Shown here in pieces: positions 1-64,000 of a DNA stretch of 64,000 nt. The number at the start of each line of letters is the position of its first letter. Position 1 is the first letter of the stretch. This DNA comes from Mucilaginibacter psychrotolerans (GTDB taxonomy: Bacteria; Bacteroidota; Bacteroidia; Sphingobacteriales; Sphingobacteriaceae). The stretch is taken from the NCBI RefSeq assembly GCF_004519315.1, contig NZ_SOZE01000002.1, positions 310,001 through 374,000 on the forward strand, given 5' to 3'. The position numbers were made by a program, and so were the translations under genes. The notes beneath the pieces are model-generated. The model saw only the letters and a list, made by a program, of their open reading frames with translations, ran no database searches and had not been told where the DNA came from.

Positions 1-521
1 ATACGGTCCCTTAAAGCATCCATTAAGATGCCTACGAGTAAAGATGCCATGAGCAAGAAGCCCAGGCTAATGATAAGCGAAAACGAAAGGAATCTATTCT
101 GCAACATTTTTACCCAGCCTTTTTTGGGCTTGGCCTTTACCCGCCAGATCATATTCAGCGAATCTTGTATCTCCAGGAAAATACTGCTGGCACCTATCAA
201 CAATGTGCCAACGCCAACGGCAACAGCAGTGCCGGTTTTACCACTTAGCTCAAGACTTTTAAGCATCTCTTGAATCTGCAGAGCGGCAGATTCACCTACG
301 TAATGCTTAATTTCGGGATAAAGCCTGTTGGTGGCGGCATCGTGGCCAAAAACCAGGCCGGCTAAGGATATGATAAGGATAAGCAGCGGAGCCAACGAGA
401 AAACCGTGTAATACGCAAGGGATGCGCTTAACTTTAAGCCATTATCGCTGCCGAAAGCGCTGAATGTGGCCACCAACACTTTCCAGAGGTGTTTTAAATA
501 TTCTTTATCAAAAAACTTCAT
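1..521 (-). CDS. YihY/virulence factor BrkB family membrane protein (partial, N-terminal part)
   Basis: The reading frame starts at an ATG at 521 on the minus strand and runs off the left edge, leaving about 173 residues. The protein begins MKFFDKEYLKHLWKVLVATF and continues with LSASLAYYTVFSLAPLLILI, the typical first membrane helix and 'SLAYYTVFSLAP' signature of the YihY/BrkB family (formerly called RNase BN). Further hydrophobic segments follow around residues 90-110 and 145-170. Family members are polytopic inner-membrane proteins of about 300 residues with no agreed biochemical role. The gene is divergent from the phosphatase gene at 568, with only 46 bp between the start codons. Confidence 0.85.
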   Translation of the reverse strand, partial: MKFFDKEYLKHLWKVLVATFSAFGSDNGLKLSASLAYYTVFSLAPLLILIISLAGLVFGHDAATNRLYPEIKHYVGESAALQIQEMLKSLELSGKTGTAVAVGVGTLLIGASSIFLEIQDSLNMIWRVKAKPKKGWVKMLQNRFLSFSLIISLGFLLMASLLVGILMDALRDR

Positions 522-534
522 ATCTATATTTTTG
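504..534 (+). promoter_or_regulatory. possible promoter for the histidine phosphatase gene
   Basis: TATTTTTG at 527-534 fits the Bacteroidota -7 consensus TAnnTTTG, with a TTTA 19 bp upstream (504-507) as an imperfect -33 box. It lies 34 bp before the ATG at 568. The call is by consensus only. Confidence 0.35.
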
Positions 535-567
535 TAAATACCTTTACTTGCAATCCATATCAACGTT

Positions 568-1179
568 ATGAAAAACGCATCGCTAAGAAATAAAGCTTTA
601 AGAGCACTGTTTGTTTGCTTTTTACTTAGCAATTATAATGCATTTGCACAAGAAACTACCATATGGCTGGTGCGCCATGCCGAAAAAGAGGCTGCTACCG
701 CGTTAAACCCCGATAATCCCAACCTTAACTTAGATGGGCTGAAACGCGCCGCATCGCTTGCCAAATTCCTGAAGCGCGAAAAAATAAAAGCTATATACGT
801 TACCAAATACAAACGCACCGCCGAAACGGCTACACCGCTGGCTACGCAGGCCCGCATATTGCCCCGGGTTTATGGCGATAGCCTTAAAACTTTTGCCTCA
901 ACTATACTGAAAAACTTCAACGGCAACAACGTGCTTATCATAGGGCACTCCAATACCCTGATGCCCCTGCTGGATGCATTTGGAAGTGAAATGCCGTTTG
1001 ACGCGCTTGATGAGGATGATTACGACATGATTTTCAAACTCACTATCAATGATTCGGGTGAGCGCAAGCTGGAAATATCCTACTATGGCACACTGCACCA
1101 TAAATCAGACTTGCCGGAGAAGTACAAGGAGGATAACCGCCCAGCGCAGCAATTCATCAGCCAGCCATCGCACTATTGA
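568..1179 (+). CDS. exported histidine phosphatase family (SixA/phosphoglycerate-mutase-like) protein
   Basis: 203 residues. An N-terminal signal peptide with a hydrophobic core (ALFVCFLLSNYNAFA) and likely cleavage after AFA-Q predicts export. The mature part opens with WLVRHAEKE, the RHG/RHA motif whose His is phosphorylated in histidine phosphatases. A second conserved His occurs in LIIGHSNTL near residue 130, matching the family's catalytic pair. The length suits a compact one-domain SixA-like enzyme. The substrate cannot be read from the sequence. The gene appears monocistronic and is followed by a remnant of another gene. Confidence 0.85.
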   Translation: MKNASLRNKALRALFVCFLLSNYNAFAQETTIWLVRHAEKEAATALNPDNPNLNLDGLKRAASLAKFLKREKIKAIYVTKYKRTAETATPLATQARILPRVYGDSLKTFASTILKNFNGNNVLIIGHSNTLMPLLDAFGSEMPFDALDEDDYDMIFKLTINDSGERKLEISYYGTLHHKSDLPEKYKEDNRPAQQFISQPSHY

Positions 1180-1254
1180 TTTTGGCCCTTCGCCCGGGGT
1201 AAGGTAAATCGGCGCTCTGGCGACTGCGCGTTCACCCGGTAATAAGCGGTCTGA

Positions 1255-1370
1255 TTATTCCTCTATAACCGAAAAGAAATTGCCCGCCGGATCTTTAAAC
1301 CAGGCTATGTTTGGCCCGCCATTGCCGCGCGAAATATTGTCTTCGTCGGTTTTGAGGTGTTCGCTGCTCC
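1255..1370 (-). pseudogene. C-terminal remnant of a VOC (glyoxalase-like) protein
   Basis: Minus-strand translation ending at the TAA at 1255-1257 gives about 38 residues, including [20 protein letters not shown]. This is the classic last strand of VOC-superfamily proteins (glyoxalase/bleomycin-resistance/dioxygenase), in which the Glu is a metal ligand. Immediately upstream in the gene's direction lies the terminator of the next gene (1371-1409), so no start codon or N-terminal half remains. It is read as a decayed or truncated gene. No function is expected. Confidence 0.6.
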
Positions 1371-1409
1371 AAAAAAAGAGGCTGTACCATGTTTATGATA
1401 CAGCCTCTT
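1371..1409 (-). terminator. rho-independent terminator of the coiled-coil protein gene
   Basis: An 11-bp perfect stem (AAGAGGCTGTA at 1376-1386 with TACAGCCTCTT at 1399-1409) is followed on the minus strand by seven T. It lies 22 bp past the stop codon of the 1431-2339 gene. Confidence 0.85.
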
Positions 1410-1430
1410 CTATATTGGGGGCATGCCTGC

Positions 1431-2339
1431 CTATTTTAGCGTGAACGATGCTTTACCCATGGTGTATCCATCGGCATATAAAATTACGGTATATGTACCT
1501 TTTTGGAATGGTGAGTACAACCAGTCAATAGGGTAGGTGCTGCCATCGTCTTTAAAATCAATGGCCGTTTTATAGGTGTATTGCAAATCCTGTGCGTCGG
1601 CAGTAAAGGTGCCGCTATCTGCCGGCGTTATGAGGTTGCCGGTAGGGTCTATAACGCGTACGTAAACATCATGCAGTCCTTTTTCGGCCACGGTGTTGCT
1701 TGCAACAGTAAAGCTTATCTTTATTTTCTGTACGTTTTTAGCTTTCTTCTCTTCAACTTCTTTGCCGCTGTTCTTTATCTTATAAGCAATTACTTCAGCA
1801 ACGCCTACCTTTAATGCCGATGCTTCTTTTACCCTCGAATCCAGCTCCTGGTTTTTCTTTTCCAGGTCGGCTGCCTTGCCGCTGACTGTGGCCAGGTTGT
1901 TCTTCAACGTGTCGCGTTCTACGGTTAGGTTAGTGTTTTCTTTCTTAAGCTCTTCGTTTTCGGCAGTGTATTTGGCCACAAAATAACGTAGTTGCTTTAC
2001 ATCTTCCTGAGCCTTGCCAAGCTCGGCAACGGTAAGCTTGCCTTTTGCCAGTTTTTGGCGCAACACTTTTATTTTAACTCTCAACGAATCATTTTCGGCT
2101 TTCATGGCTGCGCTCATTTGCGCACGACCGGCGTTTACCTGCTCTATTTGTGCCTCCAGGCTATCCAACTCTGTTTGCAGGCGGGTTTTCTCATCATTCT
2201 GGTAAACTATCTTCGTATCCGATTTGCTTTTTTGCATGTACAGGTACACATCTGTACCCAACAAAGCCACTACTACCGCTATCAAAAAGTAAATTACATT
2301 CGAATTTTTTTTAGGCGGTTGTCCGTATTCTTTTTCCAT
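1431..2339 (-). CDS. membrane-anchored coiled-coil protein of unknown function
   Basis: 302 residues. A single hydrophobic helix at residues 16-34 (VIYFLIAVVVALLGTDVYLY) follows a short charged N-terminus, so the protein is probably anchored with most of it periplasmic. Residues about 40-175 are strongly helical, with heptad-like Leu/Lys/Glu patterns (LQTELDSLEAQIEQV, LKKENTNLTVERDTLKNNL), indicating a long coiled coil. The last 110 residues look like a beta-rich domain. I do not recognise a catalytic motif. A strong terminator follows, and the gene is divergent from the GHL10 hydrolase gene. Confidence 0.75.
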   Translation of the reverse strand: MEKEYGQPPKKNSNVIYFLIAVVVALLGTDVYLYMQKSKSDTKIVYQNDEKTRLQTELDSLEAQIEQVNAGRAQMSAAMKAENDSLRVKIKVLRQKLAKGKLTVAELGKAQEDVKQLRYFVAKYTAENEELKKENTNLTVERDTLKNNLATVSGKAADLEKKNQELDSRVKEASALKVGVAEVIAYKIKNSGKEVEEKKAKNVQKIKISFTVASNTVAEKGLHDVYVRVIDPTGNLITPADSGTFTADAQDLQYTYKTAIDFKDDGSTYPIDWLYSPFQKGTYTVILYADGYTMGKASFTLK

Positions 2340-2560
2340 CGTAATTGATCGTTAAGTTTAATATAGCCTAAACTATTACAAAAGCTTAGGGTTTTACCTG
2401 GGGTTGTTGATTAAATAAGTGGTTTAATTTATGCTAAGGTAAAAAAATCTGTTAAACCACATAAATTTTAGCGTCAATTTTAAAACCAACCTGAATAACT
2501 AAAACATAAAACCGAGGCAAATATTATGCTTAATAATAAAACCGCTTAGTAATGAGTTTA

Positions 2561-2568
2561 TATCTTTG
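2561..2568 (+). promoter_or_regulatory. candidate -7 element for the GHL10 hydrolase
   Basis: TATCTTTG matches the Bacteroidota -7 consensus TAnnTTTG and lies 25 bp before the ATG at 2594. No good TTTG is seen 19-21 bp upstream, so the assignment is tentative. Confidence 0.35.
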
Positions 2569-2593
2569 CAGCTTTTAATAAAATACCGGCTTG

Positions 2594-4159
2594 ATGCTAC
2601 GTTATAAATACTTTTTTGCGCTCGTTCTTTCTTTGTTGATTTCGGCACCTACGTTTGCCCAGGCAGTTGTTACTGCGGATTCTGTTTCGGTTCGCCCACA
2701 GCCCAAGCGGGAGTTTAGGGGCGTTTGGATAGCTACGGTATCTAACCTCGATTGGCCGCAGAATGCGCGCGGAACAGCAGAGAGCCAGCAGCGCGACCTC
2801 ATAAATCAACTGAACGCACACCAGCAAGCGGGCATTAACGCCATTATGTTCCAGGTGAGGCCCGCAGCCGATGCCTTCTACGCCAAAAGCCGCGAACCAT
2901 GGTCTAAATACCTTACCGGCAAACAGGGCGAAACCCCGGATTACGACCCCTTACAATTTGCTATAAACGAGGCGCACAAGCGCAGCATGGAGCTGCATGC
3001 CTGGTTTAACCCCTACCGCGCCACCTTCGATAATAAATTTTACGCACTTGCCCCTGATCATATTACCCGTACCAAACCCGAATGGTTTTTTACGTACGAA
3101 GGTATAAAGCTTTTTAACCCCGGTTTGCCCGAAGTGCGCGAATATATAGTGCAGGTGGTGCTTGATGTGGTGAAGAACTACGATGTAGACGGCATACATA
3201 TGGATGATTACTTTTACCCATACCCCGCAAAAGGACAGGTAATAAACGACGCTGAGGCGTACGCAGAATATGGCAAAGGCTTTGATAATATAAAGGATTG
3301 GCGCCGCGATAATGTAGATAAGCTGATACACATGCTGGCCGATAGCATACACAAATACAAGCCAACGATGAAGTTTGGCATAAGCCCGTTCGGCATATGG
3401 GCCAACAGGAGCCAACACCCCGATGGTTCGGAAACAAATGGAGGCTCCTCTTACATTGAAAACTTTGCAGATAGCCGCAAATGGATGAAAGAAGGTTGGA
3501 TAGATTACATAAACCCGCAGATATACTGGCATATTGGTTATCGCCTGGCTCCGTTTGAAAAACTGCTGGATTGGTGGAGCAGCAACACTTACAATCGCCA
3601 TTTGTACGTTGGCCAGGCTCCCTACCGCTTTTATGAGCCGCGCAGCCTTGCCTACAAAAATCCATCGGAGATACCCAATCAGCTTAGGCTTATTCGTGCC
3701 AATCCGAGGGCACAGGGCAGTGTATTCTTCCGCTCTTTATCAATAGTAAACAATGCCAATCACTTAACCGATAGCTTAAGGACAGATTTTTATCGCTACC
3801 CGGCACTGCCGCCGCCAATGCTTTGGCTGGATTCGGTACCGCCTAATGCACCACAGGCTTTTACGGCGCGGCTGGAAAAAAAGAATGCCGTTTTGCGATG
3901 GAGTGCCCCCCTGGCAGCTGCTGATAATGAGCCCGTTTACGGATACGTGATCTATCGGTTCCAGGTAAATGAGAAATTTGATTTAGGCGACCCGCGCAAC
4001 ATCGTACATATCCAGTATAATACTGATACCCTTTACCAGGATACTACTGTACAGCCGGGAAAAACCTATTTTTATGTGGTAACCGCTATAGACAGGTTGA
4101 AGAACGAGAGCGAGCGAACGGCACCCATGGCCGTTACGGTGCCGGCGTCAGTACTTTAA
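2594..4159 (+). CDS. secreted family 10-like glycosyl hydrolase (GHL10/DUF187, DigH-like) with C-terminal FnIII domain
   Basis: 521 residues from the ATG at 2594 (a TTG immediately precedes it). A signal peptide (YFFALVLSLLISAPTFAQA) is followed by EFRGVWIATVSNLDWP, the hallmark opening of the GHL10 domain. Also present are AGINAIMFQVRPAADAFY, LHAWFNPYRAT, YDVDGIHMDDYFYPYP and WIDYINPQIYWHIG, giving a complete TIM-barrel domain. The E. coli member DigH cleaves denuded peptidoglycan glycan strands, so a cell-wall role is plausible. The last 90 residues (AFTARLEKKNAVLRWSAP to the end) resemble a fibronectin type III module. The stop codon overlaps the convergent DUF1835 gene by 4 bp. Confidence 0.9.
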   Translation: MLRYKYFFALVLSLLISAPTFAQAVVTADSVSVRPQPKREFRGVWIATVSNLDWPQNARGTAESQQRDLINQLNAHQQAGINAIMFQVRPAADAFYAKSREPWSKYLTGKQGETPDYDPLQFAINEAHKRSMELHAWFNPYRATFDNKFYALAPDHITRTKPEWFFTYEGIKLFNPGLPEVREYIVQVVLDVVKNYDVDGIHMDDYFYPYPAKGQVINDAEAYAEYGKGFDNIKDWRRDNVDKLIHMLADSIHKYKPTMKFGISPFGIWANRSQHPDGSETNGGSSYIENFADSRKWMKEGWIDYINPQIYWHIGYRLAPFEKLLDWWSSNTYNRHLYVGQAPYRFYEPRSLAYKNPSEIPNQLRLIRANPRAQGSVFFRSLSIVNNANHLTDSLRTDFYRYPALPPPMLWLDSVPPNAPQAFTARLEKKNAVLRWSAPLAAADNEPVYGYVIYRFQVNEKFDLGDPRNIVHIQYNTDTLYQDTTVQPGKTYFYVVTAIDRLKNESERTAPMAVTVPASVL

Positions 4160-4947
4160 AGGTTGATGAGTTGTTTATCTGCTAATTGCTGCAGGTAAAT
4201 ATCCAGTTGGCTATCGCCCATGCCGTATATTTTTTCGGTTTGCCAGAAGGATTGGTAAATGGCCGGTTTTGTACGGCTGCCGTCATTGTAAATAACCAGC
4301 AGTTTACGATGAATATAATTTAAGCCGTCGGCATCAAATTCAAGTCTTTTCAGATGCGCCTGCATAGCTGGCTCCAGATTGGACATATTGCCCCAAAAGG
4401 TGGTTTCGGTAAGCCAGGCTTTCAGCTTAGCGGCATCGCCCTCCACGTACATCGCCCATGCTTCAGCAGCAAGTGCAAAATCGTATTCGCTTAATTGTAC
4501 GCGGATATTATCGTACAGGTAATCTAACTGCTCGCCGTTAAGCTGACCCATACCCATAAAATCTTCCATACCCGGGAAATCGGTAGGGCTTATCAAATAT
4601 ACTTCAGGGGCAGATAGGTTGGTTTGCTGGTTAAGCAGCATCATGCATGCCAGTAGGTTTACCTGGCAATGCAAATCAAAATCAAACCAAAGATTTATTT
4701 CTTCGTAAGGCTGGCTCAGCATTTCCAGCGGTACAACCACGCTGTCGTGGTAGCCCTCCGGCGTTTCGCCAAAGGTTGCGCTTATCCATTCAGCCCGTTG
4801 CTGCCAAAATGCCGCTGATGCAACATTGGCCATCACCGGCCCTTCTGATAACACTTCGCGCCATATCATCACATCGCCGGCTATATCGGCCTGTTCAAAA
4901 CCGGGTAAAGTGGCATCGCCATTGAGGATATGGAGTGTTTGCTGCAT
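4156..4947 (-). CDS. DUF1835 domain-containing protein
   Basis: 263 residues, no signal peptide. The N-terminus LHILNGDATLPGFEQADIAG, followed by MIWREVLSEGP, is the characteristic start of DUF1835 proteins, a cytoplasmic family without an assigned reaction. A conserved Trp-rich C-terminal half follows (WAMYVEGD, LEFDADGLN). The gene is convergent with, and overlaps by 4 bp, the GHL10 hydrolase gene. The TlpA-like gene lies 42 bp upstream on the same strand, so co-transcription is possible. Confidence 0.85.
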   Translation of the reverse strand: MQQTLHILNGDATLPGFEQADIAGDVMIWREVLSEGPVMANVASAAFWQQRAEWISATFGETPEGYHDSVVVPLEMLSQPYEEINLWFDFDLHCQVNLLACMMLLNQQTNLSAPEVYLISPTDFPGMEDFMGMGQLNGEQLDYLYDNIRVQLSEYDFALAAEAWAMYVEGDAAKLKAWLTETTFWGNMSNLEPAMQAHLKRLEFDADGLNYIHRKLLVIYNDGSRTKPAIYQSFWQTEKIYGMGDSQLDIYLQQLADKQLINL

Positions 4948-4989
4948 AGTATTAAAAGTGCATTTTATGGCCTTTTGTTTTATGGGGCA

Positions 4990-6222
4990 TTATATCTTTT
5001 CGGCCAGCAGATCCTCCGTTAGCTGCTCAAACTCGCTAATGAATTCGGTGTAGTAGTGCCCGGTGCCCGGCCCGCTGAAGCCGGTGTGTATTTTGCGTAC
5101 ATCGCCGCTCTTATCAATAATGATGGTTGTAGGGAAGCCCACAACTTTGGTAAGCATAGGCAGGCTTTTAGCCGTTTCCACTTTGTTGCTGGTGTAGCCG
5201 GTAATCAATAGCGGGTAGGGGATATTAAAGCGATCTTTTATCTGCGCTACCGTTTTTTGCGATTTGGCAAAATCGGTAGTGCGCTCGTAGGCGAGGCCCA
5301 CAACCTCAACGCCCTTTTTATGGAATTTCTTGTAATAGTTTACCATGTAGGCGGTTTCGTCCATACAATTAGGGCACCAGGAGCCCATGATCTGGATGAT
5401 AACCACTTTGTTTTTAAAGCGTTCATCGTCCAAAGAAACCGTTTTCCCGGTTATATCCTTAAAGCTAAAAGCTAGTTTTTTGTAGCCCGGTTTTAAAGCA
5501 GCTAGTGAATAAGCATCGGGGAGTTTAGCGTTCTTGTTACGTACTGCGGTCCAAACATCTTTACCGGTTAAACCTGAGAAGAATTTGCCCTCGCTCAGGG
5601 TTTTATCATCACTTATTTTCGCCGTGAATAAAAAGGCATGCCCTCCATCGAAACAGCTTAGGTAAAGGCGATTACCGGCCACCGTACCCTCCAGAAAGCG
5701 GTAATCGCCTGTTGTGGTTAAAAAGGTACCCGTTACTTTGCTGCCGCTTTGTTTGAATTCAGCCACGGTGGTGTCCTGATCGGCACCCTCGCCAAATATG
5801 GCCGACCAGCGGCCACTCACATCAAAAGCGGGCTTTTCGCCATCCTTAAAAAAACGATAAGGGGTAGTTGCCATTGCAGTAAATTCCATGGCTGCATCGC
5901 GAGCGCCCAGGTGCTTGATAAATTGCCCGCTAAGCGTTTGGCCGGTTTGTTTAAGCCGGAACTCCGAATCGAACAAAGGCATTTTGACGAATACCGAATC
6001 GCCGCTGCCCGTTACGTTAGGCACCTGCAAATGCTCGGTGCTGTTGATAACCGTCAGTTGCTGCTTGCCGTTGCCGCTAACCTCAAAATTGAAGGGGATT
6101 TCGTTACCTGAGGTAGTTTTGAGTGCGCCGCGCCAGATGCTGGTTGCCAGTTTGGTTTGTGCCGAAGCTATTGGGGATAGCGAAGCGAAGACTGCCGCGC
6201 TAAATAGAAGTTTCTTTATCAT
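4990..6222 (-). CDS. TlpA-family thioredoxin-like protein
   Basis: 410 residues with a signal peptide (LLFSAAVFASLSPIASAQ). Residues 20-240 form a beta-rich domain of the kind found before thioredoxin folds in Bacteroidota TlpA proteins. Residues about 255-400 form the thioredoxin domain, with the redox motif WCPNC in MGSWCPNCMDETAYM and a cis-proline region at VVGFPTTIIIDKSG. It is probably a periplasmic disulfide reductase or peroxiredoxin-like protein; partners are not evident. It sits upstream of the DUF1835 gene on the same strand. Confidence 0.88.
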   Translation of the reverse strand: MIKKLLFSAAVFASLSPIASAQTKLATSIWRGALKTTSGNEIPFNFEVSGNGKQQLTVINSTEHLQVPNVTGSGDSVFVKMPLFDSEFRLKQTGQTLSGQFIKHLGARDAAMEFTAMATTPYRFFKDGEKPAFDVSGRWSAIFGEGADQDTTVAEFKQSGSKVTGTFLTTTGDYRFLEGTVAGNRLYLSCFDGGHAFLFTAKISDDKTLSEGKFFSGLTGKDVWTAVRNKNAKLPDAYSLAALKPGYKKLAFSFKDITGKTVSLDDERFKNKVVIIQIMGSWCPNCMDETAYMVNYYKKFHKKGVEVVGLAYERTTDFAKSQKTVAQIKDRFNIPYPLLITGYTSNKVETAKSLPMLTKVVGFPTTIIIDKSGDVRKIHTGFSGPGTGHYYTEFISEFEQLTEDLLAEKI

Positions 6223-6317
6223 GGATAAAATAGTCTACTAATTTGATATACTTTTTCAAAAGTAACAAAAGGAGGCAACTATTTAAAAATTCGGTAGCAA
6301 ATGACAATGGGGTGAGC

Positions 6318-6641
6318 TTATTTTTTCAGCGCCTTTTCAATATCGGTGAGCTTATCTAAGAAGCGTGCGTTGAATTCTTGCTGACGCTGATTAAATAAAA
6401 GTTGCCGCTCATTAAACGATTGTTGTTGCTCCATGAATTTATGATTCTGTTGAAATTCTTGAAGCGACAACTCTACAAGTTGCCTAAGCATTGCGTTTGT
6501 TTCCTTAAACATGCCAGTATGCTCATTTAAAATTTGCGTATGCTGATTGAGTATTGTAGAATGCTCATCCAATTTTTCCGACTGCTGATCTTGCTTCCGC
6601 AGCATCTCGGCGATAACAACTAAAAAATCCTTATCCGTCAT
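6318..6641 (-). CDS. small coiled-coil hypothetical protein
   Basis: 107 residues if started at the ATG at 6641 (MTDKDFLVVIAEML); an in-frame TTG at 6665 would add eight residues and abut the upstream stop codon. The protein is almost entirely helical and polar, with repeated Gln/His/Glu heptads (STILNQHTQILNEHT, ERQLLFNQRQQEFN). It has no membrane segment or catalytic motif. It lies 24 bp downstream of the acyl-CoA dehydrogenase gene on the same strand. Function unknown; an oligomerising scaffold is only a guess. Confidence 0.6.
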   Translation of the reverse strand: MTDKDFLVVIAEMLRKQDQQSEKLDEHSTILNQHTQILNEHTGMFKETNAMLRQLVELSLQEFQQNHKFMEQQQSFNERQLLFNQRQQEFNARFLDKLTDIEKALKK

Positions 6642-6665
6642 ATCCAAATTTAAGCAAATTATCAA

Positions 6666-7805
6666 TTACTTCAATACCTCGCGGGAGATGACAATCCGTT
6701 GAATCTCTGATGTCCCCTCGTATATCTGCGTTATTTTGGCATCCCGCATCAGGCGTTCTACATGGTACTCTTTTACAAAACCGTAGCCGCCGTGTATCTG
6801 TACGGCTTCTACGGTGGTGCGCATTGCGGTTTCTGATGCGAAGAGTTTGGCCATAGATGCTGCCTGCGCGTAAGGCAGATGGTTGTCCTTTAGCCATGCC
6901 GCACGGTAGCACAGCAGGCGTGCGGCTTCTATCTCAGTAGCCATGTCGGCCAGTTTGAACTGGATGGCCTGCAAATCGGCCAGGGTTTTACCGAATGCCT
7001 TGCGGTCTTTAGCATATTGTACCGATAGTTCATAAGCCCCGGCGGCGATGCCCAGCGCCTGCGATGCGATGCCGATGCGCCCGCCCTCCAGCGTGGCCAT
7101 GGCAAATTTAAAGCCGAAGCCTTCCTCGCCTATGCGGTTTTCTTTAGGAACTTTTACATCGGTAAACATCAGCGAATGGGTATCAGAGCCACGGATACCC
7201 ATCTTATTTTCTTTGGGGCCCACAGTAAAACCTTGCATGCCTTTTTCTATAATAAGCGCGTTGATACCGCGGTGTTTTTTGGAGGCATCGGTTTGGGCCA
7301 TAACAATATAGGTTGATGCCGTACTGCCATTGGTTATCCAGTTTTTGGTGCCGTTGAGCAGGTAATAATCGCCCATATCAATGGCCGTGGTTTGCTGCGA
7401 GGTAGCATCAGAACCTGCCTCAGGCTCGCTCAGGCAAAAAGCGCCTATCACCTGTCCCTGCGCCAGTGGTATTAAATATTTTTGTTTCTGCGCTTCATTG
7501 CCATATTTCTCCAGGCCGTAACACACCAGCGAATTATTTACCGATACCACTACCGATGCCGATGCATCAACCTTTGATAGTTCCTCCATCACAATGCTGT
7601 AGGATATGGCATCCATGCCGCTACCGCCATACTCGGGCGATACCATCATGCCTAAAAAGCCCAGCTCACCCAGCTTCTTTATCTGTTCTGCAGGGAATTT
7701 CTGGTGCTCGTCGCGCTCTATTACGCCGGGTTTTAACTCCGTTTGCGCAAAATCGCGCGCGGCCTGGCGTATCATCAATTGCTCTTCGGTAAGTTCAAAC
7801 TGCAT
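6666..7805 (-). CDS. acyl-CoA dehydrogenase
   Basis: 379 residues, the usual length for a short-chain-type acyl-CoA dehydrogenase, an FAD enzyme that introduces the alpha-beta double bond of acyl-CoA in beta-oxidation or branched-chain amino acid breakdown. Signatures are FCLSEPEAGSDA (acyl-CoA dehydrogenase motif 1), KNWITNGSTASTYIVMAQT, and C-terminal QIHGGYGFVKEYHVERLMRD with IYEGTSEIQRIVISR. The Glu of YEGTSE is the expected catalytic base position. Start at ATG 7805. No electron-transfer flavoprotein gene lies nearby, so the substrate is not indicated. Confidence 0.93.
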   Translation of the reverse strand: MQFELTEEQLMIRQAARDFAQTELKPGVIERDEHQKFPAEQIKKLGELGFLGMMVSPEYGGSGMDAISYSIVMEELSKVDASASVVVSVNNSLVCYGLEKYGNEAQKQKYLIPLAQGQVIGAFCLSEPEAGSDATSQQTTAIDMGDYYLLNGTKNWITNGSTASTYIVMAQTDASKKHRGINALIIEKGMQGFTVGPKENKMGIRGSDTHSLMFTDVKVPKENRIGEEGFGFKFAMATLEGGRIGIASQALGIAAGAYELSVQYAKDRKAFGKTLADLQAIQFKLADMATEIEAARLLCYRAAWLKDNHLPYAQAASMAKLFASETAMRTTVEAVQIHGGYGFVKEYHVERLMRDAKITQIYEGTSEIQRIVISREVLK

Positions 7806-8386
7806 AGGTGTATTTTGATGAGCCTAAAGTAAAGTATTATGCACGCATAGCAAAATTATAGGCACAAAAAAAGAGAGCCTTTTTGAAGCTCCCTTTTCCC
7901 CTAATTAATTTAAACTATTGATTAAACCCAAAAAAAAGAACAAATCATCTCAACTTGGGCTACTGAGAATTCAATTAAGCCTGAACACCTGAAAACGTTT
8001 TTGCATAGGTAGATGCTTTTATGTTTTTTGCAGGATATGCAGGGCTGTTTGGTTTATAACAAAATTAACGCCATGTTTTTTTACGGTAAGAAGCCCGTGT
8101 TTAAACATAAATAGGGCATTTGGAGAAATTCCAAATTGTTTATTTGACACAATGAATGGCTTTAAGCGTTGATAGTTAGTTGTTTAATGAGCAATGCCGG
8201 TACACTCGTGTTTTGAATCGCGCAAAACGCCTACAACTTTTATGTTTAATTTATTTTCAGATAAATTTCCAACGCATTCTTCCATCGTCATTAAATGAAA
8301 TAAAATTAACTATGTATATTTAACCACTATTGATTTTCTGTTTTTACATACACCCCCTGTATTTTATTACATACACCATCTAAAAT
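7806..8386. other. 580-bp intergenic region between divergent genes
   Basis: AT-rich spacer between the acyl-CoA dehydrogenase gene (minus) and the M13 peptidase gene (plus). An imperfect hairpin with an A-run on the plus strand (7866-7900) resembles a weak minus-strand terminator, but no minus-strand gene precedes it. No convincing small ORF, RNA gene or repeat was seen. Confidence 0.4.
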
Positions 8387-10450
8387 ATGATCAAAAAAAC
8401 AAACACCCGCGCAATTGCGATTTTTGCCATTGCCGCTTCGCTTTTGAGCGCCTGCAAAAACGGCGGCGGCGACCAGGCAAAACTTTATGCCGAAAACGAC
8501 CGCGTTTTTAAGAACATTGATACCGCCGCTAAACCCGGCGACGATTTCTTTTTATACGCCAATGGCAGGTGGACAAAGGAAAACCCTATTCCGGGCGCTT
8601 ATTCAAGCTGGGGTATAGGCAACGTAGTGCAAAACGACTTGCGCGATAAACTGAAAAAAATAAACGAAGACGCCCTGGAAGCCAGTGCTGCAAAAGGCAG
8701 CAACACGCAAAAAATTGGTGATTTCTATTTCAGCGGGATGGATTCCGTGAATATAGAGAAGCAAGGCTTAGCTCCTTTAAAGGATGAGCTGGCATTGATA
8801 GATAAAATAAGCGACACCAAAGCATTAGTTGCGGAGTTTGCGCACCTGGCAACTATTGGCGTGCCTAACCCTATCAGCACTTATGTAGGCCAGGACGATA
8901 AAAACAGCAGCAAAATGATGCTGCAATTATACCAGGGAGGCATTGGCCTGCCCAACCGCGATTACTATTTCAATACCGACAAACATAGTGTTGATATCCG
9001 TACCGATTATCAGCAAAAACATTTGCCCATAGTTTACAAGCTCATCGGCCTGGATGCCGCCGCCGCCAAAGCAGCTGCTGATAAAACTTACGAGCTGGAA
9101 AAATTCCTGGCATCAAACTCCCGCAAACTGGAGGACCTGCGCGACCCTTACAAGAACTATAACAAAATGGCTGTTGATGACTTGGGCAAATTGGCTCCTG
9201 CTATTGACTGGAAAAGCACTTTAGCGGGAATGGACTATAAAATGGTGGATACCGTTATAGTTGGCCAACCCGAATATTACAAAGCCGTAAACGAGGCGCT
9301 AAGCAAGTTTACCCTTGCCGACTGGAAGAACTACCTGAAGAAAAACCTGGTTGGCGATGCCAGCCCTTACCTCAGCAAAGCTTTTGATGACGAGAACTTT
9401 CGTTTTTTTGGCATGGCATTATATGGCCGCAAGGAGCAACTGCCACGTTGGAAACGCGTGATAGATACCGAGAATGGCCTGATGGGCGAAGTACTGGGAC
9501 AAATTTTTGTTAAAGCATACTTCCCCGAGAAAACAAAGGAACGTTACGTAAAACTGGTGGAAGATATGCGTACCACCTTTAAAGAGCACATTGAAAGGCT
9601 GGACTGGATGAGCGCCGCTACCAAAGAAAAAGCCTTTAACAAACTGGCTAAGGTAATGCCCAAAGTGGGCTACCCCAACCATTGGAAAGATTACAGCAGT
9701 TTAACTATCGACCGCAGTTCGTATGCACAAAACGTAATGCGTGCCAGTGTTTTTCTGCATCACTTAAATGCCGATAAACTGGGCAAACCGGTGGACCGCA
9801 CCGAGTGGGGTATGACACCGCAAACCTACAACGCTTACTACAACCCCTCGAATAACGAAATTGTATTGCCGGCTGCTATTTTTATGATACCAGGCGCGCT
9901 GGATGAAAATATAGATGATGCCGTGGTTTATGGCTACGCAGCAGCATCAACCATAGGCCACGAAATTACCCACGGTTTTGACGATCAGGGCCGCCAGTAC
10001 GATGCGCAGGGAAACCTGAAAGCATGGTGGACTCCGCAGGATTCGGCCAAATTTACGCAACGTGCCGAGATGCTGGTGAAGCAGTTCGACGGCTATAAAA
10101 TTGGCGATCAGCATATAAACGGTAAGGCCACCCTCGGCGAAAATATTGCCGATTTGGGCGGCATCGTTATTGGCCTGGATGCGTTCAAAAAAACACAGCA
10201 ATATAAAGATGGCAAAACCATAAACGGCCTTACGCCGCTGCAACGCTACTTTTTAGGCTATGCACTGGGCTGGCTTGGGCACGACAGGCCCGAAGCATTG
10301 TCGAGCCAGTTGCTTAGCGACGTACACTCGCCGGGCTTTATGCGGGTGAATGGCCCCTTTACCGATGTAGATGAATTTTACCAGGCTTTCGGTATTAAGA
10401 AAGGCGATAAAATGTGGCTGGATCCGGCGAAGAGGGTGAAAATTTGGTAA
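8387..10450 (+). CDS. M13 family zinc metallopeptidase lipoprotein (neprilysin/PepO-like)
   Basis: 687 residues. The lipobox LLSAC near residue 22 predicts a lipid-anchored periplasmic or outer-membrane protein. The N-terminal M13 domain begins KPGDDFFLYANGRW, a standard family motif. The C-terminal peptidase domain has the zinc signature IGHEITHGFDDQG (HExxH), the third ligand in GENIADLGG, and NAYYNPSNNEIVLPAAI, which contributes to the substrate cleft. All catalytic features are present, so it is probably active on oligopeptides. It is monocistronic by spacing and followed by a palindromic intergenic repeat. Confidence 0.95.
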   Translation: MIKKTNTRAIAIFAIAASLLSACKNGGGDQAKLYAENDRVFKNIDTAAKPGDDFFLYANGRWTKENPIPGAYSSWGIGNVVQNDLRDKLKKINEDALEASAAKGSNTQKIGDFYFSGMDSVNIEKQGLAPLKDELALIDKISDTKALVAEFAHLATIGVPNPISTYVGQDDKNSSKMMLQLYQGGIGLPNRDYYFNTDKHSVDIRTDYQQKHLPIVYKLIGLDAAAAKAAADKTYELEKFLASNSRKLEDLRDPYKNYNKMAVDDLGKLAPAIDWKSTLAGMDYKMVDTVIVGQPEYYKAVNEALSKFTLADWKNYLKKNLVGDASPYLSKAFDDENFRFFGMALYGRKEQLPRWKRVIDTENGLMGEVLGQIFVKAYFPEKTKERYVKLVEDMRTTFKEHIERLDWMSAATKEKAFNKLAKVMPKVGYPNHWKDYSSLTIDRSSYAQNVMRASVFLHHLNADKLGKPVDRTEWGMTPQTYNAYYNPSNNEIVLPAAIFMIPGALDENIDDAVVYGYAAASTIGHEITHGFDDQGRQYDAQGNLKAWWTPQDSAKFTQRAEMLVKQFDGYKIGDQHINGKATLGENIADLGGIVIGLDAFKKTQQYKDGKTINGLTPLQRYFLGYALGWLGHDRPEALSSQLLSDVHSPGFMRVNGPFTDVDEFYQAFGIKKGDKMWLDPAKRVKIW

Positions 10451-10461
10451 GCTGCTTTTTT

Positions 10462-10575
10462 GCCACGAAGTACACAAAGATAAAAGCACAGAGAGCACTA
10501 AGATTTTCCTTGGTGCTCTTTGTGTTATAGCCACTGTAAAAGCTTTGCGCCCTTGGTGGTAAAAAAGCCACCATA
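10462..10575. repeat. dispersed palindromic intergenic repeat ('CACAAAG/GTGCTCTTTGTG' type)
   Basis: The stretch contains GCACAGAGAGCACTAAG (from about 10485) and, after a short loop, CTTGGTGCTCTTTGTGTT, a near-perfect inverted repeat, followed by CCCTTGGTGGT. Related sequences occur at 39643-39740, 42171-42236 and 42873-42915. It lies in the spacer between the M13 peptidase and PnuC genes and may act as a transcript-end hairpin. Confidence 0.55.
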
Positions 10576-10600
10576 TAATTAGCTTTTTTATATTTACAGC

Positions 10601-11260
10601 ATGCACGCATCAAGCTTGTCCGTAGGCCAGCAACTTATCCAGGAAATAAGGAACACAACCTTGTTAGAATGGGTAGGTGCAATTACGGGCGCCGCCTGCG
10701 TTTATCTGGCAGCCAGGCAAAGCATCTGGAACTGGTTGGTAGCAATCGTTAGCGTGCTTGCTTATAGCATCGTTTTCTACAAAAATCAATTATATGGCGA
10801 TGCTGTACTGCAAATGTACTTTTTAAGTACCTGTGTTTATGGCTGGTACTTCTGGCTAAAGAAGACAGAAAAAGACGAAAAACCCATCACGAGTTTAACA
10901 AACCAAGGGCTGGCATTAACAGCCTTGGCAACCGTTGCCCTGGCCCTGGTTCTAGGTTTTATATTAGATAAATTTACGCCCACAAATGTGCCTTATATCG
11001 ATGGTTTCTGCACGGCGGTAAGTTTTGTTGCACAATTATTGATGACACGCAAGGTATTGCAAAACTGGGCCCTTTGGGTGTTTGTAGATGCCTGCTACGT
11101 GCCGCTGTATATCTATAAGAGACTTTATCTTACCGCTTTGCTATATGTAATACTGTTTGTTATAGCGTACAAGGGATATATCGATTGGAATAAGCAATAT
11201 AAAAAGACCGTCATCCCCATGTCCAAAGGACTCCATTTGGAGAAGAAGGAGCAGAACTGA
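10601..11260 (+). CDS. pnuC: PnuC-type nicotinamide riboside transporter
   Basis: 219 residues with about seven hydrophobic helices. WVGAITGAACVYLAARQSIW near the N-terminus, then NQLYGDAVLQMYFL and YGWYFWLKK, are PnuC family signatures; WALWVFVDACYVPLYIYKR matches the conserved C-terminal substrate-binding helix. PnuC proteins facilitate diffusion of nicotinamide riboside, or of thiamine in PnuT variants. The next gene, 9 bp downstream, is a NadR-like kinase that could trap the ribonucleoside by phosphorylation, so nicotinamide riboside is the likeliest substrate. No riboswitch was recognised upstream. Confidence 0.88.
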   Translation: MHASSLSVGQQLIQEIRNTTLLEWVGAITGAACVYLAARQSIWNWLVAIVSVLAYSIVFYKNQLYGDAVLQMYFLSTCVYGWYFWLKKTEKDEKPITSLTNQGLALTALATVALALVLGFILDKFTPTNVPYIDGFCTAVSFVAQLLMTRKVLQNWALWVFVDACYVPLYIYKRLYLTALLYVILFVIAYKGYIDWNKQYKKTVIPMSKGLHLEKKEQN

Positions 11261-11269
11261 GAATAGCTA

Positions 11270-11827
11270 ATGGAAAAACCCGAAATCGAACATCCGAAAT
11301 CCGATATCATCAAAATAGCCGTGGTGGGCCCCGAATCTACAGGGAAATCTACCATGTCGAAATTTTTGGCGCAGCACTACAAAACAGCCTGGGTGCCCGA
11401 GTTTGCCCGAGGCTATTGCGAAAAACTTACCGCGCCGCCTACCTGGCAGGATGAGATAAATATGTTCGAAGGCCAGTTGGCCCTGGAAGCAGCAATACTG
11501 CCGCAGGCTAATAAGCTGCTCATTTGTGATACCACGTTCATCACCGTGAAAATCTGGGCCGATTATTCTTTCGGCAAATCGCCGCAGGTAGTACTGGATG
11601 AATTGCCTAAACATCCCTACGACCTTTATCTGCTACTGGCTATAGACCTGCCCTGGGAAGATGACCCGCTGCGCGATTTTCCGCACATGCGCGAGCATTT
11701 TATGGATGTTTGGTACGTCGAGCTGGCGGCACTTAACGCCAATTACGTTTTGATAACAGGCACAGGCGAAGACAGGTATGATAATGCAGTAGCGGCTGTA
11801 GATAAGTATCTTGCAAACACTATTTAG
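11270..11827 (+). CDS. NadR-like ribosylnicotinamide kinase (P-loop ATPase)
   Basis: 185 residues. The Walker A motif GPESTGKST near residue 20 and the following VPEFARGYCE match the kinase domain of NadR. LLICDTTFITVKIWADYSFG corresponds to the Walker B and substrate region, and LLAIDLPWEDDPLRD to the lid. The adenylyltransferase and DNA-binding domains of enterobacterial NadR are absent, as in stand-alone Bacteroidota versions. With PnuC directly upstream it forms a two-gene nicotinamide riboside uptake and phosphorylation unit feeding NAD synthesis. Confidence 0.87.
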   Translation: MEKPEIEHPKSDIIKIAVVGPESTGKSTMSKFLAQHYKTAWVPEFARGYCEKLTAPPTWQDEINMFEGQLALEAAILPQANKLLICDTTFITVKIWADYSFGKSPQVVLDELPKHPYDLYLLLAIDLPWEDDPLRDFPHMREHFMDVWYVELAALNANYVLITGTGEDRYDNAVAAVDKYLANTI

Positions 11828-12010
11828 ACACGATTAAACACGATTTAAGGATTAAGGGATTTAGCAGGATTCTTTGCAAAAAGGATATTAAACACAGTTA
11901 AAGGATTAATGGATTTTACCGGATTCGTTTCCGACTCCTTACACTACGCTTATAATTTTAATCTTGTTTAATCTTTCAATCCTTAAATCCTGTTAAAATT
12001 GGCACCTAAA
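11828..12010. repeat. degenerate inverted/direct intergenic repeat
   Basis: The 308-bp spacer holds imperfect repeats of the type TTAAACACGATTTAAGGATTA and GGATTTAGCAGGATT, and the opposing AATCCTTAAATCCTGTTAAA near 11980. It has the look of the small non-coding dispersed repeats common in Sphingobacteriaceae spacers. The remainder, up to the sigma factor start, shows nothing else. Confidence 0.45.
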
Positions 12011-12135
12011 CGAATAAATTTCTGCTTTATTTTATCGTATTAATCAAAAAATCGCTAAATCGTGTATTTTTTTGTAACTGTATGCAACGTTGCCAAATAG
12101 CCCGCGTCATTTAACTTGAAACCTCACAAAATTAA

Positions 12136-12696
12136 TTGGAAGCTGTATTTGTAGATAAGCATTATCAACTGGTAGTTGAGTGTAAGCAGGGAAGCAAGAA
12201 AGCCTGTTTCGAGTTGTACAAACTATATTCTAAAGCAATGCTGAACATTGCCTTTAGGATAGTGGGCAACATTGGCGAGGCCGAAGACGTGCTGCAGGAA
12301 GCTTTTACAGATGCCTTTAACCGGCTGAAAGATTTTAGGCAGGAAACTACTTTTGGGCTTTGGCTTAAACAAATCGTAGTGCATCGCTCCATCAACCTGC
12401 TGCGCAAACGGAAGCTGGAACTGGTGGAGGTAGACGACGGGCACCTGGATAACATAGCCGACGAAGAGCCCTGGAACGACGACGATGTACAATATAAGGT
12501 GGCACAGGTAAAAGATGCTATGAAAGAGTTGCCCGATGGTTACCGGGTGGTATTGTCGCTCTACTTGTTGGAGGGATACGATCACGAAGAAATTGGCCAG
12601 GTATTGGGCATAGCAGAAAACACCTCGAGGACGCAGTTCCTGAGGGCTAAGCGGAAATTGAACGAGATATTAATTAGGAAAGGAATAACAAAATGA
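12136..12696 (+). CDS. ECF-type RNA polymerase sigma factor
   Basis: 186 residues from a TTG at 12136; no ATG fits without losing sigma region 2. Region 2 spans about residues 20-90 (ACFELYKLYSKAMLNIAFRI, GEAEDVLQEAFTDAF). Region 4 spans about residues 125-180 (LPDGYRVVLSLYLLEGYDHE, GIAENTSRTQFLRAKRKL), with the helix-turn-helix. The stop codon overlaps the next start (ATGA), coupling it to a membrane-anchored protein with the layout of an anti-sigma factor. The operon therefore looks like an envelope-responsive sigma/anti-sigma unit. The family is certain; the regulon is unknown. Confidence 0.93.
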   Translation: MEAVFVDKHYQLVVECKQGSKKACFELYKLYSKAMLNIAFRIVGNIGEAEDVLQEAFTDAFNRLKDFRQETTFGLWLKQIVVHRSINLLRKRKLELVEVDDGHLDNIADEEPWNDDDVQYKVAQVKDAMKELPDGYRVVLSLYLLEGYDHEEIGQVLGIAENTSRTQFLRAKRKLNEILIRKGITK

Positions 12697-13274
12697 GCAA
12701 GCGTTTGGAAGATTTTATTGGCGATAACCGGGAAGAATTTGACGACCTGGTACCCCGCGCCGATATATGGGACAACATCTCAAAAGAACTGGATGCCTGG
12801 GAGGCAGAAATGCCAAAAAAGCGCGAAGCCAAAACATTCTCCCTTGGCTTCGTGCTAAGGGTAGCCGCCATGATCATCGTAGTTATGGGTATAGGTTTCG
12901 GCGTGTATGTACAAAGCCAAAAAGGCAGCAACGGCCAAACAGCCGAGGTGGACCTAAAGAGCATTAACCCGACCTACGCCAAACAGCAGGTACAATACGC
13001 ATCGCTGATAGAAACCAGGAAAATAGAGCTGAAGCAGGTAGCCAAATTCGACCCGCAGCTTTACAACGAGTTTAGCAACGAACTGGCCAAAATGCAGGCC
13101 AACTATAAAAAACTAAGTACAGATTTAGCCACCAGCCCTAACCAGGAACGTGTTTTACGTGCAATGATCCGGAACTTGCAAGTACAATCGGAGGTGCTTA
13201 ATCAGCAATTGAGTGTGATAGAACAGTTTAACCAAAGCAAAAAGCAACAACAAAATGGAACTAAAGATATTTAA
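12693..13274 (+). CDS. probable membrane anti-sigma factor
   Basis: 193 residues. A cytoplasmic N-terminal segment of about 50 residues (LEDFIGDNREEFDDLVPRAD) precedes one membrane helix at about 52-70 (LRVAAMIIVVMGIGFGVYV). A helical periplasmic part follows (LYNEFSNELAKMQANYKKL, NLQVQSEVLNQQLSVI). The position, with a 4-bp ATGA overlap of the ECF sigma gene, and this topology suggest an anti-sigma factor, although no zinc-binding ZAS motif is seen. Its 3' end overlaps the following gene by 20 bp. Confidence 0.7.
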   Translation: MSKRLEDFIGDNREEFDDLVPRADIWDNISKELDAWEAEMPKKREAKTFSLGFVLRVAAMIIVVMGIGFGVYVQSQKGSNGQTAEVDLKSINPTYAKQQVQYASLIETRKIELKQVAKFDPQLYNEFSNELAKMQANYKKLSTDLATSPNQERVLRAMIRNLQVQSEVLNQQLSVIEQFNQSKKQQQNGTKDI

Positions 13275-14631
13275 CCGCCGGATGTTTGCATTAATTGCAG
13301 GCATTGCCTTAAGCATCATAGCTTTTGCGCAGTCAACCTTGGCCATGCCGCAAACCGTTACGCCGCAAACCGAGCAACTGGACGACAAGACCTACCAAAA
13401 ACAGATGGCCGATCTGCAAAAGCAGATGAGCAATCTGCAGAAACAAATGGCCAAACTGCGTATGGATAAAAGCCAGCAGAAACTAGCCGCGGCCTCTAAA
13501 AAACGCAACGAACAGTTTAAAATGAAGTTTAAAGACTTCGGCAAAGACTTTAAAGAATTTGGCAAGAAGTTCGGTAAAGACTTTGGAAAGACCTTCGGTG
13601 CAGATTTTGGCAAGAATTTCTCTGGTAGCTTTGCGGGCGTGGTGCCCGATTCGGGTAGCTTCAACACAATGAGCTTCAGTACTGATAGCAGCGGATACAG
13701 TAGCACCGTGAACAGCGGCGACCAGGTTGAAAAGATAAAAAACTACAGCAAAACCTACAGTGTAGATGCCAACGATGTTTTGCAGATAAACAACAGCTTT
13801 GGCAAAATTACCGTGAATACCTGGGCCAAGAATGAGTTTAAGGTAGATGTGCAGATGAAATTCGGCTCGGATAACGCAGATGCGGTTGACGATATGATAA
13901 ACGGATCCAGCATAGAAGATAGTAAGGTGGGTTCTATGGTATCGTTCCGCACCAAATTGTACGACAATGGTGGCAACCGTAGCAGCAGGCACCAAAGCAT
14001 AGAGATAAACTATACGGTTTATATGCCGGCCGGCAACCCTATCGATATCAACAACAAGTTTGGTGCCGTTGTCTTGCCGGATCTTTCGGGCAAGGCCTTT
14101 ATAAAAGTATCTTACGGCAACTTAGTTGCCGGGCAATTATCAAACGCGCAAAACGAGATAGACCTGCGGTTTGGAGATGGAAACTCGTCTCTTAGCTCTT
14201 TCAACAACGGAAAGATAAGCGTGGCATATACGCAAATAAAAGTAGGAAGCGCAAACAACCTTGATGCTGAAATCAAATTTGGTGGAATTAATGTTGAAAG
14301 GCTAAAGGGCTCTGCCGACGTTAACGCCAGGTATGGAGATGGTTTCAGAGTAGGAACGATTGACAAATCCGTGAAGAGCATCAATGTAGATGCGCAGTTC
14401 ACCAAAATAAGGTTCGATTTTAAACAATCGGAAAACTTTAACTTCGACGTAACCACCAAATTTGGCAGCTTTAGTTATGATGATGACCAGGTGAAGGTAA
14501 CCTCAAAATTACCTTCTGACGATGACCGCGGGTGGTCATCAACCAAAAGCTACAAAGGATATGTAGGTAAAGCAGGCTCAACAAATCGAATAGTAATTGA
14601 CGCAAGTTATACCGATGTAAGCTTTAATTAA
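13255..14631 (+). CDS. exported beta-solenoid-like protein with Phe-Gly-Lys-Asp repeats
   Basis: 458 residues with a signal peptide (LIAGIALSIIAFAQSTLA). After it come a Gln/Lys-rich coiled coil (MADLQKQMSNLQKQMAKL, about residues 45-65) and a striking tract of DFGKDF/EFGKKF/DFGKTF/DFGKNF repeats (about 92-125). The second half is a repetitive beta region (DINNKFGAVVLPDLSGKAF) like the putative-adhesin/DUF4097-type solenoids often encoded beside anti-sigma genes. The gene overlaps the anti-sigma gene by 20 bp, so it is the third gene of the sigma operon and perhaps its envelope sensor or effector. Exact function unknown. Confidence 0.75.
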   Translation: MELKIFNRRMFALIAGIALSIIAFAQSTLAMPQTVTPQTEQLDDKTYQKQMADLQKQMSNLQKQMAKLRMDKSQQKLAAASKKRNEQFKMKFKDFGKDFKEFGKKFGKDFGKTFGADFGKNFSGSFAGVVPDSGSFNTMSFSTDSSGYSSTVNSGDQVEKIKNYSKTYSVDANDVLQINNSFGKITVNTWAKNEFKVDVQMKFGSDNADAVDDMINGSSIEDSKVGSMVSFRTKLYDNGGNRSSRHQSIEINYTVYMPAGNPIDINNKFGAVVLPDLSGKAFIKVSYGNLVAGQLSNAQNEIDLRFGDGNSSLSSFNNGKISVAYTQIKVGSANNLDAEIKFGGINVERLKGSADVNARYGDGFRVGTIDKSVKSINVDAQFTKIRFDFKQSENFNFDVTTKFGSFSYDDDQVKVTSKLPSDDDRGWSSTKSYKGYVGKAGSTNRIVIDASYTDVSFN

Positions 14632-14649
14632 CAAGCCCATCTTAATATG

Positions 14650-14694
14650 CAAAACGCCAGGCCCGCTTAATTGTCGGCAGGGCGTTTTGTAATT
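14650..14694 (+). terminator. rho-independent terminator of the sigma factor operon
   Basis: CAAAACGCC (14650-14658) pairs with GGCGTTTTG (14681-14689), with extra inner pairing, and is followed by a T-rich stretch. It lies 19 bp past the 13255-14631 stop codon. Confidence 0.75.
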
Positions 14695-14831
14695 TTAGTG
14701 CATTCAAATATCAACCAATGGAATCTTTGCCTACTCGGAAGCGCCGATATTACCGATTAGAAATCGTATCTATATCAATAATGTGATATTTATCTGCGAT
14801 AAAGTAATAAATAGTTTCTTACTTAAAACAC

Positions 14832-14858
14832 CTCGCTTCCTCAATGAAAGCGAGGCGC
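14832..14858 (-). terminator. terminator of the GG-leader peptide gene
   Basis: CCTCGCTT and AAGCGAGG form an 8-bp perfect stem around an 8-nt loop, followed on the minus strand by TGTTTTAAG. It lies just past the peptide gene's stop codon, supporting the reality of that small gene. Confidence 0.65.
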
Positions 14859-14868
14859 TGTTAGCTTA

Positions 14869-15042
14869 TTAGGAGCAGAGATTGCTGCAATAAGGGTCCA
14901 AATAAGCAATACAAGATGATTGGCTTCCTCCGTCTGCCTGGCACTCCTTCATTCCAGTCGTAACACAAACGCTGTAACACTGAAGTGTGCCGCCTAAAAC
15001 CTTCTTCATTTCTTCTCTTGTTAATTTTTTTTCTGCTTTCAT
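14869..15042 (-). CDS. double-glycine-leader, cysteine-rich peptide precursor (bacteriocin or signal peptide-like)
   Basis: 57 codons from the ATG at 15042 to the TAA at 14869-14871. The leader MKAEKKLTREEMKKVLGG (18 residues) ends in GG and has the charged, LTxxEMKKVxGG form of Bacteroidota natural-product precursors of the GG-leader type. The predicted 39-residue core has six Cys, in the order TLQC, SVC, KEC, SSC, PYC and SNLC. This suggests three disulfides or another modification. The hairpin at 14832-14858 follows the stop codon and a promoter-like motif lies about 67-99 bp upstream of the start codon. Neighbours are a LytTR two-component system on the same strand and an immunity-like ABC transporter. 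No C39 peptidase exporter or modification enzyme is in the window, so processing in trans is assumed. Whether it is bacteriocin, pheromone or toxin is unknown. Confidence 0.75.
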   Translation of the reverse strand: MKAEKKLTREEMKKVLGGTLQCYSVCVTTGMKECQADGGSQSSCIAYLDPYCSNLCS

Positions 15043-15442
15043 AAATAAGTAAATTTAATTGATTGCCGTAAACCACGCCCTCAGCAAATTGGCTATATGT
15101 ATTATAGAAAAACATATCTGATTCGAAGAAACCGTTACAAACGTTCAAAGATTTTAAACGGTTCAAAAATTTCGCTAGAAAACAAAAAAGACGCCTTGGG
15201 GGAAGAACGGTTTGTTTCTTTTTGTTAAAATTACATAAAGCGATTTAAAAAACAATATTATTCAATAATTAAATATTTCTTTACGCTTAATCCATTATTG
15301 CCCGATTGATAATGTCGCGCCGGGAATTTGGTTGCCTTAAACATACAGTTAACAACTATTTGCCTTAATTATCAAACCGTGCGTAATATTGCCACCCCTG
15401 TCTGCTTGATAGCATTCAGGGCGTTTCTTGTAATGGGTATTG
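15043..15442. other. 400-bp AT-rich spacer upstream of the peptide gene
   Basis: It holds the candidate peptide promoter, then A/T-rich sequence with no ORF of note. Near the regulator gene's 3' end a stem with CCCTG/CAGGG ends (about 15396-15421) could be a transcript-end structure, but it lacks a T-run. Confidence 0.4.
15109..15141 (-). promoter_or_regulatory. candidate promoter of the GG-leader peptide gene
   Basis: On the minus strand TTTG (15141-15138) is followed, after 21 bp, by TATGTTTT (15116-15109), one mismatch from TAnnTTTG. The predicted leader RNA is about 60 nt. Confidence 0.4.
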
Positions 15443-16168
15443 CTATATATTCTTCCCGTCTATGATCTTAAAGAAATCTTCGCGGTAGGTATCGCCTACT
15501 GGGATTACTTTGTCGCCAATGAAGATACGGCTGCGTTCTATGCTGTCGATTTTGTTAATGGCAACAATGTATGATTTATGCACGCGCATAAAATGGCGTT
15601 CGGGCAGGGCATCTTCCATTTTTTTCATGCCCTGTAGGGTAATGATGCGCTCGGTAGGGGTAAAAATGGAGATGTAATCCTTAAGCCCCTCTATAAACAA
15701 GATATCGTGCAGGTACACCTTCTGTATCTTATGCTCGGTTTTCACGAAGATAAAATCGCTCATAAAATCGTCCTGCTTGGCCGGTTCGGGTGCTACGGCG
15801 GGCTTAGCGGCCGGGGCGATCACCGTTTGCGCCTTCTGTACCGATTTGAAGAACCTGTCGAAAGCGATAGGTTTCAGCAGGTAATCGATTACATCAAGCT
15901 CGTAACCTTCCAACGCGTATTGCGGGTAGGCAGTGCAGAGTATTACTTTTGTTTTGCCGTTAGAAATTTTGAGGAATTGTATGCCGGTAAGTTCGGGCAT
16001 CTGCACATCCAAAAAAACCAGGTCAATGCCGCCATCCTGCACCATGGTTAGTGCTTCAATGGGATTGGTAGTAGCCTTTATTAATTTCAGGAAAGGTATT
16101 TTGGAAATATAATCTTCCAGTATATGGAGGGCCAGGGGCTCATCGTCAACTACAAGGCATCTGATCAT
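15443..16168 (-). CDS. LytTR-family response regulator
   Basis: 241 residues. The receiver domain (about 1-120) has acidic DDE at 8-10, the phospho-acceptor Asp54 in VFLDVQMPELTG, and Lys in LLKPIAF. A Pro/Ala-rich linker follows (VIAPAAKPAVAPEPA). The C-terminal LytTR DNA-binding domain has YLHDILFIEGLKDYISIFT, LPERHFMRVHKSYIV and KVIPVGDTYREDFF. It is 2 bp downstream of its sensor kinase gene and surely forms a pair with it. LytTR regulators often control peptide signalling, bacteriocin production or surface genes; here a GG-leader peptide gene is the next gene on the strand. Confidence 0.93.
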   Translation of the reverse strand: MIRCLVVDDEPLALHILEDYISKIPFLKLIKATTNPIEALTMVQDGGIDLVFLDVQMPELTGIQFLKISNGKTKVILCTAYPQYALEGYELDVIDYLLKPIAFDRFFKSVQKAQTVIAPAAKPAVAPEPAKQDDFMSDFIFVKTEHKIQKVYLHDILFIEGLKDYISIFTPTERIITLQGMKKMEDALPERHFMRVHKSYIVAINKIDSIERSRIFIGDKVIPVGDTYREDFFKIIDGKNI

Positions 16169-16170
16169 GG

Positions 16171-17184
16171 TTATAAAACTAAGGATAATTGTACAGTGTA
16201 GGTGTCTGCTTCGTCGCGTATTTCTAAATTATATTTACCGGGATACAGCAAATCCAGCCGTCGCCTTACGTTGATGAGGCCTATGCCGCCCGAGGCGTCG
16301 CGGTTATGCGAGTGCTTTTTGTTCTGCACAAAAAAGTACAGGTGGCCGTCGCTCAGGTTTATCTTCAATACAATGGGCGATGCCGGGTCGTTGGCTACCC
16401 CATGCTTAAAGGCATTCTCTATAAAAGAGATGAGCAGCAGCGGCACGATATGTTGATTGGTAACCTCGCCATGCACTTCGTAATTGATAAAGGCCTTGTT
16501 GCCAAAACGTATTTTCTGCAGGTCGATATAATTTTGCAGGTATTGCAACTCTTTGCTCAATTCAACCTTATTGTCGTTGCATTCGTAAAGCATGTACCGC
16601 ATTATTTCTGATAGCTTGAGGATGGCCTCGGGCGTAGTATCAGATTTTTGGTAGGCCAGCGAATAAATGCTGTTGAGCGAATTGAACAGAAAATGCGGAT
16701 TTATCTGCGATTTAAGGAAGGATAGCTCGGCGCTTAGGCGTTGGTTTTCCAGGTCGCGCTGTATGCGTTCGTTCAGGAACCAATCTACCGAAAAGCGGAG
16801 CACCGTGCTTAAGAAGACGAAAATAACGCTGGTAAAAACGGTACTGCCAAAGTATCGCCAAAAGCTAAGGATATGCCCCTTCTCCCGCATTAATATAAGC
16901 TCTTTAAACATGAGCGCTATGCCATATTTACCCAACCCAAACAGTATTATGGTCAAAATAATAGCACCGGCATAAAGCTTATACTTCTTGGTATCTAAAT
17001 ACCGCGGTATAAAAACAAGGAAGTTGATATAAAACAAACCGATGTTGATACCGCCGAATCCTACAAATATCACAAGCAGGTCTTTCAGCGTCATTTTGCT
17101 GCTGCCATAGGCCAAATACACAAAAAACGAAATCATGCTCAGCCAAAAAAATACGTGCCAGAATATTTGCCAGCTCTTTTTCAT
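16171..17184 (-). CDS. LytS/YehU-type sensor histidine kinase
   Basis: About 337 residues starting at the ATG at 17184 (MKKSWQIFWHVFFWLS); an upstream in-frame TTG at 17232 would add a polar extension and is less likely. Four membrane helices fill about residues 8-150. The kinase core begins with the His_kinase signature LKSQINPHFLFNSLNSIYSL, whose His after NP is the phosphorylation site. An HATPase region follows (LLLISFIENAFKHGV as N-box, GGIGLINVRRRLDLLYPGKY as G-box). No periplasmic ligand domain exists, so the signal is probably sensed in the membrane. It is cotranscribed with the LytTR regulator. Confidence 0.92.
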   Translation of the reverse strand: MKKSWQIFWHVFFWLSMISFFVYLAYGSSKMTLKDLLVIFVGFGGINIGLFYINFLVFIPRYLDTKKYKLYAGAIILTIILFGLGKYGIALMFKELILMREKGHILSFWRYFGSTVFTSVIFVFLSTVLRFSVDWFLNERIQRDLENQRLSAELSFLKSQINPHFLFNSLNSIYSLAYQKSDTTPEAILKLSEIMRYMLYECNDNKVELSKELQYLQNYIDLQKIRFGNKAFINYEVHGEVTNQHIVPLLLISFIENAFKHGVANDPASPIVLKINLSDGHLYFFVQNKKHSHNRDASGGIGLINVRRRLDLLYPGKYNLEIRDEADTYTVQLSLVL

Positions 17185-17408
17185 GTAATATAAACGGTTT
17201 CTACCGTGCCTAAAGTAGCATTTTGATGCCAAAAACGTCCTCGTATTACAGCCTCCCGGCTATTTTTTCGACGAACAGGCGTTTATGACCGATGAACGGG
17301 CCAATGGCCGTAAAAAGGCGTTCATCTACAATTCCGGCCTGTTGGTCTAATTGATTTTAGCGGGCCCATTGTTTAGTATTCCTTTGTACTATCAAAACAA
17401 TCACAACA

Positions 17409-17621
17409 ATGAAAAAGCTAGTTTCAAATTCAAACCCCTTCATCTTATTATTGGCACCAGTGCTTTTTGCCATAGTAATGGGGGTGAGCTACCAGTTTGA
17501 ACAAAAAACGCAAGAATTTACAGCCGCACACGCATCTGCTGCACAAGCCAAATCGCTTTTTGTAAAAGGCGTTAGCTTAGTAAAAACAGTTGTATCTGTA
17601 AGCAAAGAGAACGTATGGTAA
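17409..17621 (+). CDS. small single-pass membrane protein encoded ahead of an ABC transporter
   Basis: 70 residues: a short basic N-terminus, one hydrophobic helix at about 10-27 (PFILLLAPVLFAIVMGVSYQ), and a polar helical tail rich in Ala, Val and Lys. Its stop codon overlaps the ATP-binding protein's start by 7 bp, so translation is likely coupled. It has no recognisable family. It may be an accessory subunit of the transporter or a small product recognised by it, but the sequence does not decide this. Confidence 0.65.
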   Translation: MKKLVSNSNPFILLLAPVLFAIVMGVSYQFEQKTQEFTAAHASAAQAKSLFVKGVSLVKTVVSVSKENVW

Positions 17622-18514
17622 TTCGTACCGAGGGGTTATCGTACAGCTTTGGCAGCCAGCAGGTTGTTAAATCACTATCATTACAAGTTCCGGAAGGAAG
17701 TATATACGGGTTTTTAGGCCCAAACGGTGCCGGTAAAACCACCACCATTAAAATGCTGCTTAATCTGTTAAAAACGGATGAAGGCAGCATTTTTGTTTTC
17801 GAGAAAGAGCTGCAAACCAATCGAATAGCCATATTATCGGAAATTGGCTCGCTGATAGAGCAGCCCGCCATATACGCACACATGAGCGGTCGTGAAAACC
17901 TGCTGAACCGCGCTATGTTGCTGGGCGTTGACGATGCCCGGGTAGATGAGATGCTGGCCTTGGTAAAGCTAAGTAACGCCGCCGGCAAAAAAGCAGGGCA
18001 GTATTCGCTGGGGATGAAACAGCGCCTGGGTATTGCACTGGCTTTATTAAGCAACCCTAAGCTATTGATATTGGATGAGCCTACCAACGGCCTCGACCCG
18101 AACGGTATCATCGAAATACGCGAATTGCTGGTACGCCTAACACGCGATCACAAAAAAACGGTATTCATCAGCAGCCACTTGTTGGGCGAGATAGAGAAGA
18201 TGGCCACCCACGTAGGTATCATCAACAATGGCGAATTGCTTTTCCAGGGAGATATCAAGGACCTGGAGGCCATAAGCCAGCCCATGATATACATTGAAAC
18301 TGATAACGTGGTGGATGCAGCAAACCTGCTTCAGCGCAACCGTTACGAGGTAGCCAACGTGAACAACGATAGTCTTACCGTACCCTATATATCTAAACAG
18401 CAAATGGGCACCGTAAACGGGTTGCTCAACCAAAATGGCATAACGGTTTTCGCCATTAACAAACAACATAAAGACCTGGAGAACCTGTTCCTGTCTATAA
18501 CCAAAAGCAATTAA
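17615..18514 (+). CDS. ABC transporter ATP-binding protein of the BcrA/LanF (peptide self-immunity) type
   Basis: 299 residues. Walker A is GPNGAGKTTT (about 38-47), the signature is YSLGMKQRLGIALAL, Walker B is LLILDEPTNGLDPNG, and the switch His occurs in TVFISSHLLGEIEKM. The region IGSLIEQPAIYAHMSGRENL is typical of the bacitracin/lantibiotic-resistance branch (BcrA, LanF). A C-terminal extension of 80 residues follows, as in that branch. It is translated with the upstream small membrane protein and, 11 bp downstream, the permease. It may export or repel antimicrobial peptides; the ligand is inferred, not shown. Confidence 0.88.
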   Translation: MVIRTEGLSYSFGSQQVVKSLSLQVPEGSIYGFLGPNGAGKTTTIKMLLNLLKTDEGSIFVFEKELQTNRIAILSEIGSLIEQPAIYAHMSGRENLLNRAMLLGVDDARVDEMLALVKLSNAAGKKAGQYSLGMKQRLGIALALLSNPKLLILDEPTNGLDPNGIIEIRELLVRLTRDHKKTVFISSHLLGEIEKMATHVGIINNGELLFQGDIKDLEAISQPMIYIETDNVVDAANLLQRNRYEVANVNNDSLTVPYISKQQMGTVNGLLNQNGITVFAINKQHKDLENLFLSITKSN

Positions 18515-18525
18515 CCAGAAAAGAC

Positions 18526-19323
18526 ATGAAAGGATTTATACTATCGTTCCGGTCGGAGTTTTATAAGAGCCGTAAAACAGCCGGTTTCTGGGGAGCCATC
18601 ATACTGCCGTTTTTGATAAGTCTGCTGGCGTTATCTATCTTCTACTTCAAGAGCGAGAAATTCGTAGCCATGTCTGGCATGTTGCTTTGGCTGCAATTTG
18701 CGCTGGTAAGCCTGGGTGTAATGGGCACCTTGTTGTTGCCTATATACACGATATTTATAGCTTATTCTGTAAACAATGTAGAGCATAAGGCAGATACCTG
18801 GAAAACTCTGTTCAGTCTGCCTATTTCGCGCTGGTCGGTTTATGGGGCCAAGTTTGCTTATGCGGTGTTCCTTGTTTTGCTATGCTTGTCATTGTTCGTA
18901 CTGTTCACCATCGGCTTCGGCAACTTGTTAAGCCTGCTGAAACCCGAACTTAAATTCAACACTTACCACCTCGAGTGGGTGCTTACGCAGGTGTACTTCA
19001 AGCTATTCCTTTCATCGCTGGGCATTCTTTCCATCCAGTTTCTGATGAGTTTGCTTTGGAGCGATTTCCTGAAACCGATGGGGATAGGCTTCATACTTAC
19101 TATTGTTGGTATTACAGCAGCTTCGAAGGGCTGGGAGTATGCTTACACGCTGCCCTACGCGCACCCTATGGTGGCTTTAAGCAGTATGTTCAAAAACAAA
19201 AGGGGACCTGCCCAGGATATTGCAATAGATGTATTTACCAAAGATGTTTTTGTGGCGGTGGCCGTATCGGTAGTGGTTTTTATAGCCGGGTATTTCATTG
19301 TACAGCGCAAAAGCGTGAAATAG
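18526..19323 (+). CDS. ABC-2-type permease (lantibiotic-immunity LanE/G-like)
   Basis: 265 residues with about six hydrophobic segments. It begins FILSFRSEFYKSRKTAGFWG, and YSVNNVEHKADTWKTLFSLP in the first loop is characteristic of small ABC-2 permeases of the lantibiotic-protection and BcrB kind. It is paired with the ATPase gene 11 bp upstream. Only one permease gene is present, so it would work as a homodimer. It is followed by a strong terminator at 19483-19507. Confidence 0.85.
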   Translation: MKGFILSFRSEFYKSRKTAGFWGAIILPFLISLLALSIFYFKSEKFVAMSGMLLWLQFALVSLGVMGTLLLPIYTIFIAYSVNNVEHKADTWKTLFSLPISRWSVYGAKFAYAVFLVLLCLSLFVLFTIGFGNLLSLLKPELKFNTYHLEWVLTQVYFKLFLSSLGILSIQFLMSLLWSDFLKPMGIGFILTIVGITAASKGWEYAYTLPYAHPMVALSSMFKNKRGPAQDIAIDVFTKDVFVAVAVSVVVFIAGYFIVQRKSVK

Positions 19324-19482
19324 GGAGCCTCATCCCAACCCTTCTCCAAGGGAGAGGGGCTAAAAAGCATCTATTGAAAGTCCTCCCTTTGAAGAGGATT
19401 ATTTCATGAGGGCTTCGCCGTTTAGGTGAGGCTAAAGCGATGCGTGAAATAGGGAACTCACATATCAATTCAAAATATTTAG

Positions 19483-19507
19483 GGCGCGAATTATCGCGCC
19501 TTTTTTT
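19483..19507 (+). terminator. rho-independent terminator after the ABC transporter operon
   Basis: A perfect 7-bp GC-rich stem (GGCGCGA, loop ATTA, TCGCGCC) is followed by seven T. It lies 160 bp past the permease stop codon; the space between holds a GGGAGAGGGG-type intergenic repeat. Confidence 0.88.
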
Positions 19508-19558
19508 GTTGGCTATTTTTCTACCTTTAATAAACCTGTTATTATCCTATCCGCAACC

Positions 19559-21930
19559 ATGAAACGTATCTATACCGCCTTTCTGGCACTGGCAAGTACT
19601 GCACTTTACTTAGCTGCCTCTGCCCAAAACATCAACCCTTCGCTGTTATCCAGGCAATGGAAAGCCTCGTGGATAACCGTGCCCAACCAGCCCGTACAGG
19701 GCTATGGCGTTTACTATTTCAGCAAGTCTGTGGATTTACCCACCAAGCCGGCGAAGTTCGTGGTACATGTATCGGCAGATAACCGGTATAAACTATACGT
19801 AAATCATACGCTGGTATCCCTTGGACCAGCACGTGGCGATACCTATTACTGGAACTACGAAACTGTAGATATTGCCCCGTATTTAACCGGTGGCAAAAAC
19901 AACATTGCCGCTGAGGTTTGGAACGACGGTGAATACCGCCCCGAGGCGCAGATATCGCAACAAACCGCCTTTATCTTACAAGGCGATACCGGTATAGAAG
20001 AAGTTTTGAATACCGATAACAGCTGGAAATGTATCCGCAACGACGCTTATAAACCGGTGTTAGGCGTGGGCTACAGCACTTATTACGTTGCCGGTCCCGG
20101 CGAATTGCTGGATATGCACAAAACCATCAACAACTGGCAGGATAATGATAAAGGCTGGCTCAACGCCCAAAAGATAGATAGGGGTAATCCTAAGGGCTTC
20201 ACCAACGCTTTTGGCTGGATGCTGGTGCCATCATCTTTGCCGCAAATGGAATTGAAACAGCAACGTTTGGCGGCGGTGCGCAAGGCAAGCGGTGTCACCG
20301 TACCCACAACTTTCCTCTCAGGGAACGCGCCCCTCACCATCCCGGCCAATACCAAAGCTTCGTTACTGCTCGACCAGTCGTTCCTCACCAACGCATACCT
20401 GAACTTAAATTTCAGCGGTGGCGATAATGCTGGAATATCACTCACCTATTGCGAATCGCCCATGAAAAACGTGGGCAATACCTATCAAATCGTAAAACCT
20501 AACCGCAACGATGTAGATGGCTACAAATTCGTTGGCAGGAAGATAGTATAATTTCCGATGGCTCAGGCAAGCAAAGCTTCACTACGCTGGCCTTCCGCAC
20601 CTATCGCTACATTTTGGTGAATATTTTCACCAAAGATGAGCCGCTAACCATTAACGATATCTACGGTACTTTTACCGGCTATCCCTTTAAATTCAAAGCT
20701 AAATTAAATGTCGGCAACCCCGAGTTGCAGCAGATGCTGGATATCGGTTTCCGCACGGCTCGCTCCTGCGCCATGGAAACTTACTTCGATTGCCCCTATT
20801 ACGAGCAACTGCAATACATAGGCGACGGCCGTATACAGGCGCTTGTTTCCTATTTCAACACGGGCGATGACCGCCTGGCCCGCAACGCCCTCAACCAAAT
20901 GGACCACTCGCGCCTGGCTGAAGGGATTACGCTGAGCAGGCATCCATCATTCAGTCCGCAAATTATCTCCACTTTTTCGCTCTGGTACATCAGCATGCTG
21001 CACGATTATTGGATGTACCGCAACGACGAAGCCTTCGTAAAAGAAAAACTCGACGGCACGCGGCAGGTGCTGGCCTTCTTCGCCCGGTACCAACAGGCAG
21101 ACGGCTCGCTCAAAAACCCGCCCTATTGGCGCTTTGTAGATTGGGTAGGCACCAAAGGCTGGGATTTTGGCCAGCCGCCAAAAGACGCCAACGGTAACTC
21201 GGCCATGCTGGATATGCAATTGCTATGGACCTACCAGCAAGCCGCCGAAATGGAGGCAAAAATGGGCATGCCGGTGTACGCCCAACAATACCGCGCCGCC
21301 GCCGCGAAATTAAAGGCAACCATCCAACGCAAATATTGGGATGCAGCCAAAGGTTTCTACGCCGATGCCGGCGATAAGCTCACTTATTCGCAGCATACCA
21401 ACGCACTGGCCATCCTGAGCGGCGCGGCAGGAGCAAATACCGCACCCCTCGCCAAAAAAATAGCCGCCGACAGCAACCTTGTAAAATGCACTATCTACTT
21501 TAAATATTATCTGCACCAGGCATTGGTAAAAGGCGGGTTGGGGAACGATTATTTGAGTTGGCTGGATGTTTGGCGCGACAACATCAAAATGGGTCTGACC
21601 ACCTGGGCCGAAATATCCGACCTGGAGCATAACCGCAGCGATTGCCACGCCTGGGGAGCCAGCCCTAATATCGAGTTCTTCCGCACGGTGCTGGGGATAG
21701 ACAGCGATGCGCCGGGGTTTAGCAGAATAAGGATAGAACCGCACTTGGGCAAGATGACAAGTGCCAGCGGCGAGATACCTCACCCCAATGGTGTGGTGGC
21801 TGTAAACTACGCCAAAACCGGCAGTAGATGGGCCATTTCGATAAATTTACCCATGGGTACTGATGGTGTTTTGGTATGGTTGGGCAAAAGCTATCCGTTA
21901 AAGGGCGGCAAGAATAGTTTGAGTATTTAA
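19559..21930 (+). pseudogene. secreted family 78 alpha-L-rhamnosidase-like glycosidase, split by a frameshift
   Basis: The first part (19559-20551, 330 residues) has a signal peptide and the N-terminal beta domains (WKASWITVPN, VHVSADNRYKLYVNHTLV). The second (open from before 20614 to 21930) carries the (alpha/alpha)6 catalytic domain with METYFDCPYYEQLQYIGD and the C-terminal beta domain (FSRIRIEPHLG). The first frame stops right after YKFVGRKIV, while a different frame continues through DSIISDGSGKQSFTTLAFR into the second part. A single missing base near 20537-20541 (for example GG for GGG) explains the break. Rhamnosidases release alpha-L-rhamnose from plant or microbial glycans. The rest is well conserved, so this is a recent mutation or a sequencing error. 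Confidence 0.82.
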
Positions 21931-22017
21931 TACCCCCGATTATGGCATTTTTGCGGTATTTGTGTTTTAATTTTACGCCAAAGAACACAGATTTAATTTG
22001 TTTACCCGGCATTATAG

Positions 22018-23115
22018 GTGGAAGAAAAGCAAGGACAGCCCCGGCGTAAGATTATCCATATAGATATGGATGCTTTTTACGCATCCGTAGAGCAGCGCGA
22101 CAATCCGGAATATTGCGGAAAGCCCCTTGTGGTGGGCGGCGCACCCGATGCAAGGGGAGTAGTGGCCACGGCAAGTTACGAGGCGCGCAAATTCGGCGTG
22201 CGCTCGGCCATGTCCAGCCGGAGGGCATTGCAACTTTGCCCGCATGCCATCTTTGTAAGGCCACGATTTGCGGCGTACAAAGAGGTATCGCAGCATATCC
22301 GCGAGATATTTGGCCGGTACACCGATCTGATAGAGCCCCTTTCCCTGGATGAAGCCTACCTGGATGTTACCGAAGATAAATTAGGCATAGGCTCGGCCAT
22401 CGATATTGCCAAAGCCATCAAACAAGCCATAAAAGATGAGCTTGACCTCACAGCGTCGGCAGGCGTATCGGTGAATAAATTTGTAGCCAAAATAGCCTCT
22501 GATATGGAAAAGCCGGATGGGCTCACATTCATAGGCCCGTCGTCGCTGGCATCGTTCATAGAAAAGCTTCCGGTAGAGAAATTTTGGGGCGTAGGCAAAG
22601 TAACGGCCGATAAGATGAAAAAGCTGGGCTTGTTTACAGGTGCCGATCTCAAGCAGCTCTCGCTGGAACAAATAACCCGCCACTTTGGCAAGGCGGGGGC
22701 CTTTTATTATAATATAGTAAGAGGCATTGATGAGCGCGAAGTGCAACCGCATCGCGAAACCAAATCGGTAGGTGCAGAAGATACTTTCCCCTACGACCTG
22801 AGCTCTTTAGAGGAAATGGAGGCTGAGCTTGATAAGATAGCCCTGCTGGTGCATCAGCGGCTTGTAAAGCACCAACTGAAAGGCCGCACCATAACCCTGA
22901 AAGTAAAATACAGCGATTTCAGGCAGATAACGCGCAGCCAATCATACCCAGATGGGCTGGATGATTTGCAAACTATCGCTGCCACTGCCAAAAGCCTGCT
23001 GCGCGCCACAGATGTGGAAGAAAGTCCCGTTCGGCTGCTAGGCATAACCGTTTCTAACTTTACCACCCCGGAAATAAGAGAGAAGGGGCCCTCTGGCCAG
23101 CTTGAATTATTTTAA
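22018..23115 (+). CDS. dinB: DNA polymerase IV (Y-family translesion polymerase)
   Basis: 365 residues from a GTG at 22018; an in-frame TAG directly precedes it. The catalytic motifs are IDMDAFYASVEQRDNP and SLDEAYLDVTE (metal-binding Asp/Glu), with SMSSRRALQLCPHAIFV-like finger residues between them. A helix-hairpin-helix thumb (FWGVGKVTADKMKKLGLFTG) and the little-finger domain (VGAEDTFPYDL, GRTITLKVKYSDF) follow. The length is normal and it ends GQLELF, a beta-clamp binding peptide of the QLxLF type. It performs error-prone bypass synthesis. The gene stands alone. Confidence 0.95.
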   Translation: MEEKQGQPRRKIIHIDMDAFYASVEQRDNPEYCGKPLVVGGAPDARGVVATASYEARKFGVRSAMSSRRALQLCPHAIFVRPRFAAYKEVSQHIREIFGRYTDLIEPLSLDEAYLDVTEDKLGIGSAIDIAKAIKQAIKDELDLTASAGVSVNKFVAKIASDMEKPDGLTFIGPSSLASFIEKLPVEKFWGVGKVTADKMKKLGLFTGADLKQLSLEQITRHFGKAGAFYYNIVRGIDEREVQPHRETKSVGAEDTFPYDLSSLEEMEAELDKIALLVHQRLVKHQLKGRTITLKVKYSDFRQITRSQSYPDGLDDLQTIAATAKSLLRATDVEESPVRLLGITVSNFTTPEIREKGPSGQLELF

Positions 23116-23313
23116 AGCACATTTCTGTTCCAAAATTTTTCTAACGGTTATTTTGTGATAAAACGTATAGATATAATGCGCTTTTGTCAATATATTCTAG
23201 GGTTTCCGTAGTTTATTTAGTAAAAATTGCAACCAATGATGTATTTTAAAAAGAAATAATAAAAAATCGTCATTTTTTTTGTCATTTTCATTTTAATATT
23301 CTACTTTTAGATT
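23116..23313. other. AT-rich spacer downstream of dinB
   Basis: Very AT-rich, with no terminator hairpin, ORF or repeat that I can support. Confidence 0.3.
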
Positions 23314-23658
23314 ATGCCTCTAAGAAAATATAGACATATTTTAACATTTTTCTTGCTATTTGAGGCAATTTTTCTGCTTTCACTTCCTTTTTTCGATCAA
23401 AATGAAACTCCTTCAATAAATTCAACAACTAACTACCGGGAAAATCAGGAAAAGCGGCACATCATTGCAGCTTTTTACCTTAAAAACCGTGTAAGGAGTT
23501 TCCAAGCCAACAAAATCCGTTTCCATTCGTTATCCGGCAGCGCGATTACCATTTTTAATTCGGGTTTCTCATACCTGAAAAGTGATTACCATTGGCATGA
23601 TTTAGCTATTGAGCGGCTAACCAAGCTGATGTTGTTTCCGTACCACTCTTTTTGGTAG
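23314..23658 (+). CDS. uncertain small hypothetical protein with N-terminal hydrophobic segment
   Basis: 114 codons from an ATG at 23314. Residues 8-26 (ILTFFLLFEAIFLLSLPFF) would form a signal anchor; the rest is polar and basic (YLKNRVRSFQANKIRFHS) and has no known motif. It occupies an otherwise empty 730-bp stretch between dinB and the ammonium transporter gene. Base composition is more AT-rich than neighbouring genes, and there is no homology cue. It may be a genuine small gene or chance. Confidence 0.35.
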   Translation: MPLRKYRHILTFFLLFEAIFLLSLPFFDQNETPSINSTTNYRENQEKRHIIAAFYLKNRVRSFQANKIRFHSLSGSAITIFNSGFSYLKSDYHWHDLAIERLTKLMLFPYHSFW

Positions 23659-23848
23659 GGTTGAACCTGGAGCAACAGTTTGCCACTATTCCCGATTGAA
23701 TTTTACTGATAGCCCCTTGATTTGAGGGAGTCCTTAAGAATTGCGCCGGAAATAACACTGCTATTGTTGCTTTTTGTTTTAGCATACCCAACCACCAACC
23801 AGTGGCTACCCCGACTATTTTAATTTAATCACTTATCACGACAACAAA

Positions 23849-25168
23849 ATGAAAAAAATTGTACCATTCGGCATACTCGTAATCGTAGTAATCCTGGCGT
23901 TGCTATACCCGGGTGCCCAGGTAAACCCTAAACCAGACACAGCCAAATTTGTAGGCGCCGATGTTGCCTGGATGCTAATATCAACCGCACTCGTATTATT
24001 GATGACACCGGGCCTCGCTTTCTTTTACGGCGGCATGGTTCGTAAGAAAAACGTTATCTCTACCATGCTGCAAAGCTTTGTTTGTATGGGCCTTATCACT
24101 ATCATTTGGGTGGTGTTCGGTTTCAGTATGGCCTTTGGCGATGACGTTAATGGATGGGGTATCATTGGCAATCCTAAATCGTTCTTCATGATGCAGAACA
24201 CGCTCGGCGTGGCCTGGAAAGCCTCTCCTACTATACCGGTCATATTATTTGCAATGTTCCAGTTAAAATTCGCGGTTATTACGCCTGCGTTAATTACCGG
24301 TGCATTTGCAGAGCGTATCCGATTTAACTCTTACCTCATTTTTATTACGCTGTTCATTGTAATCATTTACATCCCGCTTGCGCACGCAACCTGGCATCCT
24401 GATGGTTATTTCTTCAAAATGGGCGTCCTTGATTTCGCAGGCGGTACCGTGGTACACATGAGCGCTGGCTGGGCTGCATTAGCATCGGCATTGTATCTTA
24501 AAAAACGTAACGAAGTGCCAGAGGCCCACACGCCTGCCCGCATCAGCTACGTGATATTAGGCACCGGCTTGCTTTGGTTTGGCTGGTTCGGTTTTAACGC
24601 AGGTTCTGCATTAACGGCCGGCGAACTGGCTTCTACAGCTTTGGCAACTACAACAACTGCTTCGGCAGCGGCAGCCATGTCGTGGATATTTTTTGATATT
24701 TTGAGGGGTAAAAAACCATCGGCAATGGGCGCTTGTATAGGTGCCGTTGTGGGTTTGGTAGCTGTAACCCCTGCTGCCGGCTACATTACCGTATCAAGTT
24801 CATTGATAGTAGGTATAGTTGCCGCTGTGGTAAGTAATTTGGTAGTTATATGGCGTTCTAAAACAAACATCGATGATACTTTGGATGTTTTCCCTTGCCA
24901 TGGTGTTGGTGGCATGATGGGTATGCTTTTAACGGGTATATTTGCTACACAAAGCGTTAATAGTTTAAATACAACAGGTAATGGTTTGTTTTATGGCGAA
25001 ACCACCCTGTTTGTTAAACATCTTATTGCCTTAGTGGTTGTTTCTGCGTTTGCTTTCTTCGGGGCTCTTCTGTTATTGAAGGTAACCGATATGATAAGCA
25101 AGTTGCGTGTATCTGAAGCCGACGAACTAGCTGGTCTGGATATGAGCCAGCACGACGAAGAGCTATAA
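23849..25168 (+). CDS. amtB: ammonium transporter (Amt/MEP/Rh family)
   Basis: 439 residues with about twelve hydrophobic segments. Family signatures are LMTPGLAFFYGGMVRKKNV near residue 55, FAVITPALITGAFAERIRF, the DFAGGTVVHMSAGWAALA pore histidine region, and FPCHGVGGMMGML carrying the second pore His. AWMLISTALVLLM marks the first helix. The protein moves ammonium across the inner membrane. No glnK (PII) gene adjoins it here, although in many bacteria the two are linked. A strong terminator follows. Confidence 0.95.
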   Translation: MKKIVPFGILVIVVILALLYPGAQVNPKPDTAKFVGADVAWMLISTALVLLMTPGLAFFYGGMVRKKNVISTMLQSFVCMGLITIIWVVFGFSMAFGDDVNGWGIIGNPKSFFMMQNTLGVAWKASPTIPVILFAMFQLKFAVITPALITGAFAERIRFNSYLIFITLFIVIIYIPLAHATWHPDGYFFKMGVLDFAGGTVVHMSAGWAALASALYLKKRNEVPEAHTPARISYVILGTGLLWFGWFGFNAGSALTAGELASTALATTTTASAAAAMSWIFFDILRGKKPSAMGACIGAVVGLVAVTPAAGYITVSSSLIVGIVAAVVSNLVVIWRSKTNIDDTLDVFPCHGVGGMMGMLLTGIFATQSVNSLNTTGNGLFYGETTLFVKHLIALVVVSAFAFFGALLLLKVTDMISKLRVSEADELAGLDMSQHDEEL

Positions 25169-25192
25169 CCATACATCGAACGTGTTTATAAA

Positions 25193-25220
25193 AAGGGGGT
25201 GCTATAGCACCCCTTTTTTT
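25193..25220 (+). terminator. rho-independent terminator of the ammonium transporter gene
   Basis: GGGGTGC, loop TATA, GCACCCC (25196-25213), flanked by A's and followed by seven T. Confidence 0.9.
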
Positions 25221-25344
25221 GATTATAGCCCATGAGAATATTGGTGATTCATACATAAAGCACGCAAATATTTGCTACTTCACGAGCGCAAGATCACACA
25301 ATGTTTTTTTTGATACAGCCCGATGTGGTAAAGTATGTGGCCCC

Positions 25345-25965
25345 TTACGATTTATAATCGGCAATGCTTAGCCGGTTTTTGCAGAAGCTGTATTCGTGCT
25401 CCTGGTTGGAGCAGATGATGGTAAGTCTATTGGCGCTGTATTGCTCTATGAGGCTTAGGTACCAGTCGATGCCCTGGGTATCCAGGTTGGAGGTGGGTTC
25501 GTCCAGCATCAGCATCGGCGTATCCGAACAGAAAGCAAGGGCCAGCTTCAGCCGTTGTTTCATGCCCGATGAAAAATATTTGACGAGTTTGTTGCGGCTG
25601 CCGGCGAGGCCCAGTGTATCGGCAACGGCTTGTTTATCCAAGCCAGGTTTATAGTGTTTGAATTTGAAATGGAACTCGATGATTTCGCTCAGGCTGAATT
25701 CTTCAATCAGTTCAAGGTAGGGTGCGGCCAGGCTCAGGTATGTGAATACATCTTCTGGGTTTACGAGTTTACTTTCGTATGTATATGCCAAATCCCCCGC
25801 AGACGGCACCAGGCTGCCGTTTAAAACCTGCAGCAAGGTTGATTTTCCCGAACCGTTAGATCCCAGTATCGCGTAACTCTCCCTATCGGCAAATGTATAA
25901 TCAATCCCCTTGAATATCCATTCGCGGTTAAACCTGCGGCCTATATTTTTTAGGGAGATGGTCAT
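25345..25965 (-). CDS. stand-alone ABC transporter ATP-binding protein
   Basis: 206 residues. Walker A is LGSNGSGKSTL, the signature is YFSSGMKQRLKLALAF, and Walker B is PMLMLDEPTSNLDTQG, with Q-loop TYLSLAAPYLEL. The usual H-loop His is replaced: the equivalent segment reads LTIICSNQEHEYSFC. The protein is short and has no fused membrane domain, and no permease gene is adjacent. It precedes the lipid A genes on the same strand, across an inverted repeat. A role in transport or in a non-transport function cannot be decided. Confidence 0.85.
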   Translation of the reverse strand: MTISLKNIGRRFNREWIFKGIDYTFADRESYAILGSNGSGKSTLLQVLNGSLVPSAGDLAYTYESKLVNPEDVFTYLSLAAPYLELIEEFSLSEIIEFHFKFKHYKPGLDKQAVADTLGLAGSRNKLVKYFSSGMKQRLKLALAFCSDTPMLMLDEPTSNLDTQGIDWYLSLIEQYSANRLTIICSNQEHEYSFCKNRLSIADYKS

Positions 25966-25971
25966 TTTCTT

Positions 25972-26128
25972 TTGTCTGAACTCGAATTTTTCGCGGGTGT
26001 TTGTTTTGAGGTGCTCAAGAGGGCTGGGCCGTTTATGGAATTAAAGAATTTACAGAAGCCATTATCTGCAGCAATGCTCTTCCTAATTCTGCCCATTCCC
26101 AAAATTCGTTTAATTCGAGTTCAGACAA
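25972..26128. repeat. dispersed repeat bounded by a 17-bp perfect inverted repeat (TTGTCTGAACTCGAATT type)
   Basis: The left arm TTGTCTGAACTCGAATT (25972-25988) is exactly complementary to the right arm at 26112-26128. The 123-bp interior has weaker symmetry. A second copy lies at 29513-29663. The arms sit between genes, and the right arm ends 2 bp before the lpxA stop codon. Confidence 0.75.
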
Positions 26129-26129
26129 A

Positions 26130-26915
26130 TTATATACTCCCAAAACCCTTCATGATACCGCGCTGCGAGTTTTGCACAAAGTTGATGATCTCGTCGCGCT
26201 CTACGGTTGGGTTAAACTCGGCTTCGATGATATCCAAAGCTTTGGTCATGTTGTATTTTTTGAGGAAGATGATACGGTATATCTCTTGTATCTCGTTGAT
26301 AGTAGCAGCCGAAAAGCCCCTGCGGCGTAAACCAACCGAGTTGATGCCGATGTAGGATAACGGCTCACGGCCTGCCTTGGTGAACGGTGGCACGTCCTTA
26401 CGTACCAACGATCCACCCGATATCATGCTATGCGCGCCAATTTCTACAAATTGGTGCACGGCAGACGTGCCGCCAATGAATGCATAATCGTACACGTTGA
26501 TGTGGCCGGCCAGCTGCACGGCGTTGGCTATGATTACGTTATCGCCGATAACGCAGTCATGTGCTACGTGCACGTAGGCCATCAGGAGGCAATTACTGCC
26601 TATGGTGGTAGTGTTTTTATCCAAAGCGGTGCCGCGGTTAAGGGTTACGCATTCGCGGATAACGGTATTATCGCCCACGGTAACGGTGCTTGGCTCGCCT
26701 TTGTACTTTAAATCCTGCGGTGGTGCCGATACAACAGCGCCCGGAAAAATGCGGCAGTTTTTGCCGATGCGGGCACCATCCATTATCACCGAATTGGAAC
26801 CCACCCAGGTGCCCTCGCCAATTTCCACATCTTTATGGATGGTTACAAACGGTTCAATTACTACGTTATCGGCAATTTTGGCCTGAGGGTGTATATAAGC
26901 TAAGGGCTGTATCAT
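26130..26915 (-). CDS. lpxA: acyl-[acyl-carrier-protein]-UDP-N-acetylglucosamine O-acyltransferase
   Basis: 261 residues, the normal LpxA length. Left-handed beta-helix hexapeptide repeats cover residues 1-190 (IGEGTWVGSNSVIMDGARIG). The catalytic His lies in LLMAYVHVAHDCVIGDN, and GGTSAVHQFVEIG and LVRKDVPPF are classic LpxA segments. A C-terminal helical domain follows (GLRRRGFSAATINEIQEIYR). It performs the first committed step of lipid A synthesis, acylating UDP-GlcNAc. It is 3 bp downstream of the lpxC-fabZ gene, in an lpxD - lpxC/fabZ - lpxA order. Confidence 0.96.
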   Translation of the reverse strand: MIQPLAYIHPQAKIADNVVIEPFVTIHKDVEIGEGTWVGSNSVIMDGARIGKNCRIFPGAVVSAPPQDLKYKGEPSTVTVGDNTVIRECVTLNRGTALDKNTTTIGSNCLLMAYVHVAHDCVIGDNVIIANAVQLAGHINVYDYAFIGGTSAVHQFVEIGAHSMISGGSLVRKDVPPFTKAGREPLSYIGINSVGLRRRGFSAATINEIQEIYRIIFLKKYNMTKALDIIEAEFNPTVERDEIINFVQNSQRGIMKGFGSI

Positions 26916-26918
26916 GCT

Positions 26919-28316
26919 TTATTTGTATTTTACTATTTGTGCCATTAGCTCGGCCTCTACCACAATTTTTTCGCCAACCATTCCTGTGCCCTTCATTTGC
27001 GCAATGCCACGGCGTATAGGCGCAACCAGGTCACAACGGAATATTAACGTATCGCCGGGCAATACCTTATCTTTAAACCGTGCATTTTCTATTTTAAGGA
27101 ACAGTGTAAGCCAGTTCTCCGGGTCGGGCACGGTGTTCAGCACCAAAATGCCGCCGGTTTGGGCCATTGCTTCTATCTGCAAAACACCCGGCATTACTGG
27201 TGCGCCCGGGAAGTGGCCGATGAAGAACGGCTCGTTCATGGTTACGGCTTTCAAACCTACCACGTGCGTTTTGGATAACTCCAATATCTTATCAATCAGT
27301 AACATTGGCGGGCGGTGCGGCAGAATGTTCATTATCTGCACCGTATCGTACACCGGTTTCATGTTAGGATCGTACACTTTTATATGCTTGCGGCTGCGTT
27401 CTTTTTTGATGAGGGTTTTTATCTTTTTGGCGAATGCAACGTTTGCGGCGTGGCCCGGCCTTGCGGCCATAATATGGCCCTTCAGCGGTACGCCAACTAA
27501 GGCCAAATCGCCAATCATATCCAGCAGTTTGTGGCGGGCGGGCTCGTTTTGGTGACGAAGCTCGATGTTGTTCAATATCCCCTGCGGTGCTACGCTGATA
27601 TCTTTGCGGTTGAATAGCTTGGCCAGGTGAGCAAGTTCGTCTTCGTCTACATCCTTATCAACCACAACTATGGCGTTGTTCAAATCACCGCCTTTTATGA
27701 GGTCGTGCTTCAGCAATGTTTCCAGTTCGTGCAAAAAGCAAAAGGTACGGCTGGATGCTATCTCTTTTTTAAACTCGGCTATGGTTGATATGGTAGCATG
27801 CTGGCTGCCTAACACAGCCGAATTATAATCTACCATGCAGGTAAATCGGTAGTCGGCATCCAAAGGCATGGCCACCATTTCTACCTTGCGGTCGGGTTCT
27901 GTATAGTGTATGTTGTAAGGTATGTGGTAATATTCGCGGTCGGCTTCCTGCTCGGTAAAACCAATAGCCTCTATTGCATCAATGAATTTTATCGAACTAC
28001 CGTCCATTATCGGCATTTCGGGGCCACTAACGTCTATCAGCACGTTATCAATTTCCAAACCAACCATTGCAGCCAGCACGTGCTCCACCGTGCTTACACT
28101 GGCACCGTTTTGGGTAAGCGTGGTACCGCGCGAGGTATCAGTAACGTTGTCGCAATCGGCATCGATGATAGGCTGGCCCGGGAGGTCGGTTCTGCGGAAT
28201 TTATAACCGTGTTTTTCGGGGGCCGGGTTAAAGGTAAGCGTTACAAATTCGCCGGTGTGCAGCCCTGTGCCCGAAACAGAAACAGGCTCTTTAATAGTTC
28301 TTTGTTTTACATTCAT
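26919..28316 (-). CDS. lpxC-fabZ: bifunctional LpxC deacetylase / FabZ dehydratase
   Basis: 465 residues. The N-terminal 300 residues are LpxC, UDP-3-O-acyl-GlcNAc deacetylase (KEPVSVSGTGLHTGE at the start, VSTVEHVLAAMVGLEIDN, and zinc-site HKLLDMIGDLALVG). The C-terminal 150 residues are FabZ, (3R)-hydroxyacyl-ACP dehydratase (ILPHRPPMLLIDKILEL; active-site GHFPGAPVMPGVLQIEAMAQ). The fusion is a Bacteroidota hallmark that links lipid A formation to the hydroxyacyl-ACP pool. It lies 99 bp downstream of lpxD and 3 bp upstream of lpxA. Confidence 0.97.
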   Translation of the reverse strand: MNVKQRTIKEPVSVSGTGLHTGEFVTLTFNPAPEKHGYKFRRTDLPGQPIIDADCDNVTDTSRGTTLTQNGASVSTVEHVLAAMVGLEIDNVLIDVSGPEMPIMDGSSIKFIDAIEAIGFTEQEADREYYHIPYNIHYTEPDRKVEMVAMPLDADYRFTCMVDYNSAVLGSQHATISTIAEFKKEIASSRTFCFLHELETLLKHDLIKGGDLNNAIVVVDKDVDEDELAHLAKLFNRKDISVAPQGILNNIELRHQNEPARHKLLDMIGDLALVGVPLKGHIMAARPGHAANVAFAKKIKTLIKKERSRKHIKVYDPNMKPVYDTVQIMNILPHRPPMLLIDKILELSKTHVVGLKAVTMNEPFFIGHFPGAPVMPGVLQIEAMAQTGGILVLNTVPDPENWLTLFLKIENARFKDKVLPGDTLIFRCDLVAPIRRGIAQMKGTGMVGEKIVVEAELMAQIVKYK

Positions 28317-28415
28317 TTTTATAATTCATTGGTCATTGGCTCATTTGTTTATTGGGGGGGTGTCTATAGTTGCTTTTGCAATACTAATGAACCAATGAAC
28401 AGGTGAACCAATGAA

Positions 28416-29453
28416 CTATTTATTTTTCAATTCCGTAATTATCTTTTCTAACTCTAAAACTCTCTTTTCTAATTCGGGCAGGCGGCTTACCACCACGTTC
28501 GACCGCATATTGTCGCCATATAATAAAGCCGGCGAGCCGCCCCACTTTAGCCCTTCTTGTTTTATAGGGCGACTAACCCCCGATTGCGCTTGTACCTGCG
28601 TGCCTTTTGCTATGCTGATATGCCCTACAATACCCACCTGCCCGCCAAGCATTACATTGGCTTCCAGTTTGGTGCTGCCGGCAATGCCGGTTTGGGCGGC
28701 AATCACCGTGTTTTCCCCAATCTCCACATTGTGGGCTATCTGTACCAGGTTATCCAGCTTGGTGCCTTTGTGTATAATGGTTGAACCCATTGTGGCCCTA
28801 TCTACAGTAGTATTGGAGCCTATCTCCACATCATCCTCAATAATTACATTGCCTATTTGGGGTATCTTATTGTAAGTACCATCTGGCTTTGGCGCAAAGC
28901 CGAAACCATCGCTGCCAATTACCGAGCCCGAGTGGATGATGACATTGTTACCTATAACACAATCAAAATAAACTGTAACTCCGGGGAATAAGGTAACATT
29001 ATCGCCAAGGGTTACATTATCTGCAATGTAGCAATTTGGGTAAACTTTACAGTTAGCTCCCAATTTTACATTTTGACTGATGTAGGCGAAAGCACCTATG
29101 TATGCGTCCTGCCCAATTTGTGCCGAGGTGTGTATGAACGAGGGCTGCTCGATACCTTTTTTATTTAACTTAAGCGTATTGTATTGTTCAAGCAGCAGTG
29201 TAAAAGCGTTGTAGGCATTCTCCACTCGTATTAGCGATGCCTTTACCGGCCCGGTTAATTGCTGGCTTTTATTGATGATAACGATAGATGCATCAGTGGT
29301 GTACAAATACTGCTCATATTTTGGATTGGCCAAAAACGATAACGAACCCTGTTGCGCCTCTTCTATTTTAGCTAGCTGACTAACGGCCGCAAGCGGGTCG
29401 CCTTCAACAGTTCCGTTTAGCATAAAGGCTATGTCCTTAGCGGTAAATTGCAT
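28416..29453 (-). CDS. lpxD: UDP-3-O-(3-hydroxyacyl)glucosamine N-acyltransferase
   Basis: 345 residues. The N-terminal uridine-binding domain (FMLNGTVEGDPLAAVSQLAKIEEA) precedes a long hexapeptide beta-helix (about 105-290), with GSDGFGFAPKPDGTYNKIPQ and LDNLVQIAHNVEIGENTVIA, whose His is the catalytic base. A C-terminal helical coiled segment follows (RLPELEKRVLELEKIITEL). It adds the N-linked acyl chain in lipid A synthesis. First gene of the lpx cluster on this strand. Confidence 0.96.
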   Translation of the reverse strand: MQFTAKDIAFMLNGTVEGDPLAAVSQLAKIEEAQQGSLSFLANPKYEQYLYTTDASIVIINKSQQLTGPVKASLIRVENAYNAFTLLLEQYNTLKLNKKGIEQPSFIHTSAQIGQDAYIGAFAYISQNVKLGANCKVYPNCYIADNVTLGDNVTLFPGVTVYFDCVIGNNVIIHSGSVIGSDGFGFAPKPDGTYNKIPQIGNVIIEDDVEIGSNTTVDRATMGSTIIHKGTKLDNLVQIAHNVEIGENTVIAAQTGIAGSTKLEANVMLGGQVGIVGHISIAKGTQVQAQSGVSRPIKQEGLKWGGSPALLYGDNMRSNVVVSRLPELEKRVLELEKIITELKNK

Positions 29454-29512
29454 CCTGCAAATTTAGGTTTATTTTACGTTTTGTTTATGCCCTATTAACA
29501 TTGTCCATTTTT

Positions 29513-29663
29513 TCTGAACTCGAATTTTATGGCATTAAGCGAATTAACAGAATTGCTTTTAGATTGGCATTTTTAATTTTGCCCATTCTTTAAATTCGTA
29601 TAACGGCACAGCCCTCTTAAAAACCGTTAAAAAACAATTAACAGTGAAAAATTCGGGTTCAGA
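29513..29663. repeat. second copy of the TCTGAACTCGAATTTT inverted-repeat element
   Basis: The arm TCTGAACTCGAATTTT (29513-29528) pairs, with one mismatch, with the arm at about 29648-29663. Arm sequence and overall size match the element at 25972-26128. The right arm reaches the HD-protein gene's 3' end. Confidence 0.7.
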
Positions 29664-30885
29664 CAAGCCCTTTACTATAGCAAAGTATATATTTTTTTAC
29701 GGTTTTGGTTAATGCCTCCAGGTTGCTGTTGTCGCTTGCCTGTGCAATGTCCTTTATGTCGCCGTTCTTCATCAATATTTGTATGTTGCCGTCGCCTTTG
29801 TTATAGGCGTTGTTTCGTATCACATCCGTAAAAACAAAATAGCCGGCTTCTTCCTCGGTAATATTATATTTCGCGGCAGCTTTGCGCCTTAGCCCGGCTA
29901 CAAAATCTTCATCGGGCGGGGTAGATGCCATATCTACATGGAAAAGCTTGCGTTGTATAAAGTTATTACACAAGGTACTCAATACCAAATCGCTGCTATC
30001 GGCCCACACCTTTACAGCAGCCATTACGTCGGTATCATCCAGCTTGGCAAAAATATCCAGGTGTATGCTTCCGTCATTAAAGGCTTCGCGCGGGATAATA
30101 TTATCCAAAAAGTGGCTAAGCGCCGGGGTGATGTTGAACTTTTGGCCCATCAGTGCCAGCTCGCGACTGCGGTTGAATATCTTGCAGAGCAGCTGCTCTG
30201 CCGCTATAACGGTTTTGTGCAGGTACACTTGCCAGTACATTAGCCGGCGCGCTATCAGGAATTTTTCTATCGAGTAAATGCCTTTTTCCTCTACGGTAAC
30301 GTTATCGTCTTTAACGTTCAGCATCTTAATGATACGGTCTGAACTGATAACGCCTTCAGATACGCCGGTAAAAAAGCTGTCGCGGTTAAGGTAGTCCATT
30401 CTATCCATATCCAGCTGGCTGGATACCAGCTGATGCATGAATTTTTTGTGATAAGTGCCCTTGAATATCGCAATAGCCAGCGAAAGCTGCCCGTGGAACT
30501 GCTGGTTCAGCTTATCCATCAGCAAGATAGATATATGTTCGTGGTCGATACCTTCGATGATGGTTTGTTCCAGCGCATGCGAGAAAGGGCCGTGGCCAAT
30601 ATCGTGTAGCAGGATAGCAATCAGCAGGCCCTCTTTTTCTTCCGGCGTGATTGTGCCGCCTTTGTTGCAAAGGGTTTCTATGGCAGTGCCCATCAGGTGC
30701 ATGGCACCAATGGCGTGATGGAAACGGGTATGCAATGCCCCGGGATACACCAAATGTGTCATGCCCAGTTGCTTGATATACCTGAGCCGCTGGAAGTAAG
30801 GGTGTTCGATAAGATCGAAAACCAGGTCGCTCGGTATGCTGATGAACCCGTACACAGGGTCGTTTATGATCTTCTTTTTGTTCAA
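29659..30885 (-). CDS. HD-domain phosphohydrolase (dNTPase-like)
   Basis: 408 residues from a TTG at 30885; an upstream in-frame stop leaves no ATG option. The HD motif is complete: RFHHAIGAMHLMG, then LLIAILLHDIGHGPFSHALE (HD metal ligands) and a later QLDMDRMDYLNRDSFFTGV. KIINDPVYGFISIPSD and YPGALHTRFHHAIG are typical of the SAMHD1/dGTPase-like group annotated as 'HD domain-containing protein'. Hydrolysis of deoxynucleoside triphosphates is the family expectation, unproven here. It lies upstream of lpxD, separated by the repeat. Confidence 0.9.
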   Translation of the reverse strand: MNKKKIINDPVYGFISIPSDLVFDLIEHPYFQRLRYIKQLGMTHLVYPGALHTRFHHAIGAMHLMGTAIETLCNKGGTITPEEKEGLLIAILLHDIGHGPFSHALEQTIIEGIDHEHISILLMDKLNQQFHGQLSLAIAIFKGTYHKKFMHQLVSSQLDMDRMDYLNRDSFFTGVSEGVISSDRIIKMLNVKDDNVTVEEKGIYSIEKFLIARRLMYWQVYLHKTVIAAEQLLCKIFNRSRELALMGQKFNITPALSHFLDNIIPREAFNDGSIHLDIFAKLDDTDVMAAVKVWADSSDLVLSTLCNNFIQRKLFHVDMASTPPDEDFVAGLRRKAAAKYNITEEEAGYFVFTDVIRNNAYNKGDGNIQILMKNGDIKDIAQASDNSNLEALTKTVKKYILCYSKGLV

Positions 30886-31024
30886 TGCGGCGTTATAGTA
30901 TGCAAAAGTGCCTAATTATGACAAAACAAGCACCATGCTAGTGTTAATATATGTTAAACCTTTGTATAATTTTACAACAAATTATACAAACCCGGGGTTA
31001 TAGAAGGGTAAAATTAGATATATT

Positions 31025-32578
31025 ATGCAGGATACCGCCATATTGTGGGCCGACGATGAGATTGACTTGTTGAAGCCACATATCATGTTCTTGACCGAAA
31101 AGGGCTACAAGGTTACCACCGTAACCAATGGCCACGACGCTTTAGACGAATTCAAAAAACAATACTTCGACCTGGTTTTCCTGGACGAGAATATGCCCGG
31201 CCTAACCGGACTGGAAACCTTACAGCAAATAAAGAATATCCGCAGCGATGTGCCTATTGTTTTGATAACCAAAAATGAGGAAGAGTACCTGATGGAGGAC
31301 GCCATTGGCTCCAAGATTGATGATTACCTCATTAAACCGGTGCACCCTAAGCAGATACAGCTTACCATTAAAAAACTTACCGAGAACAAGCGCCTGGTAA
31401 CCGAGAAAACCACCATGGCCTACCAGATGGATTTCCGCACGCTGGGCATGACGCTGAACGACAACCTGAGCCACCAGGAATGGGTAGATGTGTATAAGAA
31501 ACTTATCTACTGGGAGTTGGAACTGGAAACCCTGGAGGATGCCGGAATGCACGAAATACTAACGCTGCAAAAGGCAGAGGCCAACGTGCAGTTTTGCAAA
31601 TTTGTGGAGCGCAACTACCTCAATTGGATAAAAAACCCCGATACCGCGCCAACCTCTTCGCCGCAATTGTTCAAGAAGAAAGTATTCCCTAAGCTCGATG
31701 GCAACGGGCCGGTTTTCTTTATCCTGATAGATAACCTGCGCTACGACCAGTTCAAGATCATCAACCCCATCATATCAGAATACTTCAGGCTGGAAGAAGA
31801 GGATACTTACTACAGTATTTTACCAACCGCAACGCAGTATGCACGTAACGCCATATTCTCGGGCCTGATGCCTTTAGATATGGAGAAACGCTACCCGCAA
31901 ATGTGGCAGAACGACGAGGACGAAGGCGGCAAGAACCTGTTCGAGGCGGATTTTATTGCCGACCAGCTAAAGCGCACGTTACGCCGCGAAATAAAGCATT
32001 CGTACCATAAGATATTGAATATAGATGAGGGCCGCGCGCTGAACGAATTGGTAAACAACCTGATGCAGAACGATTTGAATGTGGTGGTTTACAATTTTGT
32101 GGATATGTTGAGCCACGCCCGCACCGATATGCAAATGATACGCGAGCTTGCCAGCGACGACGCAGCCTACCGCTCGCTCACCTTATCCTGGTTTGAGCAC
32201 TCACCATTGTTCGATCTGTTGAAGTTTTTAGCATCTAAGCAGGTGAGAGTAATCATCACAACGGACCATGGTACTATCAAAGTAAAAAACCCGAGCAAGA
32301 TCATTGGCGACCGTAACACCAACACCAACCTGCGCTACAAACAAGGCAAAAACCTCAACTACAACGCCAAAGAGGTTTTTCACATTCGCAACCCACACGA
32401 TGCCATGTTGCCCAAGCTACATGTAAGCAGCAGCTTCGTATTCGCCAAAGGCGATAGCTACTTTGTGTACCCGAATAATTACAATCACTTTGTGAATTTT
32501 TATAACGAGACGTTCCAGCATGGCGGCATCTCCTTAGAAGAAATGATTATCCCGATTGTAACTTACGGGCCGAAATAA
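31025..32578 (+). CDS. porX: PorX-type response regulator with PglZ (alkaline phosphatase-like) domain
   Basis: 517 residues. The receiver domain (1-120) has acidic ADDE at 9-12, phospho-acceptor Asp54 in VFLDENMPGLTG and Lys in YLIKPVHPKQ. The rest is a PglZ domain with a metal-dependent phosphatase fold (VFFILIDNLRYDQFK, ILPTATQYARNAIFSGL, VRVIITTDHGTIKV). This layout is PorX, which with sensor PorY controls type IX secretion genes in Bacteroidota and hydrolyses oligonucleotides in studied members. No porY or T9SS structural gene occurs in the window. Divergent from the HD-protein gene. Confidence 0.92.
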   Translation: MQDTAILWADDEIDLLKPHIMFLTEKGYKVTTVTNGHDALDEFKKQYFDLVFLDENMPGLTGLETLQQIKNIRSDVPIVLITKNEEEYLMEDAIGSKIDDYLIKPVHPKQIQLTIKKLTENKRLVTEKTTMAYQMDFRTLGMTLNDNLSHQEWVDVYKKLIYWELELETLEDAGMHEILTLQKAEANVQFCKFVERNYLNWIKNPDTAPTSSPQLFKKKVFPKLDGNGPVFFILIDNLRYDQFKIINPIISEYFRLEEEDTYYSILPTATQYARNAIFSGLMPLDMEKRYPQMWQNDEDEGGKNLFEADFIADQLKRTLRREIKHSYHKILNIDEGRALNELVNNLMQNDLNVVVYNFVDMLSHARTDMQMIRELASDDAAYRSLTLSWFEHSPLFDLLKFLASKQVRVIITTDHGTIKVKNPSKIIGDRNTNTNLRYKQGKNLNYNAKEVFHIRNPHDAMLPKLHVSSSFVFAKGDSYFVYPNNYNHFVNFYNETFQHGGISLEEMIIPIVTYGPK

Positions 32579-32603
32579 GACGCATTTTTGCTTATATTTG
32601 AGC

Positions 32604-32765
32604 ATGGTATTGATAATTAAAACCATTGAGGATATAAACAAGGTCAAAAAGATTTTGGCTAAAAGAGCTCCTAACGGGTTTGATGCCAATAAATTCTGCG
32701 GGGCTTTGAAGGCTGATAAGGACTGCCTTAAAGTGCAGCTACGCTTAAGAAATGAATGGAGTTAA
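32604..32765 (+). CDS. 53-residue protein resembling a type II antitoxin tail
   Basis: Start ATG at 32604, stop TAA at 32763-32765. The sequence opens MVLIIKTIEDINKVKKILAK and ends LKVQLRLRNEWS; the KFCGALK...LRNEW pattern is like the C-terminal toxin-neutralising segment of small Bacteroidota antitoxins. There is no adjacent toxin gene, since the next genes are a repeat and tsaE. TATATTTG, a perfect -7 box, ends 3 bp before the start codon, hinting at a leaderless transcript, but no -33 box is evident. It may be an orphan antitoxin or remnant. Confidence 0.55.
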   Translation: MVLIIKTIEDINKVKKILAKRAPNGFDANKFCGALKADKDCLKVQLRLRNEWS

Positions 32766-32787
32766 CATTTGGCTAATAACACAACAA

Positions 32788-32947
32788 TAACCACCCTGTC
32801 ATTTCGAACCCTTACGCGTTGGGCTGTAGCAGGGAAAGGGTGAGAAATCTTATACGCTATTAATAGCAGAACAGCACATCGTATAAGATTTCTCTTCACC
32901 CCGCACCATGAGCCCTCCCGCTGTTCATCGAAATGACATGGTGGTTA
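32788..32947. repeat. 160-bp MITE-like element with 20-bp terminal inverted repeats
   Basis: The ends TAACCACCCTGTCATTTCGA (32788-32807) and TCGAAATGACATGGTGGTTA (32928-32947) are complementary with one mismatch. An inner 14-bp perfect repeat (AGAAATCTTATACG and CGTATAAGATTTCT) lies within. No coding capacity. The GTCATTTCGA ... GAGAAATCT type is a frequent non-coding repeat of Sphingobacteriaceae. It lies 21 bp before tsaE. Confidence 0.75.
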
Positions 32948-32968
32948 TAGGTCAAAATATTCAAAACG

Positions 32969-33385
32969 ATGGATATCAACATCAACACCCTCCAAGAACT
33001 GGCAGGCGCAACGCCTGAGATATTGAAATACGCTGGTATCAATAAAATTTTTCTTTTTTACGGCGATATGGGTGCGGGCAAAACCACGCTCATAAAATCG
33101 CTTTGTGCCGCGCTGGGCGTAAAAGATGAGGTTACCAGCCCGACGTTTTCTATTGTAAACGAATATGCAGCCGAAAATGGCCCCGTTTACCATTTTGATT
33201 TTTACCGATTGAAAGAACAGGGCGAAGCGCTGGATATGGGTTACGAGGAGTACTTTTTCTCCGATAATTATTGCTTTATAGAGTGGCCCGAGAAAATTGC
33301 CGGTCTTATTCCCGACCAATATACCGGCGTACGTATAGCCGTTGCAGAAGATGGCGCGCGGCAGATAACTGTGGAAAACATTTGA
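32969..33385 (+). CDS. tsaE: tRNA threonylcarbamoyladenosine biosynthesis ATPase
   Basis: 138 residues, the normal TsaE length. The P-loop GDMGAGKTTLIKSLCAALGV and the diagnostic VTSPTFSIVNEY, followed by VYHFDFYRL, define the family. The later segment YFFSDNYCFIEWPEKI holds the conserved EWPE. TsaE is the ATPase that drives the TsaBD complex to place t6A on tRNAs reading ANN codons. The alanine dehydrogenase gene follows 52 bp later on the same strand, a neighbour often seen in Bacteroidota. Confidence 0.95.
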   Translation: MDININTLQELAGATPEILKYAGINKIFLFYGDMGAGKTTLIKSLCAALGVKDEVTSPTFSIVNEYAAENGPVYHFDFYRLKEQGEALDMGYEEYFFSDNYCFIEWPEKIAGLIPDQYTGVRIAVAEDGARQITVENI

Positions 33386-33437
33386 TGCTCAAGCCGGTTG
33401 TTTTTCTTATCTTCATCATCCGGAAAAAAAAGATAAA

Positions 33438-34664
33438 ATGAGTTCAGGAAAATATAGCGGCTTTTCTGATGTTGCCCGCCAGGCACTGCTGCAACCACAG
33501 GAATCGATGCTGGAGGTTAAAAGCAAAAAGAACAAGTTATACATCGGCATCCCCAAAGAGGTCTCTTTCCAGGAGAACCGTATCCCGCTTACCCCGCTAT
33601 CCGTAGCTTTGCTGGTAAGCAACGGTCACGATGTGCTTTTAGAGAGCAACGCCGGGCTGGCAGCCAACTTTTCTGATAATAACTATAGCGAGCAGGGTGC
33701 CCAGATCGTGTACGATACCAAACGCGTTTACGAAGCCGATATCATCATCAAAATAGCGCCGCCAACCATGGAAGAGATTGCTATGATGAGGCCGGGGCAA
33801 TTATTGATCTCTGCTTTACAGGTTTCAACCCTTCAACCCGAGTGCCTGCATGCTTTATTAGCCAAAAAAATAACCGCCATTTGTTTCGAGAACATCGAAG
33901 ATGAGGGTGGTACGCTCACCGTTGTACGGGCAATGAGCGAGATTGTGGGTGCTACATCCATCCTGATAGCGGCCGAATACCTGAGCAATATTTTCGGCGG
34001 CAAAGGTTTGATGTTGGGTGGCATAACCGGCGTGCCGCCAACCGAAATAGTGATTTTGGGTGCCGGCACAGTTGGCGAATATGCTGCGCGCACGGCTATT
34101 TCGCTGGGGGCTGAAGTAAAGGTATTCGATCCATCCATCTATAAACTTCGTCGCCTGCAAAACAACATCGGCAGCCGCATATTTACATCGGTGATACAGC
34201 CTATTGTATTAGAGAAAGCCGTAACCGGATGTGATGTAGTTATTGGTGCCATGCGTGCCGATGACGGCCGCAGCCCGTGCCTGGTATCAGAAACTACGGT
34301 GAGCAAAATGAAACCCAACTCGGTTATCATAGATGTAAGCATAGACCAGGGCGGTTGTTTTGAAACTTCTGAGGTGACCAACCATACGCACCCGGTTTTC
34401 AGGAAATATGATGTTATACACTACTGTGTACCCAATATTGCCTCGCGCGTGGCGCGAACGGCCACATATGCCCTTACCAATATTTTTGCGCCGATTTTAT
34501 TAGATATAGGCGAGCAGGGCGGCCTTAAGAACGTTATCTGGAAAAAATCGGGCATCCGCAATGCGGTGTATATTTACCAGGGCCACCTCACTAACAAGCA
34601 CATGGCAGAGCGCTTTGGTATACCTTGTAAAGACCTTGATTTACTTGTTGCCGCAAACCACTAG
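33438..34664 (+). CDS. ald: alanine dehydrogenase
   Basis: 408 residues. YIGIPKEVSFQENRIPLTPLS carries the substrate-binding Arg and Lys region of AlaDH. The NAD-binding Rossmann motif is VILGAGTVGEYAARTAISLGAEVKVFD. SVIIDVSIDQGGCFETSE and THPVFRKYDVIHYCVPNIAS are typical of the AlaDH/PNT family. It converts L-alanine to pyruvate and ammonia with NAD. A 35-residue N-terminal extension (SGKYSGFSDVARQALLQPQE) precedes the core, as in other Bacteroidota homologues. Confidence 0.93.
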   Translation: MSSGKYSGFSDVARQALLQPQESMLEVKSKKNKLYIGIPKEVSFQENRIPLTPLSVALLVSNGHDVLLESNAGLAANFSDNNYSEQGAQIVYDTKRVYEADIIIKIAPPTMEEIAMMRPGQLLISALQVSTLQPECLHALLAKKITAICFENIEDEGGTLTVVRAMSEIVGATSILIAAEYLSNIFGGKGLMLGGITGVPPTEIVILGAGTVGEYAARTAISLGAEVKVFDPSIYKLRRLQNNIGSRIFTSVIQPIVLEKAVTGCDVVIGAMRADDGRSPCLVSETTVSKMKPNSVIIDVSIDQGGCFETSEVTNHTHPVFRKYDVIHYCVPNIASRVARTATYALTNIFAPILLDIGEQGGLKNVIWKKSGIRNAVYIYQGHLTNKHMAERFGIPCKDLDLLVAANH

Positions 34665-34732
34665 TTTTTCGTTTAAGCTTTCGCCGTTCGAAGAGCGGGT
34701 TTTACGAACAGCACGAAAAAGTATCTTAAGGT

Positions 34733-37700
34733 TTATTGATAAGGTACTATGCCAGTCATGTTGGTTATGTTGCGTATCACGTTATCCAGTTCGTCGGCAG
34801 ATATTTTAAGGTAATTTAATATTTGTGTACGGGCTTCCTCGCTATCCCTGGCATCATCAAGTAGTGGCAACAAGCCCATAATGCGGGCAAGTGGCGCCCT
34901 TATTATGTGTGATTGCATCCAGGATATCTCCTTCAGTTTTTCGTTTTGTTGCTCTATGGCTTCTACGTAATGTAGCCTTTCAGTAACATCATTGGCAACG
35001 ATTACACGGGCATCTATCCCCCGGTAATCAATATCATTGCTTTTAATCTCTACGAATATAATTTCGCCGGTTTTCTTTTTATGCCGTATAGTCCCCGGCA
35101 AGTTAAACCGGCTCGATTTTCCACGTTCTTCTAAAATCGCTTGCAACGCTGGTACATCTTCTGGCGGCCTTATATCTTTTATGGTCATGGATAAAAACTC
35201 GTCGCGCGAGTAGCCGTAATGCGCTAAAGCCGAATTATTTACATCCAGAAACATGAGCGTGTCCTTAGCAAAAACCATTTTTGGCAGTGGGCTTGAATGG
35301 AAAAGTTCGCTATAACGCTTTTCCGAATCTATTAAACGGTGTTCAGTTAGTTTGCGCGTCGTTATATCTTTAATATATACCGAAAGTCCATTGATTGATG
35401 GGTATGCACTTATTTCATACCATTTTTCTAACGGAGCGTAATAGTCTTCGAAATGCACCGCCCTGTTTGTAGATACCGCCAAATGATATTGCCGGTAGGA
35501 TTCAGAGTCTACCGAATCGGCAAATACATCCCATAAGTTGTTATAGAGAATCTTCGCACGTGGCTTGCCCAATACTTTTTCGGCCATGATGTTCCAATAG
35601 GTCACCACCCAGTTTTTGTCGACGGCAAAAAAAGCATCGCCTATACTCTCCAGTATAACATTACGCTCTTCAAGCGCGGCTTTCGCGTTTATTTGCGCTT
35701 TTAAGCGGCCATCTATATCCTGAAAACTACCGTAAACCCTTACACATTCGCCATTAACAAATTCCGACTCGCTCACAACACGCACCCAACGTATATTGCC
35801 TTTTGCAGTAATAATTTGCAATTCAACATCAATAGGGGTCCCATTTTGAATTGCACCTTGCATTAGCCGGATAATGGTATCCCTGTCATGCCCTTCGCGA
35901 TAAAAGCTGGCACCGGTTTGTGCAGTGGGTTCGTAATCTGGTTCAACCTCATGTAGCTGCTTGGTTATCTTTGACCAAAACAGCGTTCCTTTTTTCACAT
36001 TTAATTCCCAACCACCAACCATGGCCAGGCCCGCAACCTTATCTAATAAGTTCTTAAGCTCTATTTTATCGGTGATATCTTTTCCAACGGCAAAAACGAG
36101 GCCTTCTTCGGCAGAATTACTGGCTGTCCACGAGAGCCATATAACCTTGCCGGATTTGTGGAGAAACCTGTTTTCGAAAGAGAGTGTTTGCTCGTTTCGG
36201 CTGAAACTATGTAAACGCTTTCTGCTCGCATCCCGGTCATCCGGGTGAAGTAAACTGAACAGTGGTTTGGCCAGTATCTCTTCTTTAGAATAGCCTAGTA
36301 GCCTGCACATGGCTGGATTAACTTTCTTAAAATAACCGTCGGCACCAATAATGCAAATAATGTCTGGCGCAAAATTAAAAACCTGATTTAGATTCTGCTC
36401 CAGTTGCTTCCGTCTTATCTCCGTTCCAAAATGGGTGCTAAACTTCTCGAATAAGGCGGGCCAGTTGTCGTCTGGCAACCGATCGGTGCCAAGGCCAAGT
36501 AACAGGGCGCCAATAGTTATATTGTCGGCAATGAGCGGGATGGAGTAGGCCATGGCTAATCCTGCTTTCTTTGCTGCGTCTCTCCGCAGGAAGTCTTTCC
36601 GCTCGCCCAGGTTATCCCAGAATTGGATATTGCCGGTAGCCCATGCTGTGCCGGGTAGCCCTTCGCCTTTCACAAAACTTTTAAATTGCGCGCTTTCGAG
36701 ATAGAAATCTTTCATTTCATCACTGTCGGAAAGATGAGATGTTAAAGTGATTTTATTTTTATCGGCACCTATGAGCCATACCTCGGCCATTGAAAAGTTG
36801 CCAAAAGCAACCAGCCTTTGCAACAGCTTATCCAGCAGAACAGGTAATGCCAGGGCATCGTTGAATATAATGCTGGTATCCGCAAGCAATGCGGCCTGTA
36901 TCTCTTCGGTTTTACGCTTGGTTACATCCCTTTCAACAGATATCCAATGGGTGTACCAGCCTTTTTCGTCGGCCACGGGGGTAACTGTAAAGTTAACCCA
37001 AAACGCCTCGCCGCTTTTTTTATAGTTGATCAACGTGCTTTCGCAGGGTTCCCAATTTCGTAAGCATTTGCTCAAATGCCCTAGCTGGGCTTTATCTGTT
37101 TTAGGCCCCTGCAATAGGCGTGGCGTTTTTCCTATAACTTCTTCGGCAGTATAGCCGGTCATCCGGGTAAAAGCTTCGTTTACGTATAAAATACGAGGGC
37201 CGGGTTCATCAAAAGGCTCTGCCTCGGTAATTAGTACAGCATCTGTGGTGTTGGTAATTACCGATTCGAGCAGTTTGAGATGATGGTCTTCCTTTTTTTG
37301 TTTGGTGATATCCCGTATAAACATGGATATGCCACCAGCAGATGGGTAAATGCGGTTTTCTTGCCAGCGTTGCGCGGTCGGATAAAAATCTTCATTGCAG
37401 ATATAAATTTTTTCGGCAAACGCCTTCTGGATGGCCTTATACGTAGCGGTATTTTCTTGATTCTGGAAAACGTCCCAAATATGTTTTCCAATCATTGCTG
37501 AAAGATCCATGCTCAGCATGGTTAATACCTGTTTATTTACATAGGTATAACACAGGTTTTCATCTAAGGCAATAAAACCATCGGTCATGGTTTCCAGCAA
37601 CCCACTTATTTGTTCGGTTTGTTGCCTAAAATCCGCTTCCATTCTTTTTTGGGCGGTTATGTCGGCAAAGTTGCAAGCTACTGCCTCAATTTCAGGCTCG

Positions 37701-38020
37701 TTAAGCAAGTTGGTAAAGGTGCACTGCACCCAAATATATTTACCGCAGGCGTGTTGTAACCGGAATGTGCTGCTTTGGGTTGGCCCATTAGCTAAAACGC
37801 TGCTTAATAAGACACTAACGTGCGGCAGGTCGTCTGGATGTATCGTGTTTGTAAAGGAGCCTTTAGGTAAGCCAGTGTCTTGCCAGCCAAGGATTTTATG
37901 CGCAGAGTAACTACCATAGATTACCGCAAGCGATGTATCCAATAAAATCAAGCCGAAAAAACTGTTTTCCAGCAGTTTTTCAATACGGTTTTCTGTACCT
38001 ATCAGCCTTTGGTTTGTCAT
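34733..38020 (-). CDS. multi-PAS/GAF sensor protein ending in a dimerisation domain without an ATPase domain
   Basis: 1095 residues, no membrane segment. Successive PAS/PAC modules occur at about residues 15-120, 135-235, 245-370, 545-650, 670-780, 790-890 and 905-1020 (markers: NPDFAD-like FNFAPDIICIIGADGYFKKV, YVNEAFTRMTGYTAEEVIGK, WVVTYWNIMAEKVLG). One GAF-like domain lies at about 380-530 (GNFSMAEVWLIG, AYSIPLIADNITIGALLLG). The last 70 residues are a HisKA-like helix pair with MQSHIIRAPLARIMGLLPLL, where the His would be phosphorylated, and then the protein stops. No HATPase N- or G-box is present before the end or downstream. It may be a signal-input protein acting through a partner kinase, or a truncated kinase. 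Confidence 0.88.
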   Translation of the reverse strand: MTNQRLIGTENRIEKLLENSFFGLILLDTSLAVIYGSYSAHKILGWQDTGLPKGSFTNTIHPDDLPHVSVLLSSVLANGPTQSSTFRLQHACGKYIWVQCTFTNLLNEPEIEAVACNFADITAQKRMEADFRQQTEQISGLLETMTDGFIALDENLCYTYVNKQVLTMLSMDLSAMIGKHIWDVFQNQENTATYKAIQKAFAEKIYICNEDFYPTAQRWQENRIYPSAGGISMFIRDITKQKKEDHHLKLLESVITNTTDAVLITEAEPFDEPGPRILYVNEAFTRMTGYTAEEVIGKTPRLLQGPKTDKAQLGHLSKCLRNWEPCESTLINYKKSGEAFWVNFTVTPVADEKGWYTHWISVERDVTKRKTEEIQAALLADTSIIFNDALALPVLLDKLLQRLVAFGNFSMAEVWLIGADKNKITLTSHLSDSDEMKDFYLESAQFKSFVKGEGLPGTAWATGNIQFWDNLGERKDFLRRDAAKKAGLAMAYSIPLIADNITIGALLLGLGTDRLPDDNWPALFEKFSTHFGTEIRRKQLEQNLNQVFNFAPDIICIIGADGYFKKVNPAMCRLLGYSKEEILAKPLFSLLHPDDRDASRKRLHSFSRNEQTLSFENRFLHKSGKVIWLSWTASNSAEEGLVFAVGKDITDKIELKNLLDKVAGLAMVGGWELNVKKGTLFWSKITKQLHEVEPDYEPTAQTGASFYREGHDRDTIIRLMQGAIQNGTPIDVELQIITAKGNIRWVRVVSESEFVNGECVRVYGSFQDIDGRLKAQINAKAALEERNVILESIGDAFFAVDKNWVVTYWNIMAEKVLGKPRAKILYNNLWDVFADSVDSESYRQYHLAVSTNRAVHFEDYYAPLEKWYEISAYPSINGLSVYIKDITTRKLTEHRLIDSEKRYSELFHSSPLPKMVFAKDTLMFLDVNNSALAHYGYSRDEFLSMTIKDIRPPEDVPALQAILEERGKSSRFNLPGTIRHKKKTGEIIFVEIKSNDIDYRGIDARVIVANDVTERLHYVEAIEQQNEKLKEISWMQSHIIRAPLARIMGLLPLLDDARDSEEARTQILNYLKISADELDNVIRNITNMTGIVPYQ

Positions 38021-38450
38021 TTAATAATTCAATAATTGGCAGCAAAATATTAAGACAACCTAATTGGGGGTTAGGGATCTTTACTTCGTTTGAAGTTTAG
38101 TTCAAGGTTCCCGTTTTAGGTTATTGCACACCCATGGCTAAAACCGAGCCAATATCATTGACAATTACAGCGACGCAACGTGCAAAAGCTACGGATACAG
38201 CTTGTTGTACGTTGCGGTCGAAGGAAAGTTATTTAAATTATTCCCTAAAGGCGTATTTATTTATGTGTTTTATATTGCTTCATTAATAATGCCGCCCCAA
38301 ATTTTGTAGCCTGCTGAGTTGTAGCGCCCGGTGCGGTAATTGCTTATGTTTTTGTATGGGCATCGAATTATAAATATTAATATCATGTTGTTGCATATTG
38401 CCGGTTTATGCGGTAATATGATTATATTAGGTACTTCAATAACCCCTGTT
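38021..38450. other. 430-bp spacer upstream of the DUF1080 gene
   Basis: It contains an imperfect inverted repeat near 38171-38221 (core CGCAACGT with ACGTTGCG) of unknown role. An in-frame extension of the DUF1080 gene from 38340 gives an implausible N-terminus before the signal peptide and is not counted. Nothing else supported. Confidence 0.35.
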
Positions 38451-39299
38451 ATGAAACCCGCTAAACCACTATCCACGCTACTGTTGTGTGCCCTGATCTT
38501 CGGCACTACCGCATCGCTGAAATCCGATAAATGGGAGGCGCTTTTCAATGGCAAGGACCTCAGCGGATGGGATACCTATATCGGCCCCGATCTCGACGAT
38601 AAGGGTAAACCCATTACCGGTATCCCCATCGGCTTAAATAGCGATCCCAAACAAGTTTTTACCGTAATAAAACAGAATGGGGAAAAGGTTATTCGTGTAT
38701 CTGGCGAGAATTGGGGTGCTATCTCCACAAAAAAGGAGTACGGCAACTACCACTTACAACTACAGTTTAAGTGGGGCGCGCTTACCTGGGGCCAGAAAAA
38801 GGGGCAGAAGATGGATAGCGGCCTTTTATATCATTCTGTTGGGAAATATGGTGCCGATTACGGCGCCTGGATGCGGTCGCAAGAGTTTCAGATAGAGCAG
38901 GGCAATTGCGGCGATTACTGGGGCGTAGCAGGTGGCATGGCCGATATACCCGTTATACGCCGTTACCAGAAAGATTATATTTACAACGTAGGCGGTATTA
39001 TGAACACCTTTAGCGAAGACAGCCCGCAAGGCAGGCATTGCATTAAAGGCGGTGACGCCGAAAACCCCAAAGGCGAATGGAACACGCTGGATTTGTATTG
39101 CAACGGCGATACCAGCATCCACGTGATAAACGATAAAGTGATGATGGTACTATACCACAGCAGGCAGATGGAAAACGGACAGCCGAAGCCACTAACCAAA
39201 GGCAAATTGCAAATACAATCTGAAGGAGCCGAAGTGTTTTATAAAGATATACAAATACAGCCTATTACCCAGCTGCCTGTAGAGCTGGTTAAGCAATAA
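38451..39299 (+). CDS. exported DUF1080 (3-keto-disaccharide hydrolase-like) protein
   Basis: 282 residues from the ATG at 38451, which places a signal peptide (LSTLLLCALIFGTTASL) at the N-terminus. The domain begins WEALFNGKDLSGWDTYIGPD, the standard DUF1080 opening. It continues YGNYHLQLQFKWG, DSGLLYHSVGKYG, MRSQEFQIEQGNCGDYW and YCNGDTSIHVINDKV, a concanavalin-like beta sandwich. Some members hydrolyse 3-keto-glycosides; others are binding modules. It is upstream of a GH3 enzyme on the same strand but 530 bp away, so they need not be cotranscribed. Confidence 0.9.
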   Translation: MKPAKPLSTLLLCALIFGTTASLKSDKWEALFNGKDLSGWDTYIGPDLDDKGKPITGIPIGLNSDPKQVFTVIKQNGEKVIRVSGENWGAISTKKEYGNYHLQLQFKWGALTWGQKKGQKMDSGLLYHSVGKYGADYGAWMRSQEFQIEQGNCGDYWGVAGGMADIPVIRRYQKDYIYNVGGIMNTFSEDSPQGRHCIKGGDAENPKGEWNTLDLYCNGDTSIHVINDKVMMVLYHSRQMENGQPKPLTKGKLQIQSEGAEVFYKDIQIQPITQLPVELVKQ

Positions 39300-39829
39300 C
39301 ACCTGCATGCTTTTTTCCGGCTTCCGCCTACTTGCGAATGATTTGCGCGTGCGCCCGGTATAAAACCCACACCCCTCTTCCATCGATAGGCAGCCTCAAC
39401 CTATACGCTGCCCATACCAATCATCGCTAAAACGAGGTGTTTATTACAAATACGCTTACCGATGCGCAGAAGCCATTGAAATACATGCGATAAATTTTAT
39501 CAATAAAATAATGTTAGTATAATACGCTAACTACTTGCTATTTAAAAAATAAATATCTACCATTGTGTATCATTGACACATTGTCTGTTTTGTGTTGATA
39601 ATAAACCAATTAATAAATACAATTTCAGTATAGTGGTGATTTAACCACAGAGAACACAGAGGAAAAAACCGGAGTTACACAGAGAACTTAGCAAATGGTT
39701 AATGAGTTTTTCTTTGCGGCTTAGCGTCTTTGCGTGATAATTACGTACGATAATCGCTGTGAGCCTATGTGTAATCTCTGCACCGTATAGTTAAATAGAG
39801 ATGCAATTAAAAAATAATAAACCCAATAT
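39300..39829. other. 530-bp spacer with a dispersed repeat
   Basis: Apart from the repeat at 39643-39740, the spacer is AT-rich with no ORF or RNA gene seen. Confidence 0.35.
39643..39740. repeat. dispersed 'ACCACAGAGAACACAGAGG' repeat
   Basis: ACCACAGAGAACACAGAGG, TTACACAGAGAAC and the opposing CTTAGCGTCTTTGCGTG form a loose palindrome related to those at 10462-10575 and 42171-42236. Confidence 0.5.
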
Positions 39830-42160
39830 ATGAAAAGAAAGTACCTCCTGCTGGTGGGCCTGCTACCGGCTTTGGCTTCGGCACAAACCAAATACACCGA
39901 AAGTAAAAACGGCGACGTAGTTACGGTTACCAATACCGGCGGACAAAAGCTAGGCTACTCGGCAACATCGGGCGTAAAAATTCTAACGGTTGACGGCCTG
40001 GCCTTTAAGGACCTCAACAAAAACGGCAAACTGGATAAGTACGAAGACTGGCGCTTACCTGTTGACGTACGCGCTAAGGACCTTGCCGGCAAAATGAGTG
40101 TGGAGCAAATTGCCGGGCTGATGCTGTACAGCCGCCACCAAATGATACCCACTATACCCGTAGGGCCCTTTGCAGGGACTTATAATGGTAAAAATTTGGC
40201 CGAAAGCGGCCTTAATGCCTGGGATCTGTCAGACCAGCAAAAGGATTTTTTAACTAAAGATAACGTGCGCCACGTGCTTATCACCTCGGTGCAAAGCCCC
40301 GAGGTTGCCGCCAGGTGGAACAATAACGCACAAGCATTGGTAGAAGGCATCGGCCTGGGCATCCCAAACAACAACAGTTCAGACCCGCGGCATGGCACGG
40401 TAGCCAACGCCGAATTCAACGCCGGCGCAGGCGGTAATATCTCTATGTGGCCGGGCTCGTTGGGTATGGCTGCAACATTCGATCCATCGGTTACCCAGGA
40501 TTTCGGGCACATTGCCGCGCAGGAATACCGTGCGCTTGGGATTGCTACCGCCCTATCGCCGCAGGTGGATATTGCGACCGACCCACGCTGGAACCGCTTT
40601 AGCGGCACCTTTGGCGAAGACCCCGCACTGGCCGCAGATATGGCAAGGGCTTATATCGATGGTTTCCAAACCTCTACCGGCGATACAGAAATTAAAAATG
40701 GCTGGGGGTTTAACAGCGTGAACGCTATGGTGAAACACTGGCCAGGCGGCGGCTCAGGCGAAGGCGGGCGCGATGCGCATTATGGTTTCGGCAAGTATGC
40801 CGTGTACCCGGGCAACAATTTCCAGCAGCATTTGATCCCTTTTACCCAGGGTGCTTTTAAACTGAACGGCAAAACCGGCGTAGCCGCTGCCGTGATGCCT
40901 TACTACACCATCAGCTGGAAACAGGATACCAAAAACCACGAGGACGTGGCAAACAACTATAACAAATACATTATTACCGATCTGCTGCGCAATAAATACA
41001 AATACGATGGCGTGGTATGTACCGACTGGCTGGTAACCGGCGACGAAACCGTTATCAATAGCTTCCTCTCAGGTAAATCATGGGGGATGGAAAAAGCCAC
41101 TATTGCCCAGCGCCATTACAAGATACTAATGGCTGGTGTAGACCAGTTTGGCGGCAATAATGATATGGTACCGGTGATAGATGCCTACCAAATGGGTGTT
41201 AAAGAACATGGCGAAGCCTTTATGCGTGCCCGTTTCGAGCAATCAGCAGTGCGTTTGCTCCGCGGGATTTTCCGCACCGGCCTTTTCGAAAACCCATACC
41301 TGGATGTAGATGTTACCCAAAAGACCGTGGGTAACCCCGACTTTATGGCGGCAGGTTACCAGGCGCAGCTAAAATCAATTGTAATGCTGAAGAACAAAGG
41401 CGGCGTACTGCCCCTGCAAACCGGCAAAACCGTTTATGTGCCCAAAAAATTCACCCCGGCAGGCAAGAACTTCCTGGGTATGCCTTATCCCGAAAAAACC
41501 GAGTATCCGGTAAACATGGAAACGGTGAGGAAATATTTTAAGGTGACCGACAATCCCGACTCTGCCGATTATGCGCTGGTGTTCATTGCCAGTCCGATTG
41601 GCCATGGCGGCTACAATGCCGATGATGTGGCAGCAGGCGGTAATGGCTATCTGCCGGTATCCTTACAATACGGTACCTATACCGCCACAACTGCACGTGA
41701 TACCAGCATTGCCGGCGGCGACCCGCTGGAGAAATTCACCAACCGCAGCTATAAAAACAAATCGGAAACCTCAACCAACGTAACCGATTTGGCTATGGTG
41801 ACCGATACCTACGCCAAAATGAAGGGTAAACCGGTAATCGTATCGATAAACGTAAGCAACCCGATGGTGTTTGCCGAACTGGAAAAACAGGCCAGTGCCA
41901 TCATTGCCGATTTTGGCGTGCAGGGCCAGGCCAGCCTGGATATCCTTACCGGCAAAGCAGAACCATCGGCCTTATTGCCGTTACAGATGCCTTTGGATAT
42001 GAATGTGGTTGAAGCACAGTTTGAAGATGTTCCGCACGATATGAAAGTATATGTAGACAGCGAAGGTCACAGCTACGATTTCGGTTACGGTTTGAACTGG
42101 AAAGGCGTGATAAAAGATGCACGTACAGCTAAGTATGTGAAGCTGTCGGCAAAACCATAG
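39830..42160 (+). CDS. exported glycoside hydrolase family 3 (beta-glucosidase-like)
   Basis: 776 residues with a signal peptide (YLLLVGLLPALASAQT). A dockerin-like GLAFKDLNKNGKLDKYEDWR follows at about 52-70. The GH3 N-terminal barrel includes RHGTVANAEFNAGAGGNISMWPGSLG, LSPQVDIATDPRWNRFSGTFGEDP, VNAMVKHWPGGGSGEGGRD and GVVCTDWLVTGDE; the Asp of CTDW is the nucleophile. The alpha/beta sandwich C-terminal domain holds SIVMLKNKGGVLPLQ and DFGVQGQASLDILTG. It hydrolyses beta-linked glucosides or xylosides; exact specificity is not readable. It is followed by a repeat and an intron remnant. Confidence 0.95.
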   Translation: MKRKYLLLVGLLPALASAQTKYTESKNGDVVTVTNTGGQKLGYSATSGVKILTVDGLAFKDLNKNGKLDKYEDWRLPVDVRAKDLAGKMSVEQIAGLMLYSRHQMIPTIPVGPFAGTYNGKNLAESGLNAWDLSDQQKDFLTKDNVRHVLITSVQSPEVAARWNNNAQALVEGIGLGIPNNNSSDPRHGTVANAEFNAGAGGNISMWPGSLGMAATFDPSVTQDFGHIAAQEYRALGIATALSPQVDIATDPRWNRFSGTFGEDPALAADMARAYIDGFQTSTGDTEIKNGWGFNSVNAMVKHWPGGGSGEGGRDAHYGFGKYAVYPGNNFQQHLIPFTQGAFKLNGKTGVAAAVMPYYTISWKQDTKNHEDVANNYNKYIITDLLRNKYKYDGVVCTDWLVTGDETVINSFLSGKSWGMEKATIAQRHYKILMAGVDQFGGNNDMVPVIDAYQMGVKEHGEAFMRARFEQSAVRLLRGIFRTGLFENPYLDVDVTQKTVGNPDFMAAGYQAQLKSIVMLKNKGGVLPLQTGKTVYVPKKFTPAGKNFLGMPYPEKTEYPVNMETVRKYFKVTDNPDSADYALVFIASPIGHGGYNADDVAAGGNGYLPVSLQYGTYTATTARDTSIAGGDPLEKFTNRSYKNKSETSTNVTDLAMVTDTYAKMKGKPVIVSINVSNPMVFAELEKQASAIIADFGVQGQASLDILTGKAEPSALLPLQMPLDMNVVEAQFEDVPHDMKVYVDSEGHSYDFGYGLNWKGVIKDARTAKYVKLSAKP

Positions 42161-42170
42161 GGCTTTGTCA

Positions 42171-42236
42171 TTAACCACAAAGGGCACAAAGATTTACACA
42201 AAGGGCGCAGAGAGAAAAACTTTGTGCCCTTTGGTG
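42171..42236. repeat. dispersed 'CACAAAGGGCACAAAG' palindromic repeat
   Basis: ACCACAAAGGGCACAAAGA followed by CTTTGTGCCCTTTGGTG is a near-perfect inverted repeat immediately after the GH3 gene. A related arm (CCTTGGTGTTCTTTGTGGT) continues at 42873-42892, on the other side of the intron remnant. Confidence 0.6.
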
Positions 42237-42247
42237 CGCCACGAGGC

Positions 42248-42868
<621 letters not shown>

Positions 42869-42952
42869 GGTTTTCCCTTGGTGTTCTTTGTGGTAAAATT
42901 CACCACCATATTGTTACCTTAGATTGCTCTCAAACCTATAAATCCAATTATA

Positions 42953-44485
42953 ATGAAACGCATGTTCCTCCTGCCGCTTATCCTGCTTTGCGCTATTGCG
43001 TCGGCACAAACGCCATTCAGCACTGTTAAAACCGATGCCGGGCAAATATCGGGCACAGAGAGCAGCGATGCCAGCGTACATATCTATAAGGGTATTCCAT
43101 TTGCCGCGCCTCCGGTCGGAAACCTACGCTGGAAAGCGCCGCAACCTGTTGCGCATTGGCGTGGCGTAAAAGCCTGTACCGATTTTTCTAAGATGCCGAT
43201 GCAGGGCAAACCCAACGAATTTGGCGTTTATACCCGCGAGTTTTTGATAAAAGATGAGCCGCTGAGCGAAGATTGCCTGTACCTTAACGTATGGACCGGC
43301 GCCAAAACCCCAATGGAGAAACGCCCGGTCATCGTATGGATTTACGGTGGCGGCTTTGTAAGCGGTGGCACCAATGTACCCATTTACGATGGCGAAGCTT
43401 TGGCTAAAAAAGGCGTGATATTGGTGAGCATCAACTACCGTGTGGGTATCTTCGGCTTTCTTGCGCACCCTGAACTCACTAAGGAATCGCCCAACCATGC
43501 ATCGGGTAATTATGGTTTGATGGACCAGCTGGCGGCTCTTAAATGGGTGAAGAAGAATATAGCAGCCTTTGGCGGCGACCCGGGTAACGTTACCATCGCC
43601 GGGCAGTCTGCAGGCGCTTTCGGGGTTAATTACCTGGTAGTATCGCCATTGGGCAAAGGGCTTTTCCATAAAGCCATTGCTGAAAGCGGCGCAGCATTCT
43701 TAACCGGACCGATCAGCGCAGGAAACCTGCAGCAGGCCGAACAAGAGGGCCTGAAAACGGCCAAAGCTCTGGGCGCAAATTCCCTTGTGGAATTGCGGGC
43801 CTTGCCGGTTGATGCCTTGCTCAAACAAATGAATGGCCGCCCCATTGTTGATGGCTATGTATTGCCGGAACCCGTAGCTGCTATATTCGCCGCCAATAAA
43901 GAAAACCAGGTGCCTGTACTAACCGGCTGGAACGAAGACGATGCTTTTGTAGGCAAGCTAAAAAATGCCGCCGATTACACCGCCGATATACAAAAACGCT
44001 ACGGCAGCCGCGCAGATGAATTTTTGAAGCTGTACCCCGGCAGCACAGATGACCAGGCAGCACGCTCGCAAATCAACTTTTCGAGGGATGTGACCTTTGG
44101 TGTGCAGAATTTTACCTGGGCCAATTTACAGAGTGCCAAAAACAAGGCTAAAGTGTACCTGTATCGCTTTACCCGCCGCATGCCGGCTACCGAAGATTTC
44201 AAAAAGTACGGGGCTTTCCATACCGGCGAGGTGGGATACGTATTCAATAATCTAAAGTATCTCAACCGCCCATTTGAGCCGGTAGACCAACAACTGGCGG
44301 ATATTATATCTTCCTACTGGGTAAACTTTGCCGAAAGCGGTAACCCCAATGGCCCTGGCCTGCCTCCATGGCCGGCTTATAACAGCAAGGACAATCAAAC
44401 CATGATCTTAAGCGAAAAACCTGCCGCCGTTTCGCTGCCCGATAAAGCGGCGCTGGAATTTATGGTAAATGATATGAGGAAATAA
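42953..44485 (+). CDS. exported type B carboxylesterase/lipase
   Basis: 510 residues with a signal peptide (MFLLPLILLCAIASAQ). It has the carboxylesterase type-B signatures EDCLYLNVWTG and GDPGNVTIAGQSAGAFGVNY, where GQSAG holds the nucleophile Ser. VWIYGGGFVSGG is the oxyanion-hole segment, and the later GAFHTGEVGYVF holds the expected catalytic His. FAESGNPNGPGLPPWPAY near the end is also typical. Likely a secreted esterase acting on acylated polysaccharide or other esters; the nearby GH3 and DUF1080 genes make glycan deacylation plausible. A terminator follows. Confidence 0.93.
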   Translation: MKRMFLLPLILLCAIASAQTPFSTVKTDAGQISGTESSDASVHIYKGIPFAAPPVGNLRWKAPQPVAHWRGVKACTDFSKMPMQGKPNEFGVYTREFLIKDEPLSEDCLYLNVWTGAKTPMEKRPVIVWIYGGGFVSGGTNVPIYDGEALAKKGVILVSINYRVGIFGFLAHPELTKESPNHASGNYGLMDQLAALKWVKKNIAAFGGDPGNVTIAGQSAGAFGVNYLVVSPLGKGLFHKAIAESGAAFLTGPISAGNLQQAEQEGLKTAKALGANSLVELRALPVDALLKQMNGRPIVDGYVLPEPVAAIFAANKENQVPVLTGWNEDDAFVGKLKNAADYTADIQKRYGSRADEFLKLYPGSTDDQAARSQINFSRDVTFGVQNFTWANLQSAKNKAKVYLYRFTRRMPATEDFKKYGAFHTGEVGYVFNNLKYLNRPFEPVDQQLADIISSYWVNFAESGNPNGPGLPPWPAYNSKDNQTMILSEKPAAVSLPDKAALEFMVNDMRK

Positions 44486-44538
44486 CGGAATAGCATACAA
44501 AAACAAAGCCTTTGCGGCCTCCGCACTTCTTTCTTTGT

Positions 44539-44583
44539 AGCTGCTTTATGGTAGGATTCTTCTATCACAAAGCAGCTTTTTTT
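44539..44583 (+). terminator. rho-independent terminator of the carboxylesterase gene
   Basis: AGCTGCTTT...AAAGCAGCT with further inner pairing (TGG/TCA, TAG/CTA) and a run of seven T. Confidence 0.85.
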
Positions 44584-44681
44584 CCGCAAAAATAACAGAT
44601 TGAAACAACAATGGTGGTGACACGATTTTGACACCTGCCTAAAATTTTTAATGCCCTGATTACCTGATAATTGCAAAGTGT

Positions 44682-44718
44682 TCACGGTGTTCACAGCGCA
44701 CGCGTGAACGCTGTGAAC
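44682..44718. repeat. 10-bp perfect inverted repeat near the helicase 3' end
   Basis: GTTCACAGCG and CGCTGTGAAC flank a 10-nt centre, just past the helicase-nuclease stop codon. No T-run on either side, so a termination role is uncertain. Confidence 0.5.
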
Positions 44719-44729
44719 GCTATTTCTGG

Positions 44730-47700
44730 TTATTCGGCCTCCTCTCCATCGGCAACCTCAAGGATACCGCCCGGCTGCTTAAAGTTGCTTTTTACGAAGT
44801 GGCACCAATCGCATTCTTTTTTCCCGCAGCCAGTGCTAAACTCATGGTTCATTATCTTTTGATAAACTGTGCTTATCTGCTCCGTAACCTGTTCAATATC
44901 CTGCGGACTGATGACTATCTTTTCCTTAAAATACTCCTCGCTTACGGGTTCAACAAAATCAAAAACGGTGTTTATTACCTCCCAATCGTTGGTTCGGTCG
45001 TTATCCACCAGTATTTTGTAAAATACCGCCTGTCGCCAGTAATCGCCGCCGTTGGGGTTGTCGTCGGTGGGGCGCATTAGTTTATCTTTGGCATTGCGTA
45101 CGCGGCCGGTTTTGTAGTCAACCACCGTAACGTTCTTGCCGTCAAACTCCATCTTATCCAGGTTGCCCTTTATCGGCACGCCGCCGACTTCAATGTTTTT
45201 GATGCTGCGCTCGGTTTGCGCTATTTTATTCCATGTGGGCGCGTTCAACTCATAGTAGGGCGGCAGTATTTTCTCGCCGTAATCAACCCGTAGCTTAAAA
45301 TCTGTTTTGGTGAACGAATCGCGGTTGCGGTACATATACCATTTAAACTCCTGCACAAAATCGGCTGTGGGCATAAACTCGTTGTCGTAATCTGGCAATT
45401 TTCGGTAGGCTTTATTGAGCGCCCAGTGCACAGCCTGCCCAAAAGTTGCCGATGGGCTCTTGCCGGAAGGCACGCGTATAAGGCACTGGAAGTAGAAGCG
45501 TAAGGGGCAATCGAGGTAGTTGCTCAAGTGCGTAACCGATAGGGTATAGTTTTGCAGCAACTGGTTAATATAGTTCCTATCCAACAGTTCAACAACGGGC
45601 TTATCTGCTTCGCTGAATTGCGTGGCATAAAAACCCAGCATATCGGTATCGCTCACCTTGGGGAAGCTTAACTGCAAGTCAGTATCGGCCAGTATCTCGC
45701 CAATGAACTGCGAGGGTTCCTGGTCCTTACCCTTGGCATCTTTACCCGCGTAAGATATATGCAGATGTTGCTTGGCGCGGGTAATAGCCACGTAAAACAA
45801 GCGCCGTGCCTCTTCTTTTTGCGCAATATCGTCAGATGCCGAACTGGTAAGCGTATCGGGGTAGCTGAAACCATAATTGCGACCCTTACCATCCCAGGTT
45901 TTTTTATCGCAGCCGATGAAGAACACGTGTTCGAACTCAAGTCCTTTGGAGCCATGAGCTGTGAGGAAGTTGATGCCGTTATCGGAGAAGATAACTTTGT
46001 TCAGCTCCAGCCGGATGTTGTTCTTCTTCATCAGTTCTATGGTAGCAATAAGGCCCGATAATTTTAGTTCAGGGTCCTTGCGGCTCTCATCTTTCAGGAA
46101 ATCGAAAAAGCTGGTCAGCACCTGCATATGCGTGCCTTTATCCTGCTGCTGCATAATGTATTTAAGGATGCCCATTTTGGTAACCACATCCTGAAAAAAC
46201 TGCTGCAGCGTTACGCTAACGGCCGATTTTAAAAGCTCGTCGATATCGGTTACCAAATATTTCATTTGCACGTTAGGCTGATTGCCGAAAAGGCTGCCTT
46301 GCGGGCTGATGCGCATCTCATGGATGTGGCGACGCAGGCTGGTTACAGGCTCGTTGTTGCGGGCAGTTGCAAAGTTTTCCTTGAAAACGGCTACGCTGGC
46401 TTTGGCAATTTCAATAGGTGGTATGTCGAACAAATCGTAATGCAGTATCTCAAACAGTAGCTCGTCTCCGCTATATGGCGAATCGAGTTCCATAGCCAGG
46501 TAACGTAGTATGTTCACTATCTTCTCGCCAAAGGGTATGGTAAGTACATCAATCTTACGCTTGGTATTTACGGCTATTTTTTGGGCCTCCAGGTAGGTAA
46601 GCAGCTCTTCTACCTGACTGTGATTGCGGTAAATAACAGCAATTTCGCCCGGTGCCGCACCATCAACTACTAATTGCTTTATCTGCAGGGCTACGTTCAC
46701 CAATTCCTGCGCCGGGTTTTCGTATTCCTGTATTACAGGCTCAACTGCAAGGGCATCGAAACGGGGGTGCGATGCCTTCAGGTTTTTATCGAGCCGTAGT
46801 TGGGCAGTAAGCCGCTCTTGATTGTTATTAATGAGGGCTTTTGATATATCCAGTATCTGCTGGTTAGAGCGGTAGTTGTGCTTAAGCACTACGGTGTGCA
46901 GGGCACTTACGTAATCCCCGGCAAAATCGAGGATGTTTTTCATATTGGCGCCCTGGAATTTGAAGATAGATTGGTCGTCATCACCCACCACAAATACGTT
47001 AGGCGTTTCCCAGTAATTCAGCAAAAACTTCAGCAGGTCGTTCTGCGAGCCGCTGGTATCCTGAAACTCGTCTACCAAAATGTACTGGTAGCGTTCCTGG
47101 TATTTGCGCAAAATTTCCTCGTTCTCGCGGAAGGCCTTCAGCACCCAGATAATCATGTCGTCGTAATCGTACCTGCCTCGGGCTTTCATCTTGGCGGCGT
47201 AATTATCATACTCGGCAACGGCAGCCAGCAGCTTGCCCATGGTTTCGTGGGCTTTGTCGATATCCTTTTGCTTTGGGTCGCCAACTTTTATGCCTGCTTT
47301 GGCGTTCGCCCGTTTGTAGGTGAATTCTTCGCGGTTAGGCAAATCATCCAGATATTCTTTTACGGCCTGCTCAATCATTTCCCTGCTCCAGTTCTCTCGC
47401 TTCATGGTAGAGAACAGGGTTTTCAGGCGGGGGGCATCGTAGTAGATATCGCCGGTAAAGCGTTTCAGCAAATGGTTCTTATCAAACTCATCTACCAATT
47501 CGCGAAACAGCATGGCCGATTCTAAATCCGATAAGGACTCCAAATTCAGTTTGCCGAAATATTCCAGGTTCTCCTGTATAATTTCGTTACAAAAAGCATG
47601 GAAGGTATATATGTTGATGCGATAAGCATCCGGCCCGATGAATTCGAACAGGCGCTTGCGCATGGCCACCGCGCCCGCATCTGTATAAGTAAGGCAAAGT

Positions 47701-47900
47701 ATCTCGTTTGGTTGCGCATCGGTATCGGTCAATATTTTGCCGATGCGGGCAGCCAGTATCTGGGTTTTACCCGTGCCTGGCCCGGCCACTACCAGCACCG
47801 GCCCATCCATTTTATTTACGGCGGCCAGCTGCTCGGGGTTAAGCCCGGCCAGCGCTTCGCGGAATTTGACGTTGTATTTATTGAGGGTAGGCTGTATCAT
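44730..47900 (-). CDS. UvrD/Rep-type helicase fused to a PD-(D/E)XK nuclease with Fe-S cysteines
   Basis: 1056 residues. Helicase superfamily 1 motifs are complete: motif I GPGTGKTQILAARIGKIL, motif II YILVDEFQDTSGSQ, motif III VFVVGDDDQSIFKFQGA, motif V FLTAHGSKGLEFEHVF and motif VI ARRLFYVAITRAKQ. A C-terminal RecB-like nuclease follows (IKGNLDKMEFDGKNVTVVDYKTGR, with the catalytic D and DYKTG). Cysteines LDCPLRFYFQC and CGKKECDWC bracket it, as in AddB/Cas4 iron-sulfur nucleases. The single chain resembles AddA plus a nuclease and probably processes DNA ends. No AddB partner is adjacent. Confidence 0.92.
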   Translation of the reverse strand: MIQPTLNKYNVKFREALAGLNPEQLAAVNKMDGPVLVVAGPGTGKTQILAARIGKILTDTDAQPNEILCLTYTDAGAVAMRKRLFEFIGPDAYRINIYTFHAFCNEIIQENLEYFGKLNLESLSDLESAMLFRELVDEFDKNHLLKRFTGDIYYDAPRLKTLFSTMKRENWSREMIEQAVKEYLDDLPNREEFTYKRANAKAGIKVGDPKQKDIDKAHETMGKLLAAVAEYDNYAAKMKARGRYDYDDMIIWVLKAFRENEEILRKYQERYQYILVDEFQDTSGSQNDLLKFLLNYWETPNVFVVGDDDQSIFKFQGANMKNILDFAGDYVSALHTVVLKHNYRSNQQILDISKALINNNQERLTAQLRLDKNLKASHPRFDALAVEPVIQEYENPAQELVNVALQIKQLVVDGAAPGEIAVIYRNHSQVEELLTYLEAQKIAVNTKRKIDVLTIPFGEKIVNILRYLAMELDSPYSGDELLFEILHYDLFDIPPIEIAKASVAVFKENFATARNNEPVTSLRRHIHEMRISPQGSLFGNQPNVQMKYLVTDIDELLKSAVSVTLQQFFQDVVTKMGILKYIMQQQDKGTHMQVLTSFFDFLKDESRKDPELKLSGLIATIELMKKNNIRLELNKVIFSDNGINFLTAHGSKGLEFEHVFFIGCDKKTWDGKGRNYGFSYPDTLTSSASDDIAQKEEARRLFYVAITRAKQHLHISYAGKDAKGKDQEPSQFIGEILADTDLQLSFPKVSDTDMLGFYATQFSEADKPVVELLDRNYINQLLQNYTLSVTHLSNYLDCPLRFYFQCLIRVPSGKSPSATFGQAVHWALNKAYRKLPDYDNEFMPTADFVQEFKWYMYRNRDSFTKTDFKLRVDYGEKILPPYYELNAPTWNKIAQTERSIKNIEVGGVPIKGNLDKMEFDGKNVTVVDYKTGRVRNAKDKLMRPTDDNPNGGDYWRQAVFYKILVDNDRTNDWEVINTVFDFVEPVSEEYFKEKIVISPQDIEQVTEQISTVYQKIMNHEFSTGCGKKECDWCHFVKSNFKQPGGILEVADGEEAE

Positions 47901-48023
47901 GATTAATGTAAAATTACTAAAAATAATAGCGTGAAGGGCGGGCTAAAAATAATGTTACGAACATTTGCTTTTAGCGGCGGTAATGCTACATTTATCCGCA
48001 ATTAACCCTAACGCATATCACAA

Positions 48024-48590
48024 ATGGAAACACCCTATGGCGGGCGCGCAATAATCAACGATGATTTCGACAGGATAGAGATCATCATCCCTGGCAAGAA
48101 GAATTATTTTATCTTATTGTTTTTCTGCGTATGGCTGGTGGGCTGGTTTTTTGGCGAAACCAGTGCTATGGGCATGTTCGGCCACCAGGGCGCGATTGAT
48201 CTTTTTATGATTGTTTGGCTTACCGGGTGGACCATTGGCGGCGTATTCGTAGTCTGCACAATCCTTTTTATGCTGCTGGGAAAAGAAATTATTCAGTCAG
48301 GGCAGGGCACAATCACTATCCGCAATAAGGCATTATTCTTTTTATCGCCTAAAGTTTACGATTTGAACGAGGTTAAACATGTGCGCGCTGCGGAAGAGTT
48401 TTCTATGTACAATAGCTTCCAGTTTGGGCGCAGGCGCAGCGGGCTAATGAGCAACTTTAACTCCGGAACCATTAAATTTGATTACGGTTTAAAGACGGTA
48501 AAATTCGGCAACGATCTGGATGAAGCAGAAGCCAGGCATATTATCGAAATACTGAAGAAGAAGCGGTTGTTGACGGATAAGAACTTTTAA
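48024..48590 (+). CDS. two-pass membrane hypothetical protein
   Basis: 188 residues. Two membrane helices lie at about 28-50 (NYFILLFFCVWLVGWFFG) and 65-90 (MIVWLTGWTIGGVFVVCTILF). A C-terminal cytoplasmic beta-rich part resembles a PH-like domain (TITIRNKALFFLSPKVYDLN, GTIKFDYGLKTVKFG). It is monocistronic and ends in a strong bidirectional terminator. Function unknown. Confidence 0.75.
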   Translation: METPYGGRAIINDDFDRIEIIIPGKKNYFILLFFCVWLVGWFFGETSAMGMFGHQGAIDLFMIVWLTGWTIGGVFVVCTILFMLLGKEIIQSGQGTITIRNKALFFLSPKVYDLNEVKHVRAAEEFSMYNSFQFGRRRSGLMSNFNSGTIKFDYGLKTVKFGNDLDEAEARHIIEILKKKRLLTDKNF

Positions 48591-48597
48591 TTATAAT

Positions 48598-48633
48598 AAA
48601 AAGAGGCGATGAATTAACTCATCGCCTCTTTTT
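48598..48633. terminator. bidirectional terminator
   Basis: AAAAAGAGGCGATGA, loop ATTAAC and TCATCGCCTCTTTTT form a perfect 15-bp stem with A- and T-runs on both sides. It serves the convergent membrane protein and HIT protein genes. Confidence 0.93.
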
Positions 48634-48656
48634 AAAAATCCTCTATCCCTCGCTTA

Positions 48657-49067
48657 TTATTCTTCGTGTGTCACCACTTTCAATGCTTCTTTTATCTTCT
48701 CAGCCGTTGCTGCCAGTTCTTCCTGGCTTGGGCTTAGTTTTGGGCGGGCAAAATTCATATCATCAACCAGGTTCATGGGGATAAGGTGTATGTGCGCGTG
48801 CGGCACTTCCAGTCCTATAACTGCTACGCCTACCTTTTTGCAGGGTATAGCTTTTTTAACGCCAATAGCTACTATTTTGGTGAAGATCTGCAGCTCGTTG
48901 TACGTGATATCGTCCAGGTCGAAGATATAATCCACTTCTTTTTTCGGGATAACCAGTACATGGCCTTCGGCAAGCGGACTGATATCTAAAAACGCCAAAA
49001 AATCGTCGGTTTCGGCAACTTTATGTGCCGGTATTTCGCCTGCAATTATTTTTGAGAAGATAGTCAT
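48657..49067 (-). CDS. HIT family protein (histidine triad nucleotide hydrolase)
   Basis: 136 residues from the ATG at 49067 (MTIFSKIIAGEIPAHKVAE); a longer frame upstream is not expected for HIT proteins. TDDFLAFLDISPLAEGHVLV is typical. The histidine triad VPHAHIHLIPMN near residue 100 supplies the nucleophilic His of the Hint branch, which hydrolyses adenosine phosphoramidates. It lies 94 bp downstream of greA on the same strand. The physiological substrate is unknown. Confidence 0.93.
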   Translation of the reverse strand: MTIFSKIIAGEIPAHKVAETDDFLAFLDISPLAEGHVLVIPKKEVDYIFDLDDITYNELQIFTKIVAIGVKKAIPCKKVGVAVIGLEVPHAHIHLIPMNLVDDMNFARPKLSPSQEELAATAEKIKEALKVVTHEE

Positions 49068-49161
49068 GATTGGTGAGTGGTTGATTATGTTGAATGGTGA
49101 GTGGTTGGAAATTTGGCTGGTTGGATGAGCAAAATTCACCGCTCACCCAATCAACCATTCA

Positions 49162-49635
49162 TTATCGGCTTACTTCCAGTATCTCGAATTCTATTTTACC
49201 TGCGGGTACTGTTATTTCAATCGTCTCGCCTACTTTTTTGCCTAAAAGCCCTTTAGCAATAGGGGATGTAACCGAAATCTTGCCGGTTTTCATATCCGCT
49301 TCGCTTTCAGATACCAATTGGTAACTCATGGTGGCGCCGTTTTTTAAATTCTTTATTTTGACGATAGATAAAGCCAAAACCTTTGATACATCAAGTTTCG
49401 ATTCATCAAGCAAACGTGCATTCGCCAACGTTTCCGACATTTGGGCTATTTTAGCTTCATGTAAACCCTGTGCTTCTTTCGCAGCATCATATTCTGCGTT
49501 TTCAGATAGATCGCCTTTATCGCGTGCTTCTGCAATTTGTTTGGATATATCAGATCTGCCGGTGGTTTTTAACCTTTGTAATTCTTCTTTTAATTTTTCT
49601 AAACCTTCTTTGGTGTAGTAAGAAACCTCTGCCAT
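49162..49635 (-). CDS. greA: transcription elongation factor GreA
   Basis: 157 residues. The N-terminal coiled-coil starts YYTKEGLEKLKEELQRLKT and includes IAEARDKGDLSENAEYDAAK, the highly conserved GreA tip segment with acidic residues that reach the RNA polymerase active site. The C-terminal FKBP-like domain has YQLVSESEADMKTGKISV and SPIAKGLLGKKVGE. It rescues backtracked polymerase by stimulating RNA cleavage. A hairpin separates it from the upstream dehydrogenase gene. Confidence 0.96.
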   Translation of the reverse strand: MAEVSYYTKEGLEKLKEELQRLKTTGRSDISKQIAEARDKGDLSENAEYDAAKEAQGLHEAKIAQMSETLANARLLDESKLDVSKVLALSIVKIKNLKNGATMSYQLVSESEADMKTGKISVTSPIAKGLLGKKVGETIEITVPAGKIEFEILEVSR

Positions 49636-49722
49636 AGTACTTGATTAATAAAATTCGTTTGCGTTGATGCCAAAAAAAACCGCCCTACTATTTATAGCAA
49701 AATAGAAGAGCGTGTTGGCCTT

Positions 49723-49767
49723 AAAAACAAACAAGACTACGTCGGCCCGGCCTGCATAGTCTTGTTT
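49723..49767 (-). terminator. hairpin between the dehydrogenase and greA genes
   Basis: AAACAAGACTA (49729-49739) pairs with TAGTCTTGTTT (49757-49767), and the minus strand continues with a short T-run. Probable terminator of minus-strand transcripts entering greA. Confidence 0.6.
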
Positions 49768-49837
49768 AGTGTAAAACGAAGATAAGGTAATTAAGTTTTA
49801 ATATCCAAATTTTTGTTTTGGGATTGTCACCGATTGA

Positions 49838-49997
49838 GAAATGATTCCACCGATTTTATTGTCACTGATTTTACCGATTAAATAGATTCCACCGATTTTA
49901 TTGTCACCGATTCCACGGATTTTACATTCACTGATTTCACCGATTAAATAGATTACGCCGATTAAAAATGATTTAGCAGAACTTCACCGATTTTGCA
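49838..49997. repeat. degenerate tandem repeats of CACCGATTTTATTGT type
   Basis: Short units such as CCACCGATTTTATTGTCAC, TTTACCGATTAAATAGATT and CACCGATTCCACGGATTTT recur with variable spacing in the spacer downstream of the dehydrogenase gene. Non-coding and AT-rich, part of the organism's small repeat families. Confidence 0.6.
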
Positions 49998-50019
49998 ACC
50001 ACTCACCACTCACCACTCT

Positions 50020-50958
50020 CTACTCACCACTCACAGGCAACGCCAATAGCTTCTCCGCCATTACCTCGCTTATTTTGCGGTAGCTGTCGAAAGTCCAGCC
50101 AGCTACGTGGGGACTAAGGACCACCTTGCCAGATTGACGCAGCTCATCGAACCAGGCTTGCTCATTCAGGGCCGGGAATTTCTCCACCTCCAGCACGTCC
50201 AGCCCGGCACCTATGATTTTACCTTGCCTGATGGCGTTCAGTACAGCGCTTGTTTTCACCACTTTGCCGCGCGAGGTATTGATGAGGAAAATGGGTTTTT
50301 TGAAATGGAACAGGTATTCATCGTCTACCAGTCCGTTGGTTTCGGCGGTAAGCGGAATGTGGAAGCTGAGCACATCGCTGTATCTTACTATTTCTTCCAT
50401 GCTTACCTCACGGGCATATTTATCACTAAAACCGGTTTTATATTTATCATAGGCCAACACTCCAACCTGGAAGCCTGATAGCTTGCGCGCAAAGCTTTGC
50501 CCCATGTGGCCGTAACCAATAATGCCCACCGTTTTTCCTTTCAGCTCGTGGCCCCGGTTGGCCTCGCGCTGCCAGCTGCCCGCGCGTATCTGCGCATCGG
50601 CTATGTTGATGTTGTTCATAAGCGATAGCAGCAGGCCTATGGCATGTTCACCTACCGCATCAGAATTGCCTTCGGGAGCGTTGATGAGGGTAATGTTTTG
50701 TTGAATGGCGTATGCTTCGTCGATATTATCCATGCCTGCCCCGGCGCGGCAAATAAAGCGCAGGTTGGGTGCGCCATCTATTACAGCCTGATCTACCCGG
50801 AATTTGGAGCGGATAACCAGGCCATCGTAACCGTTTAGTATATTTATGGCTTCGGCGGTGGTGATGGTGGGTTGGTAATTGCAGGTGTAACCCGCAGCTT
50901 CTACACGTTGTATAAAAGCCGGGTGTATATCATCAACGATGAGGATGTTGTTTTTCAA
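50020..50958 (-). CDS. D-2-hydroxyacid dehydrogenase (phosphoglycerate dehydrogenase-like)
   Basis: About 312 residues from a TTG at 50958 (LKNNILIVDDIHP); a TTG at 50982 would add eight residues, and no ATG is available. The NAD-binding motif is GKTVGIIGYGHMGQSFARKL. Catalytic residues are Arg in INTSRGKVVKTS, Glu in GLDVLEVEKFP and His in LSPHVAGWTFD, with FICRAGAGMDNID before the Rossmann core. All are in place, so it is an active NAD(P)-linked hydroxyacid dehydrogenase, perhaps SerA for serine synthesis. No ACT domain is present. No serC neighbour supports the exact role. Confidence 0.9.
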   Translation of the reverse strand: MKNNILIVDDIHPAFIQRVEAAGYTCNYQPTITTAEAINILNGYDGLVIRSKFRVDQAVIDGAPNLRFICRAGAGMDNIDEAYAIQQNITLINAPEGNSDAVGEHAIGLLLSLMNNINIADAQIRAGSWQREANRGHELKGKTVGIIGYGHMGQSFARKLSGFQVGVLAYDKYKTGFSDKYAREVSMEEIVRYSDVLSFHIPLTAETNGLVDDEYLFHFKKPIFLINTSRGKVVKTSAVLNAIRQGKIIGAGLDVLEVEKFPALNEQAWFDELRQSGKVVLSPHVAGWTFDSYRKISEVMAEKLLALPVSGE

Positions 50959-51060
50959 TGCCTTAATTTTTGAGGAAGGCAAATTTATGAAATACGCAGG
51001 TATTATTCAGGGAGCGCCAAAGATGTGTTTATGGGATGACGGAAAACCGAAGCTTTGCGT

Positions 51061-51603
51061 CTATTTGCCCAACTTGCGGTATATACCTTTCAGGTTGCGT
51101 CCCATCTCACGGTAATCAAGCCCGTAGCCTATCACAAAATCATTCGGCACCTGGAAGGCCACATATTTCAACTCCTCAACGCTATAGATAACCGCATCGG
51201 GCTTAAATAGCAGCGATACCACTGTTATAGACGCAGGCTTGCGTACCATTAATTTTTCGATAAGGTAGCGTATGGTGTTGCCTGTATCTATAATATCTTC
51301 TATCAGGATAATATCGCGACCTTCGATGTTGCCGGTAAGGTCAAAATCATCGCGTATGGTTTGCGTGCTTGATACCCCGCCGAAGTACGAAGCCAGCTTT
51401 GTAAAGGTAACCTGACTGGGCAGCGTTATCTCTTTTACCAAATCGGCAATAAACATAAAGCTACCATTCAATATACCTACAAATATGGGCTCTTTGCCTG
51501 CGAAGTCCTCATTTATCTGCTGCGCCAATTCACTAATGCGTTGTTGTATCTCCTCGTATGATATCAGCGGCTCAAATTCCAGGTCGGCTATCTGTACTTT
51601 CAT
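51061..51603 (-). CDS. hpt: hypoxanthine phosphoribosyltransferase
   Basis: 180 residues, the standard HPRT length. The PRPP-binding motif is DIILIEDIIDTGNTIRYLIE, and ISELAQQINEDFAGKEPIFVGILNGSFMF is the typical N-terminal fold. LLFKPDAVIYSVEELKYV and FQVPNDFVIGYGLDYREMGRNL are conserved C-terminal segments. It salvages hypoxanthine and guanine to IMP and GMP with PRPP. A stand-alone gene. Confidence 0.95.
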   Translation of the reverse strand: MKVQIADLEFEPLISYEEIQQRISELAQQINEDFAGKEPIFVGILNGSFMFIADLVKEITLPSQVTFTKLASYFGGVSSTQTIRDDFDLTGNIEGRDIILIEDIIDTGNTIRYLIEKLMVRKPASITVVSLLFKPDAVIYSVEELKYVAFQVPNDFVIGYGLDYREMGRNLKGIYRKLGK

Positions 51604-52014
51604 CGTACTAAAATAAAATAAATATGCATATCGCGTTGTAAAAATCTCGTCATCAAACGAAAATATAATGCCTGTTAGCCCATTATTTTCTTTACACAGT
51701 TAAAAACCACACAATGCCCCTGCCTGCACATTAGGTGCAGGCAATTGGTCCTAATGCGGGCAGTTAAGATTTTTTCGCCTGATTGTAGTAAAAACAAGTA
51801 GTGCAATCTCTAAGCTCCGTATTTTCGGTTGGTAGATATTAGCAGCAACTTTGCTGGTGTTAAACAAGGGCTGAAAGCTTATAATTGGTGGCATATAGTT
51901 AGTAAAATTCAATAGAAATGCAAATTTCTTTTGCGCCATTGGCGCGTCAAAAGCAGGGCTAACATCCACTAAAACAGCGTGCAATCAGTATAAACGCTAT
52001 CTTTGCCACTGCAC
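51604..52014. other. spacer between divergent hpt and M16 peptidase genes
   Basis: It contains a perfect 9-bp hairpin (TGCCTGCAC, loop ATTAG, GTGCAGGCA at 51721-51743) without a T-run. A -7-like TATCTTTG (51998-52005) lies 9 bp before the peptidase ATG at 52015. No gene seen. Confidence 0.45.
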
Positions 52015-53244
52015 ATGACAGACCACCAGATACACACCCTGCCCAACGGCATCCGCATATTATTCAAATATTCGCCATCGCCCATAACGCATTGCTGCTT
52101 TATAGTAAATGCCGGCTCGCGCGATGAACTGCCTAAACAGGAAGGCCTTGCGCATTTTATAGAGCATATGCTTTTTAAAGAAACCGAACGCCGCAATACG
52201 CCTCAGATACTTAACCGGCTTGAGCTGGTTGGTGCCGACCTTAACGCCTACACCACCAAAGAGTACACTTGTATACACGCTTCGCTGTTGAAGCAACATC
52301 TGGAGCGCGCGGTAGACCTGTTCGAAGATATCCTATTCCACTCCACCTTCCCCGAAGAAGAGATGGAAAAAGAACGCGGTGTAATATTGGACGAGATATC
52401 CAGCTACCTTGACCAGCCCGAAGAAGCGATACAAGACGATTTTGAGGAATACCTTTTCGCCGGGCACCCCATAGGCCAGAATATATTAGGCACGCCCGAA
52501 TCTGTAGCCGCCATCAACCGGCACCACATCAGTGCCTTTATGCAAACCAATAATAACACCCACCAAATGGTGTTTGCGGTTTACGGCGATTACGAATTTG
52601 GCAAACTGATAAAGCTTTGCGAGAAATACTTCGGCCTTGTGCCCGAGAACACCAATCAAAAACACCGCATAGTTCCTCCAATCACACCGGGCGGGCAGCA
52701 CGTGGTGCAAAAACCCATATCGCAAACACACTGCATTTTGGGCGGGCGCGCTTATCCATCGGCACATGCAAACAAATATGGCTTATTGCTTCTGAACAAC
52801 CTGCTTGGTGGTATGGGCATGAGCAATCGCCTAAACCTGGAGATTCGCGAGAAACACGGTATAGCTTACACCATAGAGAGTAATTACACCTCGCTTACCG
52901 ATACGGGCATCTTCTCTATCTATTTCGGTACTGATGCCGGCAAGGCCGAAAAAGCCCTTAAGCTGGTACACAAGGAGCTGAAAAAACTGCGCGATAACAA
53001 AATAGGCACCGTGCAGTTGAAACAAGCCAAGGAGAAATTCATCGGGCAGATTGCACTGGCCGAGGAGAGCCGAATGAGCCTCATTATCAGCATGGCTAAA
53101 AGCCTGCTCGATTTTAACCACATCGATTCACTTGAGGATATTTTCTTTAAAATAAACGCTGTGAGTGCTGAAGATCTACTTGAAATTAGCAACGAAATTT
53201 TTGATAATGACCGTATGATAACCTTATTATTTGAGCCTAAGTAA
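52015..53244 (+). CDS. M16 family zinc peptidase (pitrilysin/processing-peptidase-like)
   Basis: 409 residues from the ATG at 52015; a TTG four codons upstream is less likely. The inverted zinc motif HFIEHMLFKETERRN (HxxEH) is present near residue 60, with downstream Glu in KERGVILDEISSYLDQPEE as the third ligand. NAGSRDELPKQEGLAHFIEH, GHPIGQNILGTPESV and LGGRAYPSAHANKYG complete the catalytic and second domains. It should be an active clan ME peptidase, likely degrading or trimming peptides. The def promoter overlaps its 3' end. Confidence 0.93.
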   Translation: MTDHQIHTLPNGIRILFKYSPSPITHCCFIVNAGSRDELPKQEGLAHFIEHMLFKETERRNTPQILNRLELVGADLNAYTTKEYTCIHASLLKQHLERAVDLFEDILFHSTFPEEEMEKERGVILDEISSYLDQPEEAIQDDFEEYLFAGHPIGQNILGTPESVAAINRHHISAFMQTNNNTHQMVFAVYGDYEFGKLIKLCEKYFGLVPENTNQKHRIVPPITPGGQHVVQKPISQTHCILGGRAYPSAHANKYGLLLLNNLLGGMGMSNRLNLEIREKHGIAYTIESNYTSLTDTGIFSIYFGTDAGKAEKALKLVHKELKKLRDNKIGTVQLKQAKEKFIGQIALAEESRMSLIISMAKSLLDFNHIDSLEDIFFKINAVSAEDLLEISNEIFDNDRMITLLFEPK

Positions 53245-53261
53245 TAAATCGCTTATTTTTG
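53230..53261 (+). promoter_or_regulatory. consensus promoter for peptide deformylase, overlapping the M16 peptidase stop
   Basis: TTTG (53230-53233), a 20-bp spacer and TATTTTTG (53254-53261) match the Bacteroidota TTTG-N20-TAnnTTTG consensus. The ATG of def lies only 4 bp after it, so transcription would start at or next to the A of the start codon, giving a leaderless mRNA. Confidence 0.65.
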
Positions 53262-53265
53262 CAGG

Positions 53266-53838
53266 ATGAAATATCCTATCGTAGCATACGGCGACCCGGT
53301 TTTGAGGCGTAAGGCCCCGGCTATTGAGCCTGATGAGTATCCACATATAAAAGAACTGGTTAGCAATATGTACGATACCATGTACGGCGCGCGCGGTGTG
53401 GGTTTAGCTGCCCCGCAAATAGGTATGAGCATGCGTTTGTTCGTGGTAGATATTTCACCCTTCGACGATGAAGAACCTGAGCTGGCGGGCTTTAAAAAGG
53501 CCTTCATTAATGCCGAGATATTGGAGGAGACAGGCACTGAGTGGTCGTTCAACGAAGGCTGCCTCAGCATACCCGATATTCGCGAGGATGTATCGCGCAA
53601 GCCGGTGATCCGTATGAGTTATTACGACGAGGACTGGAAACACCACGAAGCAACCTTTAAAGGCATGGCGGCCCGCGTTATACAGCACGAGTACGACCAT
53701 ATAGAAGGTAAGCTGTTTACCGATAAGCTAAGCCCCCTGCGCAAACGCCTGATAGAAAAAAAGCTGAACGATATCTCTAAGGGTGCAGTTGATGTAGATT
53801 ACCGCATGAAATTCCCCGATGCAAAAAAGGGGCGGTAG
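53266..53838 (+). CDS. def: peptide deformylase
   Basis: 190 residues with all three PDF motifs: GVGLAAPQIGMS, NEGCLSIPDI (Cys metal ligand) and RVIQHEYDHIEGKLF (HExxH). It removes the formyl group from nascent proteins. No fmt gene is adjacent. The promoter predicted directly before the ATG suggests an essentially leaderless message. Confidence 0.97.
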   Translation: MKYPIVAYGDPVLRRKAPAIEPDEYPHIKELVSNMYDTMYGARGVGLAAPQIGMSMRLFVVDISPFDDEEPELAGFKKAFINAEILEETGTEWSFNEGCLSIPDIREDVSRKPVIRMSYYDEDWKHHEATFKGMAARVIQHEYDHIEGKLFTDKLSPLRKRLIEKKLNDISKGAVDVDYRMKFPDAKKGR

Positions 53839-54230
53839 GGTTAAGGAAAACGTAGCAGTAGCGGTTGCAGGCCTTTCGTGTTTAGAATGACAATAAAACG
53901 TCATTCTGAACGTGTTTCAGGACCCCATCATAGAAGTAGCCATTTTAGATAGCCACGCTGCATGTCGTTGTGTTGGCTGTGCAGTTTGGCAAAAACATTT
54001 CACCGTGGGATATTTTATAGTTCATTACTTGACCCCCGCTCAAAAGCCGACTATTATTTACAAAGCATAATCATCTTCGCGACAACGACGCAAAATGTCG
54101 GTAGCTATTACCGTTGGGGTTCTTTGCGCGCCCTTGTCCGCCCTGCACTATTCTTAAAATTTATTGCTATTAGCTATTAATATCGATGGTTTCAATCCAC
54201 AATAAAATCGATGCGGATTACAAAACCTTA
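53839..54230. other. spacer with a small hairpin repeat
   Basis: AGAATGAC and GTCATTCT (53884-53907) form an 8-bp hairpin of the widespread 'CATTCTGAACGTGTTTCAGGA' repeat type. The rest, to the terminator at 54231, holds no gene I can support. Confidence 0.4.
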
Positions 54231-54265
54231 TAAAACAGCAAAGCCCCTGATGGGCAGGGGCCTTT
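54231..54265 (-). terminator. terminator of the tRNA-like RNA unit
   Basis: GCCCCTG (54243-54249) pairs with CAGGGGC (54255-54261), extended by AAA/TTT. The minus strand continues GCTGTTTTA. It lies about 35 bp past the second tRNA-like RNA (54300-54415) in the transcription direction. Confidence 0.75.
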
Positions 54266-54299
54266 ACTAACCAATTATAAACCTAAATTATGAGAAGAG

Positions 54300-54415
54300 C
54301 TGTAGGAGAAGGGGTCGAACCTTCACAGAGTGGTTATTCTTATTGCTAAGAGTTTCCCAGGATCTCCGCCACCGCGACAAGGAGGTGTGTCTGCCAAAAA
54401 TTTCACCATCCTACA
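54300..54415 (-). tRNA. tRNA-like RNA, copy 1, GUC anticodon loop and long branched variable arm
   Basis: Read on the minus strand from 54415: acceptor TGTAGGA pairs with 3' TCCTACA (7 perfect bp), with G as discriminator at 54300 and no encoded CCA. A 3-bp D stem (GTG/CAC) encloses a loop with TTTTTGGCAG. The anticodon arm is CCTCC-TTGTCGC-GGTGG, with U33, anticodon GUC, G37 and C38, and one U-U mismatch. The T arm GAAGG-TTCGACC-CCTTC is canonical. Between anticodon and T arm lies a 44-nt variable arm, much longer than in Leu, Ser or Tyr tRNAs. Its outer GAG/CTC and TGG/CCA pairs carry an inner TCTTA-GCAA-TAAGA hairpin. GUC, C38, G10 and G73 are the Asp identity elements known from E. coli. 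Decoding role not established. Confidence 0.7.
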
Positions 54416-54445
54416 GGATATAAACTAAACCTTGCGTTTAGCTTG

Positions 54446-54557
54446 CTGTTGGGGAAGGGTTCGAACCTTCACAGAGTGGTTAGCCCGCTTCGGGTTTTCC
54501 ATGATCTCCGCCACCGCGACAAGGAGGTGTGTCTGCCAAAAATTTCACCACCCAACA
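54446..54557 (-). tRNA. tRNA-like RNA, copy 2, GUC anticodon loop and long branched variable arm
   Basis: Minus-strand RNA starting at 54557: acceptor TGTTGGG with 3' CCCAACA, discriminator G at 54446, T arm GAAGG-TTCGAAC-CCTTC. The D and anticodon halves are identical to copy 1 over 48 nt. The 40-nt variable arm keeps the outer GAG/CTC and TGG/CCA pairs, but its inner stem is CCCG/CGGG instead of TCTTA/TAAGA, and the acceptor stem also differs while staying paired. These compensatory changes argue for a conserved RNA fold rather than decayed tRNA. A small hairpin (CTAAAC-GCAAG-GTTTAG) separates the copies. A consensus promoter lies about 50 bp upstream. Confidence 0.7.
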
Positions 54558-54604
54558 ATTTATTTTTTTTTAAAGAACAAACAGCAATTCTCATTTGCTT
54601 GTTA

Positions 54605-54636
54605 CAAATTTAAAGGACTTTGCTATTCCTTGCAAA
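54605..54636 (-). promoter_or_regulatory. consensus promoter of the tRNA-like RNA unit
   Basis: On the minus strand TTTG (54636-54633), a 20-bp spacer and TAAATTTG (54612-54605) match the Bacteroidota TTTG-N20-TAnnTTTG consensus exactly. It would start transcription near 54598, about 40 nt before copy 2. Confidence 0.75.
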
Positions 54637-54709
54637 TATTTCAACAAAATATTTTTATTTTTACTGTAATTTTAATTAAACTTGTATTTGAATATAGATA
54701 TTAAAATAT

Positions 54710-55186
54710 ATGCCTCACAGGAAACCCCAAAATTTAGAAATTGACAATCTGGATATACAGATTTTGTCGATTTTGATGAAAAATGCAACAACTCCGTACA
54801 CGGAGATTGCAAAAGAGTTGATTGTTTCCGGCGGAACCATCCACGTTAGGATGAAAAAGCTGGAAGAACTGGGCGTAATAAAGGGCGCGAGCCTTGAAGT
54901 GAACCCGCAGAAGCTTGGATATGATGTTACTGCGTTTTTGGGCATCTTCCTGGAGAAAGGCTCGCAATACAACGAGGCCGTGAAACAGCTGAAAATGGTA
55001 CCCGAAATTGTGGAGCTGCACTATACAACAGGTAGCTGGAGCATCTTCGCCAAGATTGTTTGCCACGATACCAACCACCTGCGCGAAGTTTTGAACGAGC
55101 AGATACAAAGCGTAAAAGGCATACAACGTACCGAGACTTTTATTTCATTGGAAGAAAGCATAAAAAGGCAGATCACCTTGGAGTAA
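54710..55186 (+). CDS. Lrp/AsnC family transcriptional regulator
   Basis: 158 residues. The N-terminal winged helix-turn-helix has LDIQILSILMKNATTPYTEIAKELIVSGGTIHVRMKKLEELGVIKG. The C-terminal RAM (ligand-binding) domain has GYDVTAFLGIFLEKGSQYNE and VELHYTTGSWSIFAKIVCHD. Such proteins regulate amino acid metabolism as octamers or dimers. It is divergent from the tRNA-like RNA unit, whose promoter lies less than 110 bp away. A terminator follows. Confidence 0.94.
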   Translation: MPHRKPQNLEIDNLDIQILSILMKNATTPYTEIAKELIVSGGTIHVRMKKLEELGVIKGASLEVNPQKLGYDVTAFLGIFLEKGSQYNEAVKQLKMVPEIVELHYTTGSWSIFAKIVCHDTNHLREVLNEQIQSVKGIQRTETFISLEESIKRQITLE

Positions 55187-55240
55187 CGTTTACTTGAGTT
55201 TATCTGGTTGGCAGCGCCCCTCTGCCAAAAAAATGAAATG

Positions 55241-55284
55241 ATATCGAACAGTGAAGCTAAAATTTCGCTGCTCGATATTTTTTT
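55241..55284 (+). terminator. rho-independent terminator of the Lrp-type regulator gene
   Basis: A 15-position stem with one mismatch (ATATCGAACAGTGAA with TTCGCTGCTCGATAT) and a following T-run. Confidence 0.88.
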
Positions 55285-55297
55285 GCCTATAAATCCG

Positions 55298-55398
55298 CGT
55301 CATTGCGAGGCACGAAGCAATCCTCGGCAGGCAGGTCGGATTTGCAGGTTCGCTCTGCCTGCAGAGGATTGCCACGCTATCGCTTGCAAAGACGAGGG
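55298..55398. repeat. dispersed 'CGTCATTGCGAGGCACGAAGCAATC' inverted repeat
   Basis: CGTCATTGCGAGGCACGAAG begins the element. AGCAATCCTC and GAGGATTGCC, CAGGCAGGTCGG with its counterpart TCTGCCTGC, and the final CTTGCAAAGACG make a long imperfect palindrome. It is a familiar intergenic repeat type of Bacteroidota genomes and lies between the lrp-type gene and the methyltransferase gene. Confidence 0.7.
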
Positions 55399-55405
55399 GG
55401 GGTGT

Positions 55406-56593
55406 TTACCAAACCCTGCAAAGTAACCCCTTCAAATATTCCCCTTCCGGGAGGGACGACCTCACCGGATGATCCTCCGGCTGGTGGAACTGGTAGATGA
55501 ACTGCACCTGCTTCCCGGCATCCAAAGCGGCCCAAGCGAGCACCTGTTTAAAAGTTTCCATATCCATAGCACCCGAACAGGAGAAGGTAGCCAGCAAGCC
55601 GCCGCTGTTCAATAACTGCATGCCCAGGCGGTTCAAATCTTTATAAGCCCGAGAGGCCCTATCCAATGCTGAGCGCGACGGCGCATATTTAGGTGGATCA
55701 AGCACGATGATATCGAACGTCTCTCCCTCGTCTCTGAATTTGCGCAACTGGGCGTTCACATCTGATTTAATGGCGTTGTGCGCGGCCTCTCCAAAACCAT
55801 TCAATCGGATATTTTCGGTTAAAGTTTCTATAGCCAATGCGGAGCTGTCTACGCTGGTAACCGATGCTGCACCTTCGCGCAGGGCGTTCAGCGTAAAGCC
55901 ACCGGTGTAGCTAAAGCAATCCAGCACCTTCATGCCTTTGGCGTAGCTAGCCAACAGCTTGCGGTTGTAACGCTGGTCGCAGTAGAAGCCCGATTTTTGC
56001 CCCTCGGCAATGTTGATACCGTAGGCAATCCCGTTTTCTTTTACCATCACCAGTTCTGGTGGCTGATTGCCGGCAAGCAGCGTATTTGTTGTTTCCAACC
56101 CTTCGTGCGCGCGCGATGTGGCGTCGCTTTTATCGAATATGCTTAGCGGACTAAGCAAAGCGTTCAATTCATCTATAATAACCGGCATGGCATCCTGCAT
56201 GCCGCTGGTAAGCACCTGTACCGCCAGGTGGCCGGCATATTTATCTACGATGAGGCCCGGCAGGTAATCAGATTCGCTGAAGATGAGGCGGCAGGTATCG
56301 GTACTACCATCGGCCAGGATATGGGCACGCCCGGCAACAGCCGTTTGCACCTTGGTGCGGAACCAGGCCTCGTCTACAGGCACCGTTTCGTCCCATTCCA
56401 GCAGGCGCACGGCCACGCGCGACTGGCTATTGTAAAACCCATAAGCCAGAAAGGCGTCCTGGCTACTCAGCAGGCGTATGATCTCGCCATTGGCCGGTTT
56501 GCCCTTCACTTTTTCTATCGCGCCCGAAAACACCCAGGGGTGGCGGTGTAGCACCGCTTTCTCTTTCCCCTTTTTTAATACCACATCAATCAT
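55406..56593 (-). CDS. class I rRNA cytosine-C5 methyltransferase with PUA domain (RlmI-like)
   Basis: 395 residues. The N-terminal PUA domain opens with LKKGKEKAVLHRHPWVFSGAIEKVKG. The SAM-binding motif is VLDCFSYTGGFTLNALREGA, and the catalytic region FDIIVLDPPKYAPSRSAL is followed by LATFSCSGAMDMETF. The family member RlmI modifies 23S rRNA cytosine 1962 in E. coli; the same target is plausible. It stands alone between a repeat and the toxin-like pair. Confidence 0.93.
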   Translation of the reverse strand: MIDVVLKKGKEKAVLHRHPWVFSGAIEKVKGKPANGEIIRLLSSQDAFLAYGFYNSQSRVAVRLLEWDETVPVDEAWFRTKVQTAVAGRAHILADGSTDTCRLIFSESDYLPGLIVDKYAGHLAVQVLTSGMQDAMPVIIDELNALLSPLSIFDKSDATSRAHEGLETTNTLLAGNQPPELVMVKENGIAYGINIAEGQKSGFYCDQRYNRKLLASYAKGMKVLDCFSYTGGFTLNALREGAASVTSVDSSALAIETLTENIRLNGFGEAAHNAIKSDVNAQLRKFRDEGETFDIIVLDPPKYAPSRSALDRASRAYKDLNRLGMQLLNSGGLLATFSCSGAMDMETFKQVLAWAALDAGKQVQFIYQFHQPEDHPVRSSLPEGEYLKGLLCRVW

Positions 56594-56643
56594 GCGGCAA
56601 AGTTAAGAAACATAATATAGGGTGGGGAGAATAAAATGGGGGG

Positions 56644-57294
56644 CTACGGTAGCTCAGGGCGCCATACCCGGATTGTTTCATCGCCTGTTTTAATTTCGGT
56701 AAAAAGCTCTGCCACTTGTTCGTAAATCCATTGCGGCTGAGTTTTCTGGTCGTTATGCACCAATTGCCGGTTACGGTACAAAGCCACTAATCGGGGCTCG
56801 GCAATCACGTGTTCCGTAATCGAGGCATCTAATAGCAGAAGGTTTGTTATAACAGGGAAAAATCCTTTTACTTGTTTGATGCAGGCTTCGAAATTCATTT
56901 TTATACTTTCGGCATCAACGAAATGGCCCTTCCTTTTTATTCTAAGATTTACGCGATCCATAGATTGGCTAATCGATGGCAGCATCATAAAAATCAGATT
57001 GACCTGGTATCTTCTCTTTTTAAAATATTTTGCCCGATCTAACAGGAAAGCGTTACGGAGATTAGTCTCTATCGTAAAGTTCAATCGTTCGGTGAGTACT
57101 TTTTGTTCAAGCCTTTCATAAACTCGCGTGAGTTCGGCCTCAACTGCTTCATCGGAAATGTCTGGATACTGGTGCCATATTTCCGCTTTCGATTTATCAG
57201 GATCGAAGATGGTTGCATCAGGCAATGAAAGCGTTTCAGAAAAGGAGCTTTTGCCCGCCCCATTAGGCCCCGCAATAATAGTAAGTGCGGGCAT
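56644..57294 (-). CDS. zeta-toxin-like P-loop kinase
   Basis: 216 residues. Walker A is IIAGPNGAGKSSFSETL (residues 5-21), then PDATIFDPDKSKAEIW, in the pattern of the zeta toxin/COG4185 family, which phosphorylates small molecules such as UDP-GlcNAc or other substrates. LNFTIETNLRNAFLLDRAKYFKK and VNLRIKRKGHFVDAESIKM, with the family's basic substrate-site region, follow. It directly follows the 116-residue gene, with 3 bp between, and the pair looks like a toxin-antitoxin or kinase-partner module. The actual substrate is unknown. Confidence 0.85.
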   Translation of the reverse strand: MPALTIIAGPNGAGKSSFSETLSLPDATIFDPDKSKAEIWHQYPDISDEAVEAELTRVYERLEQKVLTERLNFTIETNLRNAFLLDRAKYFKKRRYQVNLIFMMLPSISQSMDRVNLRIKRKGHFVDAESIKMNFEACIKQVKGFFPVITNLLLLDASITEHVIAEPRLVALYRNRQLVHNDQKTQPQWIYEQVAELFTEIKTGDETIRVWRPELP

Positions 57295-57297
57295 GGC

Positions 57298-57648
57298 CTA
57301 TTGATAGATCTTCAATATTTCCTCTCTGCCGGTTGTGGTATCTATCTTCACCAATTCAATCTTGCCATCTGGGTATCGATGAATGAATTCATTCGGCAGA
57401 CCGGCGGTTGATGAGTGGCTGGTATAAAGGTCGTTTTCGTAGGCTTCGGCTACCAATTGAGAAGTAACACCGTGCAGCTTGTTATTAAGTTCGTATGGAG
57501 ATAATTCAAATACCGACCGCGCGGGTTTACGGCTTAACAAATGATGAAGGGCGGTGTTCCTTTTTACACTGGTTATAACTTGCGCCCATTCATCAAGCGG
57601 GATAAAAACACCTGTTGGCTGATCGTCCTGATTAATAATAACTTTCAT
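57298..57648 (-). CDS. 116-residue partner of the zeta-like kinase (putative antitoxin)
   Basis: 116 residues, first gene of the pair. It begins MKVIINQDDQPTGVFIPLDE and includes a helical central part (RNTALHHLLSRKPARSVFEL) and a beta-like tail (IHRYPDGKIELVKID). No helix-turn-helix or known antitoxin domain is recognised with certainty. The 3-bp gap to the kinase gene and matched strand suggest joint expression and interaction, as in epsilon-zeta systems, but the protein does not resemble the classic epsilon helix bundle. Confidence 0.7.
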   Translation of the reverse strand: MKVIINQDDQPTGVFIPLDEWAQVITSVKRNTALHHLLSRKPARSVFELSPYELNNKLHGVTSQLVAEAYENDLYTSHSSTAGLPNEFIHRYPDGKIELVKIDTTTGREEILKIYQ

Positions 57649-57792
57649 AAAGTGGGGTTGTTAAGTTATTAACAAAGTTAATTAAATTGTTCAATAAGGC
57701 GATAGACGTTACAGCAAGCATTTCGCGGTAGTTTTATTTACGGAGCAATAGATTTGCCTATGCAAAACTTATCGCGAAAAGCCCCCCCCAAC

Positions 57793-57826
57793 AAAAAAGG
57801 GCACCCCGCAATCCGGAATGCCCTTT
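57793..57826 (-). terminator. terminator of the glycine-rich protein gene
   Basis: AAAGGGCA...TGCCCTTT with inner pairing, then a run of six T on the minus strand. Confidence 0.85.
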
Positions 57827-57847
57827 CTTGTGTTATATAATAATCTG

Positions 57848-58963
57848 TTATTGTCCGCTTGCTGCGTCGTCGTCTGATGGCAGGCCAACGACTTTGTAAA
57901 CGGTATTATTGTCTTCGTCCAATGCTTCCTGGAAATAAGTGCCATCCGGCGCTACGTACAGTTTTTCGCCGTTTACTTTTATTTTGCGACAATCCTGCGG
58001 CAATTGGTCAACCACGTCGCCAATTTTAAGCGGCGCATCGTCGCCTGCTGAATAGGATTGGTCGTCCTGGCCGCCTGCTGTGTTCAGTTCGCCATCTTTG
58101 CCGGCAACTTCGTACACGTGGGTTCCGTCGTCGCGGGTTACTGCGCGGTAATAAACACCGTTAGCTTCATAGTATTGCTCGCCGTTGATGGTGATAGCTT
58201 CCGCGCCTGATGGCAAAGCGTTAACCTGTGCACCAACCGGTGGCTCCACAACGGTATATTGGTTATCGAACTGGCGATAGTAAAGGCCATCGCTGTAGTA
58301 ATACTGGTAATCGCCCCAGTAGAAAGGGTAGTAGCCAAATGGCAACACGCCTATGCTGAACCCGATTCGTGGAAAATAGTACGAGTTATAATACCCACGG
58401 TAGTTATAATACCCACGGTTAAAATAACGCGGGCCATAGTATGCACGGCCCCAGGTGCCGCCACGGTACACACCGTCGCGATAAGTGCCGCCACGGTAAG
58501 CGTAAACGCCACGGTTTATGCCGCCGCCACGGTAGCCCGAAAAGCCACCGCGATTGTAACTGCCGCCACGGTAACCGTAATTACCACCCGGCCTGTTAAA
58601 GCCGCCACGATTAAAGCTGCCGGTATTGTTTGGCCTGTTGAACCCACCGAATGAATTAGTGCGCGGGCTGCGGTTAAAACCGCCACCTTGCGAATAGCCG
58701 CCGCGCTGCGGGGCCACGCCCACACTGTTTGGCCTGTTGAAGCCACCTCCGCCAGAAGGGCGGCTAAAACCGCCTCCACCCGACGGACGACTAAAACCGC
58801 CGCCGCCACCGCGGCTAAACCCACCGCCCGACGAACCACCACCACCGCGACTAAAGCCGCCACCACCACCGCCGCCGCCTCTGCGCTGTGCAGCTGCGGG
58901 TAAAGCCAACGAGGCCAGCAAAAGGCCGCCGAAGGCTAACGAAAGGAATTTTTTATATGTCAT
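57848..58963 (-). CDS. exported Gly/Tyr/Arg-rich protein with DUF6515-like tail
   Basis: 371 residues with a signal peptide (FGGLLLASLALPAAAQ). Residues 25-190 are extremely rich in Gly, Arg, Tyr, Asn and Phe, with repeated GGGFSRGGG, GGGFNRP and YRGGxYRxG units. A Tyr-rich hydrophobic stretch follows (YNSYYFPRIGFSIGVLPFGYYPFYW). The C-terminal half carries two similar modules (LPSGAEAITINGEQYYEANGVYY, then LPQDCRKIKVNGEKLYVAPDGTYF), typical of Bacteroidota DUF6515 proteins. It is probably an envelope or surface protein of unknown role. Low-complexity DNA leaves long spurious ORFs on the other strand. Confidence 0.82.
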   Translation of the reverse strand: MTYKKFLSLAFGGLLLASLALPAAAQRRGGGGGGGGFSRGGGGSSGGGFSRGGGGGFSRPSGGGGFSRPSGGGGFNRPNSVGVAPQRGGYSQGGGFNRSPRTNSFGGFNRPNNTGSFNRGGFNRPGGNYGYRGGSYNRGGFSGYRGGGINRGVYAYRGGTYRDGVYRGGTWGRAYYGPRYFNRGYYNYRGYYNSYYFPRIGFSIGVLPFGYYPFYWGDYQYYYSDGLYYRQFDNQYTVVEPPVGAQVNALPSGAEAITINGEQYYEANGVYYRAVTRDDGTHVYEVAGKDGELNTAGGQDDQSYSAGDDAPLKIGDVVDQLPQDCRKIKVNGEKLYVAPDGTYFQEALDEDNNTVYKVVGLPSDDDAASGQ

Positions 58964-59149
58964 TTTATTTTGAATGATTGTTGTTGCCCGTTTTTACGCG
59001 GATATAAGTACAGACTAAGATAATTATCAACGGTTTAATTGGCGTTAAATTATTTTTTTGAGTTGTTTTGCCGGAAGAATTATGAGGCCTTGATTTTTCG
59101 TTTGTGTTTTATTATCTTGCACTTGAAGCACAAATTTATATCAAAAGAT

Positions 59150-59932
59150 ATGAGTACTGTAAATTGGACCAGTCCGACATTAGATGCTGAACCTCAAGAT
59201 TGGACTAATCCTGCGGCCGACACCGTATTTGGATTGGAAGAAAGAAATAGGATTGTACAAGATATTATAAATGATTTTATAAAAGTACATGGTTGTACTG
59301 ATGCGGCTATTGGTATTATAGGACTGGCTTTACCGGGTGCTGGTATACCAGGGCTGATAATTTCAATAGGGATGCAAGCTACAGTCTTTTATCCGCCAAT
59401 GGTTAGAAAAATTGCGGCAGTTTATTTAGCCCCCTCTGATGAATTAACTAAAGCGCTCGATGAGGCCCTTATTGAAACTCTTCCGCTAAACGTAATTGCA
59501 GATTTAGCGTCTTATTTTGGGAGCCATTTCTTTAAAGAGATGACAAAGGATATTTTACGCGAATATAGTTTGACTCTACTTGGTGCCCTAATACCGTTTG
59601 TTGGCGGCGCAATATGTGCAGGGCTTGATTATTATATTGCAAAAAAAATGACAAACAGAATTGGAAGAATGGTTGCTCTCTACTTCCAAAACGATTGTCA
59701 ATGGATAGGAAATCAGAAGCTAACCTATCAATATGTAAAAAAAATGCCGGATGACTTAAACGAAATTCGGAAGAAAAGCCCCGAAGCCAGAAGAAGTTTG
59801 ATAAAAAACTTATGGCCGTCCATTCGAATGATGAGGAAAAACAATATGACCGAAGAACAAATAATTTCGGCTTTAGCATCTGAAAATGTACCAAAAGATT
59901 TAATACGAGAGGCGTTAGACTTTTGCAAATAA
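59150..59932 (+). CDS. AT-rich orphan membrane-associated hypothetical protein
   Basis: 260 residues from the ATG at 59150 (MSTVNWTSPTLDAEPQDW); a longer frame begins at 59039 but its N-terminus is implausible. Two hydrophobic regions appear, TDAAIGIIGLALPGAGIPGLIISIG (about 50-75) and LTLLGALIPFVGGAICAGLDYYI. These give a helical hairpin like those in EcsC/DUF697-type or bacteriocin-like proteins, but no family is recognised. The C-terminus (NNMTEEQIISALASENVPKD) resembles a UBA-like or PH0730-like helical motif. Base composition is much more AT-rich than its neighbours, suggesting recent acquisition. Confidence 0.65.
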   Translation: MSTVNWTSPTLDAEPQDWTNPAADTVFGLEERNRIVQDIINDFIKVHGCTDAAIGIIGLALPGAGIPGLIISIGMQATVFYPPMVRKIAAVYLAPSDELTKALDEALIETLPLNVIADLASYFGSHFFKEMTKDILREYSLTLLGALIPFVGGAICAGLDYYIAKKMTNRIGRMVALYFQNDCQWIGNQKLTYQYVKKMPDDLNEIRKKSPEARRSLIKNLWPSIRMMRKNNMTEEQIISALASENVPKDLIREALDFCK

Positions 59933-60045
59933 GATTAACGAAAATGTGAGACGTCACCCGCGTTTCGTTGCTGCTTTCCGCCGTTATTTGTATTGCCACC
60001 AACAATTATGCGATTGTCGGTTTCGGAATACAAATCTCTACAGTT

Positions 60046-60615
60046 CTACACCCTTTCCGCCACAAACAAAAATGCCTCCTCAAACTGCAGGCAGTAAAAA
60101 CCGTCGTTAGTGGTTTGATATCCGCCATCTCCTACGGGCGTTAATCCCTCAGTTTTTACCCCTATTGATGGAGAAAGCAACTCAATCACTTCCCCTGCCG
60201 GTTTCCATTTCTTAAAGCCGCTCATTACCGGGAAGATCTTTTTATCCCCGCAAAATATCACCAGGTTTATTTTGTCGGCGTAAGCTTCAAAATTATCCAG
60301 TACAAAATCATCAGTGATAATATTTACGGCACTATAACCCGCGTCAATAAGGTAATCTAATGCCGCTTTAATTGCATCGCCGTTTCCGGTGGGGATTAAT
60401 TTTACATCCGACTGCAAACCCGTCTCCGGCTCATCGGCAACTAAGATATCTATCTTGATGCCGTAAGCGTTTATTTGTTCGGCAGTGGCTGGAGTGCAGA
60501 TAACGGTTGGGCTCCACTCCAGCAACTGGCCCAATAGTTCGGGGTCGAAGGTGTTTAGCCCGAGGGCCAGCAAGGCGGGTTCCTGCTTTTCGCGTACGAT
60601 GTGGTGCGACGACAT
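60046..60615 (-). CDS. divergent thiamine pyrophosphokinase-like protein
   Basis: 189 residues. The N-terminus MSSHHIVREKQEPALLALGL and LLGQLLEWSPTVICT resemble thiamine pyrophosphokinases of Sphingobacteriaceae as I recall them. Where active TPKs have a GDFDS motif, this protein has ILVADEPETG, so the canonical acidic motif is altered. A later AINTDD-like INIITDDFVLDNFE and the C-terminal ligand region (GLTPVGDGGYQTTNDGF) remain. It may be a paralogue that lost catalysis or uses another substrate. Alone on its strand; divergent from the repeat array. Confidence 0.55.
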   Translation of the reverse strand: MSSHHIVREKQEPALLALGLNTFDPELLGQLLEWSPTVICTPATAEQINAYGIKIDILVADEPETGLQSDVKLIPTGNGDAIKAALDYLIDAGYSAVNIITDDFVLDNFEAYADKINLVIFCGDKKIFPVMSGFKKWKPAGEVIELLSPSIGVKTEGLTPVGDGGYQTTNDGFYCLQFEEAFLFVAERV

Positions 60616-60702
60616 TTTTATCAGATAGCTGTTTTACAGGCAAAGGTAATCGAAATAAACAGCAATAAATTCGGCGCGACGACAACCGCATTTATAAAAA
60701 AA

Positions 60703-61480
60703 CGTCATGCTCAATTTATTTCACCCGAATGCAGCCGTAGTCCGTCGACTAAAAGTCGACGGCAATGAAGGTGGGTTTGCGGCCACTGGCGCAAATCAAA
60801 TATGGTAAAAAGTATGCACCTTCATTGCCGTTCTATTTATGGAACGGATAAGCGGTGGGGAGGGGTAAAAAACCGTCATGTTGAAATTTTTTTAACACCC
60901 CATCATAAAAGTCACCACTATGCATGCCGCCCACCTGTCGTGTGGGGTACCGAAAAAAGTTCCATGACGAGGGGCGTCATGTTCAATTTTTTTCACCCGA
61001 ATGCAGCCGTAGTCCGTCGACTAAAAGTCGACGGCAATGAAGGTGGGTTTGCGGCCACTGGCGCAAATCAAATATGGTAAAAAGTATGCACCTTCATTGC
61101 CGTTCTATTTATGGAACGGATAAGCGGCGGGGAGGGGTAAAAAACCGTCATGTTGAAATTTTTTTAACACCCCATCATAAAAGTCGCCACCATGCATGCC
61201 GCCCACCAGCCGTATGGGGTGCCGAAATAAGTTCCATGACGAGGGGCGTCATGAACTGAATTTTTTTTCACCCGAATGCAGCCGTAGTCCGTCGACTAAA
61301 GTCGACGGCAATGAAGGTGGGTTTGCGGCCACTGGCGCAAATCAAATATGGTAAAAAGTATGCACCTTCATTGCCGTTCTATTTATGGAACGGATAAGCG
61401 GCGGGGAGGGGTAAAAAACCGTCATGTTGAAATTTTTTTAACACCCCATCATAAAAGTCGCCACCATGCATGCCGCCCAC
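60703..61480. repeat. three tandem copies of a 272-bp structured repeat
   Basis: Units start at 60703, 60975 and 61247 (exact 272-bp spacing); the third is cut off at 61480. Within each unit CCGTCGACT/AGTCGACGG forms a 9-bp hairpin (about 60742-60762 in unit 1). GGCAATGAAGGTG pairs with CACCTTCATTGCC (60761-60773 with 60817-60829). CGTTC/GAACG makes a third hairpin, and CATGACG-AGGGG-CGTCATG (60963-60981, 61235-61253) marks the unit joints. Copies are over 95% identical by eye. Open frames inside are probably not translated. No transposase is nearby. Confidence 0.85.
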
Positions 61481-61590
61481 TCCATAGGAGTCCTTGGGGG
61501 CCTGCCTTGCGGGATAAAATATTGAACGATGAAGCTTAACCCTTCATCATTCGATATTCAAAATTCGGTGTTCGATATTTTCAAGGGCTC

Positions 61591-63570
61591 TTAATTCACC
61601 TTCTCAAATCTTGCTGCCCAGCCACCTCCGGAAGCCAGTTTTACGGTGAGTTTATCCTTGGAGGTTAGCGTTACTTCCTTGCGTACGTAGTCGGTACCGT
61701 TGCGGTCGGCGTTTACGCCATCGCTGAAGAGCACAGCTTTATAGCTTCCCTCGCCAAGAAAGGAAAGGTCGATGGTGATTTCCCGGTCGTCCCAATTGGT
61801 CATGGCACCGGCATACCAGGTAGTTCCTTTGCGGCGGGCAATGCTCACAAACTCGCCCACCTTGCCATCAAGCGCAACGGTTTCATCAAATGTGGTAGGT
61901 ACCGACGCGATGTAATCTGTGCTTTCCTGCTCTTTTTTGTAAGTGCTTGGGTTATCGGCCAGCATCTGCAAGGGTGCCTCAAAGATGGTGTACATAGCCA
62001 GCTGATGAGCGCGGGTGCCTTGCGTCATAGGGTTACCGTTAATAGCACGAAACGCCGCCTTGTTGGCGTTGCGCATACCGCCGGGGGTATAATCTAAGGG
62101 ACCGGCAAGCATACGGATGTAAGGGATGCTTACATCATAACCCGGTTGATTGTTTACGCCCCATTTCATATTCTCGAGGCCCTTTACGCCCTCGAAGTTG
62201 AGGATATTGGGGAAGGTGCGCTGCAGGCCCGATGGCTTGTACATGCCATGGTAATCTACCAACAAATGGTGGTTGGCGGCCTTTTGGGCAATATCATACA
62301 AAGAGCCCACGGCAAACTGGTCGTCGCGGTCTATAAAATCTATCTTGAAACCCTTCACGCCTATTTTTTCATACTTATCAAAAACGGCATCGGTTTGCTG
62401 CATGGTGGCAAACCAGCTTGCCCAAAGGATGATGCCAACATTGCGTTCCTTGCCGTAAGCCACTAATTCTTCTATGTTGATATCGGGGTTTACCTGGTTC
62501 AGGTCGGTATCTTTAGACCAACCTTCGTCTATGATGATGTACTCCAGCTTGTTGGCTGCAGCAAAATCGATGTAGTATTTATAAGTGGGTACGTTGATGC
62601 CCGCTTTAAAATCAACGCCGGTAATGTTCCAGTCGTTCCACCAGTCCCAGGCTACTTTCCCGGGTTTTATCCAGCTTTGGTCGGCCACGCGCGAAGGCGA
62701 GGCCAGTTTCTGCACCATGTCGTTATCGGCAAGCTGTTTATCTTCGGTACTGATCACCACCGCGCGCCATGGGTATGAGCGTGTGCCATTGGTTTTAGCC
62801 ATGTATTCGGCCCGGCGCGTTACAATGTAGTTCATGTTGGCGTAACCACCAGCTGTTTGATCGAGCGGGAAAGGCGCAAAGGTGCCGTGCAGGCTGTTGC
62901 CCTTGCCATTGGTGAGGTACATGCCGGGGTAATCTTCAATATCGGCCTCTAAAATAGCGGCTTTAATATTGTCGTTTATTTTTACCAGCACGGGCAAAAA
63001 TGCCAGCGTATCTTTTTTTACTGCGGATACGTTTACGGTATCGTAATGTGCCTCGTAGGAGGTATTCCACTTATCCTTAGCGCGGAAATCGTTCACAAAG
63101 GGCAGGTAAGCCTGGTTATCGGCAGCGAAGTTGAAGTTCGCCTCCTCATCCTTCAAGGTAATGGTTTCCTTAAACTCGGTGGTGAAGCGGTAAGCAACGC
63201 CATCGTTGTAAGCGCGGAAGATGATGCCGTAATCGCCGTTGAATTTCAGGATAAGCTGGTTGTAATTATCGTGTACCTTATCCCTTTTGTAGATGGGGGT
63301 ATTGAAGTACTCATCCTTACTGCTTGTTTTGTCGCTTTTTACCACCGCGTTGAGGCCCAGCACAGCGCCGTTGCCCAAAACCAGCGATACGTTGGAGGGC
63401 GTGATGACGTCCGTTTCCCCGTATTTCACCGACCAGTTGATGGTAGCGCCGGCATTTATGCTAACGTCTATCTTGCCATCAGGCGATTTGATATGGTAAT
63501 TTTTAGCGGGTGTTTGCGCGGCTGCGAAAAAAGGCATAGCAGCCAGCAGCAGTAAGATTCTTGATTTCAT
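61591..63570 (-). CDS. exported glycoside hydrolase family 97 (SusB-like alpha-glycosidase)
   Basis: 659 residues with a signal peptide (ILLLLAAMPFFAAAQT). The N-terminal beta-sandwich (YHIKSPDGKIDVSINAGATI) is typical of GH97. The catalytic barrel contains KVAWDWWNDWNITGVDFKAG, EYIIIDEGWSKDTDLNQVNP, IGVKGFKIDFIDRDDQ and HLLVDYHGMYKPSGLQRTFPNIL, then LAGPLDYTPGGMRNA. Glutamates positioned like those of SusB (inverting, calcium-dependent) are visible in DEGWS and NFEGVKGLE. Alpha-glucosidase or alpha-galactosidase activity cannot be separated by eye. No SusC/D pair adjoins it. Confidence 0.93.
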   Translation of the reverse strand: MKSRILLLLAAMPFFAAAQTPAKNYHIKSPDGKIDVSINAGATINWSVKYGETDVITPSNVSLVLGNGAVLGLNAVVKSDKTSSKDEYFNTPIYKRDKVHDNYNQLILKFNGDYGIIFRAYNDGVAYRFTTEFKETITLKDEEANFNFAADNQAYLPFVNDFRAKDKWNTSYEAHYDTVNVSAVKKDTLAFLPVLVKINDNIKAAILEADIEDYPGMYLTNGKGNSLHGTFAPFPLDQTAGGYANMNYIVTRRAEYMAKTNGTRSYPWRAVVISTEDKQLADNDMVQKLASPSRVADQSWIKPGKVAWDWWNDWNITGVDFKAGINVPTYKYYIDFAAANKLEYIIIDEGWSKDTDLNQVNPDINIEELVAYGKERNVGIILWASWFATMQQTDAVFDKYEKIGVKGFKIDFIDRDDQFAVGSLYDIAQKAANHHLLVDYHGMYKPSGLQRTFPNILNFEGVKGLENMKWGVNNQPGYDVSIPYIRMLAGPLDYTPGGMRNANKAAFRAINGNPMTQGTRAHQLAMYTIFEAPLQMLADNPSTYKKEQESTDYIASVPTTFDETVALDGKVGEFVSIARRKGTTWYAGAMTNWDDREITIDLSFLGEGSYKAVLFSDGVNADRNGTDYVRKEVTLTSKDKLTVKLASGGGWAARFEKVN

Positions 63571-63659
63571 GAGCGAACGATAAAATGGTGCGCTGAAATT
63601 AAGTGTTTTATTGTTTTAACGACAATTAAAATTTAACGATTTGTGGTCTGATTTTGGCG

Positions 63660-64000
63660 CGGTGATTTGAGTGAACACGAATTGAGTGAACACGATTTTA
63701 TCTAATTGAGGCGAATTTCACGAATGTTTAGCTTCAATTAAAAAGTACAGGTTGGTGTTAATTCTTTTTAATTAGTGGAATTCGTGTTAACTCAATTTTG
63801 TCTAATTGAATCGAATTTCACGAATTGAGTGAACACGAATTTTATCTAATTTAGGCGAATTTCACGAATTTTAGCTTCAATTATAAAGTATAGGTTGGTG
63901 TTAATTCGTCTTAATTAGTGGAATTCGTGTTAACTCAATTTTCTCTAATTGAATCTAATTTCACGAATTTTTAGCTTCAATTAAAAGTATGGGTTGGTGT
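63660..64000. repeat. AT-rich tandem repeat array, running past the window end
   Basis: Units of roughly 100-140 bp share AGCTTCAATTAAAAAGTA (starting near 63729, 63872 and 63972), GGTTGGTGTTAATTC, TTAATTAGTGGAATTCGTG and TCTAATTGAATCGAATTTCA. The first unit is longer because of an inserted GAGTGAACACGAATTTTATC segment. It is non-coding and continues beyond position 64000. Confidence 0.75.

Follow-up and report, generated by a model that had tools for sequence, protein, structure and literature searches.

What does a bacterium that has an ordinary tRNA-Asp do with two tandem RNAs that join a tRNA shape and an aspartate-type anticodon loop to an outsized variable arm? The question is raised by a locus of Mucilaginibacter psychrotolerans, which we analysed within a stretch of 64,000 nucleotides (contig NZ_SOZE01000002.1, positions 310,001 to 374,000), referred to here as the window.

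Two tRNA-like RNAs lie in one transcription unit

The unit is read from the minus strand. An exact match to TTTG-N20-TAAATTTG was located at 54605-54636 and fits what we take to be the TTTG-type promoter consensus of Bacteroidota; no sigma-70-type site was found. Downstream lie copy 1 (54446-54557; 112 nt, acceptor strands UGUUGGG/CCCAACA), copy 2 (54300-54415; 116 nt, UGUAGGA/UCCUACA), a 17-nt tail, GGUUUAUAAUUGGUUAG, that follows the last copy (54267-54283), and an intrinsic terminator hairpin (54240-54264) whose T-rich tail extends to about 54230. A terminator search of the unit returned one terminator, compared to a mean of 0.4 in shuffled sequences. Direct reading of the sequence and this prediction bore out the preliminary description of a promoter, two tRNA-shaped RNAs, and a terminator on this strand.

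In both RNAs, the acceptor stem pairs perfectly over 7 bp and is followed by G73, the D arm contains GG, the T arm is canonical, and a 7-nt loop, UUGUCGC, holds an anticodon-like GUC and C38 (loop at 54516-54522 and triplet at 54518-54520 in copy 1; 54374-54380 and 54376-54378 in copy 2). The anticodon stem of each contains a U-U mismatch, the variable region measures 40 or 44 nt, and the D arm and body resemble those of tRNA-Leu. Apart from the likeness to tRNA-Leu, this arm-by-arm layout had been described accurately, as had a stretch of 48 nt that is identical between the copies. Elsewhere in the window, parts of a group II intron matched Rfam RF02005 and RF00029 (42278-42867, plus strand).

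ARAGORN predicted no tRNAs in the window, and a search of the window with Rfam at gathering thresholds gave nothing in the region of the two RNAs. At E <= 10, the unit drew only three weak, unrelated matches. When the whole genome was searched, copy 1 weakly exceeded the cut-off of the Rfam tRNA family RF00005 (33.2 bits, gathering threshold 29), and copy 2 was not listed. Beyond tRNA, no Rfam family matched this RNA. Bacterial Y RNA (YrlA) and tmRNA also contain tRNA-like domains; the RNAs studied here differ from both in keeping full acceptor and anticodon arms, and no YrlA or tmRNA match appeared in the Rfam searches of the window at gathering thresholds, of the unit at E <= 10, or of 10 of their loci at E <= 1. 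The family is apparently unnamed; the Rfam library used has no family of its own for it. No published description was found in the literature searched, which is no proof of its being unpublished. A blastn search of plasmids with the unit gave no match.

Folding energies of the single sequences were unremarkable (z of -0.09 for copy 1 and 1.00 for 54300-54412, a segment in which copy 2 lacks its three 5'-most bases). Because these energies are not unusual for the base composition, the case for a functional structure rests on conservation and covariation.

The RNA family is conserved across Bacteroidia

A DNA search recovered the unit from 36 of 37 genomes of the genus, a count that includes the window's genome, and from two other genera. 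Scanning genome contigs for an exact 19-base string returned 82 stretches, mostly from Mucilaginibacter, with some chance matches in Actinomycetota and others. We built a covariance model, R1, from 20 sequences, to which copies 1 and 2 score 129.2 and 124.2 bits, and bacterial searches with it covered the class Bacteroidia. Across 30 genomes, family members scored at least 90 bits and other matches at most 59 bits; one match below this gap was a truncated relict (52.7 bits). The five low-scoring R1 matches visible in the window's genome coincided with Rfam tRNA matches, one of them a tRNA-Leu and one a tRNA-Tyr.

In the window's family (Sphingobacteriaceae), 194 of 301 genomes were RNA-positive (best E < 1e-20) and 107 RNA-negative (best E > 1e-11), and 68 of 395 genomes of the class gave a match at E 1e-11, with absences that are not certain in either survey because Infernal's stricter filters were used. 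One of these 68 class matches is ordinary tRNA-like (L268), two are degenerate (L266 and L267), and one is doubtful (L259); the remainder fall in 18 families. Genome G063 carries five near-identical copies at a spacing of exactly 150 bp (L186:5005-5720), in a locus that contains no regulator gene, in addition to two copies located on other contigs; in G133, there are at least five copies. At L190:4900-5200, the 5' half of the RNA runs straight into a terminator-like hairpin, as a relict.

Compensatory change between the two copies had been taken as a sign of covariation, and homologues across many families of the class now rule out chance. Among 98 matches, in an alignment that was fitted to R1, which favours pairing, and that still includes doubtful rows such as L268, the seven helices formed standard pairs in 95.5% of cells. 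In this alignment, 25 of 32 pairs showed changes on both sides, with some in every helix, and L268 alone accounts for the single G-C and U-A variants seen at acceptor pairs 1 and 2. None of 500 shuffles scored as high, and slid controls reached 49-61%. An earlier, unfitted alignment of 20 sequences gave 92.0% paired cells and 12 of 32 doubly changed pairs. The inner helix of the variable arm covaries as well (93.8% of cells paired and 6 of 8 pairs doubly changed in 24 long-arm members) and surrounds a conserved internal loop and GGGUUGACCAC element. Building a covariance model, as had been suggested, and searching the class with it yielded homologues with compensatory changes in every helix. 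This is a real, widespread tRNA-like RNA family.

Position counts were made over 91 distinct bacterial members, a set that excludes L268, L182:5387-5440 (cut at a contig end), L266, L267, and duplicates and retains the doubtful L259. Among members, the variable region is 38-106 nt long, with a median of 54. C74 is encoded in all 91 members, as it is in each of 28 ordinary tRNAs inspected. The U-U mismatch reported for the anticodon stem is present in both copies and in members of the window's family, and most members elsewhere have a standard pair at this site. Four loci (L245, L257, L261, and L265) have a D loop enlarged to 26-37 nt. The promoter element recurs: TAnnTTTG was found within 150 bases upstream of 71 of 94 aligned members (shuffled mean 10.7), and the longer TTTG-N17-21-TAnnTTTG in 46 of the 94. 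In Mucilaginibacter, the arm contains CACCUCCUU, which in our view resembles the 16S 3' end; an anti-Shine-Dalgarno role for the arm was dropped, as many distant homologues have no UCCU there.

Aspartate determinants are combined with an amidation signature

The strong determinants of aspartate identity are G73, G34, U35, C36, and C38, and G10 is also listed (PMC9976931). U35, C36, G73, and G2-C71 occur in all 91 members, C38 in 90, and G34 in 88, with G34 lost in three. G73 and G10 had both been pointed out as Asp identity positions in the window copies; G73 proved universal, and G10, found in 28 of 91 members, is a local feature. Position 33 is U in 76 members, G in 11, and C in 4, and position 37 is U in 80, with a pyrimidine in 83 and a purine in 8. 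By these counts, the nucleotides that AspRS recognizes are preserved, and those favored at the ribosome (33 and 37) are not.

Both genomes of family f49 have lost G34 (loop CUCUCUC). Their loci, L328 and L329, include a second AsnRS-like frame that lacks the region matching the N-terminal end of the AsnRS model and which we presume may be an AsnRS-derived asparagine synthetase.

The first acceptor pair is U1-A72 in 91 of 91 members, so the G1-C72 pair of tRNA-Asp is absent, and nucleotide 20a is missing from all 91 (GGNA D loop). In the window's genome, the ordinary tRNA-Asp has G1, 20a (GGUUA), and the loop CUGUCAC, and tRNA-Asn has U1-A72. In bacterial tRNA-Asp, G1-C72 is strictly conserved and helps to place the acceptor end within AspRS; U1-A72 makes Asp-tRNA-Asn a substrate for amidation, while G1-C72 and U20a prevent this in Asp-tRNA-Asp (PMC9976931). 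Since all 91 members have U1-A72 and none has 20a, the family combines Asp charging signals with an amidation signal in one RNA.

The family therefore shares G34, U35, C36, C38, G73, and G2-C71 with bacterial tRNA-Asp and departs from it in having U1-A72 rather than G1-C72, no 20a, a mostly pyrimidine position 37, a U33 that is not strictly kept, a variable region of 38-106 nt, and a Leu-like body. It resembles tRNA-Asn and tRNA-Gln, the substrates of GatCAB, in U1-A72, in lacking U20a, and in its GatB-encoding hosts, but differs from them in its Asp anticodon with C38, its non-decoding loop, and its long variable arm. The D arm and overall layout are those of class II tRNA-Leu, from which the family is separated by G73 in place of A73, a different anticodon loop, a much larger arm, and the gap between 90 and 59 bits.

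The RNA co-occurs with GatB

With GatCAB presence judged by GatB alone, we compared 40 RNA-positive and 40 RNA-negative genomes of the class, as assigned by the R1 surveys. GatB was encoded in 40 of 40 RNA-positive and 22 of 40 RNA-negative genomes. Among the 301 genomes of the window's family, a tally made by hand from listings, in which GatB absence means not being among 206 GatB matches, gave 192 genomes with both, 2 with the RNA only (G086 and G204), 14 with GatB only, and 93 with neither. The 14 include all six genomes of genus g34 and three of g41. Genus g16 contains one genome with both RNA and GatB and one with neither. The association was also seen outside the window's family (GatB in 35/35 RNA-positive and 22/34 RNA-negative genomes, p 6e-5), by genus (RNA in 14/19 genera with GatB and 0/6 without, p 0.0026), and within genus g44 (GatB in 16/17 RNA-positive genomes and in none of three RNA-negative ones, p 0.0035), with p values that overstate independence, as the genomes are related and the counts are not phylogenetically independent. 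GatB looks necessary, but not sufficient, for the RNA.

AsnRS scored over its cut-off in 39 of 40 RNA-positive and 38 of 40 RNA-negative genomes. The RNA is therefore not needed for Asn-tRNA, and the idea that it stands in for a missing AsnRS was rejected, given AsnRS in 77 of 80 genomes; this presence of AsnRS also distinguishes RNA-positive hosts from users of tRNA-dependent amidation. AsnA was found at E <= 0.001 in 3 of 40 genomes of each group, with one RNA-negative match below the family cut-off. Both AsnA and AsnB (counted at E <= 1e-60) were missing from 5 of 40 RNA-positive (G063, G084, G133, G037, and G596) and 3 of 40 RNA-negative genomes (G064, G340, and G349). In the absence of an anticorrelation with AsnA or AsnB, simple replacement of asparagine synthetase by the RNA was likewise rejected. 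According to PMC4206432, some bacterial genera, including some Bacteroidetes, encode AsnRS, GlnRS, and GatCAB without asparagine synthetase; that paper suggests that, in delta-proteobacteria with all of these enzymes, GatCAB may be vestigial.

An AsnC-type regulator is a recurrent divergent neighbor

The gene at 54710-55186 on the plus strand, divergent from the RNA unit, encodes a 158-aa Lrp/AsnC protein (Pfam PF01037, E 2.4e-18). Its best NCBIfam match is AsnC, PRK11179 (180.2 bits, below the cut-off of 227; next best 86), and its best solved structure is E. coli AsnC, 2cg4 (E 4.1e-38; next 1.9e-21). By tblastn (E <= 1e-5, 36-88% identity), a homologue lies divergently 124-295 bp from the RNA at 48 of 80 loci in 15 of 20 families, a count that takes in several second copies and contig-end loci and in which L268 and L259 are the sole representatives of two families. 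None of seven loci in family f3 and none of nine in f63 has the regulator next to the RNA. When 29 loci were compared, with most RNA neighbors un-annotated, the AsnC-type regulator recurred in 22, followed by genes for a pyruvate dehydrogenase E1 beta-like protein (11) and a helicase resembling UvrD (8), both in the window's own family. At E 1e-25, a regulator homologue was present in 11 of 31 RNA-negative genomes; 8 of these are among the 11 genomes sampled from the window's family, and the other 3 (63, 55, and 45% identity) are among the 20 from other families.

In E. coli, asnC and asnA are divergent neighbors. AsnC activates asnA, and asparagine abolishes this activation (PMC4482635). The divergent AsnC-like neighbor suggests that the RNA gene may be regulated by asparagine.

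The tail GGUUUAUAAUUGGUUAG follows the RNA in many loci of the same family; at others, among them L188, L189, and L192, it is missing or changed. Allowing up to two mismatches, we found it only in same-family loci among those scanned. Eight RNA-negative genomes of this family keep the regulator, and five retain the exact tail (L288, L289, L290, L291, and L293); a variant was seen by eye in L287, and no tail in L286 or L292. L288 also retains a T-arm remnant, and in L289, L290, L291, and L293 a TAnnTTTG element and a hairpin could be read by eye together with the tail. One genome, G100, has a second tail copy about 470 bp from the first in the same locus (L194 and L161). The tail that persists without the RNA could be an independent small RNA.

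The preliminary description had also raised a regulatory role beside an Lrp-type gene. The neighbor is indeed AsnC-like and commonly divergent, and a regulatory role for the RNA itself is only a possibility, which we regard as unlikely: it might serve as a sensor or decoy for AspRS and GatCAB, or as an sRNA that base pairs through its tail, with the tRNA-like part stabilizing or sensing. Such a role would suit the adjoining AsnC-type regulator, the multi-copy arrays, and the persistence of the exact tail, four times with promoter-like element and hairpin, in RNA-negative relatives. However, the RNA is distributed far more widely than the tail, and the tRNA-type determinants and encoded C74 favor charging over mere mimicry.

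Viral contigs carry the RNA

In a scan of 2.9 million viral contigs, 110 carried the arm of the RNA (L330-L439), and R1 matched 80 of 80 viral contigs tested. With the anticodon loop left open in the search, 34 of 34 viral matches read YUGUCUC. U1, G2, C71, A72, and G73 were present in all 61 distinct viral sequences that could be parsed (2 of 63 could not). Among 20 contigs picked for scanning, 16 had one or more ordinary tRNAs in the scanned stretch, and a normal tRNA-Asp was present in 4. A tmRNA lay near a viral copy twice among the scanned contigs. A blastn comparison of two viral RNAs with named phages gave no match.

Discussion

From the conserved structure, determinants, synteny, and GatB co-occurrence reported here, we infer how this RNA would be expressed, processed, charged, amidated, and regulated by asparagine, and what would become of the Asn. 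We favor, with modest confidence, a non-decoding tRNA that would be aspartylated by AspRS and amidated by GatCAB, and that would serve asparagine supply or sensing under AsnC-type control. The RNA would be processed and CCA-tailed in the manner of a tRNA, AspRS would load it with aspartate, and GatCAB would turn the bound aspartate into asparagine. The divergent AsnC-type, asparagine-responsive regulator would control the RNA gene, and the product would feed asparagine supply or sensing and not codon reading; the asparagine might afterwards be freed as free Asn or be transferred. This reading is supported by the structure, the Asp determinants, the amidation signature, the non-decoding positions, the GatB link, the AsnC neighbor, and the encoded C74.

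Several observations speak against it. U1-A72 replaces the G1-C72 pair that normally aids aspartylation, and G10 is kept in only 28 of 91 members. There are also the two RNA-positive genomes in which GatB was not detected, the 14 GatB-positive genomes without the RNA, families f3 and f63 without an adjacent regulator, the three losses of G34, the AsnRS found in almost every genome of both groups, and the missing anticorrelation with AsnA or AsnB. AspRS belongs to the class II synthetases and makes contact on the variable-loop side, where the large arm of the RNA could clash. A further proposal is that the RNA acts as a dedicated cofactor of asparagine biosynthesis: aspartate would be loaded on a tRNA that never reaches the ribosome, GatCAB would amidate it there, and free asparagine would then be let go, all under the control of the AsnC-type regulator. 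We consider this possible but rather doubtful.

An amino-acid donor for non-ribosomal work was, among the roles first suggested, the one best supported by the AspRS determinants, by U1-A72 with no 20a, and by the co-occurrence with GatB. In its strict form, an Asp- or Asn-charged donor tRNA would pass its amino acid to a lipid, a peptide, a cell-wall precursor, or a protein N-terminus instead of contributing to supply. The same determinants, the same GatB link, and the non-decoding loop fit such a donor, and the long conserved variable arm could dock a dedicated transferase. The recurrent E1 beta-like and UvrD-like neighbors do not look like transferases, however, and transfer alone does not explain an AsnC-type regulator, so we judge this form improbable.

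A decoding tRNA-Asp (or tRNA-Asn) of unusual shape, also among the roles first suggested, is now strongly disfavored. The GUC anticodon would allow it, and viral copies near ordinary tRNA genes (16 of the 20 picked contigs, 4 of them with tRNA-Asp) would be in keeping with it, but a pyrimidine at position 37 in 83 of 91 members, a G or C at position 33 in 15, the U-U mismatch that the window's family shows in the anticodon stem, and the ordinary tRNA-Asp genes of the genome all argue against it. Least credible of all is charging by SerRS or LeuRS as a class II tRNA, with an irrelevant GUC loop: the Leu-like D arm and long variable arm are suggestive, and G73 and G2-C71 are among the Ser determinants given in PMC9976931, but that set also has C72 and C11-G24, compared to A72 in 91 of 91 members and U11 in 80 of 91 (C11 in 11), and GUC with C38 would be left unexplained. 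tRNA-Leu requires an A73 discriminator, against G73 in all 91 members.

If the proposal of a cofactor that releases free asparagine is true, bacteria would have an RNA-carried alternative to asparagine synthetase, one that some viruses also appear to carry and that would help to explain why GatCAB is retained where AsnRS is encoded as well. A non-decoding RNA for Asp-to-Asn conversion would provide GatCAB with its own substrate, which bears on the question raised by PMC4206432. The structured RNA family, present in 18 families of the class and in viral contigs, ties tRNA shape to amino-acid metabolism.
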